A stretch of 64,000 bases of DNA, from the NCBI GenBank assembly GCA_021821465.1, contig JAKACM010000010.1, forward strand, positions 1-64,000. The letters run 5' to 3'. The position numbers were made by a program, and so were the translations under genes. The stretch comes from Bacillota bacterium (lineage in GTDB: Bacteria; Bacillota; Sulfobacillia; Sulfobacillales; Sulfobacillaceae). This document shows, one piece after another, positions 1-64,000 of this stretch. Positions within the stretch are counted from its first letter, which is position 1. Each line of letters begins with the position of its first letter. The notes beneath the pieces were generated by a model, which was given only the letters and a program-made list of their open reading frames with translations, had not been told where the DNA came from and did not search any database.

Positions 1-99
1 TGGCTCAGGCCCATCAGATTCCCGATTACTCGGGACACCCTGCCATTATTGCCTACCGCACTTGAACGAGGAAACTGGCACGGGTTAGACTTTCACTAA
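1..99 (+). CDS. possible C-terminal tail of an unidentified protein
   Basis: Frame 1 is open from the window edge to a TAA at 97-99, giving 32 residues that end in NWHGLDFH. Its stop lies directly against the premature end of the truncated restriction helicase on the other strand. This arrangement would fit an inserted mobile element or a rearrangement joint, with this being the tail of the incoming gene. Thirty-two open codons can occur by chance and I do not recognise the family, so the call is weak. Confidence 0.22.
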   Translation, partial: WLRPIRFPITRDTLPLLPTALERGNWHGLDFH

Positions 100-1100
100 C
101 AAGAACTGCGACCTGCCGGTCGCACAGAGGATCCCACCGTGCGGTGGGCTTCGTCGCTAATGACCACATCGAATGCGGGCAAGCCGTAGTCGTGTTGGGC
201 CTGACTGATCACCGCAATCGACTGATAGGTGGAGAAAATGACCGTGAGAGCATCCCGAGTCCGGCTCCGGTGAATGGCGGTACTGAGCCGTTTCGGGTCC
301 GTGGTCGCCGGAAACGCCAAATCACTGGGGCGCAAATCTTCATCATGCTGCCCCACATGGGTATCCGAACACACCGCATAGGCATGCAGAGTGCGGTGGG
401 CTTCGGCGGTCCATTCCCGCAGGGTTTGGGAAACTAAGGCAATAGAGGGGGTCAGCACCAACACGGTGCCCCCTTCTGGCGGCACCAGCGCTTCGGCAAT
501 GTGGAGGCCGGTGAGAGTTTTGCCGGTGCCACAGGCCATAATCAACTGCCCGCGGTCCGCCGTTTGGAATCCTTCCAAGACGGCGGCAATGGCTCGGTCT
601 TGATGCGGCCGGGGTGTTTTCGGCTGCCGACGCTGGAGTCGGGCCGGATCCCGCCAGGAGAATGCACTCCAGTCAATCGCGCTGCGGTCCAAGTCGTCCA
701 GAGTGAGGGTATGAACATGGGTCCATTGGTCTTCGAACGCTTCTTGGGCATGCTGGCTCAATTCCGCGGTGGCGACAATGAGGCGTTGTGTAAAGGGCCG
801 TTTGCCCGAGGCGGTGAAAAACGAATCCAGGTCTTCTTTGGCGATCCGATGATCCCAGAATTTGCATTGGATGGCCCACACATCCTCGGTATCGGCTTGT
901 TCGGCGACCAGGTCAATGCCCGTATCCGGGCGATTCTGGCGCCCCGGCCAATCTGGCCACAGCCAGACCCGGGAAAATTTCTCGCGGTAGAGGGGATCGG
1001 TTTGCAAGAAGGCTTGAATGAGCCGTTCAAATTGGGTGCCCTGGTCCCGGGTCGTGAAAGATGTCCGGCGATAGTCCTCTAAGAGATCATAAATCGTCAC
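96..1100 (-). pseudogene. truncated type ISP/LlaGI-like restriction helicase (N-terminal part)
   Basis: The 334-residue product has an Mrr-like nuclease domain at about residues 15-145, with a PD-(D/E)xK-type core (D63, then Q78-C-K80). A superfamily 2 helicase domain follows, with Walker A MACGTGKT at 188-195 and DEAH at 316-319. This order, and the opening with YDLLEDYR and WLWPDW, matches the N-terminus of large single-chain type ISP restriction-modification proteins, which usually exceed 1,500 residues and continue into helicase, methyltransferase and target-recognition domains. Here the frame ends 15 residues after DEAH with sequence unlike any helicase motif III, so restriction activity is very unlikely. 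The break lies at the window edge, so a rearrangement or insertion is inferred. ATG start; nothing upstream suggests an operon. Confidence 0.8.
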
Positions 1101-1400
1101 GAATGCGTCAAACTCCTTAGCTCCCCGTCAGAGACGGAACATTTTTACCGACACCGTCATAATTTTCATTATACAAAGTTTTGGACACGGACGGGGGTGT
1201 GTTCAGAGGGTCAGACAAAATTGGTGAGTGTTCGGCATATCAAAGGACGGGGGAACTATAAGTCGTGACGGCTAGCCATTATCAGTAGGGCATGGAGTGC
1301 CAAAAGGGGATAAGAACATTCCGCGATCGAGAGATTATCCGTCGCCACGATCTTCTTCCCTTTAAGGGAGGCTTTAAGTCCTCTCTTTAAAACGTTAAAA
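1101..1400. other. non-coding stretch upstream of the repeat region
   Basis: No supportable gene is seen between the truncated restriction helicase and the GTTAAC repeats. The sequence becomes AT-rich toward 1380-1400. Confidence 0.4.
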
Positions 1401-1657
1401 ATGTTAACTCGTTTTAACATACCTCTATCCCTGTCTCTGTAAGGCTTTGACGGCTCATGTTAACTTTTTGGGAAAAATGATACACTACGTGAAATAGGTT
1501 TTTTATTTACGCGGAATAGGCGTTCAGTGGGGCTTGCGCAAATAAAAAATTCATTGTATCCCTCTTGTGTGTCTTGGCCCCGATCTGTTAACATAACCCT
1601 CAAATCCTGATGCCGTCAGGGTTTCGTCATGTTAACTCGTTTTAACATTGTTAACAT
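1401..1657. repeat. iteron-like GTTAAC repeats, possible replication origin or operator array
   Basis: A 20-bp sequence ATGTTAACTCGTTTTAACAT occurs identically at 1401-1420 and 1629-1648; each copy is itself an inverted repeat with arms ATGTTAA/TTAACAT. Further copies of the core lie at 1457-1464 (ATGTTAAC), 1586-1594 (TGTTAACAT) and 1649-1657 (TGTTAACAT). The interval also holds an AT-rich tract around 1500-1515. The repeats sit just past the 3' end of the DUF927-type ATPase gene. Repeats plus an AT-rich tract beside a replication-type ATPase suggest an origin of a plasmid-like or integrated element; binding sites for a regulator would look the same. Confidence 0.5.
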
Positions 1658-1675
1658 CCTCCTTCTCTGCCGGTT

Positions 1676-1709
1676 ATAAAAAAAGCTCCCTGTAGTGAGC
1701 AGGGAGCTT
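1676..1709 (-). terminator. rho-independent terminator of the DUF927-type gene
   Basis: On the minus strand a 10-bp perfect stem (AAGCTCCCTG / CAGGGAGCTT, 1700-1709 and 1683-1692) with a 7-nt loop runs into a T tract, 18 nt after the stop codon of the ATPase gene. Confidence 0.85.
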
Positions 1710-1727
1710 GTGGCTGAGATGACTGTG

Positions 1728-3878
1728 CTACTCATAGGCTGGTGACTTGGGCCTTAGCACTTCGTTCCAGTAATCGGCGGGAATTCCATACCGTTCCTGA
1801 ATTTTGTGCACGTTCAGTGAATAAGCATACACTGTCGCGTTTACCGGAGGACCCAACCGCAAGGTAGCTTTCAGTTTGTCTGCGTCCGACACGAGTTCAC
1901 TTCGTGACAGTTCATCTTCCAGGTTCTCCTGACCGAGGTTCGACAAACCTAATTCCTTCGACCAAAGACTGAATCCCGTGTTGCTCGCTGACACTCCAAC
2001 CCGTAATTCTCCTGTGTGTTCCAATACGGCCATCGGCACGGCTTGATTCCGCCATTTGCCTCCGTTACCCGCCGCCTCTTCGAGGAATCGGATGAACCGG
2101 TCGACCGGACTGGCTTGTTGGCGCGCTTTCTGCCCCTCGGTGAGCGTATCCGACCATTCTTGCGTGGTTAGTTCCCCAATAGGCATGTGGATGGCTTTGA
2201 GCCATTGCAGTCCGAACCACACTACCGCGAGTCCCCACAAGGCCCGTTCAGGCCACGTTTGCGATTCGGGAAGGCGTTTCAGGGCGAACTCTAGGGATTG
2301 CACACCCACTCGGAGTTGTTCATTCGTCATTGGGCTGTCAAGACGCTTTTGGAGCAGCCATCCGGCGCATTGCTGGTTTTCGGTCACGTGCTCTTCCAGC
2401 CAACGCAGATGTTCGGTGCCACCGGGCCATCGTTTTCCTTCTTCTGGGCTCAAATTGACCGCGGTGATACGGTCCATGAGGGCCGTATCCGTGATACGAC
2501 TTTCTCCACTCACTAGGGTAGGAGCCGAGAGACGGTACGTGCGAATCGTTTGGTCAGCTTGTCCCCGTCCATCGACACTGCCATCATAATTTCTTCGGAG
2601 CAGGTCATAAAGCGAGCCTAACTGATTTGTAGAGATTTCATTCAGGCGAAATTCATCCAGCACGAGTGGGATCGTGGTCGCTGCCGCCATTTGCCTGGTA
2701 AGGCGAAATCGTGTATCCCGTGCTGTGCCCACTTCATCGCCGCCAATCATGGACGAAAGCAGACGCTTTAAGATGGTCGTTTTACCCGTCTCATGAATAC
2801 CATACACATTACCCACCGGAAATCTGCCATCAAACACCTCACGGATTTGGTCGGCCCAAAGTGCTGCCGCCATCCATCCGGCCACCAGCCGTATCTTGCG
2901 TGGATGAGCTATTCGCGCAATATGGTCGATCACCGTGTGCGCATTAGTGAAGTCGCCTGCTTTTTGCGGCTTGACACGAATGAAACTGACTCCGGAGTCT
3001 TCCGTAAGCCTCGCCACTTGCGCTGGTTGCCCTGACGGATTCCAGACCCCAGCGGGAAACACGGCTACCCGCTGACCATTCACCAGTTGTACGCCGCTAA
3101 GTTTCGTACCATTTATTGGCGAGACGGTTTTGCGTATAATCTGGTAGTGCTGATTTAAAAAGCGTCCCATCGCGCCCGGCTCTAAAATCCCAATCCCACT
3201 GTTTGCCAGGTCGGCCATTTTATCCGTTTTAAGCAGGGTCGCAGCGGGCACAATCACAGTGTCCCACCTCCCCCTGACCCGATGCGCGATGGTGAGATTC
3301 ACGGTGCCGTCGTGAATGTCGCGAAGCCATTCCTGCACGAAAGACGGGTCAGCTATCGGGACATATCCGGTGTCAGTTTCGACGCCGATGCCATCGGCCT
3401 GATAAACCCAACCGGGAAGCAAAGGCAGGGTGGGTACAGGCGCATCCGGCCAAACCGCCCCAACTGTGGGTTTGTTTGTCGAATTCAGCGCGTTATTTCC
3501 GCCATTTGCGCCTTGACCTTGAATCACCGTCAAATTACCGGCAGCTTTTCGCACTTCTTTTTGCCAGCGACGTTTATCAAACCCGAGAAGCTTGTGATTG
3601 GCGATCCACTGAAGCAGCCGGGCCCATTCGATGGGATTCCTAAACGCCGCCGCGGCCTGAGTGATAAGGTCCGGTGTAAAGAGAATGCTCGGATCAGCCA
3701 GAGCTGGGGTTAATGCCGTGTCCCAATCTATCGCCGGAGCGTCTTCGCGGTCGCCTGTTCCGTCCAAGTCGTCATTCTTGCTTTTTTGTTCGAATTCAGC
3801 GATAATATCTTTAGTGAAACTGTTCGGTTCGTCTTGCACTCCCGTCTCAACGGGGGTGTTTTTTTCATCGTGTTCCAT
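1728..3878 (-). CDS. DUF927-type P-loop ATPase, replication-helicase-like protein
   Basis: The 716-residue protein has a low-complexity acidic N-terminus (1-50), a middle region resembling DUF927 (about 150-345), and a P-loop ATPase core with Walker A GIHETGKT at 360-367 and Walker B PLVLDE at 404-409. An arginine-rich stretch with R456-type residues follows in the expected place for an arginine finger, but I cannot assign it. Proteins of this class occur on plasmids, prophages and integrative elements and are thought to act in DNA replication; the function here is inferred. The start is ATG with GGGAGGA about 12 nt upstream. It is followed by a strong terminator and by GTTAAC repeats, which supports a replication role. 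The upstream neighbour is an excisionase-like regulator transcribed the same way. Confidence 0.7.
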   Translation of the reverse strand: MEHDEKNTPVETGVQDEPNSFTKDIIAEFEQKSKNDDLDGTGDREDAPAIDWDTALTPALADPSILFTPDLITQAAAAFRNPIEWARLLQWIANHKLLGFDKRRWQKEVRKAAGNLTVIQGQGANGGNNALNSTNKPTVGAVWPDAPVPTLPLLPGWVYQADGIGVETDTGYVPIADPSFVQEWLRDIHDGTVNLTIAHRVRGRWDTVIVPAATLLKTDKMADLANSGIGILEPGAMGRFLNQHYQIIRKTVSPINGTKLSGVQLVNGQRVAVFPAGVWNPSGQPAQVARLTEDSGVSFIRVKPQKAGDFTNAHTVIDHIARIAHPRKIRLVAGWMAAALWADQIREVFDGRFPVGNVYGIHETGKTTILKRLLSSMIGGDEVGTARDTRFRLTRQMAAATTIPLVLDEFRLNEISTNQLGSLYDLLRRNYDGSVDGRGQADQTIRTYRLSAPTLVSGESRITDTALMDRITAVNLSPEEGKRWPGGTEHLRWLEEHVTENQQCAGWLLQKRLDSPMTNEQLRVGVQSLEFALKRLPESQTWPERALWGLAVVWFGLQWLKAIHMPIGELTTQEWSDTLTEGQKARQQASPVDRFIRFLEEAAGNGGKWRNQAVPMAVLEHTGELRVGVSASNTGFSLWSKELGLSNLGQENLEDELSRSELVSDADKLKATLRLGPPVNATVYAYSLNVHKIQERYGIPADYWNEVLRPKSPAYE

Positions 3879-4056
3879 CTTGCTTGAATCCTCCCTGGGG
3901 AGCTTATATTTTTTTGATGAATCACGCTCCTTTCTATCCGAAGTTTTCTAACCAAAGTTTTTAACCGGGGGCCTTGGGATGCTGCCGGTTCTCCATGATT
4001 TTCAACCACTCCCCGTACTGCGCAGCATCCCCCATCCAAATCGGCCCATTGTCAAC

Positions 4057-4233
4057 TTATTGCGTTACTTGCGCTCGCTGTTCCAAATCCTTTAGCCACG
4101 TTATTGAGATTCTCATTGCCGCCCCGATGTGTACTGCGGGAATTTCTCCCCGATTTATCGCTCGATACAGCGATTGTTTACTCACCCCGAGAACGATGGC
4201 GGCTTCGTTGATCGTTACGAATCGCCGTTCCAA
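4057..4233 (-). CDS. excisionase-family small HTH DNA-binding protein
   Basis: A 58-residue protein reading VTINEAAIVLGVSKQSLYRA then INRGEIPAVHIG, the typical winged-helix pattern of excisionase/MerR-like (helix_turn_helix_17) proteins. A longer open frame exists, but it would start upstream of the promoter at 4282-4310. The TTG at 4231-4233 is preferred because GGGAGGTG lies six bases upstream and the -10 box lies between it and the longer starts. Such proteins act as directionality factors for integrases or as small activators. It precedes the DUF927-type gene by 178 bp, so the two may be co-transcribed. No integrase is present in the window. Confidence 0.75.
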   Translation of the reverse strand: MERRFVTINEAAIVLGVSKQSLYRAINRGEIPAVHIGAAMRISITWLKDLEQRAQVTQ

Positions 4234-4256
4234 TTTTTTCACCTCCCTGTTATTTT

Positions 4257-4332
4257 TGACACGTGTCTCTCGGTTCCTGTTAGTATAAATCCTGGGGCCA
4301 CTCTTGTCAACGGGTGACACGTGCCTTAAAAT
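4257..4332. promoter_or_regulatory. divergent promoters sharing one -35 hexamer, flanked by TGACACGTG repeats
   Basis: Minus-strand promoter: -35 TTGACA (4305-4310), 17-bp spacer, -10 TATACT (4282-4287). Plus-strand promoter: -35 TTGTCA (4304-4309), 17-bp spacer, -10 TAAAAT (4327-4332). The two -35 boxes are the same seven base pairs read from opposite strands, so the two polymerases should exclude each other. Near-identical sequences TGACACGTGTC (4257-4267) and TGACACGTGCC (4315-4325) flank the pair and are good operator candidates for the XRE or excisionase-like protein. Confidence 0.75.
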
Positions 4333-4369
4333 GGTGCTAGATTTCTTTGAACAAGGAAGGAGAATACTC

Positions 4370-5101
4370 ATGACATTGACCGGCCCGCTTTTAAGAATTT
4401 TTCGATTAGGCCATGGGATGACTCAAGATCAGCTGTCAGTCGCAGTGCATTTAGATCGGAGTTATCTTGCCCGGATTGAGCACGGTCAGCGGAATCCGAG
4501 TCCCAAGGTGGTGCAAAATTGGCTCAGAACATGCGGAGTGCCGGTCATGCCGGTGGGAGCCTTTTCTGTGGATCTGGTGGCGCTAACCCGCCCAAATCAG
4601 GAGTTCAACGCCTTCGCCGGAGACCCTTTTTCGGATTGGATTGTGTCATCTTTGCTGTCGGCGGAAACAGTTACCGAACCTGCCATCCGCTCCCAGTGGA
4701 CGGGATCCTGCGCCACGGCCCTAAGATTTCCTGCTGCCGACCGACTCCCTGCTGACCTTCAAAACGACATGGGTATCACTTCCGATGCCCTGGCCCTGCT
4801 CCTCTGGCTAATATTTCGGGCTGCCCGGTGGGGAGGTTACGCCGATGAAATGGCATACGTTGTGATGTATTTCCGATCCGACGTACCACGGGAAGAGAAA
4901 CCAGAACGATCGGTGAGTTTTTTCACAAAGCAGGTTCTCGGCCCAATCGTCGCCGCCGTACAGTCTCTACCAGTCATTGAACAACCCCTACCCGCCCCTG
5001 ATGCGGACTGGGAGCGCTTGATGGCGCTCTGGCCGCGTTTACCAGGCTCAGCCCGTCGAGGGCTAATCGCAGCGGCAGAAGTCTGGGCGAAAGAAAACTG
5101 A
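4370..5101 (+). CDS. XRE-family transcriptional regulator
   Basis: A 243-residue protein with an N-terminal Cro/cI helix-turn-helix at about residues 6-60 (MTQDQLSVAVHLDRSYLARI, then EHGQRNPSP). The remaining ~180 residues form no domain that I recognise and may sense or oligomerise. The ATG at 4370 is chosen over the upstream ATG because AAGGAG sits seven bases before it and the promoter's -10 box ends at 4332. Divergent from the excisionase-like gene across a shared promoter, it probably acts as the switch of this accessory module. No repression target can be proven from sequence. Confidence 0.75.
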   Translation: MTLTGPLLRIFRLGHGMTQDQLSVAVHLDRSYLARIEHGQRNPSPKVVQNWLRTCGVPVMPVGAFSVDLVALTRPNQEFNAFAGDPFSDWIVSSLLSAETVTEPAIRSQWTGSCATALRFPAADRLPADLQNDMGITSDALALLLWLIFRAARWGGYADEMAYVVMYFRSDVPREEKPERSVSFFTKQVLGPIVAAVQSLPVIEQPLPAPDADWERLMALWPRLPGSARRGLIAAAEVWAKEN

Positions 5102-5237
5102 CAAGGCTTTTGTTCTTTCGGCTAGGCCCTTTAACGGGCCATTTGTGTCGTATCGTCGCAGATGGTATCTGGCGTTATCTCCGTTCGTGGGGATGGAAGT
5201 GGGGATGGAAGGCATTGTGCTAGTCGTGTGTGGGCAA

Positions 5238-5262
5238 TAAAAAACCCGCAATCGCTTGCGAG
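5238..5262 (-). terminator. terminator of the tRNA-Val/Cys/Gly transcript
   Basis: Downstream of tRNA-Val on the minus strand, CTCGCAA and TTGCGGG pair across a GCGA tetraloop and are followed by six T residues. Confidence 0.75.
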
Positions 5263-5274
5263 GCTTCAAATTTA

Positions 5275-5352
5275 TGGTGGGCGGTACAGGACTCGAACCT
5301 GTGAACCTCTCGCATGTCAAGCGAGCGCTCTAACCAACTGAGCTAACCACCC
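5275..5352 (-). tRNA. tRNA-Val (GAC)
   Basis: Cloverleaf on the minus strand with acceptor GGGTGGT/ACCGCCC, anticodon stem CTCGC/GCGAG and loop TTGACAT giving anticodon GAC. CCA is encoded. The 3' end faces the accessory module at 1401-5101, the usual side for elements that integrate into tRNA genes. Confidence 0.95.
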
Positions 5353-5359
5353 CTATTTT

Positions 5360-5434
<75 letters not shown>

Positions 5435-5452
5435 TCATCGGCAAGGCAAAAA

Positions 5453-5527
5453 TGGAGCGGAAGACGGGATTTGAACCCGCGACCCTTGCCTTGGCAAGGC
5501 AATGCTCTACCACTGAGCTACTTCCGC
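5453..5527 (-). tRNA. tRNA-Gly (GCC)
   Basis: Acceptor GCGGAAG/CTTCCGC, anticodon stem TTGCC/GGCAA, loop TTGCCAA giving GCC, encoded CCA. First gene of the Gly-Cys-Val tRNA transcript. Confidence 0.95.
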
Positions 5528-5540
5528 ATTGTGCTTAGTA

Positions 5541-5569
5541 ATTATAGCAAGGCCGAATTTATATTGCAA
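5541..5569 (-). promoter_or_regulatory. promoter of the tRNA Gly-Cys-Val cluster
   Basis: Minus strand -35 TTGCAA (5564-5569), 17-bp spacer, consensus -10 TATAAT (5541-5546), 14 nt before the first base of tRNA-Gly. Confidence 0.85.
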
Positions 5570-5574
5570 GCCTA

Positions 5575-6435
5575 TTAGGATGGGTAGTGATAAAAACCGC
5601 GATGAGCCTTTTTTCCCAGATGTCCCGCACGAACCAAACGACGCAATACCTGTGGAGCCGCAAAGCGATCATCGCGAAACTCATCGTAGAGATAATCCAT
5701 GACTTCCAGATCCACATCCAGTCCCGTAAAATCCGCCAGCGTAAGCGGTCCCATCGGATGATTAAGCCCCAGCTTAACCGCTTTATCGATATCTTCGGGA
5801 CTTGCCACTCCTTCTTCCAGGATCCGCATGGCTTCGATAAACAAAGGCATCAAAATACGGTTCACGATAAAACCGGGTGTATCCTTTTGCACTACAACTG
5901 TTTCCTTGTTCATTTGAGAAGCCAAGTGCTGAGCTGATTCGACAGTTTCATCAGCAGTATCTTCTCCCCGCACTATTTCTACCAATTTCATGATAGGAGC
6001 AGGATTAAAGAAGTGCATACCAACCACCAACTTAGGTCGAGGAGTAACACCGGCCAGTTCCGTTATGGAGAATGATGACGTATTCGTAGCCAGAATAGCG
6101 GATGGCGCAACAATTTCGCTCAATTGACGAAAAACCGCCTTTTTTATGTCCATCACTTCAACCACAGCCTCAATCACCGCTTCAGCATCCTTAAAGCTCT
6201 CCAAGGAGCTTTTTTCAATGATGTTATTTAGGGTTTGCTCTAAAGCACCTCGTGGCATCTGCCCTCGGTCCACAGCCCGCGTCAGTCGTTCTTGAATTTT
6301 CGCAACAGCCGATTGAACGGCTCCTGGTTGATTATCGTAAAGCAAAACCTGTATGTTATTCTGCGCTGCTAATTGAGCAATCCCGGAACCCATTGTACCT
6401 GCACCCACAACACCTAATGCTTTTATCGTTTTCAT
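5575..6435 (-). CDS. hbd: 3-hydroxybutyryl-CoA / 3-hydroxyacyl-CoA dehydrogenase
   Basis: A 286-residue cytosolic NAD-dependent dehydrogenase oxidising 3-hydroxyacyl-CoA to 3-ketoacyl-CoA. The N-terminal Rossmann fold shows GVVGAGTMGSGIAQ (8-21). The family signatures ATNTSSFSITEL, GMHFFNPAP (catalytic His) and DTPGFIVNR are all present, and the C-terminal domain has LGLNHPMGPLTLADFTGLD. Length is that of free-standing Hbd/PaaH, with no fused hydratase. The reaction serves butyrate-type or beta-oxidation chemistry, which fits the nearby etfBA genes. ATG start with AGGAGGG-type sequence upstream; fabI ends 28 bp upstream on the same strand. Confidence 0.93.
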   Translation of the reverse strand: MKTIKALGVVGAGTMGSGIAQLAAQNNIQVLLYDNQPGAVQSAVAKIQERLTRAVDRGQMPRGALEQTLNNIIEKSSLESFKDAEAVIEAVVEVMDIKKAVFRQLSEIVAPSAILATNTSSFSITELAGVTPRPKLVVGMHFFNPAPIMKLVEIVRGEDTADETVESAQHLASQMNKETVVVQKDTPGFIVNRILMPLFIEAMRILEEGVASPEDIDKAVKLGLNHPMGPLTLADFTGLDVDLEVMDYLYDEFRDDRFAAPQVLRRLVRAGHLGKKAHRGFYHYPS

Positions 6436-6463
6436 AAACGTACGAACCCTCCTTAAGAACCAT

Positions 6464-7240
6464 TCAGCCCATAATATGGGTACCGCTATCTACAAACAAA
6501 ATATGGCCGGTAATATAACGCGACCAGTCCGATGATAAAAATACCGCAGCATTCCCCAGATCATCCGTTGAGATGTTTTCAGGTATCGGCGCTCCTTCCA
6601 CCGTACCGTGCAAAGCCTGCGAAATACCCTTGACGCCGGCTGCAGCCAACGTTTTGACAGGCCCTGCCGAAATAGCATTCACACGAATATGTTCTTTGCC
6701 CAAGTCAAACGCCAAGTAGCGAATCGAAGATTCCAAGGCTGCCTTGGCGACTCCCATGACGTTATAATTTGGCATCACTCGAGTCGAACCTTGATAAGTC
6801 ATCGCAATAATACTTCCGCCCCCCGCCTTCTTCATGGAAGGGTATACAGCTCTCGTCAGTTCCGTTAAGGAGTAAGCACTCACTGTCAAAGCCATTGAAA
6901 AGCCTTCTCTGCTCGTCTCCAGAAAGCGGCCTTCCAAATCATTACGATCGGCATAGGCTATAGAATGCACAAGAATATCAACACCCTTGGGGGCGATTAC
7001 CTCCAGTTGGTTCACAAATTCGGTCATCAACCCATCATTGCTCACATCCAATAATAACGATTTTACCGGCACGTCAACATCAGTCAATAACTTGTCCAAA
7101 TTTTCTTTAAATCGATCATTTTGATAGGTGACAATCAAACTTGCCCCTTCACGTAACAATGCGCGAGCAATGCCCCAGGCAATACTTCTTTTGTTGGCAA
7201 TCCCGGAGACCACAGCTATTTTCCCATCCAGCAAACCCAA
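6464..7240 (-). CDS. fabI: enoyl-[acyl-carrier-protein] reductase (NADH)
   Basis: A 258-residue SDR-fold enzyme of type II fatty-acid synthesis that reduces trans-2-enoyl-ACP. It has the FabI nucleotide motif SGIANKRSIAWGIA, SIAYADR, and the catalytic pair Tyr-(6)-Lys spread over SAYSLTEL and NVMGVAKAALE. The C-terminal ITGHILFVDSG is typical. The frame is open 90 bp further, but TTG at 7238-7240 is preferred: GGGAG lies five bases upstream and the product then begins LGLLDGK, matching the usual MGLLDGK start of FabI. The gene lies between hbd and a 2-hydroxyacid dehydrogenase, all on the minus strand. Confidence 0.92.
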   Translation of the reverse strand: MGLLDGKIAVVSGIANKRSIAWGIARALLREGASLIVTYQNDRFKENLDKLLTDVDVPVKSLLLDVSNDGLMTEFVNQLEVIAPKGVDILVHSIAYADRNDLEGRFLETSREGFSMALTVSAYSLTELTRAVYPSMKKAGGGSIIAMTYQGSTRVMPNYNVMGVAKAALESSIRYLAFDLGKEHIRVNAISAGPVKTLAAAGVKGISQALHGTVEGAPIPENISTDDLGNAAVFLSSDWSRYITGHILFVDSGTHIMG

Positions 7241-7333
7241 AATTTCTCCCTGCCTTTCCCAATCTTTCAGACTCCTACGTGAAATGTCGCTTCCCTGGGT
7301 CACGGAGGTCCCGAATTTTGCCACTATCATACT

Positions 7334-8317
7334 CTATTGAGAGCCCTTCGGCCACAATTCCGGAATAAGGAGATCGGAAGGTCTGCTCCCTTCAAGATAA
7401 GAAGCAATATTCCTCCAAGCTCTTGCGGCCATTGCGGACCTGGTTTCAATCGTAGCCGATCCTACATGCGGCAATAACGTGACTTGAGGCAACATCCGCA
7501 ACTCTGAGGCAGCAGACAAGGGTTCCTTTTCAAAAACATCCAGTCCTGCACCCGCCAACTTTCCCGTTTTCAAAGCCGCAATCAAGGCCGTTTCATCCAC
7601 CACCGCACCACGTGCGGTGTTAACTAATACGGCAGTCGGGCACATTTTCGAGAAGGCTTTCTCATCCATTAGATGAAAAGTATCGGAGTTTAAGGGCACA
7701 TGGAGTGAAATGACATCCGATTCGCCTAACAGTTCATCCCAAGATAGCTGGCTCACACCGTCCGGCAATGTCATCATCCGGCGCCGGGTAAAGATTCCCG
7801 CACGCATACCCAATGCTAACGCCCGTGGCAGCACCGCCTGGGCAATTCGCCCAAATCCCACCAACCCTAAAGTTTTTCCCACGCACTCGGATCCCAAAAA
7901 TCCGTCAGGTTCCCAACCTCTCCACTGATTATGGCGTAAGGCATCTTCCGCTATACCAAGACGCCTCATGACCATTAGCATCAAAGCTATCGTCAATTCT
8001 GCGGTCGCTTCACTCAGAACATCCGGCGTGTTCGTCGCCAAGACCTTTCTGGCCTTAAGCGCGGTGAGATCGAAATTGTCATAACCCACTGCCATATTAC
8101 TCACAATCCTAAGATGGGGCGCTCTATCCAATACTTCTTGGTCTACCGTTTCGGTCAACATTGTGATCATCGCATCCGCATCGGTAACCCAATCCAGAAA
8201 TTGTCTGCGGGAAATCGAACCGGGTTGGTTCCAAAACCTCACATCCAATTCCGAATGTTCTTCGTGTATTTTCTTTATCACCTGCGGATTAATCCGCCCC
8301 GTAATCACCAATTGCAT
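7334..8317 (-). CDS. D-isomer-specific 2-hydroxyacid dehydrogenase (glyoxylate/hydroxypyruvate reductase-like)
   Basis: A 327-residue NAD(P)-dependent dehydrogenase. The catalytic domain surrounds a Rossmann insert with GLVGFGRIAQAV; the substrate-arginine segment VNTARGAVVDE, the glutamate region and the catalytic His in LLPHVGSAT are intact. The sequence is closest to glyoxylate/hydroxypyruvate reductases, but phosphoglycerate or other 2-ketoacid reduction cannot be excluded. The start is the ATG at 8315-8317, six bases after GGAGG; an upstream in-frame start lacks a ribosome site. The C-terminus nearly touches the longer possible fabI frame. Confidence 0.85.
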   Translation of the reverse strand: MQLVITGRINPQVIKKIHEEHSELDVRFWNQPGSISRRQFLDWVTDADAMITMLTETVDQEVLDRAPHLRIVSNMAVGYDNFDLTALKARKVLATNTPDVLSEATAELTIALMLMVMRRLGIAEDALRHNQWRGWEPDGFLGSECVGKTLGLVGFGRIAQAVLPRALALGMRAGIFTRRRMMTLPDGVSQLSWDELLGESDVISLHVPLNSDTFHLMDEKAFSKMCPTAVLVNTARGAVVDETALIAALKTGKLAGAGLDVFEKEPLSAASELRMLPQVTLLPHVGSATIETRSAMAARAWRNIASYLEGSRPSDLLIPELWPKGSQ

Positions 8318-9106
8318 GTTCGTCCTCCGCAACACTCATGACCATATGTGAGAGCTTGAACTTTCATCGACCGATCGTAACTGTTCACTGCTTCCCTTTT
8401 CTTACATTACCCAAAAAGATCCCGTCCTCCATTTGGATAGTTATGGCTACCCATAGTCAGTCGACATGATTTCGTAGTGATGATATTCTCACATTCAAAT
8501 CATGATGCTATTAAATGACATGACGAGAAATTTATCAATTCGAACAGATTTGCCGTGATGGTGATGGCCTCCAGATATTGCTCCGAAACCCTTCGACCAA
8601 AATTCATGGTTGTTAAAGGTTTCCATCTTTCTGTAACGATGCAGTCATAAGTTATGGGAAAACCATCCTGACGTCCCTTAACAATCTACTCGCATCCCCA
8701 GGTCCCCAGGTCGATGATCTGCAGAAGTGTATTCTTAGACGGCTCCACCTTTGCATGACTCACACGGCGAGTGCCATTTTCCCCGTGTGAGCATCTCATC
8801 CAATTTTGAATCTGCAATCAGATGGGCTAAACCTGTGAGCGAGGTCACGACACCGAAACAATTTCCCGTTCGGTTAGTATTTGCACTGTAAGGTGACATA
8901 ATAGATCCAATAGCACCACCATAAGAAAAAGAACAATCGCGGAAGAACCGCCGACATCGTCGTGTTTTTCCTGAAGTAGTATCTCGACTTTGCGGTTGTT
9001 CCCTTCGAATTCCACACTCGCGTTCCAGAGTAATTAGCGCAAATATGAAAAATCACCGCTTACTCATGCGGTGCCTTAGCCCACAAACTATTGCCTTACC
9101 GAGAAA
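8318..9106. other. long gap without a supportable gene
   Basis: About 790 bp with no convincing gene. A 9-bp inverted repeat CTCACACGG/CCGTGTGAG lies near 8759-8791 without a T tract. A short minus-strand frame ending at 8874 could encode a 27-residue hydrophobic peptide beginning MSAVLPRLFFF, with only a weak ribosome site. The region may be decayed sequence. Confidence 0.4.
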
Positions 9107-9182
<76 letters not shown>

Positions 9183-9189
9183 GATTTTA

Positions 9190-9267
9190 TGGCGGAGGCG
9201 ACGGGATTCGAACCCGTGGTCTCATGCGTGACAGGCATGCGTGTTGGGCCAACTACACCACGCCTCC
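9190..9267 (-). tRNA. tRNA-Asp (GTC), copy 1
   Basis: Acceptor GGAGGCG/CGCCTCC, discriminator G, anticodon loop CTGTCAC giving GTC, encoded CCA. Differs from the copy at 9487-9564 by a few bases. Confidence 0.95.
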
Positions 9268-9291
9268 GCGAAATGCAAATCAACGTTACTA

Positions 9292-9320
9292 ATTATCCTT
9301 GAAACCTCTACACTTGTCAA
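9292..9320 (-). promoter_or_regulatory. promoter of the downstream Asp-Phe tRNA pair
   Basis: Minus strand consensus -35 TTGACA (9315-9320), 17-bp spacer, -10 GATAAT (9292-9297), placed between the two Asp-Phe repeats. Confidence 0.85.
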
Positions 9321-9403
9321 CGAACAAAAATTCTCTTTCACCGAACTCTTTGCCACTATAAAACAAAATAAACCACAATCGAAGCGGCGATTCAGCGTCA
9401 AAG

Positions 9404-9479
<76 letters not shown>

Positions 9480-9486
9480 GATTTTA

Positions 9487-9564
9487 TGGCGGAGGCGACG
9501 GGATTCGAACCCGTGATCTCATGCGTGACAGGCATGCGTGTTAGGCCAACTACACCACGCCTCC
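9487..9564 (-). tRNA. tRNA-Asp (GTC), copy 2
   Basis: Acceptor GGAGGCG/CGCCTCC, anticodon GTC, encoded CCA; member of the upstream Val-Asp-Phe transcript. Confidence 0.95.
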
Positions 9565-9576
9565 GTGAGTTCATTA

Positions 9577-9651
9577 TGGTGGGCGGAACAGGTTTCGAAC
9601 CTGTGACCCCCTGCGTGTAAAGCAGGTGCTCTACCGCTGAGCTATCCGCCC
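9577..9651 (-). tRNA. tRNA-Val (TAC)
   Basis: Acceptor GGGCGGA/TCCGCCC, anticodon stem CCTGC/GCAGG, loop TTTACAC giving TAC, encoded CCA. First gene of its transcript. Confidence 0.95.
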
Positions 9652-9671
9652 TTCTTAAAGATGCGGGTTTT

Positions 9672-9700
9672 ATTATACTCGCTTTTTTTAGTTTACGCAA
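9672..9700 (-). promoter_or_regulatory. promoter of the Val-Asp-Phe tRNA cluster
   Basis: Minus strand -35 TTGCGT (9695-9700), 17-bp spacer, consensus -10 TATAAT (9672-9677), about 20 nt upstream of tRNA-Val. Confidence 0.82.
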
Positions 9701-9745
9701 TGAAGGGATTAAGTCTTAAGTCCATCGAAGAAACATCCAAACAGT

Positions 9746-10771
9746 TTATGGAGTGTTAACCCACCAGGCATAAGTTCCGCGATGACTTCCGTCTGGGATG
9801 GTCACCAAAACCCAATGTTGACCCATAAAGCCCAACAAATGATAGTCACTGACATGAGAAAACGGCATACGAACGTCAAGGGACTGCCGATTACCGTAGA
9901 GGAGAAGATCCCACGTTCCGTGCAAGTTTTGAGCAAGAGTGGCAGACACTGTTCCGCCCTGGGCAAAACGAGGAACACCCATCCATTTTAACTGAGAGGA
10001 AACAGGATAACGGTGAACTTTACCCTGGTTCCAAAAAAATGCTTGGGATGAACTACGTCCGAGCGCGGACAAATAATGGGAAGAAACACGCAGTTGTTGC
10101 ATAGAGGGCAACCGCACTCTCCCTCGTCCTTGCACAAAGAGTTGTCCGTTTTTCCGTGCCGCAGTCACAATTTGGTTGCGCATAATGCCAAAGTTGCTTA
10201 TTTCTTGGAGCGAAGAAATCAGAGCAGGATAAATGTGACCGGTGCGAGTCCAGAGATAAATTCCCCATCCTTGTGGACCTTGGCCCAAAATCGCGGCGCT
10301 TTCGGCATCTTGCGCCCATACCACTTTTTTGACTTTTCGTAAGGCCGCGTTTACACGGTGCACGGCGGACAAAGGAGGCTGCGAATAATACAATTGATGG
10401 GTGCCTGGGTCGATCCACATGGCACTGCTCGCGTTCGGCGCAGGATAAACCGGTGCGCCGATTCCCAGCAAGGGTATATTACCCTGGGTAAGCGCCATCT
10501 GCCACACTCCGGCCCCAGAGGGTTCGGGTACCTCAACCCAGGTTAACCCTCGTTCGCGACTGTTGATGCTAATACCCGTTGACTCTAAAAGCATGGCCGC
10601 GTGTCCCGTCACCAGGTAATATTTGTCGTTACGGCGCACCAATCCGCCGGGATGCCGACTTAAAGCCAGCCAACTGCTTGTTTGCACTTGATGAGTCGGG
10701 GGAATTTTGGACACGTACAACTGTGCCACTACGAAAGAGAGCAGCAAGACCAAGGAAACGGGACGCCTCAT
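9746..10771 (-). CDS. unidentified exported or membrane-anchored protein
   Basis: A 341-residue protein that I do not recognise. It starts MRRPVSLVLLLSFVVAQLYV, a signal peptide or membrane anchor, and the rest is hydrophilic and rich in short beta-strand-like segments (for example YYLVTGHAAML, VWQMALTQGN, WGIYLWTRTGH, WDLLLYGN), as in beta-propeller-like extracytoplasmic proteins. No cysteine-based lipobox is seen. The start is the ATG at 10769-10771, ten bases after AAGGAGG; a GTG 21 bp upstream lies in front of that ribosome site. It follows etfA on the same strand by 71 bp, so co-transcription is possible but no functional link is visible. Confidence 0.65.
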   Translation of the reverse strand: MRRPVSLVLLLSFVVAQLYVSKIPPTHQVQTSSWLALSRHPGGLVRRNDKYYLVTGHAAMLLESTGISINSRERGLTWVEVPEPSGAGVWQMALTQGNIPLLGIGAPVYPAPNASSAMWIDPGTHQLYYSQPPLSAVHRVNAALRKVKKVVWAQDAESAAILGQGPQGWGIYLWTRTGHIYPALISSLQEISNFGIMRNQIVTAARKNGQLFVQGRGRVRLPSMQQLRVSSHYLSALGRSSSQAFFWNQGKVHRYPVSSQLKWMGVPRFAQGGTVSATLAQNLHGTWDLLLYGNRQSLDVRMPFSHVSDYHLLGFMGQHWVLVTIPDGSHRGTYAWWVNTP

Positions 10772-10842
10772 CGGGATATGCCTCCTTATCACGCTTATCC
10801 ATATCCCTATGCCCGTCCCGTCGCATTAATGAACGAGAAATA

Positions 10843-11820
10843 TCAACTATCGGCCTTGATCTTTCGAATTTCTTCGGTCAGAGCCGGAATGACTTGAAAT
10901 AAGTCACCAACTACCCCATAATTCGCCACTTTAAAAATTGGAGCCTCCGCATCATTATTGATAGCAACAATGTATTTCGACCCCGAAATGCCGGCTAAAT
11001 GTTGTATCGCCCCGGATATTCCCACAGCAAAATAGACAGTCGGACTGACCACTTTCCCTGTTTGACCAATATGATAGGAATGAGGCACCCAACCATCATC
11101 CGCAACAGGTCTCGACGAACCGACGGCCGCCCCGAGAACCGCGGCTAGTTGATCCAGTAGCGCAAAATTTTCGGAAGCTTTCAACCCGCGACCTCCAGAT
11201 ACGACGATATCGGCTTCGGTGACTTCCTTAACATCACTTTGGGCTTGTCTTAATTCGACAACCACCGAGCGAAACGAAGTCTCTGCAATATGAGGGTTCA
11301 ACTCAAGGACCTGGGGGTTTACGGAATGAGGCACCGCTCTATTAATATTGGGACGCAAGGAAAATATTTGCAAAGGGGTTTCAATGACCACATCGGCCAA
11401 CGCTTTGCCGGCATATACTGGCCGAGTCGCGATCACTTGCTGATCGGCTTCTCGCCGCAATGACAAGCAGTCGGTAGCCAACCCCGCTCCTAATAGTTCA
11501 GCAATCCGGGGGGAAAGATCCTTACCCCATGCGGTCGCCGGAAACAAAATAATGGACGGATCGATTTTTGGGACCAATTCCACTATCGCATCGGCGAAGC
11601 CATCCGAACTATAACGAGTGAATGGTTCCTGTTCCCAGAATATAGCCTGATCTGCTCCATATTCGCCGAGAGTATCCAGGGTTTTGGAAGCGCCGGTTCC
11701 GAATGTCAGCGCGGTCACGCTGCCAACGCCGATTTGGCGGGCGACAGTCAACATTTCCGGTACCACATGCCGAACCTGGCCCTGATTTTGATCAAAGATC
11801 ACGAGCACACCTTGAGACAT
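10843..11820 (-). CDS. etfA: electron transfer flavoprotein, alpha subunit
   Basis: A 325-residue FAD-binding subunit. The C-terminal FAD domain carries the signature region [33 protein letters not shown] and [19 protein letters not shown] collects electrons from acyl-CoA dehydrogenases and similar flavoenzymes in the cytosol and passes them to a quinone reductase. ATG start seven bases after GAGGAGG. It lies 21 bp downstream of etfB in the usual order. The electron acceptor is probably the membrane Fe-S protein encoded at 36087-38138. Confidence 0.95.
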
Positions 11821-11841
11821 GATTCATCCTCCTCGTCGTTT

Positions 11842-12609
11842 TCAAATAACCTTGGCCTGTTCGTGTAATAACTGGGCCAGCTTCTTAGCCGTCTCCACCG
11901 GATCTCCGGTTAACACGGTCGGTTCAGGTCTTTCGGGCGGAGGGGTTAACTGAATCAGCCGAACTCGTTGAGATCCATCTAAAGTCAATGAATCCAAAGC
12001 AATTCGTTTCACTTCTTTTTTCTTGGCTTTCATGATATTCGGCAAGGTCGGGTAGCGCGGTTCGTTTAATCCTCGCTGAGCGGTAAGCACAGCCGGAAAC
12101 GGCAGTTCAACCACTTCAGTAGCCCCTTCCAGTTCCCGTTCCACACGCAACTTTTTTTGATCCTCATCAATATCCATTTTGATCACAATACTCGCATGCG
12201 GAAGTCCTAAACGCGCCGCAAGCATCGGACCGACCTGGGCTGAATCATCGTCGACCGCTTGTTTTCCCGTAAGAATCAAGTCAAACCCTTCGTCTTCCAC
12301 AATTTTGGCTAAGGCCTGCACGACGAGATGCAATTCCGGTATTTCTTCACTCTCGATTACGACAGCTCTATCCGCACCCATAGCCAAGGACTGACGCACT
12401 GCTTCCTCCACTCTCTTGGGTCCCAAGGAAACAATAACAACCTCTCCGCCAAATTTCTCTCTTATGCGCAATGCTTCCTCTACGGCAAATTCATCATAGG
12501 GATTGATCACCCATTTGATTCCGTCTTCCACTATCCTTTGAGAATCCGGCCGGATTTTAATCCGCGTTTCCGTATCCGGCACTTGCTTCATCAACACTAA
12601 GACCTTCAT
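11842..12609 (-). CDS. etfB: electron transfer flavoprotein, beta subunit
   Basis: A 255-residue subunit starting MKVLVLMKQVPDTETRI, with VEEALRIRE, LTGKQAVDDDSAQVGPMLA and VERELEGATEVVELPFPAV, all typical of EtfB. The ATG at 12607-12609 is supported by AAGGAG nine bases upstream; the open frame extends 54 bp further into selA without a better start. Partner of EtfA in an AMP- and FAD-containing heterodimer. The LTGKQAVDDDSAQVGP form resembles non-bifurcating ETFs, but bifurcation cannot be excluded by eye. Confidence 0.95.
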   Translation of the reverse strand: MKVLVLMKQVPDTETRIKIRPDSQRIVEDGIKWVINPYDEFAVEEALRIREKFGGEVVIVSLGPKRVEEAVRQSLAMGADRAVVIESEEIPELHLVVQALAKIVEDEGFDLILTGKQAVDDDSAQVGPMLAARLGLPHASIVIKMDIDEDQKKLRVERELEGATEVVELPFPAVLTAQRGLNEPRYPTLPNIMKAKKKEVKRIALDSLTLDGSQRVRLIQLTPPPERPEPTVLTGDPVETAKKLAQLLHEQAKVI

Positions 12610-12646
12610 GTCCGTCTTCTCCTTTCTGATCAGGGAACGTTCTGTT

Positions 12647-14047
12647 CTAGTCTCTCCCTTCAAGTTGGTGAAGAGCCATCACTATAGTATCAAGCAAGAG
12701 AGATTCTTGACTAGGGAAAATAGTGCGCAAATCAAAAATTACCGCTCCGTGACTAATTCGGGCAATAACGGGAGGGTTGCCTCGTCGCAAACTTTCATCC
12801 AAGACCCGCACTTCATCAGTTCGACTGGGAATTAGACGAATTACTGTAGTCGGAATGCGAGTACCGGGCATGGACCCTCCTCCAATTTGCGAATAGTCTT
12901 TTTGCCTGTCAATCACCACGGACGAAGGCACTCGCGATGCCAATGCCTCCACAAACAACCTGGCCCGTTGCGAAAGTTGATCGGCGGTTTGATTCATCAT
13001 TTGCCATAAAGGCAACTCTGACGCCCGATCTTCCAAATACCACCGAATTGTCTGTTCCAGGGCCGTTAAAGTCATTTTATCCACACGAATAGCACGAGCC
13101 AGCGGATACTTCTTCAATTGCTCAATAATGTCTCTTTTCCCTGCAACGATGCCCGCCTGAGGTCCTCCCAAGAGTTTATCCCCGCTAAAAGTAACAAGGT
13201 CGACTCCAGCCTTGATGACTTCTTTAACACTCGGTTCCGACACATGGTCAATGTCCAAGGAATTAATCACTCCACTGCCTAAATCTTCCATTACAGGAAT
13301 ACCATAGCGATGTCCCACTTCTACGAGTTCACTTGTCGTAACCGCGGTGGTAAAACCGATCACCCGGAAGTTCGATTGATGAACTTTTAATAGCAGCCCT
13401 GTATTCTCAGTAATGGCCGATACATAATCCCGAGCGTGAGTTTTATTGGTTGCCCCGACTTCCCGCAAGCAAGCCCCGGACAGAGCCATCACCTCCGGAA
13501 TGCGAAAAGATCCTCCTATCTCGACCAATTCGCCGCGGGAGACAATCACTTCTTTTTGACGGGCTAAAGCTGATAAGGCCAGTAACACGGCCGCCGCATT
13601 ATTGTTGACCACCATAGCGGCTTCTGCCTCGACTAATTGTGCCAGTACATGCGCGACATGATCATGTCGCGAGCCTCTTTGGCCCCGTTCCAAATCATAT
13701 TCCAGTGTCGAATAACCCATCGCGACGTCTTTCACGGCATCCATGATTTCCCCGGGCAAGGGGGATCGTCCCAAATTCGTGTGAATCATGACACCTGTAG
13801 CATTCAAGACTGGACGCAAATGAGATCTGGCTTCTCTTTGAGCCTCTTCCAAAATTTCGACACACACTTTGTCTAGGTCGGGTGGCTCCACACCCATTTT
13901 TGCCTGTTCTCGCATCCGATTCAAGACTCGATCAATAGCGCGACTTATCCAGAAAGCCGCAACAGGCAAAGAATTCGGAAGAGACCGCCAAATGGTTTGC
14001 ACGGCGGGCAATTTTCTCCGTTTATCAAGATTGTTTCCGTTCACCAT
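12647..14047 (-). CDS. selA: L-seryl-tRNA(Sec) selenium transferase
   Basis: A 466-residue PLP enzyme, full length for the family, which converts seryl-tRNA(Sec) to selenocysteinyl-tRNA(Sec). It has the N-terminal SelA segment LPAVQTIW, the core NATGVMIHTNLGRSPL, MVVNNNAAAVLLAL, the PLP-lysine motif VTFSGDKLLGGPQAG, and a C-terminal RIPTTVIRL domain. ATG start with AGGAG five bases before. The gene is followed by etfBA on the same strand. No selB, selC or selD is seen in this window, so the rest of the selenocysteine system must lie elsewhere if it exists. Confidence 0.9.
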   Translation of the reverse strand: MVNGNNLDKRRKLPAVQTIWRSLPNSLPVAAFWISRAIDRVLNRMREQAKMGVEPPDLDKVCVEILEEAQREARSHLRPVLNATGVMIHTNLGRSPLPGEIMDAVKDVAMGYSTLEYDLERGQRGSRHDHVAHVLAQLVEAEAAMVVNNNAAAVLLALSALARQKEVIVSRGELVEIGGSFRIPEVMALSGACLREVGATNKTHARDYVSAITENTGLLLKVHQSNFRVIGFTTAVTTSELVEVGHRYGIPVMEDLGSGVINSLDIDHVSEPSVKEVIKAGVDLVTFSGDKLLGGPQAGIVAGKRDIIEQLKKYPLARAIRVDKMTLTALEQTIRWYLEDRASELPLWQMMNQTADQLSQRARLFVEALASRVPSSVVIDRQKDYSQIGGGSMPGTRIPTTVIRLIPSRTDEVRVLDESLRRGNPPVIARISHGAVIFDLRTIFPSQESLLLDTIVMALHQLEGRD

Positions 14048-14062
14048 CTACGCTCCTAAACA

Positions 14063-14086
14063 ATGGCCACGCGGACGTACGCGTGG
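14063..14086. repeat. GC-rich inverted repeat between selA and a small ORF
   Basis: GGCCACGCG and CGCGTGGCC form a 9-bp perfect stem around a 6-nt loop, just after the 67-codon ORF and just before selA. There is no strong T tract, so it is either a weak terminator/attenuator or an RNA-processing hairpin. Confidence 0.5.
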
Positions 14087-14107
14087 CCAAAGAGTCTCGT
14101 GAAACCA

Positions 14108-14311
14108 TCAATGTACAGGAGGCTTAGTTGAAGATGGGGCTCCTCTGTCGTTGATCCTTACACTTCCGATTCCCGGGTCAATAAGGCCAAGAGACGAGTC
14201 AAGGACGATATATCCCAAGGTTTGAAAGACATCGTCGACATTCATATCATACAGAAAGACGGCTTCATTTCGCACTCGTTTGGGCCTAACGCCCCGCGTA
14301 ACGTCATCCAC
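14108..14311 (-). CDS. possible small protein of 67 residues
   Basis: A GTG-started frame with GGGGAGG five bases upstream, lying between hemB and selA. The translation (WEGEVFVDDVTRGV just before and around the start, then AVFLYDMNVDDVFQTLGYI and VLDSSLGLIDPG) looks like real protein rather than random sequence, but I do not recognise a family. A stable hairpin follows at 14063-14086. If translation starts further upstream there is a stop 33 bp before. Function unknown. Confidence 0.4.
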   Translation of the reverse strand: MDDVTRGVRPKRVRNEAVFLYDMNVDDVFQTLGYIVLDSSLGLIDPGIGSVRINDRGAPSSTKPPVH

Positions 14312-14412
14312 GAAGACCTCCCCTTCCCATCTCGGGTTCTAAAGAAAATCATTCCAAGCTCAAATAAACCTCTTTCTCTCAACCCATTGTACCCGAGGCC
14401 AACTGATTTGAC

Positions 14413-15387
14413 CTATTTCCCCGAATGCCACCTGGCATATTCGGGAGCAAAGTAGGTGATGATCATATCAGCACCCGCTCGTCTAATCCCGATTAATGAT
14501 TCTTCCACAACTCGCTCCTCTTCGACCCATCCTCGTTGAGCCGCCGCCTTTATCATAGAATATTCGCCAGAAACTTGATATGCAGCAACCGGTACATTCA
14601 CAGATTTTTTGACCTCCGCTAATATATCCAAATACGGCATCGCCGGTTTTACGATCAACATATCGGCACCCTCTTCGAGGTCGAGAAGCACCTCCTTTAT
14701 CGCCTCGTAGCGATTGGCGGGATCCATCTGATAGGCTCTGCGATCGCCAAATGTCGGCGCATTTTCTGCGGCATCCCGAAACGGTCCATAAAACCCTGAA
14801 GCATATTTTGCGGCATAAGACATGATCGGCACCTGTGTCAATCCGGATTGATCCAGAGCTTGCCGAATGTGCTTGACGCGGCCGTCCATCATATCTGAGG
14901 GGGCCACGACAGTAGCGCCCGCTCTAGCTTGCACGACCGCTGTTCGCGCCAATAACTCAATAGTCATATCATTATCCACATCATTGTCGCGCAAAATTCC
15001 ACAATGTCCGTGATCGGTATATTCGCACAAACATAAATCGGCAATAAGTACAGCCTTAGGTAATCGCTCCTTTACGGCTTCGAGGGCAACTTGAACAATA
15101 CCGTCGGGACTGTAGGCTTCCGATCCCTGCGAATCCTTGTGAGAAGGGATACCGAAAAAAAGAAAACTGTGGACACCCAACGAGAAGACCTCTGTCAAAT
15201 GGTCAGTTAAAGTATCCACAGACCATTGAAAAATCCCCGGCATAGAACTGATCGGTTCTTTGACTCCTTGCCCCGGTCGGACAAATATCGGATAAATAAG
15301 CTGATCGGTGGAAATACGGCTCTCACGAACTAAAGTTCGAAGGGTTTCTGTTTGTCGCAAGCGGCGGGGACGTTGGACAGGAAACAT
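14413..15387 (-). CDS. hemB: delta-aminolevulinic acid dehydratase (porphobilinogen synthase)
   Basis: A 324-residue TIM-barrel enzyme that condenses two 5-aminolevulinate molecules to porphobilinogen. The cysteine-rich zinc site DLCLCEYTDHGHCG marks it as the zinc-dependent type; the Schiff-base lysines lie in MSYAAKYASGFYGPFRDAA and MLIVKPAMPYLD. ATG start with AAGGAG nine bases upstream, inside the end of the hemD gene. Last gene of the hemA-hemX-hemC-hemD-hemB operon. Confidence 0.95.
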   Translation of the reverse strand: MFPVQRPRRLRQTETLRTLVRESRISTDQLIYPIFVRPGQGVKEPISSMPGIFQWSVDTLTDHLTEVFSLGVHSFLFFGIPSHKDSQGSEAYSPDGIVQVALEAVKERLPKAVLIADLCLCEYTDHGHCGILRDNDVDNDMTIELLARTAVVQARAGATVVAPSDMMDGRVKHIRQALDQSGLTQVPIMSYAAKYASGFYGPFRDAAENAPTFGDRRAYQMDPANRYEAIKEVLLDLEEGADMLIVKPAMPYLDILAEVKKSVNVPVAAYQVSGEYSMIKAAAQRGWVEEERVVEESLIGIRRAGADMIITYFAPEYARWHSGK

Positions 15388-15393
15388 GGTTTG

Positions 15394-16731
15394 TCACTCC
15401 TTGCTATAGTAGTCAATTAGCCAGCTTATCATAGCCTCCAAAGACGGGTGATCCGGCTGGCCCGTAACCGGAATTCCGTAATGTTGCAAGGTGCGGCTTG
15501 TCAAAGGGCCGATACTTATCGCCGGAATTCTTTGCAGACTCTCAAGCAAATGAGGATGCTGCACAAGCAGATGCTCCAGGGATGATGAAGCCGTATAAAA
15601 AATCGCATCAATCATATGGCGCTCAATCATATCCGCAATCCGGGGGGAAATTGGGACGGCTTGGTTTTGATACAAGGTCAGAGGGGTAATCAAGGCGCCG
15701 TGCTGGGTCAGGTAGTCTTGAAGATAGCTTCGATTGAGATTTCCCTGAGGCATTAAAATACTTGTCCCCAAAAGCGCATAGGATGACAGTGCCTGAGCAA
15801 GGCCTTCTTGGGAAAGTTGCCGCCTCGGCATGAGCGTGGGAAACAATCCGTAATCTTGAAGCGCGGCGGCAGTTTGAGGACCAACGACGGCAATTTGGGC
15901 ACGCATTCGGCGAATATCTATGTACAGGCGTTTTAAGCTCAGAAAGAACCGTCCTATGGCTTCCTGACTGGTAAATATAACCCAGTCGTACCGTTCTATA
16001 TGGCTCAATGTTTGCTCGACATATGCTTCATCCGGGGAATCCGTGATTTCACTGGCCGGAGCCATAAAAACCCTTGCCCCCAATTCCTGCAAACGGAACC
16101 CGGCCTTCATTGTGGCATTCCCTGCATGCAACAAAAGAATTTTTCGAGTCTGCAAAGGCAAATGAGCCGACCAAAAATGAGGTAAATCCTCTCGGGTTTT
16201 TATGGTCAGCACAGGCATGGCTTGCATGCTGTTGTTGCCATCATCCAAATGCCAGGTGCCAGACGGCAACAAATGATATATCTGTGTCGGGATATGTGCT
16301 CCGTTCCCTTCCAAAATCCGCACCACCGGCCCTTTTGTGTGACTCACGACCTCCAAGGCTTCACGCACACAGAACCCGTTTGTGTCTAAAGCCGTCATCG
16401 CATCCCAAAGTCCGGGGACAATGGTTCCCATGACGTTATGATCAATGGCCCAAGTGACCCACATGCCCATGTGGGGATGATAAGACGGTGACTCAGCTAG
16501 CATAACGGCAATATTTCGTTCCGAAGAAGTCAGATTTGTCAAATGAGCTAGCACTTCTTCGCTTGAAACATATTCTTTTTGTACTGCCCAAGGCCAAATC
16601 GCCTCAGGCATCCAGGCATCGTCCACAATGAGAACCTTGTCCGCTCGATTCAAGATATCCCATGCTTCCTTGATTAACCATTCGGGCCGCATACCAGGCC
16701 CCGTTCCAATAAAATAGATACTTGACGGCAT
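15394..16731 (-). CDS. hemD: uroporphyrinogen-III synthase fused to a degenerate tetrapyrrole-methylase-like domain
   Basis: A 445-residue protein in two parts. Residues about 190-445 are HemD-like (ILLLHAGNATMKAGFRLQELG, YDWVIFTSQEAIGRFF, IAVVGPQTAAALQDYG, FYTASSSLEHLL), the synthase that closes hydroxymethylbilane to uroporphyrinogen III. Residues 1-185 start IYFIGTGPG and contain ADKVLIVDDAW, resembling the first strands of CobA/CysG-type SAM methyltransferases. This domain is shorter than the usual ~240 residues, and the motifs I would expect for substrate and SAM binding are poor. It may be a structural or non-catalytic relic. ATG start, 15 bp after hemC and 6 bp before hemB. Confidence 0.85.
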   Translation of the reverse strand: MPSSIYFIGTGPGMRPEWLIKEAWDILNRADKVLIVDDAWMPEAIWPWAVQKEYVSSEEVLAHLTNLTSSERNIAVMLAESPSYHPHMGMWVTWAIDHNVMGTIVPGLWDAMTALDTNGFCVREALEVVSHTKGPVVRILEGNGAHIPTQIYHLLPSGTWHLDDGNNSMQAMPVLTIKTREDLPHFWSAHLPLQTRKILLLHAGNATMKAGFRLQELGARVFMAPASEITDSPDEAYVEQTLSHIERYDWVIFTSQEAIGRFFLSLKRLYIDIRRMRAQIAVVGPQTAAALQDYGLFPTLMPRRQLSQEGLAQALSSYALLGTSILMPQGNLNRSYLQDYLTQHGALITPLTLYQNQAVPISPRIADMIERHMIDAIFYTASSSLEHLLVQHPHLLESLQRIPAISIGPLTSRTLQHYGIPVTGQPDHPSLEAMISWLIDYYSKE

Positions 16732-16746
16732 CTGACCACCCTCACC

Positions 16747-17661
16747 TCATAACAACCGTAATGCCCCCCAAGAAATCAACTCTTGAGCCAATTTTCGGCC
16801 CAGAGCAACAAAATCGTCTCCCAGTCCCTCAATATCACGGGTAATAACTTGCCGTCCGTTCACATCGGCAACCTGAGCTCGTATACGAATCTGTTCTTGA
16901 TTAATCCACTCGGTGTACGTCCCAAAAGGTATCTGACATCCTCCCCCCAATTCAGCCAAGACACTACGCCCCGCCATGGCCGCAACCGCCGCTCGACGGT
17001 CATTAAACTGCGCCAGCAAAATCTTCAGAGACTCGCGATCATCACGTATTTGCGCAGCAAGAACGCCTTGACCCGGACTCGGCACACAAAGCCATGGATC
17101 AAGATAGCTGGAAATGAGGTGTTGCCAGCCTAATCTATGTACTCCCGCAGCCGCCAAAACAAGAGCATCCCACTCGTTTTCTTCCCATTTCCTCAGCCGA
17201 GTCCGGAGATTTCCGCGCACAGGAACAATTTCCAGATCCGACCGCAGCATCTTAAGAAATGCCCTGCGCCGAAGACTTGACGTCGCCACGCAAGCATTTT
17301 GTGGCAACGTGTCCCACGTTATGCCCTTTTTGGCAATTAACACATCGCGTGGGTCTTCCGGCAAAACATAGGCGCCGATCATGAGATGAGGTGCCAATGT
17401 GGTAGGCAAATCTTTCAATGAATGAACGGCAATGTCAATAGTCCCGTCTCCTAAGGCACGCTCCAATTCGGTCGTAAATAGCCCCTTATCGCCAATGACG
17501 TCCAGGGCACGATCAAGAATCTTGTCACCTTGGGTTTCAAACAGAATCAATTCGTTATCAATGCCGCGGGTCCGCAATAGATCGCTGACGGCTTGAGCTT
17601 GCACCTGGGCCAATTCACTGGACCTGGTGCCGATTTTAATAGTGTTTTGCTTGTGTTCCGT
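16747..17661 (-). CDS. hemC: hydroxymethylbilane synthase (porphobilinogen deaminase), apparent ACG start
   Basis: The enzyme polymerises four porphobilinogens to hydroxymethylbilane. Motifs: IKIGTRSSELAQVQAQ, HSLKDLPT, ATSSLRRRA, PVRGNLRTRL, AAAGVHRLG, and the cofactor cysteine in ELGGGCQIPFG. The first ATG/GTG/TTG in frame is TTG at 17613, which would remove the essential first beta strand IKIGTR. Translation of the upstream sequence restores that strand, but no ATG, GTG or TTG exists between it and the preceding gene. An ACG at 17659-17661 follows a perfect GGGAGGAG by five bases and gives a normal 304-residue protein. An ACG start is therefore inferred; an ATG-to-ACG mutation or a sequencing error is the alternative. 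Confidence 0.85.
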   Translation of the reverse strand, partial: TEHKQNTIKIGTRSSELAQVQAQAVSDLLRTRGIDNELILFETQGDKILDRALDVIGDKGLFTTELERALGDGTIDIAVHSLKDLPTTLAPHLMIGAYVLPEDPRDVLIAKKGITWDTLPQNACVATSSLRRRAFLKMLRSDLEIVPVRGNLRTRLRKWEENEWDALVLAAAGVHRLGWQHLISSYLDPWLCVPSPGQGVLAAQIRDDRESLKILLAQFNDRRAAVAAMAGRSVLAELGGGCQIPFGTYTEWINQEQIRIRAQVADVNGRQVITRDIEGLGDDFVALGRKLAQELISWGALRLL

Positions 17662-17681
17662 GGCTACTCCTCCCGGCCCAT

Positions 17682-18491
17682 TTACACATTGTAAAAATGA
17701 AATCCATGAAAAAATGCCCCAACAACAAACAAGTCGACGATAACCAACAAAAATGCCGACATTGAATAGACTGCCGCCTTATGGCCTCGCCAACCGCGGA
17801 TACGTAGAACCAGATAAACCGCGTAAACCAGCCATACTAATGCGCTCCAAGTTTCCTGAGCGGACCATGACCAGTAGGCGTTGAATATGTGCTTAGCCCA
17901 AAGCATTCCGCTTACCAAGGTGACACTGTAAAAAGTCAGTCCAGCCACAATCAAACGGGTGCTCATGGTGTCCATGATTTCTAATGAAGGCAACTCATAA
18001 TAAAACAGTCGAACCCGCTTTCTCTTCAATTCACGTTCTTTTTCTGTATACATGATACTAAAGACAGTAGCCAATAAAAAAGCTACATATGCAAAAACGG
18101 CTGCGCTAATGTGAATTTTTAACAGTTCTCCGTGGAGATGAGGCGGAACCACAAGGCGCCGGGATAAAGCCTGACTGCCTAACCAAATCATCGTTGTAAT
18201 CGGCATAAGAAACCCGCCCAACGGCAACGCCGGGCGCAGAAGCTGGATGGTCAAAAAAATAATGACCGACAACCAGGTAAACGTGGCTATCCAATCATAT
18301 AGCGTCTCGTCAGGAAAAGACCCAAGCATCACCGTCTTTTGAATCAACCAGACACTTTGGGCAGAAAGTCCCAGAACGCTACTCAATAGGCCCCATTTTC
18401 GCCATCGATTCTCGTATAGAGCAGCTACATACCCAATGGAAGCCGAAAAATATCCAAGAAAAGTTAATGCAATCAGTAATGCTCCCACCAT
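17682..18491 (-). CDS. hemX: HemX/CcsA-family integral membrane protein
   Basis: A 269-residue polytopic membrane protein with about eight hydrophobic segments. It has the tryptophan-rich signature of the cytochrome c assembly (CcsA/CcmC) family in WAKHIFNAYWSWSAQETWSALVW region (key residues W, W, W, E, W), with histidines at HLHGELLKIHI and near the C-terminal FFHGFHFYNV that could ligate haem. In Bacillus, HemX sits in the same operon place and affects glutamyl-tRNA reductase amount. Located between hemA (10 bp upstream) and hemC. Haem export or cytochrome maturation is an alternative role. Confidence 0.85.
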   Translation of the reverse strand: MVGALLIALTFLGYFSASIGYVAALYENRWRKWGLLSSVLGLSAQSVWLIQKTVMLGSFPDETLYDWIATFTWLSVIIFLTIQLLRPALPLGGFLMPITTMIWLGSQALSRRLVVPPHLHGELLKIHISAAVFAYVAFLLATVFSIMYTEKERELKRKRVRLFYYELPSLEIMDTMSTRLIVAGLTFYSVTLVSGMLWAKHIFNAYWSWSAQETWSALVWLVYAVYLVLRIRGWRGHKAAVYSMSAFLLVIVDLFVVGAFFHGFHFYNV

Positions 18492-18500
18492 GGCCTCAGT

Positions 18501-19811
18501 TCACTGCTCGGATTGCACGACCTGCGCCGCAGTGGATGTATTGACACACCCTTTAACTTCGTCCAATTGGAACAGCTCTCGTACGGCTTGAATGTATTGT
18601 TCTTTATCCTTGTCGCTGGCCCAGGCCCGCATACCCACCATCGCGTCATTGAGAAATTTATTCAAAATTAATCGCGTAGTTTCGGCCACGACCTGTTTAT
18701 CGGCCGCCGACAAATGCGACAGACGATTTAACGCTTTGTCGAGTTCCTTTTGACGAATTGTTTCGGCCTTTTCCCTTAGTTGCCGAATCACCGGTCCAAC
18801 TTCTGACACCGCCAAATCTTTTCTCAGTGATACAATTTCTTCTTGAATGATATTCTCCACTTTGGCCGCCTCTTTTTGCCGTTGATGTAAATTAGCGCTG
18901 ACAACGTCGTGCACATCATCAATATCATACAAGAAAATGCCGCTACCCAATCGAACAATTTCGGGATCGAAATTCCTGGGAACCGATAAATCAAAGAGAA
19001 AACGCAAATGCTCCGTTTTTCCCTTAATTGCCCTTTTCATAAATTGCTTTGTCACCAGTAAATGAGGCGCATGCGTTGCCGCCACAACAATATCAGCCGA
19101 TGGCATCACTTGGGGCAATTGATCCAATGACGCATGGGAGCCGTGAAGCGACTCAGCCAATAATTGCGCGCGCGCGCTGGTGCGGTTGACAATAATTAGA
19201 TGGCCGACGTTAGCAGACGCCAAGTGCCGTGCCACCAATGTTCCCATTTCCCCTGCGCCTATAACCACGGCTTGCGTGCGCGACAAGTCGCCAAAAACCT
19301 TGCGGCCTAATTCAACCACTGCATATCCCATGGATAACGCGTTATGACTAATATGGGTCTCGCTATGAGCACGCTTTCCGACTCTCAAAGCCGTCAGAAA
19401 CAATCGGTGAAGTGATCCCGTTGCACTCCATTCTTGTGATAGTTCATAAGCAGCCTTGACCTGACCCAAAATTTGGGTTTCTCCGAGAATCATCGAGTCC
19501 AGTCCTGATGTCACCTGAAATAAATGTTCAAAAGCTTTGGTATCGGAGTACCAAAACAGACCATCGGAAAATTCTCTACGTGCAACACCCGCGATCCGTC
19601 CCCACCAATCCACAATGGCAGAATAACCAACATTTCCCGCGACATAAATTTCACTACGGTTACAAGTAGACAATATTACGATACCCTGTTGACCATTGAG
19701 CTCGTTCACTCGTTGGTAGGCCTGGACGACTAAGCTCGGCGTTAATCCCACCTGTGTTCGAATCTTGAGGGATGCCGTCTTGTGATTGATGCCGACGACC
19801 TGAAATAACAT
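18501..19811 (-). CDS. hemA: glutamyl-tRNA reductase
   Basis: A 436-residue NADPH-dependent enzyme reducing glutamyl-tRNA(Glu) to glutamate-1-semialdehyde, the first step of C5-pathway haem synthesis. The catalytic cysteine is in ILSTCNRSEIY; GLDSMILGETQILGQVK and the NADPH motif VIGAGEMGTLVARHL follow, then the C-terminal dimerisation helices. ATG start five bases after GAGGTG. First gene of the operon hemA-hemX-hemC-hemD-hemB. hemL is not in the window. Confidence 0.95.
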   Translation of the reverse strand: MLFQVVGINHKTASLKIRTQVGLTPSLVVQAYQRVNELNGQQGIVILSTCNRSEIYVAGNVGYSAIVDWWGRIAGVARREFSDGLFWYSDTKAFEHLFQVTSGLDSMILGETQILGQVKAAYELSQEWSATGSLHRLFLTALRVGKRAHSETHISHNALSMGYAVVELGRKVFGDLSRTQAVVIGAGEMGTLVARHLASANVGHLIIVNRTSARAQLLAESLHGSHASLDQLPQVMPSADIVVAATHAPHLLVTKQFMKRAIKGKTEHLRFLFDLSVPRNFDPEIVRLGSGIFLYDIDDVHDVVSANLHQRQKEAAKVENIIQEEIVSLRKDLAVSEVGPVIRQLREKAETIRQKELDKALNRLSHLSAADKQVVAETTRLILNKFLNDAMVGMRAWASDKDKEQYIQAVRELFQLDEVKGCVNTSTAAQVVQSEQ

Positions 19812-20008
19812 AACGCCACCTCTTCATTTTAGGGTGACCGCCTTAGGCAATTGTTATGTGCCGGTCACTCTGTTGTCCTTATAATAACATGACATTGTTC
19901 AACAGATCTCTCGCCGGTCTTGTTTCTGAATAAAAGTACAATTTCATGATACCGTCTACAGGATAAAATTTATGATCGGGGCATTTCATGGTTAGCATCA
20001 TTGACCAT

Positions 20009-20218
20009 TTATTTTTCTATAGTAAACACTTCTTCAATATTGAGACCGATCAATAAAGTCCCGGCAACAAACTTAGCTCCGGGTCTCCTTTTACCGCCCA
20101 AGACCCGATTCACGTACGAATAGGCTAAATCCATGTGCAGGGCTAATTCTCGTTCCGACCAACCATGTTGCTCCATAAACCGTCTTATTACCCCAACGTT
20201 AACTTCCAGAGTGGCCAA
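20009..20218 (-). CDS. small Cro/cI-type HTH protein
   Basis: A 69-residue single-domain helix-turn-helix protein: NVGVIRRFMEQHGWSERELA, then LHMDLAYSYVNRVLGGKRRPG. It is divergent from the XRE gene at 20362 across a region with inverted repeats, so the two may regulate each other. Target genes are not evident; hemA lies 198 bp downstream on the same strand. Confidence 0.72.
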   Translation of the reverse strand: MATLEVNVGVIRRFMEQHGWSERELALHMDLAYSYVNRVLGGKRRPGAKFVAGTLLIGLNIEEVFTIEK

Positions 20219-20232
20219 ACAAATCCCTCATT

Positions 20233-20305
20233 ACCTTTTTGGCAAAATAATAGCCGATATTTGCTCTTTTGGCAATTATCAACGCAGAAGTTGCCTGTAG
20301 GCAAC
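20233..20305. promoter_or_regulatory. operator-like repeats between two divergent HTH genes
   Basis: A perfect 16-bp inverted repeat GTTGCCTGTAGGCAAC lies at 20290-20305. Two TTTTGGCAA copies lie near 20236 and 20265, sharing the GGCAA half site. Such arrays between divergent Cro/cI-type genes are usual regulator binding sites; the assignment is inferred. Confidence 0.55.
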
Positions 20306-20361
20306 AGATTCGATAGGATTATGACAGAAATCTTACCATTTGTTCTGGGAGGCGCAAGGTA

Positions 20362-20724
20362 TTGCAATTTGGTCAATTTCTCCGTCAACAGCGTCAGGCA
20401 AAGCGCCTGTCGCTCGTTGTTCTCGCCCAGCGAACTGCAACCAGTTCGTCGTATTTATCCCGAATTGAGCGCGGATTGAGAAACCCCCCAAGCCCCGCCG
20501 TCTTGCGGCGGTTGGCGCAGGCTTTAGACATCTCTTACGAGCAACTCATGGCTCATGCCGGATATCTGAACAACACCCTGCATGAAGAATCCTTATCTTA
20601 TGGAGGCATAAATCGTCAACAATGGCAAGAAGCCATATCAGCGTTATCCGAGGAAGACTGGACTGACATTTGGGCTCTTATTCAAAACAAAGTGGCCCGG
20701 AGAAAACAGGGCCACTCATCATAA
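20362..20724 (+). CDS. XRE-family regulator
   Basis: A 120-residue protein with an N-terminal Cro/cI HTH (FGQFLRQQRQAKRLSLVVLA, then SYLSRIERGLRNPPSP, LRRLAQALDISYEQLM), similar to the N-terminal domain of transcriptional regulators that control stress or development in Bacillota. The C-terminal ~45 residues are unassigned. TTG start with GGGAGG nine bases upstream. Convergent with sucD, from which it is separated by a 7-bp inverted repeat TCCCAAT/ATTGGGA. Confidence 0.75.
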   Translation: MQFGQFLRQQRQAKRLSLVVLAQRTATSSSYLSRIERGLRNPPSPAVLRRLAQALDISYEQLMAHAGYLNNTLHEESLSYGGINRQQWQEAISALSEEDWTDIWALIQNKVARRKQGHSS

Positions 20725-20747
20725 ATTCTCCCAATCGACAACCAAAT

Positions 20748-21620
20748 TTATTGGGATAATGCCTCACGCACAGCCTGGGGAACTTGCCAAGGCATTGTAA
20801 CCACTTGAGCTCCATGCGATTTCAGGGCCTGTTCTTTGCTATCCAGAGTGCCCTTACCGCGCTCAATAATGGCACCCGCATGTCCCATGCGTTTTCCGGG
20901 GGGGGCAGCACGTCCGGCCAGATATGCCACAACCGGTTTTCCCAGTGTCGACAAATATTGCGCGGCCTCTTCCTCTGCACTACCGCCGATTTCGCCAACC
21001 ATAACGACACACCGGGTTTCCGGATCCCGTCGAAAGTGCTCCAATACCGTAACAAACGTTTGCCCCACGACGGGGTCTCCCCCCATGCCGATAACAGTCG
21101 TTTGTCCCAAACCGCTTTCCGTTAAGCTAAAGGCAATTTCATAGCTTAACGTACCGGAACGCGCAACAACGCCTACCGGGCCTGGTTTATAAATGTGATT
21201 GGGCATTATGCCCATCTTGGTGTGTTCTTGCGGAGAAATGATTCCAAAGGTATTAGGACCAATGATTGTTACATTCAGCGCCTGCGCCCGGTTGACAATG
21301 TCAATGGAATCTTGGACAGGAATATGCTCGGGAATCATCACGACTAACTGAATGCCGTTTTCCATCGCCTCAAAGGCCGCGTCTTTGGCAAAAGGGGCCG
21401 GGACGAAAACGATTGATGCAGTAGCCTGAGTCGTTTCGACCGCCTCTTTGACGGTGTCGAATACCGGAACACCTTCAACAGCCGTTCCTCCTTTAGTCGG
21501 AGAGACTCCTCCCACAACCGCAGTTCCATAACTCAGCATTTGCCGGGTATGAAAGCGGCCTTGATTGCCTGTTATTCCTTGAACGATGACCCGGTCTTGA
21601 TGTGTCAGCAAAATAGCCAT
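20748..21620 (-). CDS. sucD: succinate-CoA ligase, alpha subunit
   Basis: A 290-residue subunit that binds CoA and carries the phosphohistidine. GITGNQGRFHTRQML (CoA-binding), GIMPNHIYKPGPVGVVARSGTLSYE and the catalytic histidine segment GRAAPPGKRMGHAGAII are intact. It converts succinyl-CoA and ADP to succinate and ATP in the TCA cycle, or runs in reverse. ATG start overlaps the sucC stop as TAATG, indicating translational coupling. Confidence 0.95.
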   Translation of the reverse strand: MAILLTHQDRVIVQGITGNQGRFHTRQMLSYGTAVVGGVSPTKGGTAVEGVPVFDTVKEAVETTQATASIVFVPAPFAKDAAFEAMENGIQLVVMIPEHIPVQDSIDIVNRAQALNVTIIGPNTFGIISPQEHTKMGIMPNHIYKPGPVGVVARSGTLSYEIAFSLTESGLGQTTVIGMGGDPVVGQTFVTVLEHFRRDPETRCVVMVGEIGGSAEEEAAQYLSTLGKPVVAYLAGRAAPPGKRMGHAGAIIERGKGTLDSKEQALKSHGAQVVTMPWQVPQAVREALSQ

Positions 21621-22732
21621 TATCGAGCCCCCTTTGCCATGTGCACAGCCTGTTCAGCCGCATCGGCCATCACAGAATAGGCTTGGATGCCTTCACGATT
21701 CAACAATTCCACGCCTTCCTGTTCATTGGTGCCTACGAGCCGCACCACTAAGGGAACCGAAATACCGCGCGTATTCTTTACTTGCACAATGGCTTTGGCC
21801 ACATCATCACAGCGCGTAATACCACCAAAAATGTTAACCAGAATAGCTTTGGGATTCATCGATACCAAAACCCCTAAAGCTTCCGCTGTGGGTTCCACGG
21901 ACGCGCCGCCGCCCGCGTCCAAAAAGTTGGCAGGCTTCCCCCCAAAATATTCAATCGCATCGATTGTCGCCATAGCCATACCGGCGCCATTGGCCATAAT
22001 AGCGATATCTCCCTCCAATTCCACATAGGCTAAGCCAATTTCCTGGACGCGTTGTTCCAGCTCCGAGCCTTCTTCCACCCGAGGCAACTCCGAATGACGG
22101 TACAAAGCACTGTCATCAATATTTAATCGGGCATCGGCAGCCACGAGATGCCCATCGACCACTGCCAAAGGATTAATTTCCACCAATTCCGCGTCTTGGT
22201 CGCGATAAATCTGATATAGCCGTACCACCAAATCGGAGAATTCTTTGAAGAGAGTTTGCCCCAATCCGAGAGCCTGTGCCATTTCGCGGCCAAAATACGG
22301 CAGAACCCCCACAACCGGATCCACATGGTGCTTGACAATTTTCTCATCCGGCACTTCTTCGATTTCGACGCCGCCGGACGCCGACGCCATAACCAAAGGA
22401 CTTTTCGTGTTACGGTCCGTGGTCACAGAGACATAGAGCTCTTTTTCGATAGATAATTTCTGTTCGGCATACAATTTTTCGACCCGATAGCCTTTTAACA
22501 TCATTCCAAGCATATCCCCGGCCACTGTAGCACCGGCCTCGGGAGTCGCGGCAAATCGAATCCCTCCGGCCTTTCCCCGTCCTCCTACCAACACCTGAGC
22601 CTTTAAAGCCACAGGGCCTAAATCCCTGACAGCTTGAGCTGCACTCTCGGGCGAATCAACTAGCCGGCCTGGCGCTATGGGAATGCCGTGATCGGCCAAA
22701 ACGGCCTTGGCCATGTATTCATATTGCTTCAT
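21620..22732 (-). CDS. sucC: succinate-CoA ligase [ADP-forming], beta subunit
   Basis: A 370-residue ATP-grasp subunit starting MKQYEYMAKAVLADHGIPI. Motifs: ALKAQVLVGGRGKAGGI, LVEINPLAVV, NGAGMAMATID, NFLDAGGGA, VNIFGGITRCDDVA. The ATG at 22730-22732 is nine bases after AAGGAG; the frame continues upstream without a better site. First gene of the sucCD pair. Confidence 0.95.
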   Translation of the reverse strand: MKQYEYMAKAVLADHGIPIAPGRLVDSPESAAQAVRDLGPVALKAQVLVGGRGKAGGIRFAATPEAGATVAGDMLGMMLKGYRVEKLYAEQKLSIEKELYVSVTTDRNTKSPLVMASASGGVEIEEVPDEKIVKHHVDPVVGVLPYFGREMAQALGLGQTLFKEFSDLVVRLYQIYRDQDAELVEINPLAVVDGHLVAADARLNIDDSALYRHSELPRVEEGSELEQRVQEIGLAYVELEGDIAIMANGAGMAMATIDAIEYFGGKPANFLDAGGGASVEPTAEALGVLVSMNPKAILVNIFGGITRCDDVAKAIVQVKNTRGISVPLVVRLVGTNEQEGVELLNREGIQAYSVMADAAEQAVHMAKGAR

Positions 22733-23209
22733 CCGCATCGTCTCCTTCCGGTAGTCTCTAATCTTCAAACCCAGGTTCCCGTTACATAAACAGAACAATC
22801 TCTGCGCTCGGATTTTTTCCCCTTCAATAAGCTGGCACACAATAGGCTCATGATGCAGCGACTATAATTTGCCCCTCCGGCGCGAATCCGATCCCGTTCG
22901 CCGCAATTATACCGGAACTCGGCTTATATCAGAGCAGCCTTCTTCCAATCTAACTCCCTCGCACCGCTGACGATTAAATGCTGCCCAAAGCTTGATATCT
23001 TGACTGCCCAAGGTATTTTGTTCAATCCAAAACTTGTTGCCTATAAGAATCAGACTTCAACGCCCACAAGAAAGAGCTCTGAGAAGCAAAAAGAAACACG
23101 GGGCCTTCTCACCCCACGAAAAATTGACCGAAGGCCCCGAAGACCCAACCTGATCCAAACGTCTCTAAAAAAGAACGGGAACGCCGGAGGGCCGAACACT
23201 CTTCCAACC
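22733..23209. other. intergenic region between mdh and sucC
   Basis: About 480 bp without a supportable gene. It must hold the sucCD promoter, which I could not pin down, and the mdh terminator at 23081-23138. Confidence 0.5.
23081..23138 (-). terminator. terminator of the icd-mdh transcript
   Basis: On the minus strand GGGGCCTTC (23130-23138) and GAAGGCCCC (23100-23108) form a 9-bp perfect stem with a 21-nt loop, followed by a T-rich tract around 23086-23095. Confidence 0.65.
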
Positions 23210-24139
23210 CTAATAATTTAATAAAGACAAGGGTTTTCTGACAGACGCCACGGACTTAGCAAAAGCCGCCTTTTCTTCATCTGTAAATTCAACTTCCAAG
23301 ACCTTTTCGATTCCATTGCCGCCAACGATAGCCGGCACACCTACAAAGATATCAAATTCCCCGTATTCCCCGTTTAGATAGCTTATCACGGGAATGACGC
23401 GACGTTCATCTTTCACAATCGCCTCAACCATTTCTGCCAGGGACGACGCGGGCGCATAATACGCAGATACCTTCATTAAGTTAAGGACCTCGCCGCCCCC
23501 TGTGCGCGTCCTTTGCACGATTTCACTCAAGGTGTCATGAGTCAACAATTTTTCGACCGGAATGCCTCCCACCGAGGAGTAGCGCACCAAAGGAACCATA
23601 TCGTCTCCATGGCCTCCCATAACGAACGCCGTCACATCTTTGGGAGAAACCTGCAGTGCATCCGCGAGAAAAGTTCGGAACCGTGCGGAATCCAATACCC
23701 CGGCTTGTCCAATCACACGATGATAGGGAAAACCACTAGCCTTTTGTGCGACATAAGCCATAACATCAGCGGGATTGCTGAGGATGACCAATATAGCATT
23801 AGGGGATAGTTTGCTGGCTTGGGACACGGACTCACGTACAATGTCGGCATTGATCTTTAAGAGATCATCGCGACTCATTCCGGGTTTTCGGGGCATACCT
23901 GCTGTTACCACGATCACATCCGAATCACGTGTCAATTCATAGTCGGTAGTGCCCACAACGTTCAAGCTAAACCGCTCAATGGGTCCCCCTTCCCAGATAT
24001 CCAAAGCCTTGCCGTCAGGAATATCGGGAACTACATCCAAAAGAATAATGTCCCCCAGCTGTTTGAGGGCCATGACATGAGCAGTCGTGGCTCCGGTAGC
24101 CCCAGCTCCGATGATAGTAATCTTATTGCGTTTAAACAT
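23210..24139 (-). CDS. mdh: malate dehydrogenase (LDH-like type)
   Basis: A 309-residue NAD-dependent enzyme interconverting malate and oxaloacetate. ITIIGAGATGATTAH is the nucleotide-binding motif. The MDH-specific substrate arginine is in AGMPRKPGMSRDDLL, with catalytic His in FVMGGHGDDMVPLVR. This is the lactate-dehydrogenase-like family found in Bacillus and Chloroflexus. ATG start six bases after AGGGGTGA. It follows icd by 31 bp. Confidence 0.95.
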   Translation of the reverse strand: MFKRNKITIIGAGATGATTAHVMALKQLGDIILLDVVPDIPDGKALDIWEGGPIERFSLNVVGTTDYELTRDSDVIVVTAGMPRKPGMSRDDLLKINADIVRESVSQASKLSPNAILVILSNPADVMAYVAQKASGFPYHRVIGQAGVLDSARFRTFLADALQVSPKDVTAFVMGGHGDDMVPLVRYSSVGGIPVEKLLTHDTLSEIVQRTRTGGGEVLNLMKVSAYYAPASSLAEMVEAIVKDERRVIPVISYLNGEYGEFDIFVGVPAIVGGNGIEKVLEVEFTDEEKAAFAKSVASVRKPLSLLNY

Positions 24140-24170
24140 CTTCTGTCACCCCTTTTGTCTGTATACGGCA

Positions 24171-25385
24171 TTATAGCCGTCTTATCATAGCCTCGGCGAA
24201 TTCCGAGGTTTTGAGTTCCGTTGCTCCTGTCAATTGACGGGCCAAGTCGTATGTGACAGTCTTGGCCTGAATTGTTTCTTGTAAAACTCTCGTCATTTGA
24301 TCAGCAGCTTCATTCCAACCCAAATGTTCAAGCATCATAATCGCGGATAAAATTAATGAACCCGGATTCACCTTGTCGAGATTGGTATATTTAGGTGCCG
24401 TGCCGTGAGTTGCTTCAAATACGGCAATCTCATTGGACATGTTGTTGCCTGGAGCCATACCCACTCCCCCGACCTGAGCCGCCAAGGCATCCGACAAATA
24501 ATCTCCGTTTAAATTCGGAGTCGCTATCACATCATATTCCTTAGGGCGCAGCAGCACTTGCTGAAACGTAATATCGGCAATGCGATCCTTCAAGACAATC
24601 TTGTCTTCAGGTTGACGACCGTCGTACTTGTCCCATAGCACCGTTTCAGAAATAACTTGATCCGGAAATTCCCGTTCAGCCAATTGATACCCGTAGTCAC
24701 GAAATGCACCCTCTGTAAATTTCATAATATTCCCTTTATGCATCATCGTGACTGATCGCCTGTTATGCTCAATTGCATAATTAATAGCGCTTCGGATCAA
24801 TCGCTCACTTCCGAAACGAGTTATCGGCTTGATGCCAATACCCGCAGACAAATCAATATGTTTGGTAGTTTCGCGATTGATTAACTCGATAATCTTTTTT
24901 GCTTCCTCGGAGTTCGCGGGCCATTCAATGCCAGCGTAAACATCTTCCGTATTTTCCCTAAAGATAACCATGTCCACAAACTCAGGGTGCACCATAGGGG
25001 ACGGCACTCCGGGAATGTAACGCACAGGGCGCACACACGCAAACAAATCCAATTCTTGGCGCAAGGTCACATTGAGGCTTCGAATTCCACCACCAACCGG
25101 AGTCGTCAATGGCCCTTTAATTCCCACCTTGTATTCTCGGAAAGAATCTAAAGTCCCTTGCGGTAGCCATTCACCGGTCGCATCATGAGCTTTTTCTCCA
25201 GCTAATACCTCTACCCAGTGGATGCGGCGTTTCTCCTGATAGACTTTGTTAACCGCTTCATCGACCACCCGCTTGGTTGCGCGCCAAATATCCGGACCTA
25301 TACCGTCACCCTCAATGAAGGGAATAATAGGATCCGAGGGAACATTAATTTTCCCGTTTTGATAGGTAATCTTATGACCATCCAT
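24171..25385 (-). CDS. icd: isocitrate dehydrogenase [NADP]
   Basis: A 404-residue oxidative decarboxylase making 2-oxoglutarate. It shows [14 protein letters not shown], the phosphorylation-loop/substrate segment [66 protein letters not shown] and GTAPKYT, as in the Bacillus/E. coli NADP type. The ATG at 25383-25385 has GAGG nine bases upstream; a GTG 15 bp earlier is possible. Operon with mdh; citrate synthase and aconitase are absent from the window. Confidence 0.94.
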
Positions 25386-25540
25386 GACACCGAGCCTCAC
25401 TTTCCTTCTGGCTTGAATGCATCTTTATGATGGCACAATATTGATCGGCCTCTCAAGGATCGTTTAATATATTTCATAAGTGGGACTTTTTAGACATATT
25501 AATGAAAACACCCTAACTTCCTTGTTGAGGTGTGATTTCC

Positions 25541-25723
25541 TTATGGTTTCTTCGACGCCGTACCGCCTTTTCTCTCCCGAAGCCCAGGCCTACAGGCATT
25601 GGACCGTCGGCACCCAAAACAAGATTCGCTGATCAAAAAGTCCGTTAAATTAGCGCCGCACCTTGGACAACGTCCGAATAACCCCGAGAGCGGCAAACGG
25701 CAAAACGGACAGAACTTGCTCAT
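25541..25723 (-). CDS. small zinc-ribbon protein
   Basis: A 60-residue protein with two CxxC pairs (CPFC and CPRC, about 11 residues apart) that form a zinc ribbon, then a second cluster CFGCRRSNAC and a basic tail. ATG start six bases after GGGGAGGGAG, a very strong ribosome site. No function can be assigned; such proteins bind nucleic acid or act as metal-bound adaptors. It stands alone between icd and feoB. Confidence 0.72.
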   Translation of the reverse strand: MSKFCPFCRLPLSGLFGRCPRCGANLTDFLISESCFGCRRSNACRPGLRERKGGTASKKP

Positions 25724-25842
25724 TGTGCACTCCCTCCCCGGAGATAATCTATGTGAATGACTCTCTTAGTTCCCATCCACCCTTCAAATGATGTTTTTTA
25801 TCCCAACACCATTTCGTCGTGTTCACGTCACTGACTCATCCC

Positions 25843-27642
25843 TTAAACAGGCCCCAGACGCGCCATAAACCCTCCCATCACCAGGGCCAAGCAAATAGAT
25901 CCAACCCAAATCAAAAACCCGTCCCGCCAGCCCCGTTCTTTGAAAATGACCAGGGTTGAAGCTATGCAAGGCACAAACAGGGTCAGGGTGACGGCCCCTG
26001 TAACAATCTGGTGGGCCGTTAATCCCATTTGGTAAAATCCCGCCGCACCGAAATCACGTCGAATAAAACCCAGAAGGAAGGATTGCGCTGCGGCCGGAGG
26101 CAGACCCAGCCAGTATTGCAGAAATGGTCCCAGCATATGATCCATCGCCGGCAGTAGACCCGTCATCTCTCCTAATTCGATCAGCCCCGCCCCTACGACA
26201 AACAAGGGCCACGCCTCTCTCAGGAATTCCAACATTTTTGCCCGTGTTTTCCAAAACACATTGGCCCCATTCGGATAGCGCAACTGAGGCAAGTCCAGCA
26301 ATAGGGGGACCGGCCGACCGGGAAGCGTCTTGTCCAGAACCGTGCCCACTCCGATAAATAATCCCACGATAGTAAAAGCATAAGCCAATGCATATTTGAC
26401 TCCCAGTCCCGACAATAATCCGACAATAATTCCCATTTGGGCCGAACAGGGGACGGTCCACGCCAGCAATATTGTGGCAATAGTCTGTTCCCTTTGGCTT
26501 TCCAAGACTCTTGTCGTTAAAGTAGCCATCGTTACACACCCAAAGCCGAGAACAAGAGGAATCACCGCACGCCCGTTTAATCCCAAGCGGAGAAACCACC
26601 TGTCCAGCCACGTGGCCAATCGGGGTAAGTACCCCGTATCTTCCAGCACAGCCAAGAGAAAATAAAATGCGGTAACTAAGGGCAAAAGCAGAGCAACAAT
26701 GTACAATAACCCTGCCGAAATGACTCCGTAGGGTCCGACCAACAGTTGATAGATCCAGCTATGGGGCGCTAGGACCAAAGAAACGAGCTTTACGACTACC
26801 GGCAACACAAATTGAGTAATCGATTGTTCAAGCCAGTCTACCGTCATTCGCGCCACAAGTGTGCCCAGGATGTAGTAAATAATCCCCAGCACAGCAATCG
26901 CGGCGACGAGCCCCCCAATCGGGCTCAAGAGCCACTGGTCTACTCGTTTCTGAAGTCCGCCAGATTCGGCAGGTTCTTGCCAGACTTGGGAAGCCATATC
27001 GTCCGCGCGGATACGACGATCAACATAATGGATTTCTCGCATACCGTTAGCGGTTCTATGACCAACTTGTCGACTGATCACTTCATCTTCTTCATGCCAC
27101 AGAACCGACTCTATTCCCGTTAAATGCCATGATTGCGGTGTTTCCCATTCCTTTTTCAGAGTACTAGTCCTGACTTTGGAGTCCATCTGCGACCGCAACA
27201 CGCCGAGATTTTTTCCTGTTGCAGCGGATATTCCTATAACAGGGACATTAAGAATTTCCTCAAGCAAGGCAGTATCAATTCTCAAGCCACGTTTTTCGAC
27301 TTCATCTATCATGTTTATAACGACGATAACGGGCAGACAAGCGTCCAGGAGTTGCAACGTCAAAAACAAATCGCGGGAAAGTCGCGTTCCATCTATGACA
27401 TTGATGATCAGATCCGCGTTTTTCAAGGCCGCTACCGTAATCTTCTCTTCGTCGCTCAACCGACTTAAGCCATATACTCCCGGCGTGTCTATAATGTGGT
27501 CTGCTCCGTATTCCCCTTCCAAAAGCTGCACCGTCGTGCCCGGAAAATTCGAAACCTCTACGTAGCGGCCGGTTAACCGTTGAAACACAAATGATTTACC
27601 GACGTTGGGATTCCCGACCAATATGATCTGCCTCGCTGACAT
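25843..27642 (-). CDS. feoB: ferrous iron transporter FeoB
   Basis: A 599-residue inner-membrane Fe(II) importer. The N-terminal G domain has G1 GNPNVGKS, G3 DTPGVYGL and G4 NMID, followed by a helical linker and a polytopic membrane part with the Gate motifs (LPLVTAFYFLLAVLEDTGYLPRLA and GFGCVTMATLTTRVLESQREQ). It is shorter than the ~770-residue enterobacterial protein. The ATG at 27640-27642 gives the usual start near the G1 loop with GGGGGG upstream; the frame is open 207 bp further. No feoA is adjacent; a FeoA-like gene lies at 38195-38422. Confidence 0.93.
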   Translation of the reverse strand: MSARQIILVGNPNVGKSFVFQRLTGRYVEVSNFPGTTVQLLEGEYGADHIIDTPGVYGLSRLSDEEKITVAALKNADLIINVIDGTRLSRDLFLTLQLLDACLPVIVVINMIDEVEKRGLRIDTALLEEILNVPVIGISAATGKNLGVLRSQMDSKVRTSTLKKEWETPQSWHLTGIESVLWHEEDEVISRQVGHRTANGMREIHYVDRRIRADDMASQVWQEPAESGGLQKRVDQWLLSPIGGLVAAIAVLGIIYYILGTLVARMTVDWLEQSITQFVLPVVVKLVSLVLAPHSWIYQLLVGPYGVISAGLLYIVALLLPLVTAFYFLLAVLEDTGYLPRLATWLDRWFLRLGLNGRAVIPLVLGFGCVTMATLTTRVLESQREQTIATILLAWTVPCSAQMGIIVGLLSGLGVKYALAYAFTIVGLFIGVGTVLDKTLPGRPVPLLLDLPQLRYPNGANVFWKTRAKMLEFLREAWPLFVVGAGLIELGEMTGLLPAMDHMLGPFLQYWLGLPPAAAQSFLLGFIRRDFGAAGFYQMGLTAHQIVTGAVTLTLFVPCIASTLVIFKERGWRDGFLIWVGSICLALVMGGFMARLGPV

Positions 27643-27881
27643 TGCATTATCCCCCCAGGGACAAGCTATGCTCGAAAGAGGCGATTGAGAACCAGGACAT
27701 GCCTGATGATGTAACACAAAAGTCAACAAGACGCTTAATGGGTGCCCCAAGAATGTCTTGATCTCCCTCCCCGAAAGAAGATCCCACCTTTCCTTTTCAC
27801 GAGTCTCACTAGCCGGGAAACCCCGGTCGAAGTATGGCAGAAAGCACACGGCTCAAACCTGAAGACATTTTCGGCCTCAAA

Positions 27882-29510
27882 TCAGAATACGGCAATGTAA
27901 CCATCGGCACGTGGCTCGGTAGCTCCCATAAGAATCCCCTCAGAATTTCGCAAAATTATTTGTCCACGACCGAAAGGGCCCACTTTATCGGTTACTTCGA
28001 TTTCGTGGCCCCGTTGTCGCAACGACTCTACAATCTTAGCCGGCATACTGTGTTCGACGACAACCCGTTGGCCGGATTCCCAATAGAAACGCGGTGCGTC
28101 AAGAGCAGCTTGTGGGTTTAAGTGATGACGCAATAGGTTAATCAACACCTGCACATGTCCTTGTGGCTGCATAAACCCCCCCATGACGCCGAAGGGGCCA
28201 ATGGGTCGATCTTGATACGTAAGAAACCCCGGAATGATGGTGTGATAAGGGCGCTTGCCAGGCAAAAGATAATTTGGGTGCTCTTCTTGCAACGAGAACA
28301 AACGTCCGCGATTTTGTAAGGCAATACCCGTGCCGGGAACAACCAAACCCGATCCAAATCCGGCATAGTTGCTTTGAATATAGGATACCATGTTCCCTTC
28401 ACGGTCCGCCGTGGCTAAATAAACGGTACCTCCGGGGCTTGGGGCACCGGCTTGCGGCATCATGGCACGCGATCCGATGAGTTGTCGTCTCTTATCCAGA
28501 TAGGAGTCCTCCAAGAATGCCTCTGCGGGCCAATTCATGTATCGCGGATCGGCCAGGTGCTCTTGGGCATCCGAAAATCCCAGTTTGATGGCCTCAATTT
28601 GGTCATGCACCCACTCCTCGTCTGCCCGAGGATCGAGTTTAGCCAACAATTTTAGCGCCATCAGAGCGACCAATCCCTGACCGTTGGGAGGCAACTCCCA
28701 TACATCATACCCGTGGAAATTGACAGAGATGGGCATAATCCATTGCGGTTGAAAAGTTGCAAGGTCATCCAAAGAGATTACCCCTCCGGTTTCATGCGAA
28801 AACCGCATGATTTTTTCAGCCAAGTTTCCGTGATAATAAGAATCGGGCCTTCGCCCAATTTCCTCAAGGGTCCGAGCATGAGAGGACGAAGCCCACACTT
28901 CGCCTGGATAAGGCGCACGACCTTTGGGTGCAAAAATTCGAAACCATTCCTGAAATTTGGGATCCGAAAGTTCTTCAACAAATCTTTCATAGGCACGAGC
29001 CCAAAAGTAGGCAACAGTCGGGGAAACAGGAAATCCGTCCCGAGCCAGCCCCACGGCGGGAGCTAAAACATCGGGAAGAGCCATAGACCCGAAACGTTTG
29101 GACAAAGCGTCCCAAGCACTCGGTGCTCCCGGCACGGTCACCGCACCCCAACCATAGCTGGGCATCTGTTCTTGGTTGCCGAGAGAGCGAATCCAGTCCG
29201 CGGTCATATTCCCTGGAGCGGGGCCGCTGGCATTTAAGCCCCATAAACGGCCTTGAGACCAGACTATAGCAAAAGCGTCACTGCCTAAACCGTTCGATGT
29301 GGGTTCTACTACTGTGAGGGCAGCTGCTGTAGCCACTGCCGCGTCAATAGCATTTCCTCCGGCTTCCAATATCCGAAGCCCGGCTTGCGCAGCCAAAGGT
29401 TGAGTTGTGGCTACCATACCCTGGCGTCCGTAAACTACGGTGCGTCTCGAAGGATAAGGATAGTCAAAATGGGATTGTCGGGAGAATTCATTGGACAATA
29501 TATCAAACAC
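27882..29510 (-). CDS. ggt: gamma-glutamyltransferase family protein
   Basis: A 542-residue N-terminal-nucleophile hydrolase. Signatures: GMVATTQPLAAQAGLRILEAGGNAIDAAVA, PTSNGLGSDAFAIV, and the processing site SPGGTVYLATADREGNMVS, in which the Thr aligns with the autocleavage nucleophile. It would cleave gamma-glutamyl bonds, for example of glutathione; related clades act on other substrates. No signal peptide is obvious, so it may be cytoplasmic. The start is GTG at 29508-29510 with GAGGG seven bases upstream; the open frame runs back into the permease gene. It is the last gene of the ABC-importer cluster, which suggests that the imported compound is a gamma-glutamyl peptide. Confidence 0.88.
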   Translation of the reverse strand: MFDILSNEFSRQSHFDYPYPSRRTVVYGRQGMVATTQPLAAQAGLRILEAGGNAIDAAVATAAALTVVEPTSNGLGSDAFAIVWSQGRLWGLNASGPAPGNMTADWIRSLGNQEQMPSYGWGAVTVPGAPSAWDALSKRFGSMALPDVLAPAVGLARDGFPVSPTVAYFWARAYERFVEELSDPKFQEWFRIFAPKGRAPYPGEVWASSSHARTLEEIGRRPDSYYHGNLAEKIMRFSHETGGVISLDDLATFQPQWIMPISVNFHGYDVWELPPNGQGLVALMALKLLAKLDPRADEEWVHDQIEAIKLGFSDAQEHLADPRYMNWPAEAFLEDSYLDKRRQLIGSRAMMPQAGAPSPGGTVYLATADREGNMVSYIQSNYAGFGSGLVVPGTGIALQNRGRLFSLQEEHPNYLLPGKRPYHTIIPGFLTYQDRPIGPFGVMGGFMQPQGHVQVLINLLRHHLNPQAALDAPRFYWESGQRVVVEHSMPAKIVESLRQRGHEIEVTDKVGPFGRGQIILRNSEGILMGATEPRADGYIAVF

Positions 29511-29544
29511 TACAGGTCCCTCTTTTCGAAAAAATTTTCGGCTG

Positions 29545-30435
29545 TTAATGGTTGGGATCAAACACATCCCTAATGCCATCTCCAAAAGTGTTAAATCCTA
29601 ACACAGCAAGAAAGATGGCCGCTCCCGGAAAAAACGACATCCATGGAGCATTGGTCAAATATTGTGAACCGGTTTGCAACATTGCGCCCCAATTAGGTGT
29701 GGGAGGAGGGGGCCCTAAGCCCAAAAATGAAAGACTGGCAACGCTTAATAACGCGTTACCGATATTCAATGTGGCTACCACAACAATTGGGGTGGCCGCA
29801 TTGACCAAAATGTGACGAAACATAATACGCCAGGGAGAGGCTCCTAAGCACTGCGAAGCTTCCACATATTGATGTCCTTTGACATCAAGCACTTGACCCC
29901 GGGTAATACGAGCAAATTGCGGAATTGTGACAATCCCGATGGCAATAATGGCATGGCTTAATGACGGACCTAAAATCCATGCCATAGCCATCGCTAAAAC
30001 GAGTCCGGGAAAAGCAAGACCCGCGTCAACCAGACGCATAAGCACATCATCCACCATACCGCCGTAATATCCGGCTGCCAGCCCCACCGGCAAGCCCACT
30101 ACAAGCCCCAAGGCCACTATTAATACCGCAGAGAGCAGGCTTTCACGTGCTCCGTACATAATACGAGAAAGAATGTCGCGTCCCAAATCATCTGTTCCCA
30201 GCCAATGCCGACTGCTCGGCGGTTGAAAGGCCTGGGAGAAATGACTGGCATTTGGCGCGTAGGGGGCTATAATCGGAGCAAAAACCGCCATTGCGATGAA
30301 TGCTGCGATGACTACGAGTCCCGCAACCGCCAAACGGTTGCGGGTAAAGCGGCGCCAGACCCGAGAGTGACTCTTTGGTATCGCAAGTTCCGTACCTTCA
30401 GACACTTCTGTGGTCGCAAATAGAGCCATCGGCAT
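29545..30435 (-). CDS. peptide/nickel-type ABC transporter permease (DppC/OppC family)
   Basis: A 296-residue integral membrane protein with an N-terminal cytoplasmic tail, about six transmembrane segments and the EAA-loop-type sequence EASQCLGASPWRIMFRHILVN that docks on the ATPase. Family features include GTDDLGRDILSRIMYG. Pairs with the DppB-type permease encoded 12 bp upstream. No ATPase gene follows; the next gene is ggt. Confidence 0.92.
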   Translation of the reverse strand: MPMALFATTEVSEGTELAIPKSHSRVWRRFTRNRLAVAGLVVIAAFIAMAVFAPIIAPYAPNASHFSQAFQPPSSRHWLGTDDLGRDILSRIMYGARESLLSAVLIVALGLVVGLPVGLAAGYYGGMVDDVLMRLVDAGLAFPGLVLAMAMAWILGPSLSHAIIAIGIVTIPQFARITRGQVLDVKGHQYVEASQCLGASPWRIMFRHILVNAATPIVVVATLNIGNALLSVASLSFLGLGPPPPTPNWGAMLQTGSQYLTNAPWMSFFPGAAIFLAVLGFNTFGDGIRDVFDPNH

Positions 30436-30446
30436 CGTCCTTTCCT

Positions 30447-31391
30447 TTAATTATAGCGAATTTGCGGATTAATCCAGGCATAGCACAAATCGACCAACAG
30501 ATTGGCGACGATGACCACAAGAGCCATCACCAGTACCGAACCTTGGAGCACAGGGTAATTCCGTTCAAAAATCGCGTTGACCACCAATTGACCCATTCCC
30601 GGCAGTGAAAAGATGGACTCGGTAATAACCACGCCCCCCAATAGCGCTCCGATTTGCAAACCGACCACGGTCACAGCCGGAATAAGTGCGTTCTTAAGAC
30701 CATGACGCATCACAACAACCCACTCCCCCAGTCCTTTGGAGCGAGCGACACGAATATAGGTCAAATGCATGACTTCAATCAGTTCGCCCCGAATGACGCG
30801 TGAGGTAACTGCCACCAAGGGAAGAGCCAAGACCACCACGGGCAGAATGATGTGCCATAAATTCCCTCCGACGCTGGCGGCGAAGGGGACCCAGCCCAAA
30901 GACGGGAACCAGCGCAAAGATACGGCGAATATATAGACCAATAAGAGAGCCAACAGAAAGTTGGGCACGGCGGCCCCAACGAGAGCGATAATGCGAGAGA
31001 GCGCATCCACCCACGTATTGGGTCGGTAGGCCGCCACGATACCGATCGGCAAGGCAATAAGGAGCGACAAAAAGACTGCCATTAATGCCAGTTCCAGAGT
31101 TACCGGCATCGCGGCTACGATCATAGAACTGACAGATTGCCCACCGATTAGCGAGAGACCCAGATTGCCGGTGATGACCTGATGTAAATACGATAAGAAC
31201 TGAACCCAAATCGGTTTGTTGAGCCCCATCTTAATATCCAGCAGTTTCACTGACTGCCGAGATGCCTGATCTCCCAGGATCGTGTAGGCCGGATTCCCCG
31301 GTGTCAAATGGATCAAACTGAAGGTCACCACTAATACAATGAGCGCAACCGGAATGATATTAATGAGTCTGCGTACGATGAATCTCAGCAT
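30447..31391 (-). CDS. peptide/nickel-type ABC transporter permease (DppB/OppB family)
   Basis: A 314-residue membrane protein opening FIVRRLINIIPVALIVLVVTFS with the family motif LIHLTPGNPA, and the EAA-type coupling loop YIRVARSKGLGEWVVVMRHGLKNALIP. About six transmembrane segments. It follows the binding lipoprotein by 10 bp. With its partner it would import oligopeptides, dipeptides or glutathione-like compounds. Confidence 0.93.
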   Translation of the reverse strand: MLRFIVRRLINIIPVALIVLVVTFSLIHLTPGNPAYTILGDQASRQSVKLLDIKMGLNKPIWVQFLSYLHQVITGNLGLSLIGGQSVSSMIVAAMPVTLELALMAVFLSLLIALPIGIVAAYRPNTWVDALSRIIALVGAAVPNFLLALLLVYIFAVSLRWFPSLGWVPFAASVGGNLWHIILPVVVLALPLVAVTSRVIRGELIEVMHLTYIRVARSKGLGEWVVVMRHGLKNALIPAVTVVGLQIGALLGGVVITESIFSLPGMGQLVVNAIFERNYPVLQGSVLVMALVVIVANLLVDLCYAWINPQIRYN

Positions 31392-31401
31392 ACAATACCA
31401 C

Positions 31402-32949
31402 CTACTTTAGCCAAACATCCGTGAACCTCATAAGATCATCAGGGTAGGCTTTGTAGCCATGCACATTGGCCGACCATGCCTGAATCACAGGAGTGTAAGT
31501 CAGAAAAATGTAGGGAGCCTGGTTCAAAACGATCTTGGCCGCTTTTTGATAAAGTCCCTTTCTCGTCGTCTGCGATGTGGCTTGCCGTGCATTCAATAAC
31601 AACGTGTTAACCTGGGAATTTGAGTACTTGGCATCGTTGAAACTTCCGCCAGTGGTATCAAAGGCATACATGTTTTGATCCGGATCGGGACGTCCACTCC
31701 AACCCAACACATCGGCTTGATAGTTCCCTGTGATGGCATCCGTTAACAAGGTGGTAAAGTCCAAGGGCTTGATATGCACGGCAATACCCACCTTTGCCAA
31801 TTCGCTTTGAATGGTTTCCATCTCTTGTATCGTGGATGAACTGTTATCGCCAATCAGTGTCAACGAAAATCCTTTGGGATTTCCCGCCAGTTTCAATTGT
31901 TGTTTGGCCAAGGTATCGGAGAAAGGAACCTTTAAATTGGGGTTATAGGCCCATGATGAGGGCGGATTTTGTTGATAGGCCGGTTGGGAATGACCGAAAT
32001 AGACCAGTTTGACTAACGCGCTGCGATTTATAGCGTAATTAATCGCCTCGCGATTGTGCACATTGTTGAGAGGCGCGACTGTCGTGTTTAGTTCCAAGTC
32101 CGAGTATCCCAGCCCGGTCATATCCGCATAATGGATGGAGGAGTTGGAAGCAAGCTGGCTTACGTCTTGGTAGGCCACACTATCAATAATATTTTCTTGC
32201 CCCGTTAGCAGTCCATTGTACTCCTGTTGAGGATTAGTAATGGGAGTGTAGACAATCTTGTTCAGATACGGCTTGCCCTTTTGCCAATAGTGCGGATTAC
32301 GTTTTAGGACTAAATGCGCATTTTTTTGCCAAGAAACAAATTCGAATGGACCGGTGCCAACCGGATGCAGATCATAATTCTTACCGTATTTTTTCATGGC
32401 TGTAGGAGACGAGATCATACCGGTACGTCCGGTCAATTCAGATAGAAAGGCAGCAAAGGGTGCCTTTAAGTGTACAACAACCTCATAGGCATTCGGTGTT
32501 GAAATACTGGTGACGGGTTTCAAATCACTCAAACGCGGTGACGCATTGGCTGGGTTCATTTCCCATTTCCAATTATACACCACCGCTTGGGCATTAAACG
32601 GTGTCCCGTCCTGAAATTTGACGCCGCGGCGGAGATAGAGAGTATAAGTCTTTCCGCCGTTGCTAATTGTCCAGTGGGTGACAAGATTGGGTTCAATCTT
32701 CATCTTGGGCGAAAGTTTCAATAACGGATCAAATACATTGATGTACAGTTGCCGATCTATCAAAGCCGAGGACATCGCGGGATCCAAAGTCACAAAATCG
32801 GAATTGATGCCAACCTGTAATGTCCCCCCTACCACCGGTTTACCGGATGTAGCCGGGCTGGCTTGACTACCGGTCGTACTGCCGCAGCCAGCTAAGGTCG
32901 TGAGTACTGTCGCTGAGGACAGAATGGTCAGCGTCTTTTTAGCCCACAT
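31402..32949 (-). CDS. ABC transporter substrate-binding lipoprotein (SBP family 5)
   Basis: A 515-residue extracytoplasmic protein anchored to the membrane by lipid. The signal sequence ends in the lipobox LAGC; the mature part has GGTLQVGINSDFVTLDPAM, FDPLLKLS, VKFQDGTPFNAQAVVYNW, GTGPFEFVSW and a C-terminal QAPYIFLTYTPVIQAW, typical of Dpp/Opp/GsiB solute-binding proteins. Specificity cannot be read from the sequence; the neighbouring ggt gene hints at gamma-glutamyl peptides or glutathione. First structural gene after the GntR regulator, 30 bp downstream. Confidence 0.93.
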   Translation of the reverse strand: MWAKKTLTILSSATVLTTLAGCGSTTGSQASPATSGKPVVGGTLQVGINSDFVTLDPAMSSALIDRQLYINVFDPLLKLSPKMKIEPNLVTHWTISNGGKTYTLYLRRGVKFQDGTPFNAQAVVYNWKWEMNPANASPRLSDLKPVTSISTPNAYEVVVHLKAPFAAFLSELTGRTGMISSPTAMKKYGKNYDLHPVGTGPFEFVSWQKNAHLVLKRNPHYWQKGKPYLNKIVYTPITNPQQEYNGLLTGQENIIDSVAYQDVSQLASNSSIHYADMTGLGYSDLELNTTVAPLNNVHNREAINYAINRSALVKLVYFGHSQPAYQQNPPSSWAYNPNLKVPFSDTLAKQQLKLAGNPKGFSLTLIGDNSSSTIQEMETIQSELAKVGIAVHIKPLDFTTLLTDAITGNYQADVLGWSGRPDPDQNMYAFDTTGGSFNDAKYSNSQVNTLLLNARQATSQTTRKGLYQKAAKIVLNQAPYIFLTYTPVIQAWSANVHGYKAYPDDLMRFTDVWLK

Positions 32950-32979
32950 AATAAAATAAAGCCTCCTCTTGATAAAACA

Positions 32980-33687
32980 TTAAGATGTGTGATGGTCTTC
33001 GGCCTTTGAATCGGTATCCACACTTAACCGGCGCAAAAGGCCGTTCCGAGTGTTATAGACATGCCTTTTGGCCCGTTCTTCCGCCAAATCAGGATTTCTT
33101 TGTTCAATGGCCTCAAAAATCAGTCGGTGTTCCAGTATTGATGCAGCGACGCGTTCATGGCTCACCCAGTCTAATGACACCATCCGAGTGCGAAATGCTT
33201 CCAGCCCGTTAAGTGTTTGTATAACGTAAGGGTTATTCGCCATTTCCGCAATGGTATCGTGGAACAAAGAATGAGCTACATCAAAATCGTCGGCATCTTG
33301 AGACGCTTTCTCTATAACACGAAGACTCATATCGAGCCGGATTAACAAATCAGGTCGGGAGTGCTCAGTGGCCAGTCTTGCCGCCAATCCTTCAAGTACC
33401 GCTCGCAAAGTGTACGCATGTTTCACATTGTCCAAGGACAAACGCGCCACGATAAGACCACGCGATCCGTCAGCCGATACAAATTGTTCAATCAAAAGCC
33501 GTTGAAGTGCTTCGCGAACGGGGGTTCGCGACACCTGCATATTGCGGGCCAATGTGCTTTCCACCAGCCGCATTCCAGGAGGAAGATCACCGTCCGTGAT
33601 AGCTTGTCTCAAACGACGGTATACTTCATCGGCCGTATTGCTGACCGCAACGGGTTTCAAAATCCCCTTGATCGACATATGATCCAC
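32980..33687 (-). CDS. GntR-family regulator, FCD type
   Basis: A 235-residue protein: N-terminal winged HTH (ADEVYRRLRQAITDGDLPPG, VESTLARNMQVSRTPVREAL) and a C-terminal helical FCD ligand domain with histidine positions (LFHDTIAEMANN and later ILEHRLIFEAIE) that usually bind a metal ion. Probably regulates the downstream importer-ggt operon in response to a carboxylated ligand. GTG start five bases after GGGAGGGAG. Confidence 0.88.
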   Translation of the reverse strand: MDHMSIKGILKPVAVSNTADEVYRRLRQAITDGDLPPGMRLVESTLARNMQVSRTPVREALQRLLIEQFVSADGSRGLIVARLSLDNVKHAYTLRAVLEGLAARLATEHSRPDLLIRLDMSLRVIEKASQDADDFDVAHSLFHDTIAEMANNPYVIQTLNGLEAFRTRMVSLDWVSHERVAASILEHRLIFEAIEQRNPDLAEERAKRHVYNTRNGLLRRLSVDTDSKAEDHHTS

Positions 33688-34142
33688 AAGATCTCCCTCC
33701 CAATATTCCTAATATTCGACACAGGCGATTCATTTTCCTGCTCATTAATGAAAAATTCCGTAAAAATATACAGTCGACGAAAACAGAATTTTTGGCACGC
33801 CAACCAAATTTTGTCTCTTTCGAGGGGGCGAGTGCAGACATAATGGTCGCGATCGTAGGAGATGAGGCATGCCATGATATATGTTTCATAAGTAACCTCC
33901 TCAGTCAGACAACGAGAAAAAGCCAACAGAGCACAGAACGGAAGAGAGGTACGTTGGTAGGCGTCCCTCGGAGATTAACAATTATGAATAGGTTTGATGG
34001 TCTGCTGAGATCGCGATTTGCTATCGTAGCGATAATGGACAGTTCTTAACGAGAGAATAGGCGAAAGACAGACTTTGCCTCCGGATAACATCACCTCCAG
34101 CCCAGAGGTGGAACAATTGTGCAAATACATGAACCATGGGTT
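33688..34142. other. intergenic region upstream of gntR
   Basis: About 450 bp with no supportable gene. It should contain the gntR promoter. A short hairpin CACCTC/GAGGTG at 34092-34110 has no T tract. Confidence 0.4.
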
Positions 34143-34186
34143 TGTTATACTGACTGCATGAAATCAGTACATGAACTGATAGTTCA
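34143..34186 (+). promoter_or_regulatory. extended -10 promoter and overlapping inverted repeats before an XRE gene
   Basis: TGTTATACT at 34143-34151 is an extended -10 box. Just downstream are two interlocked perfect inverted repeats, ATCAGT/ACTGAT (34163-34180) and TGAACT/AGTTCA (34172-34186), in the position for autorepression. They end 20 bp before the XRE start codon. Confidence 0.6.
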
Positions 34187-34206
34187 CCTGTCAAGGAGAC
34201 AAGCCT

Positions 34207-34434
34207 GTGTTTGATCTGGCAATTTTGATGGTGCGTTTGCGAACTGCGCGCGAAGCGAAAAGCCTTTCACAGCGGCAATTGACCTGTAAAATTGGAGTCA
34301 GCCCTCGGGCCATTGGCAAATTTGAACAAGGACTCAACTTGCCCGCTGCTATCGACACATTGGTGAAATTAGCCAATGTACTAGATGTGACAGTAGATTA
34401 TTTAGTAGGTAATGACTCCCCTCAAAGTAATTGA
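34207..34434 (+). CDS. small XRE-family regulator
   Basis: A 75-residue, single-domain Cro/cI HTH protein (MVRLRTAREAKSLSQRQLTC, VSPRAIGKFEQG, LVKLANVLDVTVDYLVG). The GTG start at 34207 has AAGGAG eight bases upstream. Probably autoregulated through the inverted repeats at 34163-34186. It stands alone next to the Phd/PIN locus; a regulatory link is not shown. Confidence 0.75.
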   Translation: MFDLAILMVRLRTAREAKSLSQRQLTCKIGVSPRAIGKFEQGLNLPAAIDTLVKLANVLDVTVDYLVGNDSPQSN

Positions 34435-34885
34435 CACGATGACACGACCGAGCGAGTGCAATATGATGGCCAACTTAAGTTCGTACCCCAGTATATCCTA
34501 AAATGTACCAAGCGGACAACCCCGACCGCCACCTCTCGCCAGCATGATGTGTCGACAACCGTCCCCGAGTTAACATTATCGAGCTTCCCATAAAACTGGG
34601 GTCGCCGTTCTCCGCTATTTTCAGCCGGGAGCGGCGATTTTGTGTTTTTTAGGAGGCACCACAAACGCGGGCTAAATTCCAGTTATGGGACAGCCTGCAA
34701 TCCCTGTTTTTCTTCCGATTGCTCCGTTTTTCAAGTCCATCTGTTTCTCACGAAGACTACGATCGAGTCCGGCGGAAGATACAGTTCCTTTCCCGCACTG
34801 TTTGCAGGGGATTGGTGCAGGGCAGCCGCCTGAACGAACCTCAGGTACAAGACAATAAGAGGGAGTAATTTGAAGCGAAACGAGA
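34435..34885. other. intergenic region between XRE gene and antitoxin
   Basis: About 450 bp with no supportable gene; it holds the terminator at 34602-34650 and the run-up to the antitoxin promoter. Confidence 0.4.
34602..34650 (+). terminator. probable rho-independent terminator
   Basis: TCGCCGTTCTC and GGGAGCGGCGA form an imperfect stem (some G-T pairs), followed by TTTTGTGTTTTTT. It would end plus-strand transcription from the XRE gene. Confidence 0.6.
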
Positions 34886-34908
34886 TATAATGACCACAGA
34901 AGTGGTCA
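34886..34908 (+). promoter_or_regulatory. -10 box with perfect palindromic operator of a toxin-antitoxin locus
   Basis: TATAAT (34886-34891) is fused to TGACCACAGAAGTGGTCA (34891-34908), an 18-bp perfect palindrome with 7-bp arms. No good -35 is seen. The arrangement matches autorepression by an antitoxin or antitoxin-toxin complex. Confidence 0.65.
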
Positions 34909-34910
34909 CT

Positions 34911-35171
34911 TTGAAAATAGTAAGTGTTAAGGAATTCCGCGATCACGCAACCCAATATTTGAGAACGTCTGAACCCATCATCATCATGCGGCGTACTTCA
35001 CCTGCTGGCGTTTTCTTGCCATGGGATGAGTCCATGCTTCCGCCGGAAATTGTGAAAAAGGCAATGTATGATAAGCTGGCTCACCAATTGCAGGAGCGAA
35101 TGGAGCAAGCGAATGTATCCGAAGAGGAGGTACTCGCAGACTTTGAGGCCTATCGAAAAGATCGTCATTGA
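34911..35171 (+). CDS. Phd/YefM-family antitoxin
   Basis: An 86-residue protein beginning LKIVSVKEFRDHATQYLRTS, the usual N-terminal DNA-binding fold of Phd/YefM antitoxins (EPIIIMRRTSPAGVFLPWDE), and ending in an acidic helical tail (EQANVSEEEVLADFEAYRKD) that would wrap the toxin. An ATG at 34890 lies inside the -10 box, so TTG at 34911, which gives the classical MKIVSV opening, is preferred. The stop overlaps the start of the PIN toxin frame. Confidence 0.75.
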   Translation: MKIVSVKEFRDHATQYLRTSEPIIIMRRTSPAGVFLPWDESMLPPEIVKKAMYDKLAHQLQERMEQANVSEEEVLADFEAYRKDRH

Positions 35172-35570
35172 TGCCAATGCGTTGTTGTCTATCGTAATTG
35201 GCGGCAAGGCAGCTAATCGTATCGTGACGCATCCTAAGGCTCCCAAACTGTATGTGACGATGCAGGCGTATGCAGAGGTAGAAGAATACATCCCTTGTCC
35301 TAGCCCAACGGAAAAAACTGAACGAGGAACTTCTAGGGTCAATCCCGGGTGCTCCCGGTGGAGGCCTTAGAATCATCAAAAAATGGACCAGCCTGGGATA
35401 CAGCGTGGGCATGTTTACACCAGCGTGATCCAGATGATGTCCCTACATTAGCTCTGGCCTTAGAGCGAGACTTGCCGATTTGGAGTCAAGATAAGGATTT
35501 CGAAGAGGCGCGGGGTTTGTGTAAGGTATATCCTACGGCGGAATTACTACAACTTTTGGACGAATCTTAG
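35143..35570 (+). pseudogene. PIN-domain (VapC-like) toxin broken by two frameshifts
   Basis: The frame from TTG 35143 (GAGGAGG 11 bases upstream, overlapping the antitoxin) reads PIEKIVIDANALLSIVIGG, then AKLYVT-type sequence to YAEVEEYIP at about 35294. The homologous continuation LVLAQRKKLNEELLGSI is in the next frame up to about 35345, and VLPVEALESS then RDPDDVPTLALALERDLPIW and SQDKDFEEA are in the third frame to a TAG at 35570. All PIN catalytic acidic residues (VIDAN, EVEEY, DPDDV, DKDF) are present but split over three frames. Either the toxin is dead or both indels are sequence errors. Confidence 0.72.
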
Positions 35571-36086
35571 GCCGTTAGAGGAGGATGAATCCCTTTGGTC
35601 TTCCTAGCTAGTGCTGCAAAACCTTTCTGGCCACGTTGACAGCGGAGTCACACACAGATAACTCCAGCCGGATCACCGGGACTTGCTTCATGATCACTGA
35701 CTGGCCCGTAACGCCAGAGCTCCGCTGTCAAATTTTTTATATTTACTCTTTCATCTTTTATATCTCCTACCCCCGTTTCCCTTAACCCAGTTCTTGAATA
35801 TGCTGCTAAGAATTGCGCTATAAGGGGTCTCGCCAACGAAACGCGGATTTCCCACGGTTAAATCGACAAATAATAGCTAATGACAGGGAAATCGCTCTAT
35901 CGAACCGCACATCATGGACGAGTGTGCGATGGGAAACCGCATCCCAATCACCGATTCCAGCCCCTATAGATTTTTAGACCGGATTGAATCAAATATAATG
36001 TTCTCATCTGGGCTGCTTTGTTGTTTATCAGTAACCTGTGGTATTTCGCCCATCCTCGATGGATGAGAAACTTCCTCGGTGTAACC
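35571..36086. other. gap with a long-range inverted repeat and no clear gene
   Basis: About 515 bp. A minus-strand frame of 62 codons (35648-35836, ending DHEASPGDPAGVICV) has the flavour of a transposase tail, but I cannot assign it. The inverted repeat at 35636-35731 is listed separately. Confidence 0.35.
35636..35739. repeat. 12-bp inverted repeat closing a structured segment, followed by a T tract
   Basis: TTGACAGCGGAG (35636-35647) and CTCCGCTGTCAA (35720-35731) are perfect inverted repeats 72 nt apart; the right arm runs into six T residues. Inside are short stems CCGG/CCGG and CTGGC/GCCAG. It could be a structured RNA with a terminator-like end on the plus strand, or an end of a mobile element. 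Confidence 0.5.
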
Positions 36087-38138
36087 TTATTGTCCCTTTG
36101 GTTGTGAAACTTCAGAGGGTGAAGGGGGAATCACTGGTAAAACCGATTCAGCCAATACTTCAGAAAAGTCCCGAATTTGCACATGGTCTTCTTGGCCCAA
36201 AGATTGAATTCCATCCTTCAGCATAGTCAGGCAAAAGGGACAAGCCGTTGCAATCGTGCTCGCCCCTGTGTCCAGCGCTTGTTGACTGCGATTCTGGTTA
36301 ATACGCTGTCCTTGGTGTTCCTCTAGCCACATTCTGCCTCCGCCTGCACCACAGCAAAAACCGCGCTCACGTGAACGTTCCATTTCGGTAAGCTCGACCC
36401 CGGGAATGGACTGCAAGACATCTCGGGGAGCATCATAAATCCCATTATGCCGTCCCAAATAGCAGGAATCATGATAGGTGAGCGTTTCATTCAACCCTTT
36501 TGCAGGAGTCAGGCGCCCTTGAGCTACCAATTCCGCCAAAAACTCAGAATGATGTTTAACCTGATAATGTCCTCCGAAATCAGGATATTCATTTTTTATC
36601 GTATTAAAGCAATGAGGACATGTCGTCAAAATAAGTTCCGGATCGGCGTCATTCAGTCTCTTGACATTCTCCGTGGCCAGACTCTGGTACAAATATTCAT
36701 TGCCCAATCGCCTGGCAGGGTCTCCGGTACACTGTTCCCAGGAACCCAGAATACCCACGTCCACACCTGCTTGTTTCAACAAACTTATCGTGGCATTCGC
36801 AACCTTTCTGGCCCGATCGTCATAGGTGGCTGCACAACCCATCCAGTATAAAATCTTCGCATGTTCTCCGCGACTCACATCCTTAATGCCATAGTTCTCG
36901 GCTAGGTGCTGACGGACATCTTTTCCCAATCCCCAAGGATTTCCTTGATTTTCTACGTTGCGAAATGTTGTTTGCGCCTCAAGCGGCATTTCCCCTTGTG
37001 TCAGCACTAAATGGCGACGCATGCCGACAATTTTCACGACATGCTCGTCGAAAACGGGACATACTTGCACACATGCTCCGCATGTCGTGCAAGCCCACAA
37101 ATCCTCTTGGTCGATGATACCGCCAGCCAAAGGTCTATCAATCAGTTCCTGCAGTTGCGGAGAGCCGGATGCAGCGGTTTCTTTGAGGGCCGGTCCTACC
37201 TCTTCCAGGTTATGGCGAATTGAAACAATAATCCCTTTCGGATTCAAGGTCTTTCCTGTCTGATTGGCAGGACAAGCGGCCGTGCATCTTCCACATTGGA
37301 CACAAGCATAGGCATCAAGCAAGTCTTTCCATGTCAAATCGGAAACTTGTCCGATTCCGTAACTTTCGACGGTTTCGTCTTCAAAATCCAAGGCAGGAAG
37401 GCGGCCTTTACTCTCCAGGTTGCGTAAGTACACGTTAAATGGCGCGACCAGCAAGTGAAAATGCTTGGAGTAAGGTAAATAAACCAAAAACGCCAACAGT
37501 CCCAAAGCATTGACCCAGTTTGAAACGTCCAGCCCCACCAGATCCGTGGCGTAGCTGAAATGGTGCAACCACGATCCCAGCATATTGCCTAGGGGTGCGA
37601 ATACCACGCCAGGAGTTAAGGCAAGTTGAAAGGCTTCTATACTTAATTGGGCCATAACAATTACTGCAATCAATAACAGAATCAACCCAGCATCCCAATT
37701 TCGAACCAGGCGAGGAGTGTTAGCGACGTAGCGCTTATAGGCTGCCATCAAAGCAGCCACCACCACGAACACCGCAGTGATATCAAAAGCGGTATCAATA
37801 ATGCTGCCAAAAATCCCTGTAGGATTAGGAATAACGGGGATAAGACCTCTCAAAAAGAAAATGATCGTCTGTATGGAGACGACAAAAAAACCCCAGAACA
37901 TCATCACATGCATAATACCTGAAAACCGTTCCAAAAGCACACGGCGCTGCCCAAAAACGTCGCGCCAAACGCCTTGCCATCTGCGGGAGGGGTTGTCCAA
38001 CCGTTGCGCAGGCTGTCCTAAGCTTACTAATTCCCATTTTTCCATAATCAAGAGAAGAAACCACAAAATTCCCAAGACAACCACAACAACAAAAGACAAA
38101 TAGTTTAACGACACGACAACTCCCCCTATCGCCTGCAT
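36087..38138 (-). CDS. membrane-bound Fe-S oxidoreductase, HdrD-like (probable ETF:menaquinone oxidoreductase)
   Basis: A 683-residue protein in three parts. Residues 1-240 hold about six transmembrane segments of NarI-like type. Residues about 275-385 hold two [4Fe-4S] motifs, CVQCGRCTAACP and CTTCGACVQVCP. The C-terminal half has two CCG domains (WMGCAATYDD with TTCPHCFNTIKNEYP, and SCYLGRHN with FCCGAGGGRMW). This architecture is known from heterodisulfide-reductase-like proteins next to acyl-CoA dehydrogenase and ETF genes, where it is proposed to pass electrons from ETF to menaquinone. With etfBA, hbd and men genes in this window, that role is the best guess. Last gene of the cluster that follows tatC and feoA. 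Confidence 0.82.
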   Translation of the reverse strand: MQAIGGVVVSLNYLSFVVVVVLGILWFLLLIMEKWELVSLGQPAQRLDNPSRRWQGVWRDVFGQRRVLLERFSGIMHVMMFWGFFVVSIQTIIFFLRGLIPVIPNPTGIFGSIIDTAFDITAVFVVVAALMAAYKRYVANTPRLVRNWDAGLILLLIAVIVMAQLSIEAFQLALTPGVVFAPLGNMLGSWLHHFSYATDLVGLDVSNWVNALGLLAFLVYLPYSKHFHLLVAPFNVYLRNLESKGRLPALDFEDETVESYGIGQVSDLTWKDLLDAYACVQCGRCTAACPANQTGKTLNPKGIIVSIRHNLEEVGPALKETAASGSPQLQELIDRPLAGGIIDQEDLWACTTCGACVQVCPVFDEHVVKIVGMRRHLVLTQGEMPLEAQTTFRNVENQGNPWGLGKDVRQHLAENYGIKDVSRGEHAKILYWMGCAATYDDRARKVANATISLLKQAGVDVGILGSWEQCTGDPARRLGNEYLYQSLATENVKRLNDADPELILTTCPHCFNTIKNEYPDFGGHYQVKHHSEFLAELVAQGRLTPAKGLNETLTYHDSCYLGRHNGIYDAPRDVLQSIPGVELTEMERSRERGFCCGAGGGRMWLEEHQGQRINQNRSQQALDTGASTIATACPFCLTMLKDGIQSLGQEDHVQIRDFSEVLAESVLPVIPPSPSEVSQPKGQ

Positions 38139-38194
38139 AACTCTTAGGGTATTCTACCATGATATCAAATATTGTTGCATACAAATATTTTGAG

Positions 38195-38422
38195 TTAAGA
38201 AATAACATTCACCACGATGTGGCGCGCCAGTTCATATCCGATGGCTAAGTTTCTTCCTTTTTGCATAACGACAACCGGTCCCCGCGGCAATTTCTGCACA
38301 ACTTGAACCATAGTTCCGGGGCCCAAACCAAGACGAATAGCCTGAATCCGGCTTTTGGCCAGAGAAATCTGTTCGATGCGCACCACACTGTGGATTTCTG
38401 CTTCCAATAATGTCATTCGCAT
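38195..38422 (-). CDS. FeoA-domain protein
   Basis: A 75-residue SH3-like protein: LLEAEIHSVVRIEQI, RLGLGPGTMVQVVQK, GPVVVMQKGRNLAIGYELARHIVV. FeoA proteins assist FeoB-mediated iron uptake. Here it is about 10 kb from feoB, between tatC (9 bp upstream) and the membrane Fe-S oxidoreductase, so its partner may be either FeoB or another system. ATG start. Confidence 0.8.
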   Translation of the reverse strand: MRMTLLEAEIHSVVRIEQISLAKSRIQAIRLGLGPGTMVQVVQKLPRGPVVVMQKGRNLAIGYELARHIVVNVIS

Positions 38423-38431
38423 CCCCCCGCC

Positions 38432-39190
38432 TTATCCGATATCATCGGGACCTGTCGTGATGGTTGGATCATTGGCGGCATCCGGAGCTTTATAGGTAAA
38501 ACGTGCCACCAAAGCTGAAACCTCGTAGATCAGATAGATAGGCAACGCCATTAATGTCATAGACAGCGCGTCAGGTGGTGCCAAAATGGCGGCAATAAAG
38601 AATGACAACAGCAAGGCATAACGCCGATAGCGGGAAAACATTGAGGGGTGGATCAGTCCCAGATGCGATAAGACTCCGGAAATAAGCGGTAGTTCAGCAA
38701 TAATTCCAAATGGAACAGACAAATCAATGATAAAACTCAAGAGACTTCCCAGACGCCACATTGGCTCGATGCCATTGCCGGTAAAAGAAAGCATCACCTG
38801 TAAAACAATGGGGATGAACACAAAATAGCCGACAGCCATTCCGATGATAAACAAAAGGAGTCCTGGTCCGGCAATGATACCCACCACTCGGCGTTCCACC
38901 GCGGTCAATCCCGGTAAGACAAACGCCGCAATTTCATAAAGAATTAAGGGAGAAGCCAGAATCAAAGACATGGCCAGGTCCAATTGGATAAGAGCAAAAA
39001 ATGCCTCGGTAACACCGGTCACGATAACATGGTGTACAGGCGTATGACTGATTATCCAGTGTAATACCGGTCTCGTATAAAAAAAACCGACCAAAAAGAT
39101 TACGGCAACCGCTCCCAAAATAATAAAGAGACGGTTGCGCAATTCACTCAGATGTTCGGTTACACTCATTCGCTTATCGTTCATAACCAC
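38432..39190 (-). CDS. tatC: Sec-independent protein translocase TatC
   Basis: A 252-residue membrane protein with six hydrophobic segments. The hallmark N-terminal MSVTEHLSELRNRLFIILG and the loop PGLTAVERRVV are present. It recognises twin-arginine signal peptides for export of folded proteins such as Fe-S enzymes. No tatA is visible in the window. It lies 18 bp after the response regulator. Confidence 0.93.
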   Translation of the reverse strand: MVMNDKRMSVTEHLSELRNRLFIILGAVAVIFLVGFFYTRPVLHWIISHTPVHHVIVTGVTEAFFALIQLDLAMSLILASPLILYEIAAFVLPGLTAVERRVVGIIAGPGLLLFIIGMAVGYFVFIPIVLQVMLSFTGNGIEPMWRLGSLLSFIIDLSVPFGIIAELPLISGVLSHLGLIHPSMFSRYRRYALLLSFFIAAILAPPDALSMTLMALPIYLIYEVSALVARFTYKAPDAANDPTITTGPDDIG

Positions 39191-39208
39191 TCCCCTAAGA
39201 CAACACTA

Positions 39209-39859
39209 TCAACCTTTGTGCGGATCTACGAGTCCTCGACGAATCGCATAGGCAGCCGCCTGAACACGATTTTCAAAGTGAAGTTTCTGCAAAATGTTGC
39301 GTAAATGATTTTTCACGGTATTTTCAGATATGAATAATCGGCTGGCAATATCACGATTGGAATATCCTTCACCGACGAGTTTCAAAACCTCCAGTTCCCT
39401 TCCCGTCAATTGGGTTTGCTGGCGTTCCACATCTTGTGTGGAAAATGCCCGAATAATCTTCAAGGCCACATCTCCGGAAATCGAGGCTTCACCCCGAATT
39501 TGCGCCGTGAGTTCTTCCAAAAAGTGCTCGGGATCCAGATGCTTGAGAAGATAACCCTGGGCACCTGCTTTCACAGCCTCAAATAACAGATCGTTTTCAT
39601 CACTCGCGGTCAAAACCACAATTTTTACGTACGGCATCTGGTCTTTGATAATGCGAGTCGCTTCCATTCCCCCCTCACCGGGCATATTAATATCCATCAA
39701 AATCAAATCGGGCATAAGTTCTTCAGCCAGCCTCACAGCCTCTTCACCTGTTTCTGCTTCCCCCACCACTTCCATATCCGGCCTTCCCGCCAATAACGAA
39801 GCCATTCCGGATCGAAACAACGCATGGTCATCCACTAACAAAATTCTTGCTTTTTCCAA
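39209..39859 (-). CDS. response regulator, NarL/FixJ (LuxR-type HTH)
   Basis: A 216-residue regulator with receiver domain (ILLVDDHALFRSGM, phosphoacceptor Asp in LILMDINMP, Lys in GYLLK) and a C-terminal LuxR HTH (LTGRELEVLKLVGEGYSNRDIA, then ISENTVKNHLRNIL). TTG at 39857-39859 is six bases after GGGGAG; the frame starts 27 bp earlier. It overlaps the end of the kinase gene by 32 bp, which indicates coupled translation. Its target genes are unknown; tatC follows. Confidence 0.88.
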   Translation of the reverse strand: MEKARILLVDDHALFRSGMASLLAGRPDMEVVGEAETGEEAVRLAEELMPDLILMDINMPGEGGMEATRIIKDQMPYVKIVVLTASDENDLLFEAVKAGAQGYLLKHLDPEHFLEELTAQIRGEASISGDVALKIIRAFSTQDVERQQTQLTGRELEVLKLVGEGYSNRDIASRLFISENTVKNHLRNILQKLHFENRVQAAAYAIRRGLVDPHKG

Positions 39860-40739
39860 CAACTTCTCCCCCTTTATCCCCGTCAATTTGACAGGTGATG
39901 GTAACTACCGTACCCACTCCAAGCTCCGATTGTATCGCTACTCGGCCACCAAAAGTCTCGGCTCGCTCTTGCATTATACCCAAACCGAAATGATGATTCA
40001 GAGGTTCCGGTCCCATGACAAATCCCTTACCATCATCCGTCACCTTTAATTCTACGACATCATCTACATATGCAGCCCGAATTTGTACATGTTTTGCCTC
40101 GGCATGCTTTCGGATGTTGGCTAGTGATTCCTGTATAATCCGCAATATCTGAACGGAGGCCATATCATTCCAGGGAACCGAATCATTGGGCAACGGCGTT
40201 ACTTCCACGCCAACCTTCGCCCCCTCTTGAAAATCCTTAGCCAAGGTTCTCACGGCAGTCCAAAATCCTTCCTCCAATCGCTTACCCGCACGCAAGTCGT
40301 ATAAAGACTGACGCACCTCCGAATATGACTTGTTTACGGCGCCTCGGATGTCGTCCAATTCGCGTCGCAATTCATCTAAGCGTTGGCCGTCAAGTAAGGT
40401 TTTGGCCTGATAGACCTTGAGATTAATTACAGCCAAGGTTTGTGCCAATCCATCATGCATTTCTCGCGCCAATCGTTCACGCTCCTGAAGAGCCAGCATT
40501 GCGTCTTGATATGTACGGCGCTCATTTTCCATTTTTTCAATGACATCAAAGACATAAGATGAGAATCCCGCGGCCCCAACCAAGGTCACCGCAATAGCGA
40601 CCAGACTGACACTGGCGGGAGGCAGCATGGTTCGTAAATAATAAAACCGCACTGTTTCAGCCACTGCGACAAAAAGAGTGGGACCAATGGTTGTCAATAA
40701 CTTGAGCCGACGATACCTCCGGCGGTCATCGTATTCCAT
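39828..40739 (-). CDS. sensor histidine kinase (NarX/DegS type, HisKA_3)
   Basis: A 303-residue kinase with two transmembrane segments (about residues 14-70) and hardly any extracytoplasmic loop, so it senses within the membrane or in the cytoplasm. The phosphorylated His is in ERERLAREMHDGLAQTLAVI; the ATPase domain has HAEAKHVQIRAAY, VTDDGKGF and HHFGLGIMQERAE. ATG at 40737-40739 five bases after AAGGGG; the longer frame lacks support. Partner of the overlapping regulator. Confidence 0.87.
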   Translation of the reverse strand: MEYDDRRRYRRLKLLTTIGPTLFVAVAETVRFYYLRTMLPPASVSLVAIAVTLVGAAGFSSYVFDVIEKMENERRTYQDAMLALQERERLAREMHDGLAQTLAVINLKVYQAKTLLDGQRLDELRRELDDIRGAVNKSYSEVRQSLYDLRAGKRLEEGFWTAVRTLAKDFQEGAKVGVEVTPLPNDSVPWNDMASVQILRIIQESLANIRKHAEAKHVQIRAAYVDDVVELKVTDDGKGFVMGPEPLNHHFGLGIMQERAETFGGRVAIQSELGVGTVVTITCQIDGDKGGEVVGKSKNFVSG

Positions 40740-40864
40740 TTTGTCCCCTTCCTGCCGCTTATAACCGAACCGACTCTTCATAGCCTTATTGTACCTGCCC
40801 GTTTCAAGTGGGGTAAAGACGGATGCATTCTTGGAAACTCTTGTCACACATCGTGTCCTTATCC

Positions 40865-41638
40865 TTAGTCATCCGCCATTCGCCCATGCGTCCAAAAATA
40901 CTCACATTCGTGAATAACACGTTGGGGTTGATCGAGAACAGCCAGATGTTGGCAACGCGGAAGAACTTTCACTTCGCTTCCCCGAATAAGGTGTTGGACT
41001 TCGTCCGCTTCCGCAGCTGGTGTCCGCGCATCTTCCACTCCCACCATGATCAATGTCGGCACATTCACTTGACGAAATACTTCGTCATTGCGCGCTGTAT
41101 AAAATGCCTGCATCGCTTGCAGATATTTCTCTTTATCAACTTGTCCCATTTCGAGAACTAAATTTTCCTTAACTTCGGAGAGTGCATACGTAGAAAGGGT
41201 GGTCTCGGCATAGTTATGCGCAAACTCCTGCATCGTCATATTTTCCAGCTGATGGCGACGGGATTGTATGTCTTCTTCTGCGTGATCAAATCCCCGACTG
41301 GCACCGATCAGAATTAAGGAACGAACCAGAGCGTCCGGATTCAGAGTCGCTACACGACTCATCACCCAACTCCCCAGTGACACTCCTAACAAGTGCGCCG
41401 GCTTATTCGTTTGACGCAAGATGTCTATAGCATCTCCAACCCAGTCGTCTAAAGTCGGATAAAACTCTTCATTGTCTCCAACCCCGCGGGGATCCCACAA
41501 AACCACCGTATAATGACGCGATAGCTGGGTACGAATCCGATGAAACAAAAACTGCCCAAGTCCCAAACTCGGATGCGCCAAGACAACTGTGTCTCCTTCG
41601 CCGAAAACATGGTAGGTAATTCCCCGAATCGTTTTCAT
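40865..41638 (-). CDS. alpha/beta-hydrolase fold protein
   Basis: A 257-residue hydrolase with oxyanion-type HPSLGLG, nucleophile elbow LLGVSLGSW, an acid in VGVEDARTP and His in PRCQHLAVLDQP. The substrate is unknown; the size and cap resemble 3-oxoadipate enol-lactonase or esterase-type members. The ATG at 41636-41638 shares its first base with the stop codon of a 22-codon ORF upstream (TGATG), so its translation may be coupled to that ORF. Confidence 0.8.
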   Translation of the reverse strand: MKTIRGITYHVFGEGDTVVLAHPSLGLGQFLFHRIRTQLSRHYTVVLWDPRGVGDNEEFYPTLDDWVGDAIDILRQTNKPAHLLGVSLGSWVMSRVATLNPDALVRSLILIGASRGFDHAEEDIQSRRHQLENMTMQEFAHNYAETTLSTYALSEVKENLVLEMGQVDKEKYLQAMQAFYTARNDEVFRQVNVPTLIMVGVEDARTPAAEADEVQHLIRGSEVKVLPRCQHLAVLDQPQRVIHECEYFWTHGRMADD

Positions 41639-41706
41639 CAAATTGTGCGGGAAACCTCGGTCTTCAGGCCGGGGCGAGATAGCACGGCAGGCTCTGTCTG
41701 CCCCAT
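41638..41706 (-). CDS. 22-codon leader ORF or displaced protein tail
   Basis: ATG at 41704-41706 with AGAAAGGAG eight bases upstream; the product MGQTEPAVLSRPGLKTEVSR plus two residues ends TGATG over the hydrolase start. The strong ribosome site supports translation. It lies just beyond the IscB remnant, so it may alternatively be part of that element's end. Confidence 0.45.
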   Translation of the reverse strand: MGQTEPAVLSRPGLKTEVSRTI

Positions 41707-41799
41707 TCCCGCTTCTCCTTTCTGTAATACTATCTTGGTGAACGAATACCCATAGCCATCATCCCGCTGAATCCGAATACAGAAGCGATGGGAGATCCC

Positions 41800-42116
41800 T
41801 TAAAGAAGCTGTGAGGCCGTTTTAATGTTGAAATTTCCAGTGATCCGGACCGCCACGTACTGGCCGGCCTTTTTGCCCGTAGAGAACACGACTTTCACTA
41901 GGTCCTCGGTCTGGAACCCCCAAGCGCTTTCGCTTCGTGTCAGATATCCCCGGGGAAAGCCATGCTCCGTGAGGCGTGTGCGTTGGTAACTGCCCCCTCT
42001 CGCCGCGTTAATACTCAAGACGAACCGTTGCCAGTTTTCAACGGCATCGATCCGGATGCTTCTCCGAACAGGGCATAAGAGGTTTCTTGCGCTTGTCTAA
42101 CGCGAACCACGGCCAT
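41800..42116 (-). pseudogene. degenerate IscB (RRXRR/HNH-family RNA-guided nuclease) with internal deletion
   Basis: ATG at 42114-42116 (AAGGAG seven bases upstream) opens MAVV, then after a frameshift FALDKRKKPLMPCSEK, the signature start of IscB proteins. The frame then jumps: DAVENWQRFVLSINAARGG, SYQRTRLTEHGFPRGYLTRS, GFQTEDLVKVVFSTGKKAGQ, VAVRITGNFNIKTA, which is the C-terminal domain of IscB. Everything between, that is the RuvC-I to RuvC-III segments, bridge helix and HNH domain (about 350-400 residues in a complete protein), is missing. No nuclease can be made. Related intact genes belong to IS200/IS605-like ISC elements, and no transposase is seen here. Confidence 0.82.
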
Positions 42117-42316
42117 ATCGTTGCTCCTTCTCCCTTACGGGTCTTGTGACGGGGGCCGTTAGAACGCCTCTCCCCTCGGAAATGTCTGTCATCCGCTCTC
42201 CCCTTTTGGGGACGGCCAGCACCTTCGGTTACCTTTCGCTTGCATGATGCCAACCTTACAGGGTTCGGGACTGAGGAAGCACCCCACAGCGGGGGTAGTA
42301 CCCGCTCTTCTTCCCA
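42117..42316 (-). ncRNA. HEARO / omega-RNA-like sequence of the IscB remnant
   Basis: The ~200 nt directly before the IscB start, between it and the stop of the MocA-like gene, is rich in short stems: CGGGTACTACCCCCGC-type, AACC-CTGTAA-GGTT, GTCCCC-AAAA-GGGGA, ACCC-GTAA-GGG. It carries the segment GAGAGCGGATGACAGAC, which resembles the conserved GCGGATGCCAG region of known omega-RNAs. In IscB loci the guide RNA scaffold is encoded exactly here, and its guide is the sequence 5' to it, which in this case is the end of the MocA-like gene. Assignment rests on position and visual similarity, not on a covariance search. Confidence 0.7.
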
Positions 42317-43018
42317 TCATCCTCTTTTTAAGTTCTTTTCCATTGTTACCGCAGAGCTGTATGCCGCCCTGTAATCTGTGAGCGTATCAATATCGGTTGT
42401 CGGGATGGGACGATCTCTCACACTGTAGTCCACATAACACGCTTCTTGGGTATGTTGTGCCCACAGTGCCCCAAATCCCCGATCTCCCGAAAGTTGCTCT
42501 GCCCAGCTTAACGCTTTTTGATCAAGCATTACCGGGTGGCCGGGAATCTGGTTGTATCGGGGTCGCAGCAAATGGCAATTCGACGGTCTGTTGTCAAAAT
42601 CGGACATCACGTTGCGGATATCCCCACCCAGTACAAAAGGTTCGTCCCCGAGCAATATCGCTGCCGCAGCCTTCGGCCAGTTCTCTTTGAGGAAGGACAC
42701 CGCAAGCTGAATCGAATGCGATATACCATGCTCAGGGCGGTTGTTCAGAACATAATTCACTCGATTGTCATGAATTGTGAGGGGCAGTTCAGGATGGCAA
42801 ACCACCACTAACGGCTGAACGGTTTCATGTAAAAGACGGTTAACGACCGTATCAAAAATCGTTCCGGACGTCCACGGCAAGAGCATCTTCGCCCTTCCCA
42901 ACCGAGTGGACAGTCCGGACGCCAATAACAATATCACAACCAACTGAGAGAAATCATTTTCACGATTCTTCTCATTCAATGATTCTGATGCGATAAATTG
43001 GGTTGTGGAAAAGACCAT
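42317..43018 (-). CDS. MocA/MobA-like nucleotidyltransferase
   Basis: A 233-residue protein with the nucleotide-binding signature LLLASGLSTRLGRAKMLLPW, VVVCHPELPL, and an LLGDEP (metal-binding Asp) motif, then GHPVMLDQKAL and GDRGFGALW. This is the MocA-type family that attaches CMP (or GMP) to molybdopterin for xanthine-dehydrogenase/CO-dehydrogenase-type enzymes. ATG at 43016-43018 with GGAGG eight bases upstream. It follows the CoxG-like gene; its 3' end abuts the IscB element. Confidence 0.78.
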   Translation of the reverse strand: MVFSTTQFIASESLNEKNRENDFSQLVVILLLASGLSTRLGRAKMLLPWTSGTIFDTVVNRLLHETVQPLVVVCHPELPLTIHDNRVNYVLNNRPEHGISHSIQLAVSFLKENWPKAAAAILLGDEPFVLGGDIRNVMSDFDNRPSNCHLLRPRYNQIPGHPVMLDQKALSWAEQLSGDRGFGALWAQHTQEACYVDYSVRDRPIPTTDIDTLTDYRAAYSSAVTMEKNLKRG

Positions 43019-43051
43019 CTTGCGCACCTCCACTTCCCCTCCAAGGTCATG

Positions 43052-43603
43052 TTAAAGTCGTCGCCGGGCTCGCCTGGATATAGCCCCAAAGAATTGACTG
43101 ATAAGAAGATTTCCCGCTCCCGACAAAACTTTTTGCCCGAGAGAATTGGACTGGTCGCTAAATCCCCCCTTTCCTTTATAGTGTAAATCTGTTTGTGCGT
43201 CATTACTACTAGTTAACCGCACATCGAGGGACATAAAGAATGGTCCGTTGGAACCTTCCCCCTCCAAAGACAAATGATATGAATTCGGAGGCACTACATT
43301 CTGAATACTCAGTTCTCCATGGTATTGCCCTTTAATGCCGGGAATTCCCAGTTCCATTTCCACTGAGTAGATTCCTGAATCCTTTTCGCTCATGGTTTTT
43401 AGTCCCGGCATTGTCTCTTTGAGCACATGAGGATCCATTAACAACTCAAACACGACATTCCGCGGCGCATCAATGACTTTGTGTGTGTCTACTTCCACGA
43501 CTTCCTCAACTCCCCCGAATAAACTTATCAGCTTAGATCTCAAAGGCTGACTGTGTATATATATATTGCGTGAGCCGCCCGATAGTTCTCCTAATCTTTT
43601 CAT
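43052..43603 (-). CDS. CoxG-like SRPBCC-domain protein
   Basis: A 183-residue protein whose residues 36-180 match the carbon-monoxide-dehydrogenase subunit G (CoxG) family: THKVIDAPRNVVFELLMDPHVL, KETMPGLKTMSEKD, GKGGFSDQ, LLISQFFGAI. CoxG is a membrane-tethered accessory protein for molybdenum hydroxylases. The ATG at 43603 has GAGG four bases before; a GTG at 43498 with GAGG upstream would give the compact domain alone. No coxL, coxM or coxS is present. Confidence 0.75.
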   Translation of the reverse strand: MKRLGELSGGSRNIYIHSQPLRSKLISLFGGVEEVVEVDTHKVIDAPRNVVFELLMDPHVLKETMPGLKTMSEKDSGIYSVEMELGIPGIKGQYHGELSIQNVVPPNSYHLSLEGEGSNGPFFMSLDVRLTSSNDAQTDLHYKGKGGFSDQSNSLGQKVLSGAGNLLISQFFGAISRRARRRL

Positions 43604-43706
43604 GCTGCCTCTGTCCTATCGCCCACATATGGTAGCGTGTTAGCATAACAAAGAACACAAATCGGCATCGTATGCGCCCTGCCGAGAAAAAAGGAGAATC
43701 GGGCTG

Positions 43707-43985
43707 ATGAGGATTCAAGTCTTGGAACACATTATCGAACAGCGCTTTGAATCATTTCTGGAACCGCGTCTTGAGCATTGGTTTCGCAGGTACTTGGAGT
43801 CCTCCAGTGGTGAGGCAATCATTTCCACGATTCTCGCGGATGTAATCGTATCGTGGATGCGCCCCGGAACGGGAGAGGACAACTATCTGGAAACCATCGT
43901 TTTGGATTTAGTTGGTCGTTTGAAGGATAATCCGGGATTCAGAGAGCGAATATTAGCGACTATGTCAAACAAGACTGCAGATTGA
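43707..43985 (+). CDS. unidentified small helical protein
   Basis: A 92-residue protein, mostly helical (LEHIIEQRFESFLEPRLEHW, IISTILADVIVSWM, IVLDLVGRLKDNPGF), that I do not recognise. ATG start ten bases after AAGGAG. Convergent with the deacetylase gene, which ends 1 bp later. The real-protein character and ribosome site support it; function unknown. Confidence 0.6.
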   Translation: MRIQVLEHIIEQRFESFLEPRLEHWFRRYLESSSGEAIISTILADVIVSWMRPGTGEDNYLETIVLDLVGRLKDNPGFRERILATMSNKTAD

Positions 43986-43986
43986 C

Positions 43987-45240
43987 TTAGGCGCGCCGGG
44001 GACTGGTGGATCGCAAATACCGCTTCATCAACGTGTCGCGTTCCATGAGTAGCAGAACAGGATGCAGTCGTAAAAAACGTCTTAAGATCTGCCATCCGTT
44101 CGCGTGGTAAATGGCCATAAGCAAGATAAGATAGATCCACATTGACCACTTGCGTGGCCCGGAAATGTTTATTCTTTCGAATCCTAGTTTCTCGATGGCG
44201 CTGGACGCGTCCAGCAAGGTAATTCCCCCGATCACAGTAATGTCCCGATATTTTTCACTGTGATCTACAAATCCCGCCAGATCGGTTAAACTCCGCAAAA
44301 CAGCATGAAAAGCTCTAAGTCCACCCGTATGGGTGGCACTCAATCGCGAGAGGGCAGGATTGCCAAAATGAATTTCGCCCATAGGTTGGCCCCGGACAAT
44401 TTTTTTCCCCGATGAAAGTACCACCGTTTTCAACGGAAAACTCGTGAGACCCAAACGGAGAACCGGATCTCCTCCCCCTGAAGACGGGATCGTATCGATA
44501 TCCCAAGACCGCGTAAATCGCAGCTCCCACCATGTCCACCAACGCCGAAATTCGGATGGATCTCTTTCCAACTCGGAGACACTGACCGGACTCAGTCCCA
44601 ATTCCCGCACACCATCAATAATGGGCCCCAAAGCTTGAACAGTGTTTTGGCGGGTTCCACCGCCATCGTGTAGTACCACAATGCCACCTGGATGGGCCAA
44701 TTGTGTAACATAACGTTTAATGCTCTCGGGTGTCTTGTCATGTTTCCAGTCATCGGGCGCAATGGACCAGAGCACACGCCGAATACCCAAACGGCGGGCT
44801 ATGATAGCCGTGAGAATATTGTGATGTCCCCAAGGAGGACGATAGGACACAGGGCGAGTCCCGCTGATAGCTTCAATTGTTTCCAGGCCCTGGCGGATTT
44901 CGCGGGACACATTCCATGGCCAGAACAAATACATGGATCGATGCGAATAGCCATGCAGTCCAATTTCGTGACCGTCGGCTGCCATGGTCTTTAACAGTTC
45001 GGGATATTGCCTGGCCCGTTCAGCCACAACGAAAAATGTTGCCTGCACATTGCGCTCTCGGAGAATTTGCAGAATATGTGTCGTATCTGGACCTGGACCG
45101 TCATCAAAAGTCAAAGCAATTTGATGATGATCGCGGGACCCAAAGATCGCACCCCATTGCAGATGGTGCCATATCAAATCGGGAATAAGATAGACAATCA
45201 TCCACAGTCCAATGAATCCGGTTACGATCATACCCCACAT
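43987..45240 (-). CDS. membrane-anchored polysaccharide deacetylase with YkoP-like C-terminal domain
   Basis: A 417-residue protein. An N-terminal transmembrane segment is followed by a NodB-type deacetylase: TFDDGPGPDTT (catalytic Asp and metal Asp), HGYSHRSM (metal histidines), RPPWGHHN, and VLHDGGG. Residues about 235-410 carry a conserved C-terminal region, like the YkoP-like domain joined to deacetylases in Bacillota (LTSFPLKTVVLSSGKKIVRG, GEIHFGNPALSRLS), and end near a hydrophobic stretch. It likely deacetylates cell-wall or surface polysaccharide. Downstream of the MFS gene by 21 bp on the same strand. Confidence 0.82.
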   Translation of the reverse strand: MWGMIVTGFIGLWMIVYLIPDLIWHHLQWGAIFGSRDHHQIALTFDDGPGPDTTHILQILRERNVQATFFVVAERARQYPELLKTMAADGHEIGLHGYSHRSMYLFWPWNVSREIRQGLETIEAISGTRPVSYRPPWGHHNILTAIIARRLGIRRVLWSIAPDDWKHDKTPESIKRYVTQLAHPGGIVVLHDGGGTRQNTVQALGPIIDGVRELGLSPVSVSELERDPSEFRRWWTWWELRFTRSWDIDTIPSSGGGDPVLRLGLTSFPLKTVVLSSGKKIVRGQPMGEIHFGNPALSRLSATHTGGLRAFHAVLRSLTDLAGFVDHSEKYRDITVIGGITLLDASSAIEKLGFERINISGPRKWSMWIYLILLMAIYHANGWQILRRFLRLHPVLLLMERDTLMKRYLRSTSPRRA

Positions 45241-45261
45241 ATGAGACTCCTTTTCCTTATG

Positions 45262-46431
45262 TCAGCTTTGAATTTTTTCTCTCAACGGGAACAAGGCATA
45301 AAACGCACCCATTACCAACAAAATAAAAGATGATACGACAAAAGGCAGCCATATCCGCAATGAAAACAGTCGAGTTCCCAAAATAGGTCCAACCGACATG
45401 CCAAGCCCCTCGACAGTCATAAACACACCCCAGAGCCAACCTTCAATTTCCTTGGGTATCAGACCAGCCAAAAAAGCGTTCCATGAAGGCAAAATCATAG
45501 CATAGGATAACCCTAATATGCCCCCGAATATGACCAATTCGAAAAATTGACGAACAAAAGCAATACCCAGCAATGCTCCTCCGGCTATGAAAAATCCCCC
45601 AACCAAGGGAAAATGCAGACCGAAACGATCGGTAATGCGGCCCATGGGTACCAAAAGAACCACCGTAAATGCACCGCTTCCCAGCAATAATTCGGCAAAT
45701 TGCACATGGTCCAGGTGCAAGACATGTGTCGTGAACGGTTGTAAGATCGGCAACATCAGACCCAGAGTCATATTTTGCACAAATGTCCCGGGAAGTACCC
45801 AGCGAAACCGCCACAAAGTTCGCCACAAATGCCGTGATTTGGGTTCACGGGGATGAACTTGCGTCAATTTCGGATCCGCAATCCATATCGTCACCGCAAA
45901 CGCAAGCACATCGGCTGCAATCAAAAGGGAGAACGCTATCCGATCATGGCCTCCCAACACAAAATTGATCAGCACGGGGCCCAAACCGGATCCCGTTAAC
46001 CAGGCAGCAAACACCAGGCCCATCATTGACGCGCGCCTTTCGGGCTCGGTGAGTCGATTAGTACCGGTCACCACCGCCGGCCAATGAGTTGCCGTTCCAA
46101 CTCCGAGTAATGCTACGAACACTATGATCATAGCCGGATGCCTAGTATTCATGGCCCCAATCAAGGATAGACACTCAATGGCAAGTCCCATCGTTAGGAC
46201 TCGGGGCACGCCAATGCGATCCACCAACCATCCGGCAGGTCCGCGAAAAACAGTGTCTAAAAAGTAATGACTCGACAATGCCCATCCTACGATGGTTAAA
46301 GACGCCCCTAAGGGTCCGGTTACATAGGCCGGCAAAAGCGTAATGATTAATGCACCGCGTGCAAACTCAGCCAAGCCCAGTGCCACCAACAACAACGTCT
46401 GCGAAAGAGGCAAGCCTTTACGCAGGCGCAT
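45262..46431 (-). CDS. major facilitator superfamily transporter
   Basis: A 389-residue membrane protein with about 12 hydrophobic segments and MFS loop motifs (GWLVDRIGVPRVLTMGL, GRITDRFGLHFPLV). ATG at 46429-46431 overlaps the 3' end of the glycosyltransferase gene by 14 bp, so the two are translationally coupled. In Staphylococcus, the glycolipid synthase YpfP is followed by the MFS flippase LtaA; the same pairing here suggests transport of the glycolipid made by the upstream enzyme. The substrate is inferred. Confidence 0.8.
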   Translation of the reverse strand: MRLRKGLPLSQTLLLVALGLAEFARGALIITLLPAYVTGPLGASLTIVGWALSSHYFLDTVFRGPAGWLVDRIGVPRVLTMGLAIECLSLIGAMNTRHPAMIIVFVALLGVGTATHWPAVVTGTNRLTEPERRASMMGLVFAAWLTGSGLGPVLINFVLGGHDRIAFSLLIAADVLAFAVTIWIADPKLTQVHPREPKSRHLWRTLWRFRWVLPGTFVQNMTLGLMLPILQPFTTHVLHLDHVQFAELLLGSGAFTVVLLVPMGRITDRFGLHFPLVGGFFIAGGALLGIAFVRQFFELVIFGGILGLSYAMILPSWNAFLAGLIPKEIEGWLWGVFMTVEGLGMSVGPILGTRLFSLRIWLPFVVSSFILLVMGAFYALFPLREKIQS

Positions 46432-47653
46432 TGGCTTCCGCAGCTCGCAGTGCTGAATCGATATTGGTGGCCACAGTTTTAACGGCATCCGGGTGACCCA
46501 AGCTTTTTGCTTGACGGACCATGGCTTTTAGTTCCCAAGGATGTTCTAATAAGTGCGTAACAATCTCCCCCAAATCTTCCTCCGTATGCGCTCGCCGTCC
46601 TGCACCGTTTCGGACCAAAAACTCGGCATTGGCATCTTCCTGGCCGGGAATAGGCCGGTATATCACGGTCGGCAAGCCTCGACATAACGATTCCGTAGTT
46701 GTTAAGCCACCGGCTTTGCTGATCAGCAAAGAAGACACGGCCATAAACTCATGAATATTATTAACGTAGCCTAAGACGACCATGGGATTCTTAGCTTGTT
46801 CTTTGTACTCTTGCGCCAAGTTAAAACGCCACTCTTCGTGCCCGGCGATGACAACCGTGGTGTGTCTGGCCGGAACACGATCCAGAATTTTCAATACCTG
46901 AACATATTCGGAAATGGGCATGTAGCTTCCACCCATGAACAGTATGACGGGGGAATCCATTTCCATGCCGTAACGCAACATAACCTCCTCGCCATCAACC
47001 GAGTCCTCAAACCGTTCATCCACCGGAATCCCCGAAACAATGACCTTATCCGGAGCAATGTCCCGACTTATCAATTCCTTGCGCATGTCCTCGCTGCCGA
47101 CGAAGTACATATCTACCGACGGATGAATCCACTGCGTATGAACACTATAGTCGGTCATCACCACAAAATTGACGGCGTCGAGCTTTCCTTGTTGTTTGAG
47201 TGTCGACACCACGCCGGCGGCAGTGGGATAAGTCGAGACGATTAATTTGGGAGGGCTTTCTTTTATCGCTCCATAAAAACGTTTCAGACCAATATGATTT
47301 ATCATACGCTGAGTCCCCGACAAGGGATCAATATTTTGTGTTGATGTGTAAAACCATCGCCATAGCGATGGAGACCGCCTGACACTGGTTAAGTAGACCC
47401 ATCTAAACACATTGTCTAGTGCGGGGTTAACGAAACGATAATAATCCAAAATTCCTAGCCGCAATTGATTATTCTTAATTAATAATTGCAAAGCAATAGC
47501 CTTTGCCGCGCGTAAATGGCCGTCACCGTACCGGGCAGCAAGAATCATAACCTCGGGATGAAGGCTCAAGCAAGCTTCATGATGGGTCGATAACCAGTCA
47601 ATCCAATCCGCAGACTGTTTAACATTCGTGCCCGATTCCGGCACCATGTCCAT
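46418..47653 (-). CDS. MGDG synthase/UgtP-like glycosyltransferase
   Basis: A 411-residue GT28-family protein. The N-terminal domain starts with MILAARYGDGHLRAAKAIA, the MGDG-synthase signature, and contains IVSTYPTAAGV and FVVMTDYSVHTQWIHPSVD. The C-terminal nucleotide-sugar domain has FMGGSYMP, VVLGYVNNIHEFMAVSSLLI, SKAGGLTTTESLCRGLP and PGQEDANAEFLV. It would transfer a sugar to diacylglycerol at the inner membrane face, making glycolipid for membranes or lipoteichoic acid anchors. Overlaps the MFS gene. Confidence 0.86.
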   Translation of the reverse strand: MDMVPESGTNVKQSADWIDWLSTHHEACLSLHPEVMILAARYGDGHLRAAKAIALQLLIKNNQLRLGILDYYRFVNPALDNVFRWVYLTSVRRSPSLWRWFYTSTQNIDPLSGTQRMINHIGLKRFYGAIKESPPKLIVSTYPTAAGVVSTLKQQGKLDAVNFVVMTDYSVHTQWIHPSVDMYFVGSEDMRKELISRDIAPDKVIVSGIPVDERFEDSVDGEEVMLRYGMEMDSPVILFMGGSYMPISEYVQVLKILDRVPARHTTVVIAGHEEWRFNLAQEYKEQAKNPMVVLGYVNNIHEFMAVSSLLISKAGGLTTTESLCRGLPTVIYRPIPGQEDANAEFLVRNGAGRRAHTEEDLGEIVTHLLEHPWELKAMVRQAKSLGHPDAVKTVATNIDSALRAAEANAPA

Positions 47654-48018
47654 TTATTCCACCTCCAGCCTGCACTTACGATCGGCAAATCAACGTTTCC
47701 CTAACCTCAAATGTACGATACCATGGACGCCAAAAAGTGGCTAGTGTAGTCGATAAAACCCACCTGTGCCATGTTCTATTTCTATGCCATCCTTCAATAG
47801 CAATTGTCAATTAATCCCCCCTTGTTAAAGCAAATCCCTCACCAGCCATTGGTCGAAACCCCAGGAGATAAGGTGACAACGGAAAAGCTGTATAATTTAG
47901 CGGGGACCGATCTGAACATTCGGTTTCTTACACGACACATTTCACACCATATCGGGTCAAGAATCTTTCGGTCACCAGCCCAGCCTCATCGTTATTTCTG
48001 TATGGAAAGGAATGCTCA
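47654..48018. other. divergent intergenic region
   Basis: About 365 bp between the glycosyltransferase and the IMPACT-family gene. It must hold both promoters; no gene or clear structure is seen. Confidence 0.45.
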
Positions 48019-48645
48019 ATGAGTACCGCTTTTACAGTTTTGAAAGGAACCTGGTCCTTATTCACCATTCGGCACTCCCGGTTTATCAGTTGCGCTTTTC
48101 AGCTGAGCGCCTCAGAAGAACTCGGCGGGATTTTGCAATCGGCACAAAATTCATGGCCCCAAGCCAGCCACTATGTATGGGCTTATATTTTGGGTAGTGG
48201 CCAGGAACGCATGAGTGACGACGGTGAACCTCAAGGCACCGCCGGAGCCCCGACTGTTACTCTCATAAGAAAGCATCTCCTAGTTTATACGGCCATCGTG
48301 ACTGTCCGATATTTCGGCGGAACAAAGCTCGGACATGGAGGATTATTGCGAGCCTATCAGCAAGCTGCAAGTCATGCGCTGTCGCACGCACAATTGGGGC
48401 GTTATCACCATGTCGTCAAAGCCACGGTAACCATGCCTTACGATTCCTGGGGACGGGCGCAAAATTTCCTCATAAAGGAGAATATCGCCTTTGATCCAAC
48501 CTTCCTTCATCACGTGGAATTTCGCTGCGAAGTGCAAGAAGACAACTGGGAAGGATTTTGGTCAATGTTTAAGGCATCCATTGCCCCTAAAGCCCGATTA
48601 GTGGAATCCGAATTGGTCACCGCCATCGCCCCCTGGAATCCATAA
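48019..48645 (+). CDS. IMPACT/YigZ-family protein (UPF0029)
   Basis: A 208-residue protein with the family signature SDDGEPQGTAGAPT followed by TVRYFGGTKLGHGGLLRAYQ and a C-terminal ferredoxin-like domain. Members bind ribosomes or tRNA-linked factors or act as peptidases in some annotations; the real function in bacteria is not settled. ATG start with AAGGAA six bases before. Convergent with thiE. Confidence 0.9.
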   Translation: MSTAFTVLKGTWSLFTIRHSRFISCAFQLSASEELGGILQSAQNSWPQASHYVWAYILGSGQERMSDDGEPQGTAGAPTVTLIRKHLLVYTAIVTVRYFGGTKLGHGGLLRAYQQAASHALSHAQLGRYHHVVKATVTMPYDSWGRAQNFLIKENIAFDPTFLHHVEFRCEVQEDNWEGFWSMFKASIAPKARLVESELVTAIAPWNP

Positions 48646-48761
48646 AATTGCAATAGAGAATTTCCGTTTTGCCGCCCATTAGAACTTCTCTTCCGTTTAA
48701 GCAATTTATCCCGACTCTCCGCCATTAGTTGGACCGGAGAAAGATTTTGGCCTACCCTGTG

Positions 48762-49379
48762 TCAGTCCCTTGCGCCTAAAAGGCTTAAGCACGCCTCTTT
48801 CTTGTCGGATGCGTTCATGACAGCAGAAATCACCGCGATCCCTTGCACTCGGGTCTTCCATACTTCGGCGACATTTTTCGAATGGATGCCCCCAATCGCC
48901 ACTACGGAAGCAATGGCTGATGCTTTCTTCACTAAGTCCAGGCCGGCTGCAATGCCTAAAGGATTGCCTGCATCATTTTTGCTCAAAGTGGCAAAAACCG
49001 GACCCAAGCCAAAGTAATCGGGCGGAAATCCTCTGGCGTCATCAATTTCCGCCACAGACCCGACAGACAGTCCCACCGTCAAGGACGGAGCCAGCTTCCT
49101 CACCATGGCCACTGGCATGTCCTCTTGTCCCACATGTACTCCGTCTGCTTCCAGTGCCATGGCAATGTCTAAACGGTCATTGACAACAAAGGTTAGGTGA
49201 TTTTTGAAACACAGCTCCCGCAACACAGCCCCATAGTCCAGCAGTTGGCGGGTTGTGGCCGACTTTCCACGCAGTTGAATGACACTGGCCCCTCCTTGAC
49301 CCATACTCTCGATTTCCCGGGGCAAATCGTCGATAGGAATCGTAAGCGTATCAATTAACACGTGCAGTTGTAAGTTCAT
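48762..49379 (-). CDS. thiE: thiamine-phosphate synthase
   Basis: A 205-residue TIM-barrel enzyme joining HMP-PP and the thiazole phosphate. Motifs: GGASVIQLRGKS, VNDRLDIAMALEADGVHVGQED, DYFGLGPVFATLSK, VAIGGI, GIAVISAV. ATG at 49377-49379 overlaps the thiD stop as ATGA; the long upstream frame lies over thiD and is rejected. Last gene of the AIRS-like/thiD/thiE operon. Confidence 0.93.
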   Translation of the reverse strand: MNLQLHVLIDTLTIPIDDLPREIESMGQGGASVIQLRGKSATTRQLLDYGAVLRELCFKNHLTFVVNDRLDIAMALEADGVHVGQEDMPVAMVRKLAPSLTVGLSVGSVAEIDDARGFPPDYFGLGPVFATLSKNDAGNPLGIAAGLDLVKKASAIASVVAIGGIHSKNVAEVWKTRVQGIAVISAVMNASDKKEACLSLLGARD

Positions 49380-50167
49380 GGCTTGTCTTCTGGAAAATGC
49401 CATAAGGGACCATGGCCACGACCGAAACCCGGAGCTTCCAAAATCGCGCGAGTCACATAGTTCTTGGCGCTTTGGACCGCCTTCGACATACTCTTCCCGT
49501 GTGCTATTTCTGCCGCGATGGCACTGGATAAGGTACATCCGGTTCCATGGGTATGGACACTTTGAATGCGCTCGCCCCTTATCCACATTGCGGATTGGCT
49601 TGAGCATAAACAATCGTCTGCAGGATAATTCTCCCAATGACCCCCTTTTACCAATACATAAGAAATCCCTCTTCGCACGAGAGCCATTCCCGCACGGTGC
49701 ATATCTTCAGGTGAATTAATCACCGTCTCGCTCAATGCCTGGGCTTCGGGCAAATTTGGGGTCAGCAAAGTTGCCAAGGGAAGGAGTTGTTCTCGCATTT
49801 GATTCTCGGCCCCGGGATTAAGTAACGAGGCCCCTCCCTTGGCACGCATCACGGGGTCGAGAATGACGGGAACATCGGAATAACGGCGCAATTTTTGTGC
49901 GACGGTGGCAATAATCTCTTCGGAAAAAAGCATACCGATTTTTATCACATCGACGCCGATATCCTGAATAACCACATCAATCTGTCTGCCAACGATATCC
50001 GCGTCGACAGCCATGATTTCGTAGACGCCTTGTGTATCTTGCACCGTAACAGCGGTAATCGCCGACATACCATAAACCCCGAAGGCAGAAAATGTTTTCA
50101 AATCGGCTTGAATTCCCGCTCCGCCTCCGGAGTCGGATCCGGCAATCGTTAAAGCTCGCGGAATCAT
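49376..50167 (-). CDS. thiD: hydroxymethylpyrimidine/phosphomethylpyrimidine kinase
   Basis: A 263-residue ribokinase-fold enzyme making HMP-PP: IAGSDSGGGAGIQADLKTFS, KIGMLFSEEII, DPVMRAKGGASLL, LTPNLPEAQAL, YVLVKGGH, and the catalytic HGTGCTLSSAIAAEIA. ATG at 50165-50167 overlaps the previous gene's stop as ATGA. Confidence 0.94.
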   Translation of the reverse strand: MIPRALTIAGSDSGGGAGIQADLKTFSAFGVYGMSAITAVTVQDTQGVYEIMAVDADIVGRQIDVVIQDIGVDVIKIGMLFSEEIIATVAQKLRRYSDVPVILDPVMRAKGGASLLNPGAENQMREQLLPLATLLTPNLPEAQALSETVINSPEDMHRAGMALVRRGISYVLVKGGHWENYPADDCLCSSQSAMWIRGERIQSVHTHGTGCTLSSAIAAEIAHGKSMSKAVQSAKNYVTRAILEAPGFGRGHGPLWHFPEDKP

Positions 50168-51240
50168 TGATTCCCACCATCCTGTGCGATGCGACCAAAA
50201 GCCGCCCAAAATGGATCGATTCGAGGGTGACGAAGAGCCACGCGTTTGCCCTGACTCTCCCGCCACATGCCTTGAGAGGAGTCTAGCATTTCCCCGATAA
50301 TTGCGCTGTCAATTCCTCGGGATTTTAAAGCCGACATAACTTTATCCACCGCATGAGGTTTGACTGCGGCCAATAAAGTACCTTCACTGATTGAAATGAG
50401 AGGATCAATTCCCGTTAAATCGCATATCGCCCGAGTTTCCGGTCTCACCTGAATCTGGTCGTCTTGTAAAATCACACCGAGACCCGAAGATTCCGCCATT
50501 TCATAAACTCCCCCCACAACGCCGCATTCGGTCGCATCATGCATGGCGCTCACACCTCGCTCCCTCACTCCTTGCGCGGAAATTACGGCAGCATCCTCCA
50601 CCACGGACATTTTCTCAAATAAGGCATCCGCTCGGGTGAGAACGTCATGCCCGAGATGCTTTTCAATATAATCGGGAAATGTGGCGGCAAATAATCCACT
50701 CGCCTCAATGGCCGCACCCTTGGTACACAGGATTACATCGCCTTTTTTCGCCATAGAGGTCGTGATATATTCACTTTCGGGACCAATACTCATGACAGTC
50801 GCCCCTCCCACCATAGGAAATTCACAGCCTTCATATCGGGCGGTGTGTCCCGAGATTACGGCAATTCCCAATTGCTTGCACGTGGTTGAAAAAGCCGTCC
50901 ACAAACTCTGAAATTGCTCGGTCGTTATACTGAGCGGTAAATTCAAATCCACTGTCATTAATGATGGCGATAGTCCCGAAGTGGCGGCGTCAGATGCTAA
51001 AATATGTACTGCGAACCATGCGGCACGATTCCAACCATACGCCGGAACAATAAATACCGGGTCGGTGGTGGTGGCCATGACCGTACCGGGCGCCACACGC
51101 GTAATGGCAATATCAACCCCCGATTGCGGTCCCACCAAGACTTCTGCCCGGTTCTCTCCTAAATTGGGATAAATATAATCACGAAACACTTCCGGAGATA
51201 TTTTACCAATTGAGGGTAATTCGGATTGCGCCACACTCAT
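50164..51240 (-). CDS. AIR synthase/HypE-family protein in a thiamine operon
   Basis: A 358-residue member of the PurM/ThiL/SelD/HypE superfamily: TTDPVFIVPAYGWNRAAWF, ATSGLSPSLMTVDLNLP, ISGHTARYEGCEF, GDVILCTKGAAIEASG, MHDATECGVVGGVYEMA, ISEGTLLAAV. It is closest in pattern to HypE-like AIR-synthase-related proteins, but HypE's C-terminal cysteine is missing: the tail ends DGGNQ. It is translationally coupled to thiD, which suggests a thiamine-related kinase role in place of ThiL; this is inference. ATG start. Confidence 0.75.
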   Translation of the reverse strand: MSVAQSELPSIGKISPEVFRDYIYPNLGENRAEVLVGPQSGVDIAITRVAPGTVMATTTDPVFIVPAYGWNRAAWFAVHILASDAATSGLSPSLMTVDLNLPLSITTEQFQSLWTAFSTTCKQLGIAVISGHTARYEGCEFPMVGGATVMSIGPESEYITTSMAKKGDVILCTKGAAIEASGLFAATFPDYIEKHLGHDVLTRADALFEKMSVVEDAAVISAQGVRERGVSAMHDATECGVVGGVYEMAESSGLGVILQDDQIQVRPETRAICDLTGIDPLISISEGTLLAAVKPHAVDKVMSALKSRGIDSAIIGEMLDSSQGMWRESQGKRVALRHPRIDPFWAAFGRIAQDGGNQ

Positions 51241-51355
51241 TCCTGCCTTTCCAAGCTCTCAACATTCATGGGCAATTAAGATGTTGCCAGTCGACATGTC
51301 GTGTAACGACGTGTCGATAGACTTAATCATATCACGGTCCCAAGTTTTCGTTCTG

Positions 51356-52183
51356 TTATTCACTTAACACCGGATAGGTCCCAAGACGCCTTTCCCACTC
51401 CAAAGAAGACAATCCCTTAGCCCATGCCTGATCGACTTTGTCGCGTTCTCCCACCACGTCGATCCAAAAACGGTATGCAAAGGGTGCTCCAGGCCTCGGA
51501 CGTGTTTCAACTTTAGACAAATTCAATTCGAAATTTTTGTATACTAGCAAATAATCTACCAAAGTGCCCGGCTGATCAGGCAAATCAAAGATCATGCTTG
51601 TCTTGGTTCGTTTTAACGGTGATGACAAGGAAATCGGGTGACGGCTGAGCAGCCAAAAGCGAGTGCGGTTATCCGTATGGTCTTGAATCCCATGATATAC
51701 GATATTTAGACCATAAATTTCCGCCGCTCTTGGGCTAGCTATTGCTCCGATGTCCTCCCGTTTCAATTCCACCAACTCCTTCGCGCTACCCGCCGTATCT
51801 AAAGCCACCTCCATGCTCAAACCATGCTCGCGCCAAAATTTCTGGCTTTGCATGAGAGCTTGAGGATGAGAGCGCACCTTCTTGATACGGTCCAAATCTG
51901 AGTGCCCATAAGCCATCAACGCCAATTCAACAGGCTGAACCGCCTCGGCCCGAATTGACAGGGGCGAGGCGGTCAAAAGATCCAACACGTCAAAAACGGG
52001 GCCACGGTAGGCATTTTCGATCGGTAAAAGTCCAATTCCTTGGGGATGGTCAAGAATAGCTTGAAATGTCTCGGCAAAAGTTGGGCAACCTTGAGGTTGA
52101 GCTTGAGGCCAGTGTGACAAAATAGCAGCCTCGCTAAAGGCTCCGGGAACCCCCTGATAGTAAATTAAGGAATCATTGATCAT
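51356..52183 (-). CDS. pheA: prephenate dehydratase
   Basis: A 275-residue enzyme converting prephenate to phenylpyruvate. The catalytic part reads VPGAFSEAAI, LPIENAYRGPVFDVLDLL and the TRF motif in NRTRFWLLSRHP; the C-terminal ACT domain (SMIFDLPDQPGTLVDYLL, KVETRPRPGAPFAYRFWID) would bind phenylalanine. ATG overlaps the ilvE stop as ATGA, so it is part of the branched-chain operon, an unusual place for this gene. Confidence 0.92.
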   Translation of the reverse strand: MINDSLIYYQGVPGAFSEAAILSHWPQAQPQGCPTFAETFQAILDHPQGIGLLPIENAYRGPVFDVLDLLTASPLSIRAEAVQPVELALMAYGHSDLDRIKKVRSHPQALMQSQKFWREHGLSMEVALDTAGSAKELVELKREDIGAIASPRAAEIYGLNIVYHGIQDHTDNRTRFWLLSRHPISLSSPLKRTKTSMIFDLPDQPGTLVDYLLVYKNFELNLSKVETRPRPGAPFAYRFWIDVVGERDKVDQAWAKGLSSLEWERRLGTYPVLSE

Positions 52184-53079
52184 AGCGTGGCGACACCCGA
52201 TTTATATGCCGATACCCCAGTGGACCGGGAATAATCTCGAAAAGCCTTTAAAATCTTCAGGGTAATGGGACCCGCCCCCCCTGAGCCGATAGTCCGTCCA
52301 TCACACCTTACGGCCGGTATCACCTCTGCAGCCGTGCCCGTTAAGAAGCACTCGTCAGCCGTATAAAGATCGTGAAGGGTTATATTTTCTTCCTCGCATG
52401 CCATGCCAAGTTCCGAAGCCAACTTCATCACCACTTGCCGGGTAATTCCATTTAAAATGCCAGCATTGGCAGGAGGAGTCCGCAATTGACCACGTCGAAC
52501 AATGAAGATATTATCTGCAGTAGCTTCGGCCACATAACCCTGGTGATTGAGCAGAACAACTTCCGGCAATCCGCGCAGGTTAGCCTCAATCTTAGCTAAA
52601 ATATTGTTGAGATAATTGAGCGATTTAATTGCCGGATTCAAAACATCCGTAGCCGGACGCCGGGTTGAAACCGCTGCCAAGTCCAGCCCACGCCGATATA
52701 CTTCCTGCGGGTATAAAGCTATCTCATCTGCAATAATAATGACACTGGGATGGGAACATTTTGTCGGATCCAGTCCCAAATCCCCCGGTCCCCGGGATAT
52801 GATCAAGCGGATATAGGCGTCCAGCAACTCATTTTCGCGGACTGTGCGACACACCTGTTCGGTCAATTCTTCCCGAGAATAAGGAATTTCTAAAAGAATG
52901 CTTTTGGCCGAATCAAATAACCGATCTAAATGCTCATCCAGTTTAAATATGCGGCCCGAATAGGCCCTGATCCCTTCGAAAATTCCATCTCCATAGAGAA
53001 AGCCATGGTCAAACACCGACACGTAAGCTTCTTTGGCCGGTACCAAAACCCCATTCAAGAAGATTTTAAGTTCGCTCAT
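52180..53079 (-). CDS. ilvE: branched-chain amino acid aminotransferase
   Basis: A 299-residue class-IV PLP enzyme. SVFDHGFLYGDGIFEGIRAY, the PLP-lysine segment PAIKSLNYLNNILAK, EATADNIFIV and ECFLTGTAAEVIPAV are all present. It makes valine, leucine and isoleucine from their keto acids. ATG at 53077-53079, eight bases after GGGAGG. Follows ilvB by 45 bp. Confidence 0.93.
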   Translation of the reverse strand: MSELKIFLNGVLVPAKEAYVSVFDHGFLYGDGIFEGIRAYSGRIFKLDEHLDRLFDSAKSILLEIPYSREELTEQVCRTVRENELLDAYIRLIISRGPGDLGLDPTKCSHPSVIIIADEIALYPQEVYRRGLDLAAVSTRRPATDVLNPAIKSLNYLNNILAKIEANLRGLPEVVLLNHQGYVAEATADNIFIVRRGQLRTPPANAGILNGITRQVVMKLASELGMACEEENITLHDLYTADECFLTGTAAEVIPAVRCDGRTIGSGGAGPITLKILKAFRDYSRSTGVSAYKSGVATL

Positions 53080-53124
53080 AACATGTTCCTCCCTACCATC
53101 TGGCATACCTTTCATGACCTGGCC

Positions 53125-54792
53125 CTACCCTTCCAGAACGGTTGACAAGGGTTGGCCGGCGGGAACCATGGGAAATACGTGCTCGTCTTTGGGAACCATA
53201 ACCTCTAAAAGCACAGGGGCATCAATAGATTCCATAATGTGCAGCGCCTCGTCGAGGGCCCCTTTGGAATTCACACTAAATCCGCGAATTCCATAGGATT
53301 CAGCGAGCCGGACAAAATCGGGATTAAGAAGATCAACACCCATACGCCGTTGTCCATGAAACAAATCCTGCCACTGTCGCACCATTCCATGCCCACCATT
53401 GTTTAACACAATAATCCAAAGAGGAATTTGATATTGCGCCACCGTTCCCATTTCTTGCAGGTTCATTTGGAAACTGCCGTCCCCCGCCAACAACACCACG
53501 CGATGCGAGCCGATTCCAAATCTAGCACCCATCGCGGCAGGAAAACCATAGCCCATGGTTCCGGCCCCTCCGGAACTCAGAAAGGTTCGGGGCTTTTCCC
53601 GGTTGACGAATAACGCCGCCCACATTTGATGCTGCCCTACTTCCGTCACTACGACATCCTCGGGATTCAAATGATTGTTAATCACCTGCATTATCGTCGC
53701 AGACGCTATCGTGCCTTCCGTGGCACCGGGAATTTTTAAGGGATGGGATGCTTTCCACTCGTGAATGGTGTCCCACCATCCTTCATGAGTCATCCTCGGA
53801 AGCGTCTTAAGCAACTTGGGCAATACTCGGCGCAAATCCCCATGAATGGCCACATGAGGACGCACTAACTTGCTTAGCTCGGCCGCATCGACGTCTACGT
53901 GGATAATCCGTGCGTTGGGGGCAAATTCATCCAATTTTCCCGTGACCCGATCATCGAACCTGGCCCCGAGGGCAATAACCAGATCAGCCTCTTGCATCGC
54001 ATTATTGGCATACCAAGTTCCGTGCATGCCCAGCATCCCAAGACTCCTGGTATGGGAAGAAGGGCACACACCAATGCCCATCAGAGTATGGGCCACGGGA
54101 CAGTCGTAAGTTTCAGCAAATTGCATGATGTAATCCTGGGTATTGCTGGACACAACGCCCCCACCTACATAAAGTAAAGGCCTTTTGGCAGCACGCAAGT
54201 ACGACTTAATGCGGGACCATACTATCGGTTTTTCTTCCCACAATTCATCTTCCTGATTCTTTTCGGACAATCCTTCCCACGAAGGACATTCCATAAATTG
54301 AATATTCTTGGGAAATTCCACGACAACCGGTCCCGGGCGTCCGTTGGAAGCCGTTTCATAAGCCTGAAGGAGAACATCGGCTACTTCATCCGGATGGGTT
54401 ATGCGCCAACTGTGTTTGACAGCCGGCATAGTCATATTGAATAAGTCTGCCTCTTGAAAGGCATCTGTTCCGATCAATGTCGTCGGCACTTGCCCGATAA
54501 TCAATACAATGGGCACAGAATCGGTCATGGCTGTCACCAGTCCGGTAATGACATTGGTGCCGCCGGGCCCGGAAGTCGCCAAAACCACGGCAGGTTTTCC
54601 CGTCACCCGAGCATAGCCATTGCCGGCATGAATCGATGCGGATTCATGCCGCGAAACAATGAACTCAATGGGTGATTGCACGCGTGTTGCCAAAGCGTCA
54701 ACGAGGGGCAAAACAGAGCCGCCTGGAACACCAAAAACGACAGTAGTACCCAGTTGTGACAAAACTTCCCAGCTCAGTTCCGCTCCGGTCAT
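53125..54792 (-). CDS. ilvB: acetolactate synthase, large subunit
   Basis: A 555-residue ThDP enzyme forming acetolactate or acetohydroxybutyrate. VFGVPGGSVLPLVDAL, the catalytic Glu in RHESASIHAGNGYARVTG, ATSGPGGTNVITGL, FDDRVTGKLDEFAP and the ThDP motif LAGDGSFQMNLQEM through VLNN are intact. The ATG overlaps the leuB stop as ATGA. The small subunit is encoded at the front of the operon, four genes away. Confidence 0.94.
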   Translation of the reverse strand: MTGAELSWEVLSQLGTTVVFGVPGGSVLPLVDALATRVQSPIEFIVSRHESASIHAGNGYARVTGKPAVVLATSGPGGTNVITGLVTAMTDSVPIVLIIGQVPTTLIGTDAFQEADLFNMTMPAVKHSWRITHPDEVADVLLQAYETASNGRPGPVVVEFPKNIQFMECPSWEGLSEKNQEDELWEEKPIVWSRIKSYLRAAKRPLLYVGGGVVSSNTQDYIMQFAETYDCPVAHTLMGIGVCPSSHTRSLGMLGMHGTWYANNAMQEADLVIALGARFDDRVTGKLDEFAPNARIIHVDVDAAELSKLVRPHVAIHGDLRRVLPKLLKTLPRMTHEGWWDTIHEWKASHPLKIPGATEGTIASATIMQVINNHLNPEDVVVTEVGQHQMWAALFVNREKPRTFLSSGGAGTMGYGFPAAMGARFGIGSHRVVLLAGDGSFQMNLQEMGTVAQYQIPLWIIVLNNGGHGMVRQWQDLFHGQRRMGVDLLNPDFVRLAESYGIRGFSVNSKGALDEALHIMESIDAPVLLEVMVPKDEHVFPMVPAGQPLSTVLEG

Positions 54793-55871
54793 GAGATTTT
54801 CCTCCTTTGCACAATCTTCTTGATACGATTAATCACCGTCTGCGTAAATTCTTCAGTGCTGGCCTTTCCCCCTAAGTCCGGTGTGTGAGGACCTTCCACC
54901 AAGCTTTCCGCGACAGCCTCTTCAATGAGACGCTCGGCTTCCCTTTCCGACCAACTCCATCCGATGAGATAGGCGAGGGACAACATGGAACCTGTAGGAT
55001 TGGCTATCCCCCTGCCTGCAATATCAGGCGCCGATCCATGTACCGGTTCGAACAATCCGCGAGTGCCCCCAGTGCCTGCAACAGAAGATGAACCTAAAAG
55101 ACCGAGCGATCCGACTAAACCACCGGTCAAATCACTCAGAATATCCCCAAACAAATTCTCCGTCACTATCACTTGATATCCCGCGGGATTCAAGACCAAA
55201 TCCATAGCCGCTGCGTCAACGTATCGATGGGTCAGTGTCACATCCGGAAATCCCTGTGCCAATTCGTTCGTAACCTCACGCCACACACGTGAACTCTCGA
55301 GAACATTTGCCTTATCCACCGAAGTCAGAGTCCAATGGTGATCACTGGCATATTTAAAAGCTAATCGCACAATGCGTTCTATTTCCGAGCGCCGGTAACG
55401 CAAAGTATCCACAACTTCCAAATCATCCGGTAGAAGATGACGTCCTCTGGGCTCACCAAAATAGAGACCGCCGGTTAACTCGCGAAATACGATTCCCCGA
55501 GCCTTGGCGTTTTTTAATGGGGAAAGATGCTCTAAGCCCGAAAAAATGCGAAATGGCCGTAAATTGGCCCACAATCCCATATACTGACGCATCGCCAACA
55601 AACCCGCCTCGGGTCTTTTCGGAGCCTGGTCCCACAAAGGTCCTCCGACAGCCCCCAATAACACAGCTTCGGCTTTGTCAATCATTGTTTGCGTCTCGAC
55701 CGGAAAAGGATCGCCTACCCGATCAATTGCTCGGCCTCCAATGTCAGCTTCCGCCTTTTCTACTGACCATCCCAAAAGCTCGGACACAGCATCCAGAAGT
55801 CTCAAAGTCGCTCCGGTAACTTCCGGACCAATACCGTCACCCGGCAACACTAAAAGTTGGTGAGTCGCCAT
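54789..55871 (-). CDS. leuB: 3-isopropylmalate dehydrogenase
   Basis: A 360-residue NAD-dependent beta-decarboxylating dehydrogenase: LPGDGIGPEVTGATL, GAVGGPLWD, FRELTGGLYFGEPRG, DKANVLESSRVWREV, VTENLFGDILSDLTGGLVGSLG, and FEPVHGSAPDIAGRGIANP. ATG with GGGAGG upstream. leuC and leuD are not in this window. Confidence 0.95.
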   Translation of the reverse strand: MATHQLLVLPGDGIGPEVTGATLRLLDAVSELLGWSVEKAEADIGGRAIDRVGDPFPVETQTMIDKAEAVLLGAVGGPLWDQAPKRPEAGLLAMRQYMGLWANLRPFRIFSGLEHLSPLKNAKARGIVFRELTGGLYFGEPRGRHLLPDDLEVVDTLRYRRSEIERIVRLAFKYASDHHWTLTSVDKANVLESSRVWREVTNELAQGFPDVTLTHRYVDAAAMDLVLNPAGYQVIVTENLFGDILSDLTGGLVGSLGLLGSSSVAGTGGTRGLFEPVHGSAPDIAGRGIANPTGSMLSLAYLIGWSWSEREAERLIEEAVAESLVEGPHTPDLGGKASTEEFTQTVINRIKKIVQRRKIS

Positions 55872-55898
55872 AATTTCCTCCCTTCGTCGATCAGATTC

Positions 55899-57425
55899 TT
55901 ACGCAACATGGTTCTGCACACGCTCGAAAAGATAGGATAAGGCCTCATGAAGAGCGATAGCGGTGGCTTTCATGACATCGCTGTCGGCAGCCTGACCACG
56001 GGTCTCGCACTCATAGCCCCGGATTTCGACCCGCACCGCAGCCAGCCCCGCTTCTCCGGGAGAAATAGGCGCCAGGTGATAAGACGTCAATTCCACATGC
56101 TCCAGCGACAATGCTCGGGTAAAAGCCTGAAAAAGAGCGTGAACGGGACCGTCACCGCTGCCGGAGTCCTCCTTTAGCTCCTGATCCACGCGCACGGACA
56201 CAAAGGCTACGGGACGATTGTCACTGCCTGTGCTAACCTGCCAGCGAATTAACTCGGTAGCACGAGAACGGCGTTCTTGCCCTACTTCCTCTTGCCAAAT
56301 GGCTTCCAAATCCTGATCATTGATATCATTCTTCAGTTCTCCCAATCCTTTTACCCGTTGTTGAATTTGGTCGATTTGATTGGGTGTCGCATGAAGACCT
56401 AAATCCTCCAAGCGCTGTCTTAAGGCATGACGTCCCGAATGTTTGCCTAAAACCAGCTTGGTTACTCCCCATCCTACGTCTTCCGGAGTCAGAATCTCAT
56501 ACGTCGACGGGTCCTTTAGCATGCCGTCTTGATGAATACCCGATTCGTGCCGAAAGGCATTTTTCCCCACAATGGCCTTGTTAGGTTGTACCGTCATCCC
56601 GCTTAACCGGCTTACGAGCTGGCTGGCCCGGTAAATTTCGTGAGTGTTGATGCCGTGCTGTACCTGATATTGGTCCTGCCTTGCTCTAAGCGTCATTACC
56701 ACTTCTTCCAAGGAGGCGTTTCCTGCCCTTTCTCCTATACCATTGATTGCCACTTCCACTTGCCTGCAACCCGCTTCGATTCCCGCCAGCGAATTGGCAA
56801 CCGCCAGCCCCAAATCGTCATGACAGTGAACAGAGAGAATCACTCCCTGAATGGGAATACTTTCTCGAAGTGAGGTGATTAACTGATAATATTCCCTTGG
56901 CGTCGTATAGCCGACTGTGTCCGGAAAATTCAATGTGGTAGCTCCCGCTTTAGCGGCCAGGGTCCCTGCCTGAGCTAAAAATTTCAGTTCGGACCTGGTC
57001 GCGTCCTCGCACGAAAATTCCACATCGTCAACATAAGTTCGCGCCAGTCGAACCATCGCGTCGATTCTTTCCAGTACTTCATCCGGCGTTATCCGCAATT
57101 TGGCGCTCATATGAATAGGTGAAGTCGCCAGAAAAACATGAATTCGAGCTTTATCGGCATGTTCAAGGGCCATGGCTGCCCGTTCCACATCCTGACGGCT
57201 ACAACGCGCCAGGGCAGTGATCGTAGGTCCCTTAATGTTTTGGGCGATGTGTGAAACCGCTTCGAAATCACCCTGGGAAGCCTGAGGAAAACCTGCCTCA
57301 AGATAATCCACGCCTAAGCGTGCCAATTGTTCCGCAATAGCCAGTTTTTCTTGAGTGGTTAATGCCACACCGGGAGATTGCTCTCCGTCCCGGAGAGTTG
57401 TATCAAATATCCGCACAGTATCCAT
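55899..57425 (-). CDS. leuA: 2-isopropylmalate synthase
   Basis: A 508-residue enzyme, full length. FDTTLRDGEQSPGVALT opens the TIM barrel; the metal site is in SVHCHDDLGLAVANSLAG, then NGIGERAGNASLEEV, HESGIHQDGML and the C-terminal regulatory (LeuA allosteric) domain about residues 390-500. The ATG follows the ilvC stop directly (TAAATG). GGAGGAAA lies upstream. Confidence 0.95.
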   Translation of the reverse strand: MDTVRIFDTTLRDGEQSPGVALTTQEKLAIAEQLARLGVDYLEAGFPQASQGDFEAVSHIAQNIKGPTITALARCSRQDVERAAMALEHADKARIHVFLATSPIHMSAKLRITPDEVLERIDAMVRLARTYVDDVEFSCEDATRSELKFLAQAGTLAAKAGATTLNFPDTVGYTTPREYYQLITSLRESIPIQGVILSVHCHDDLGLAVANSLAGIEAGCRQVEVAINGIGERAGNASLEEVVMTLRARQDQYQVQHGINTHEIYRASQLVSRLSGMTVQPNKAIVGKNAFRHESGIHQDGMLKDPSTYEILTPEDVGWGVTKLVLGKHSGRHALRQRLEDLGLHATPNQIDQIQQRVKGLGELKNDINDQDLEAIWQEEVGQERRSRATELIRWQVSTGSDNRPVAFVSVRVDQELKEDSGSGDGPVHALFQAFTRALSLEHVELTSYHLAPISPGEAGLAAVRVEIRGYECETRGQAADSDVMKATAIALHEALSYLFERVQNHVA

Positions 57426-58460
57426 TTACGGCTTTTCCTCCTTTGACACCCCGTCTTCCTCTTCCACCGATGGCTTCAACCAAGACATCATCGAACGTAG
57501 GTCTCGGCCGATTCTTTCCACGGGATGCTCTCGCACCTCTTCACGCAGTTTCTTGAACTGGGGACGCCCTTTAGCATTTTCGGTCATCCAACGTTCCGCA
57601 AAAGTTCCATCCTGAATTTCCTGAAGAACCCGCTGCATTTCTTGCTTCGTTTGGTCTGTAATGATCCGTTTTCCTGTGCTGAGTCCGCCAAATTCAGCGG
57701 TATCGGACACGGAATACCACATCGCACTCATGCCACCTTCATAGATCAAATCCACGATAAGCTTCATTTCATGAAGCGTTTCGAAATATGCGATTTCCGG
57801 CTGGTATCCGGCTTCGACCAAAGTTTCGAAACCGGATTGAATGAGTTGAGTTAATCCCCCACACAATACAGTTTGTTCGCCAAAAAGGTCTGTTTCGGTT
57901 TCCTCGGCAAAAGTGGTTTGCAAAACTCCGGCACGGGTCGCGCCTATCCCTTTGGCATAGGCCAGAGCCAGATCCAAGGCATGCGTTGTCGCGTCTTGAT
58001 CCACTGCCACCAATGCGGGAGTTCCCTGACCTTCCGCATACAAACGACGAACCAAATGTCCCGGAGCTTTAGGCGCCACCATGAATACGTCAACATCTTT
58101 TGGCGGAACAATCTGCCTGAAACGAATGGCAAATCCGTGGGCAAAGGCCAACCCATTGCCAGGCTTTAATCCCGGTTTGATACTCTCTTCATATAAAGAG
58201 CCTTGCAAATGATCCGGTGTCAAAATCTGAACGATGTCGGCCACTTCGGCCGCCTCTTTAACGTCCATCGTCTGAAATCCCTGTTCGATAGCCCTATCTC
58301 GCGAATGTCCGGGTCTAATACCAATAATGACATGCACACCCGATTCCCGCAGATTGAGAGCGTGAGCATGGCCTTGACTGCCATAGCCAATTATGGCGAC
58401 GGTTTTATCGGCTAACCACCTCAGATCGGCGCTGTCGTCGTAGTATAATTTTGCGTTCAT
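57426..58460 (-). CDS. ilvC: ketol-acid reductoisomerase, class I
   Basis: A 344-residue NADP(H) enzyme: [75 protein letters not shown], and the metal-binding acidic cluster in [23 protein letters not shown] with GAGGAGG upstream. Its first 56 bp overlap the end of the ilvH frame. Confidence 0.95.
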
Positions 58461-58941
58461 TATTCCATCCTCCTCGAGTGTGATAAACCGATGTTCTGGG
58501 CTTCGAATCGTTGAATTTCAATGTCAGGCAACTCGGAAACAGCGCGAAGATATGGGCCTGGTTCTCTTCAACCCACTGTTCTATCGCGTGTCTTTGCCCT
58601 GACACCGTAAAATATCCAACATGGGAATCAATGGGTACGGCTGATACCAAAGGCACATGGACTGGTTTTTGAGTGGGAACCGCGGCAACCACGACCGTAT
58701 GATAGCTGTTTTTCACAATAAAGGTTCGAATGACATCCTGGTGCCGGGTTAATTGACGGCGAACCCACTGAGCTCGTTCCGGAGTGTCGCTGATTCCAAT
58801 CATCACCGTAAAACGTGCCGTATCATAGTCTTTTTTTACCGTCATTTGTTCGATATCCACATTTCTTTGACCAAGCATCAAAAGCAACCGCTGAATTGCT
58901 CCTGGCTTATCCCGCAATTCCACGCCGATGAATGGATTCAT
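58405..58941 (-). CDS. ilvH: acetolactate synthase small (regulatory) subunit, divergent C-terminus
   Basis: A 178-residue protein. Residues 1-75 are a clear ACT domain ([27 protein letters not shown]) as in IlvH/IlvN. The second half has no clear match to the usual IlvH C-terminal domain: it keeps a weak ferredoxin-like pattern ([30 protein letters not shown]) and ends with a basic tail translated over the ilvC start. ATG with GGGGGA upstream; directly follows the T-box leader. Confidence 0.82.
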
Positions 58942-58966
58942 GGGTCAGTCCCCCTTGCCTTTTGAA

Positions 58967-59225
58967 TAAAAAAATTCCCTTTCGCCGTATCGGCTGAAAG
59001 GGACGCAGTTGCGCGGTACCACCCTTACTTCTCCTCATTAAATAGAGGACTCGTATGATTGATAACGGAATTCTTCCGGCTTCGTCTACCCCTCGGGACT
59101 TAACCCGGGCTCGGGAAGCGGGCTCAGGGGTGAGACAATAATCCGGCCAAAGCCCGAGCTTGCACCCTCCTCGGTTCGCTGCCAATGGTTTACGGATTAC
59201 AATTCCCCATCATTGCCGATAACCT
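58967..59225 (-). promoter_or_regulatory. T-box riboswitch, probably leucine-specific, with terminator
   Basis: The minus-strand leader of ilvH carries the invariant T-box AGGGTGGTACCGCG (59012-59025) and, after it, a terminator stem CCCTTTC/GAAAGGG (58977-59002) followed by seven T residues. Upstream is a Stem-I-like part with GCGAACCGAGGAGGGTGC and AAGCTCGGG. In the 3' side of Stem I, CTC followed by A lies just before CCCC that pairs with GGGG on the 5' side; this fits a leucine (CUC) specifier. Uncharged tRNA-Leu binding would permit read-through of the whole operon. Specifier identity is inferred. Confidence 0.85.
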
Positions 59226-59232
59226 TGCCTGG

Positions 59233-59261
59233 ATACAACACAAGACCCAGTGCAAGTTCAA
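59233..59261 (-). promoter_or_regulatory. candidate promoter of the T-box/ilv-leu operon
   Basis: -35 TTGAAC (59256-59261), 17-bp spacer, weak -10 TTGTAT (59233-59238); transcription would start just before Stem I. Confidence 0.35.
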
Positions 59262-59766
59262 CGTCTGCCGAACCTGCCACGGGTCTTTTATCCCCATGGT
59301 GTAGTTCCCATCTTCCAGGAACCTGTACCGCTTGGTCCTTCCCTTGCGGGCGGATCCCTAGGCACACTCCGACGAAAAAAAATTTATATCTCACTATACC
59401 ACTAGTGACAAATATAACAAGTGTTATTTGCCCAATTTTCCTCGATTATTTTTTGACGATATCCGCTAATAACCCAATATGAGGTGAATTTGGTGGTGCC
59501 GAGAAATCGGGAAGATCGTGGTCCACACCATTCGCTCCCAAAGATCTCAAGCATTGGGATCCGGCCGAGGACTTGTCGCCCAAGGGATCGCGAGATCATG
59601 CCATATGAGTGTGTTTTTCGTATGCTGCTTTTAACCAAAAATTCGACCGTGCGTGGCAGTCTTGAAATTGCAGGAAAGATCGACATGGTTCGCAAGGCTC
59701 TTTCGACATACTTTTACGGCGTCTTGTTCGCGGTTCATGACTTTTGATATGCCCGATAATCCTTCA
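59262..59766. other. divergent intergenic region without a clear gene
   Basis: About 500 bp between the ilv and men operons. A 65-codon minus-strand frame (59197-59394) has no ribosome site and overlaps the leader. Nothing else is supportable. Confidence 0.4.
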
Positions 59767-59795
59767 TTGATTTCTTCTCTCTCTCGTCCTATTAT
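59767..59795 (+). promoter_or_regulatory. menF promoter giving a leaderless transcript
   Basis: -35 TTGATT (59767-59772), 17-bp spacer, -10 TATTAT (59790-59795). The transcription start expected about seven bases later falls on or at the ATG at 59802. Confidence 0.6.
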
Positions 59796-59801
59796 GACAT
59801 T

Positions 59802-61166
59802 ATGAACACGCATTCAGTGAACCGGGAAACAAATATGGAACTGTTGCCAAGTGACTTAAATCAACAGTGTCGAACGATTGACGATTCATACTTCTGCCAA
59901 CGGGAATTGGCAGTGGATGTCGACAATTTGCCTCTGGGATTGGAAGGGGCGCAAGACGGATGGTACCTCCACACTGGGCACGAGGAAATGCTTGGCCTCG
60001 GTATCGCCAAACAGTGGCGCTTGCCGTCTTTGTCGTCGTCTGCGCGATCCATGGATCTTGAAAGACAGCGCCTGCTCCAACAAGGCTTGCTGCCTCACAG
60101 TCTTATCGCAGGCGGCTGGGCTTTCGACACTTCAAGAACACCCGATCGTTTATGGAAGTCGTTTGGAGCGTCACAATGGATTTTGCCGACCCTTCTCATT
60201 CGCAAGACCATGAGAAACACCCGGGTGATTCTCACGACCGTTGCCCAAAACGACCGTTCAATCCACGATGCCACGCAATCTTCAACCAAGCTGTTGCAAT
60301 TTCTTTCGCGGCAGCCTATTCGGTCGGCAGAAAAACCGCGATTAATCTCATCGTCATCCAGTCCTTCATCGGAACAATGGATTCGCCGAGTCGAACAAGC
60401 TATCGCAACAATCCACTCCGGGAGCATAAATAAATTAGTCTTGGCCCGGCGAGTGGACGCACGCTTTACCAAGAAGCCCGGCATCGCCGACATTCTTAAG
60501 CTGTTACGGCTACATAATCCCTCCACCACGGTGTTTGCCTTCAAATCCCACGGGCACACCTTCTTGGGTGCTACCCCTGAGCGCTTGCTGCAACTGCGAG
60601 GCAATCAACTGCAGACTATGGCGTTGGCAGGCACGACATCTAGAGGGCACAGCCGGGATGAAGATCATAACCAGATCCTCTCTCTGTTAGCCAGCCCAAA
60701 AGATCGGCGGGAACACGCCACCGTCGTCGATCAAATCACCCGAATATTGAAGGCATATGCGAATTTAACTGTGCCGACAACGCCCAAAGTTCTCTCACTG
60801 TCCAATGTCCATCACTTGTGGACACCCATTGAGGGCACATTACAAACTCCTACCAGTCTTCTGTCTTTATCGGCTTTGCTGCATCCCACTCCGGCGGTGG
60901 GTGGTGAACCCAAAGAAGAAGCCTTGGAATGGCTGAAGAATCATGAAGGAATCGACCGCGGGTGGTATGCCGGCGGTATAGGATTTATGGATTTAGCTGG
61001 TAATGGCAACATATGGGTCTCATTGCGATCTGCCTTGTTGCGTGGATCTACGGCTCACTGTTATGTAGGTTGTGGAATTATGCCGGACTCTGTGCCCGCT
61101 CAAGAACTGGCAGAGTCCGAATGGAAATTGCAGGCAATGCTAAGCGCCCTGGGAGTGAATCAATAA
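59802..61166 (+). CDS. menF: isochorismate synthase
   Basis: A 454-residue chorismate-utilising enzyme making isochorismate for menaquinone. The C-terminal catalytic part has VEQAIATIHSGSINKLVLAR, FLGATPERLLQLRG, ALAGTTSRGHSRDEDHNQIL, HLWTPIEGTL, LHPTPAVGGEPKEEALEWL and WYAGGIGFMDLAGNG. The ATG at 59802 has no ribosome site but sits at the predicted transcription start; another ATG at 59835 has only weak GGGAAA upstream. First gene of the menFDHB operon; stop overlaps menD. Confidence 0.9.
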   Translation: MNTHSVNRETNMELLPSDLNQQCRTIDDSYFCQRELAVDVDNLPLGLEGAQDGWYLHTGHEEMLGLGIAKQWRLPSLSSSARSMDLERQRLLQQGLLPHSLIAGGWAFDTSRTPDRLWKSFGASQWILPTLLIRKTMRNTRVILTTVAQNDRSIHDATQSSTKLLQFLSRQPIRSAEKPRLISSSSSPSSEQWIRRVEQAIATIHSGSINKLVLARRVDARFTKKPGIADILKLLRLHNPSTTVFAFKSHGHTFLGATPERLLQLRGNQLQTMALAGTTSRGHSRDEDHNQILSLLASPKDRREHATVVDQITRILKAYANLTVPTTPKVLSLSNVHHLWTPIEGTLQTPTSLLSLSALLHPTPAVGGEPKEEALEWLKNHEGIDRGWYAGGIGFMDLAGNGNIWVSLRSALLRGSTAHCYVGCGIMPDSVPAQELAESEWKLQAMLSALGVNQ

Positions 61167-62866
61167 TGTCTCAAACTCATGATGTGGCAGAGTATCTATC
61201 TTCTTTCGTGAACTCTTTATACCGTCACGGTGCCGATCACGCCGTGATATGCCCGGGGTCGCGGTCGACACCTTTGGCTCTGGCATTACAGCGTAGTCGG
61301 CAAATCCGATCCTATGTTTTGATCGATGAGCGTTCCGCCGCATTTTTTGCCGTGGGGATAGCCAAGCAATGCGGTCGTCCGGTGATTCTCCTCTCCACCT
61401 CCGGAACTGCGGCTGCCAACTTTCTACCGGCGGTCGTAGAATCGTTTTGGGGACACGTTCCCCTTATTGTGTTGACCGCAGACCGCCCTCCTGAACGGCG
61501 AGATTCGGGCGCCAGTCAAACCATCGATCAAGTGGCTCTTTACGGAACTCACACCAAATGGTTTCAAGATATGCCTATTGCAGACGGCAGCCAAGACCTC
61601 AATCGATTTGCGTGGGTTACTGCCGCTCGCGCCATGCACTATGCCATGAAAGACCCAAAAGGGCCCGTTCATCTGAACTTTCCCTTTCGCGAACCCTTAT
61701 TAATCGATCCCCTCCCCAAAGTCTCGATGTTTCAAGAAGTCAAACGCATCGCACCTGCAACTGCTGAAATCGGCCGGGAGGACAGGGATGAAATCGCTCA
61801 TTCCTTATCCCTATTTCGCCACGGGCTAATACTGGCCGGACCCGGCTTCATGGGCCATGCTCTGGATCAAATTTTGGAACTTTCGCAAAAACTCACCTGG
61901 CCGGTTTTTGCCGATCCCTTGTCTAATATTCGGGGACGAGATGACCGGATCATTGGAACATATGACGCATTTCTTCGAGTCTCCGGGCAAAACTTGCCTC
62001 CGGTAGAGTGCGTAATTCGTTTGGGCGCTCCCATGACTTCAAAGGCGCTCAATCTCTACATCAAAGAGAGCTGGATATACAGTATCGACGGCGAAAACAG
62101 CTACCGTGAACCTCAGCTGCAGAGTGGGCGCATTATTGAGGGATCCCTCCCAGATGTAATGAGTGGGTTATCCAAAGCGTTAAACCCACTTCCAATCAAT
62201 TCAGATCCTGAGTGGTATTCGTTTTGGCAACAACGGCACAAAACTATGCTCCGCCTCTTCCACAAAAGACTTAACGAACCAGACGAAGCATCAGAACCTT
62301 ACCTCTATTATCATCTTGGCAACTTGCTAAGGAATTCGGGCCCTGCCGAAGTATTTGTCAGTAACAGCATGCCTGTTCGAGATTTGGACACGTTCACCCA
62401 AAACCCTGGCCCGCTGCGTTTTTGGGGAAATCGAGGTGCCAACGGAATTGATGGGATTGTATCTACGGCCATGGGCATTGCGAGCATCACTCCTTATGCA
62501 CAAACGATCCTCATCATTGGCGATTTGGCCTTCTATCACGACATGAACGGCTTATTTGCCGCTGTTAAATATCAGTTGAACATCTTAATCATTGTGATCA
62601 ATAACGACGGTGGCGGCATCTTTTCTTTTCTGCCCCAGGGTCAGCTTGAAGACCACGAATTCGAGGTTCTATTCGGCACCCCGCACGGATTGAGTTTTGA
62701 GCATGCAGCCTTCTTGTATCAAGCGGCCTACAGGCTGGCGAAAACTCCGGACGAATTACGGCAGAGCATGGGCGAATTGCTAACGATAAGTGGCTTGCGA
62801 ATTTTGGAATGGCAGGTACCTACCCGGAAAGAGAACGTCAGTCGCCATACTAACGTTTGGAGTTAA
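61166..62866 (+). CDS. menD: SEPHCHC synthase (2-succinyl-5-enolpyruvyl-6-hydroxy-3-cyclohexene-1-carboxylate synthase)
   Basis: A 566-residue ThDP enzyme. VICPGSRSTPLALAL, DERSAAFFAVGIAK, LSTSGTAAANFLPAVVES and LIVLTADRPPERRDSGASQTI mark MenD; the ThDP site is IGDLAFYHDMNGLFAA with VINNDGGGIFSFLPQ. The ATG at 61166 shares a base with the menF TAA, so translation is coupled; the longer upstream frame lies over menF. Confidence 0.95.
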   Translation: MSQTHDVAEYLSSFVNSLYRHGADHAVICPGSRSTPLALALQRSRQIRSYVLIDERSAAFFAVGIAKQCGRPVILLSTSGTAAANFLPAVVESFWGHVPLIVLTADRPPERRDSGASQTIDQVALYGTHTKWFQDMPIADGSQDLNRFAWVTAARAMHYAMKDPKGPVHLNFPFREPLLIDPLPKVSMFQEVKRIAPATAEIGREDRDEIAHSLSLFRHGLILAGPGFMGHALDQILELSQKLTWPVFADPLSNIRGRDDRIIGTYDAFLRVSGQNLPPVECVIRLGAPMTSKALNLYIKESWIYSIDGENSYREPQLQSGRIIEGSLPDVMSGLSKALNPLPINSDPEWYSFWQQRHKTMLRLFHKRLNEPDEASEPYLYYHLGNLLRNSGPAEVFVSNSMPVRDLDTFTQNPGPLRFWGNRGANGIDGIVSTAMGIASITPYAQTILIIGDLAFYHDMNGLFAAVKYQLNILIIVINNDGGGIFSFLPQGQLEDHEFEVLFGTPHGLSFEHAAFLYQAAYRLAKTPDELRQSMGELLTISGLRILEWQVPTRKENVSRHTNVWS

Positions 62867-62920
62867 ATATCGATTGTCAGTCAGGTTGCGGTACTCTAAG
62901 TGAAGAAAGGTTCGTGAGTA

Positions 62921-63766
62921 ATGCTGGCAGTGAACTCCAAGAAAATCATCATTGACAATCACCGAGTTTACCATATTGATATTGCGGGAGATCCGGCTAA
63001 TCCTCCTATATTGTTGCTCCACGGCTTCACCGGGAGCCACTCTTCGTGGGCGCCTCTTCTGCCTGCACTTCTCCCTTACCGCCGCCTCATTATCCCCGAC
63101 TTGCCGGGCCATGGTGAGAGTTTTTTGTCATCGGACCTGGACGAAATGACGATGACTGTGACGGCGCATGACCTCAAAGCGATACTTCAATTACTAGGCA
63201 TTCAACGCACCGGTATATTAGGCTATTCCATGGGGGGGCGATTAGCCTTGCACACCGCGTTATGCAATAGGGAATTGGTTGAGTGTCTCATCCTGGAAAG
63301 TTCCACGGCTGGCATCCCCAATTTTAAAGAACAAATGGCGAGACGGCAGCAAGATGAATCCTTGGCCGACGAAATTGAATCGCGAGGCCTGGCCTGGTTT
63401 GTGGAGTACTGGAGTCATCTTCCCTTATTTTCCACACAATCGCGATTACCTTCCACAATCAAAGAACGGGAGCAAAACATCCGCTTAGGACACAATCCTT
63501 ACGGTCTCGCCCAAAGCCTCAGAGCAGCAGGCACGGGAAGGCAGGAATCGTTATGGCCTGAGCTTCCTTATTTCCAAATTCCCACACTCATCATCACGGG
63601 AAGGGACGACGAAAAATTTGTGAAAATTGGACACCAATTGCATCAACAATTAGCATTAAGCCAATTCTTGATCATTGATAACGCCGGACATACCGTGCAC
63701 TTGGAACAACCAGAGCGCTTTTTGTCAGTCGTAATAGAGTTTTTACAAACTATAAAGATGAGGTGA
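62921..63766 (+). CDS. menH: SHCHC synthase, alpha/beta hydrolase of menaquinone synthesis
   Basis: A 281-residue alpha/beta hydrolase: LLHGFTGSHSSWAPLLPALL, DLPGHGESFLSS, nucleophile elbow GYSMGGRLALH, ESSTAGI, ITGRDDEKFVKI and the catalytic His in NAGHTVHLEQPERF. Eliminates pyruvate from the MenD product. ATG start; lies between menD (54 bp) and menB (6 bp). Confidence 0.92.
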   Translation: MLAVNSKKIIIDNHRVYHIDIAGDPANPPILLLHGFTGSHSSWAPLLPALLPYRRLIIPDLPGHGESFLSSDLDEMTMTVTAHDLKAILQLLGIQRTGILGYSMGGRLALHTALCNRELVECLILESSTAGIPNFKEQMARRQQDESLADEIESRGLAWFVEYWSHLPLFSTQSRLPSTIKEREQNIRLGHNPYGLAQSLRAAGTGRQESLWPELPYFQIPTLIITGRDDEKFVKIGHQLHQQLALSQFLIIDNAGHTVHLEQPERFLSVVIEFLQTIKMR

Positions 63767-63772
63767 TTCTTC

Positions 63773-64000
63773 TTGGCTACTGTATGGACATTGCGCAAAA
63801 AGTATTCGGATGTCATTCTCGAAGAATATGAAGGGATTGCCAAAGTCACAATTAATCGTCCCGAGGTGCGAAATGCGTTCCGCCCTCAAACCCTATTCGA
63901 GTTGTCGGATGCTTTTAATATTATCAGAGATGACCCTTACATTGGTGTCACGATCCTTACCGGGCAAGGTGACCAAGCATTTTGTTCAGGGGGAGACCAA
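63773..64000 (+). CDS. menB: 1,4-dihydroxy-2-naphthoyl-CoA synthase, N-terminal part
   Basis: The first 76 codons, cut by the window end. The product reads [27 protein letters not shown] then [19 protein letters not shown], the crotonase-fold signature of MenB. The TTG start at 63773-63775 lies six bases after GAGGTGA. Fourth gene of the men operon. Confidence 0.92.

Follow-up and report, generated by a model that had tools for sequence, protein, structure and literature searches.

IscB, a nuclease related to the Cas9 ancestor, is an RNA-guided DNA cutter. HEARO RNAs that stand alone have been reported. ATGA and GTGA integration sites were reportedly described already in the HEARO discovery paper, so the ATGA target motif should not be claimed as new. 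The guide-adaptor hairpin and its neighbouring stems are central in the structure and architecture of the IscB-omega-RNA (PMC9640706), and ATGA/TTGA was measured as the TAM of an IsrB, a relative of IscB, and not as that of the IscB treated here (PMC9581776). Open-access papers on IscB elements and start codons, or on stop/start overlap, were searched for and none were found, the founding HEARO/IscB papers being outside the scope of that search.

The locus at 41639-42301 (-) of the window (the whole 64,000-nt stretch of DNA that was analysed, from a genome of the Sulfobacillus lineage, G000) is a decayed IscB-type (ISC/HEARO, IS200/IS605-like) element. This focal copy is an ordinary pseudo-element, a relic of a known kind, and the part worth following is the landing of its family at start codons together with the borrowing of stop codons, rather than the relic.

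Extent of the element and neighbouring features

A decayed IscB locus had been placed at 41800-42316 by a first-pass annotation made from the sequence; that interval overlaps the element, but leaves out its right end at 41639-41799. The features were assigned as follows, each with its basis:

41639-42301 (-): whole decayed IscB-type (ISC/HEARO) element, about 663 bp; empty site in three relatives, right end common to other copies
42287-42301 (-): left-end remnant GTACTACCCCCGCTG (in the parents GTCAACTACCCCGCC); similarity to whole copies
42117-42293 (-): 3' part of the HEARO/omega-RNA, which lacks about 83 nt of its 5' half; 84-87% identity to the copy at G000:C98, 12.4-bit HEARO score
42059-42116 (-): IscB N-terminal remnant FALDKRKKPLMPCSEK, ATG at 42116, +1 frameshift after codon 3; direct reading
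41644-42054 (-): IscB C-terminal remnant, approximately residues 330-470, TAA at 41800-41802; protein alignment
41639-41740 (-): right end with conserved AAAGGAG, stem GCGGGAA/TTCCCGC and terminal ...AATTTG; comparison of copies
41638-41706 (-): 22-codon ORF MGQTEPAVLSRPGLKTEVSRTI, AGGAG ahead of it at 41715-41719; any function putative
41635-41638 (-): first 4 nt of the hydrolase gene, at the right-end junction; empty-site alignment and junction comparison
40865-41638 (-): downstream host gene, alpha/beta hydrolase, 257 aa; Pfam Abhydrolase_6
42317-43033 (-): upstream host gene, MobA/MocA-like NTP transferase; Pfam NTP_transf_3
42310-42325 (-): AGAGGATGATGGGAAG, probably the ribosome-binding region that served the hydrolase gene before the insertion, now parted from the ATG; G006 empty-site alignment

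The stop codon TGA of the 22-codon ORF and the ATG of the hydrolase gene have one base in common, and orthologues of the hydrolase were present in 7/7 other genomes of the genus. The right border is exact, being the same to the base as in other copies. Whole copies begin with GTCAACTACCCC, which in the parent is base 1 of the HEARO model; the left border of the focal copy, placed by similarity to GTCAACTACCCC, is uncertain by a few bases after decay. Elsewhere in the window, two tRNA clusters with eight tRNA genes were located with Rfam (5278-5527 and 9110-9651 (-)).

Insertion site

In three related genomes (G006, G005, G007) the hydrolase gene comes a few bases after the MobA-like gene, with no element between them. 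With the point of insertion marked by a slash, the empty site of G006 reads AGAGGATGATGGGAAGTGGAA/ATGCAAACG and the window AGAGGATGATGGGAAGAAGAGCG/element/ATGAAAACG; by this alignment, the element sits exactly between the likely ribosome-binding region and the hydrolase ATG, with no target duplication. Empty sites were likewise found for two sister copies in G000: C156, whose junctions read ...GGATGAGAA/GTCAGCC...ACAATTGG/ATGAAAATT, lies before wecB, and seven relatives have this site empty; C98 lies before an acetyltransferase gene. The empty sites and the ATGA junctions show the fixed short target and the lack of target duplication that mark IS200/IS605-like elements. The right-end stem GCGGGAA/TTCCCGC is conserved (fold z -0.98 as RNA, -1.59 as DNA). 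No Y1 (TnpA) transposase gene was found inside the element, and of the eight open ones (>=133 codons) in G000 none was tied to it.

Remnants of IscB and of the omega-RNA

Two peptides had been read as the first and last parts of an IscB, and direct comparison with an intact 472-aa IscB bore this out: 14/16 residues of FALDKRKKPLMPCSEK match its N-terminus, and SYQRTRL...GFQTEDLVK is 65% identical over 75 aa to its C-terminus (E 4e-30). In a genus-wide protein search, 41644-42054 (-) was aligned to IscB residues 330-470 with one TAA inside. The first approximately 19 and the last approximately 140 residues are joined, the middle (residues ~20-329, i.e. the end of PLMP, RuvC, the bridge helix and HNH) having been deleted; the frameshifts and the loss of the catalytic domains that had been noted are therefore real, with the +1 frameshift after codon 3, the missing ~20-329 and the TAA at 41800-41802. 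Instead of PLMP, RuvC (RRXRR) and HNH in one frame, only N- and C-terminal pieces out of frame were left, and these are homologous to IscB and in order, as in a pseudogene; the designation as a decayed IscB locus was right. Pfam gave no significant domain on the fragments, because they are too short. Given the frameshift, the deletion of ~20-329 and the premature TAA, there is no reasonable doubt that the predicted IscB protein is dead.

The RNA part fared differently from what had been annotated, namely a locus that keeps its omega-RNA. In the covariance check proposed at that stage, Rfam HEARO (RF02033, curated gathering cut-off 83 bits) gave no match at the curated cut-off in the whole 64,000-nt window and none at E<=10 around the IscB locus. 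In a whole-genome scan the focal copy reached 12.4 bits (E 8.6; cut-off 83), over model positions 94-126 only. The conserved omega-RNA segment that had been seen upstream is nevertheless genuine, the GAGAGCGGATGACAGAC block being the conserved 3' part of the HEARO RNA, and the upstream DNA is 84-87% identical to the HEARO copy at G000:C98, which itself scores 38 bits. Alignment with fuller copies showed that, in the focal copy, the 5' stub GTACTACCCCCGCTG is followed at once by the 3' half, about 83 nt between them being gone; the missing stretch includes the guide-adaptor hairpin and nearby stems, so that the 5' half expected of a HEARO RNA was not found. Folding of the remnant against shuffles revealed no excess structure (z +0.44). 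That the locus keeps its omega-RNA is hence wrong for the focal copy, because the 5' half is deleted, and the low HEARO score and the fold z agree with this. The remnant is a broken RNA gene, and the focal copy would be inert both as nuclease and as guide RNA.

Intact parent and other copies

The nearest intact parent was found in Sulfobacillus sp. clean5091 (G001:C84, L095/L123), with an open 473-codon IscB frame encoding RRXRR and HNH, and an RNA scoring 105.3 bits with HEARO over all 211 positions. A parent was also sought within the same genome as the focal copy: no intact IscB of the focal subfamily was detected in G000, the best being 54% and 34% identical, and such a member could be absent from the data, since G000 is an assembly of 199 contigs (98% complete, 5% contamination).

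In G000 (L001-L020), 22 HEARO matches at E<=10 were recorded, many of them IscB-less or decayed copies; near-full open IscB frames were seen in two only (C35, C53), and that of C68 is truncated. Five of the loci (L016-L020) are related copies of about 1.35 kb with a TnpB-like protein of about 430 aa and HEARO scores of 15-20 bits; these were set aside as probably false HEARO matches. Full or fuller HEARO RNA and the right end, with little or no IscB, were found in C76 (62 bits), C118 (55 bits) and C98 (38 bits), and the internal deletions differ from copy to copy. Close IscB relatives (60-77% identical; L123, L127, L144, L135) sit in distant acid-mine and acidophile taxa, which suggests horizontal spread.

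Junctions at start codons and borrowed stop codons

ATGA was present at nearly all right-end junctions of this element type. In this genome and its relatives, 23/29 right-end junctions adjoin an ATGA in which the ATG is the first codon of an ORF of >=120 aa, and with C98 added, 24/30 lie at an ATGA opening a gene-length ORF. By chance, 13.8% of the ATGA sites in the window open such an ORF (p 4e-15), and 11% of those outside gene interiors are starts (p 8e-13), values that derive from this window alone with a crude gene caller, while a few junctions may be orthologous (e.g. L062, L080). Many of the predicted proteins after the junctions begin like known families (WecB, EtfB, glycyl-tRNA synthetase beta, GcvH).

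IscB of the intact parents lacks a stop codon of its own: the last codons of the frame cross the right end and terminate at the TGA of the target ATGA (...SRATG, then stop), which gives a 4-nt overlap between IscB and the host gene. Among 80 IscB loci from genome contigs, the same stop borrowing was found in Acidithiobacillus, Nitrospirae and Leptospirillum records. A 4-nt overlap with the next ORF occurred in 15/36 IscB relatives at >=58% identity versus 43/364 other ORFs of the same loci (p 2e-5; 17/62 overall), in statistics that ignore kinship. More distant IscBs stop earlier, and several still have, no more than about 100 nt further on, an ATGA that opens a gene-length ORF. Across L123-L202, the IscB stop was often the TGA of a target ATGA/TTGA, 4 nt over the start of the next gene. 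This stop/start anatomy is established in the intact parents; that the overlap might restore translation of the host gene is a proposal.

Proposed history and alternative readings

With the identity, borders, site and damage of the element established, the preferred reading (probability roughly 0.9) is that an IscB-carrying IS200/IS605-like element inserted ahead of the hydrolase ATGA and then decayed. A whole element of about 1.6 kb would have been inserted before ATGA without target duplication, leaving the ribosome-binding region of the hydrolase gene on the far side; later, most of IscB would have been deleted, a frameshift and a stop would have arisen, and the 5' half of the omega-RNA would have been lost. 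Such elements are presumably moved by a Y1 transposase, with the other strand being read (TCAT beside the right end). IscB, with the sequence left of the element as guide, would cut the empty site beside the ATGA TAM; as the insertion site is a gene start, this guide would be the ribosome-binding region. Deprived of that region, the host gene could rely on reinitiation after IscB for its translation, or translation could start from the right-end block AAGGAG-stem-ACAATTGG-ATG; the focal right end, with its ribosome-binding-like block and the stop over the host ATG, may still let the hydrolase be translated.

Of the three options that the first-pass annotation had offered for the RNA part, a relic is the best supported for the focal copy, IscB and RNA both being broken. 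Its placement in the 3' UTR of the MocA-like gene has in its favour that the remnant follows this gene immediately, in the same orientation; this reading is not needed, because the empty sites in relatives show inserted DNA, and those sites, along with homologous copies at many unrelated loci, refute both it and a chance resemblance, which are left with a negligible probability. Very improbable, too, is a MITE-like, still mobile non-autonomous element that bears RNA, lacks IscB and depends for guidance on an IscB or TnpA in trans. The same-genome copies C76, C118 and C98, with their right ends, RNA and scant IscB, speak for it, as do the empty site of the IscB-poor C98 and the open Y1 genes of the genome, but the left end of the focal copy is mutated and the 5' half of its RNA is gone, the genome holds no intact IscB of the subfamily, and internal deletions that differ between copies are expected of independent decay, not of one short form spreading. 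The option of a nuclease acting in trans thus stands as possible for these three sister copies, which it fits better than the focal copy, but lacks an intact subfamily IscB in the genome; such a role of the focal copy is unlikely.

Compatible with decay, and possible though on balance doubtful, is that the hydrolase gene has kept the remnant as its 5' leader, in which the right-end block (AGGAG, short ORF, stem) would be a replacement ribosome-binding site. The hydrolase ORF is intact and the block exists in the focal copy; AGGAG, an ATG and a frame that ends at the host start codon recur in 13/28 right ends against a shuffle expectation of 0.036 per copy, which is not a fair null because the copies are homologous. 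Conservation of the block could, however, equally have other causes: it sits at the base of the right-end stem, a place at which Y1 transposases are expected to depend on sequence, and in the parents it codes for part of IscB.

Beyond insertion and decay of the focal copy, a broader proposal is put forward tentatively, at somewhat less than even odds: the clade may be specialised for start codons, landing between ribosome-binding site and ATG at ATGA, borrowing a stop and passing ribosomes on via the stop/start overlap or a portable right-end ribosome-binding site, with the ribosome-binding region of the host as guide. The family shows an RNA-guided mobile element landing at gene starts, its nuclease gene possibly stop-less until landing. 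If translation is handed on, the low-cost residence of such elements inside operons would be explained, and the natural guides of these Cas9-ancestor-like nucleases would be ribosome-binding sites.

Comparison with known systems

The closest match is HEARO/omega-RNA (RF02033) with IscB (RRXRR-HNH): the parent scores above the cut-off, encodes RRXRR and HNH, and has its left end at base 1 of the model, whereas in the focal copy IscB is not intact and the RNA does not score as a HEARO. With IscB-less omega-RNA copies and IS200/IS605 deletion derivatives, it shares ends without a nuclease gene and the occurrence of several copies per genome; unlike them, it has lost the 5' half of the RNA as well. 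IStrons resemble the proposed system in that either would make an insertion less harmful to the host gene, but they use RNA self-splicing (PMC4227781), where here a stop/start codon overlap would serve. As in termination-reinitiation at overlapping genes (PMC12548453), the stop codon of one ORF overlaps the start codon of the next; unlike there, the upstream ORF is here a mobile element and its stop codon comes from the target site.
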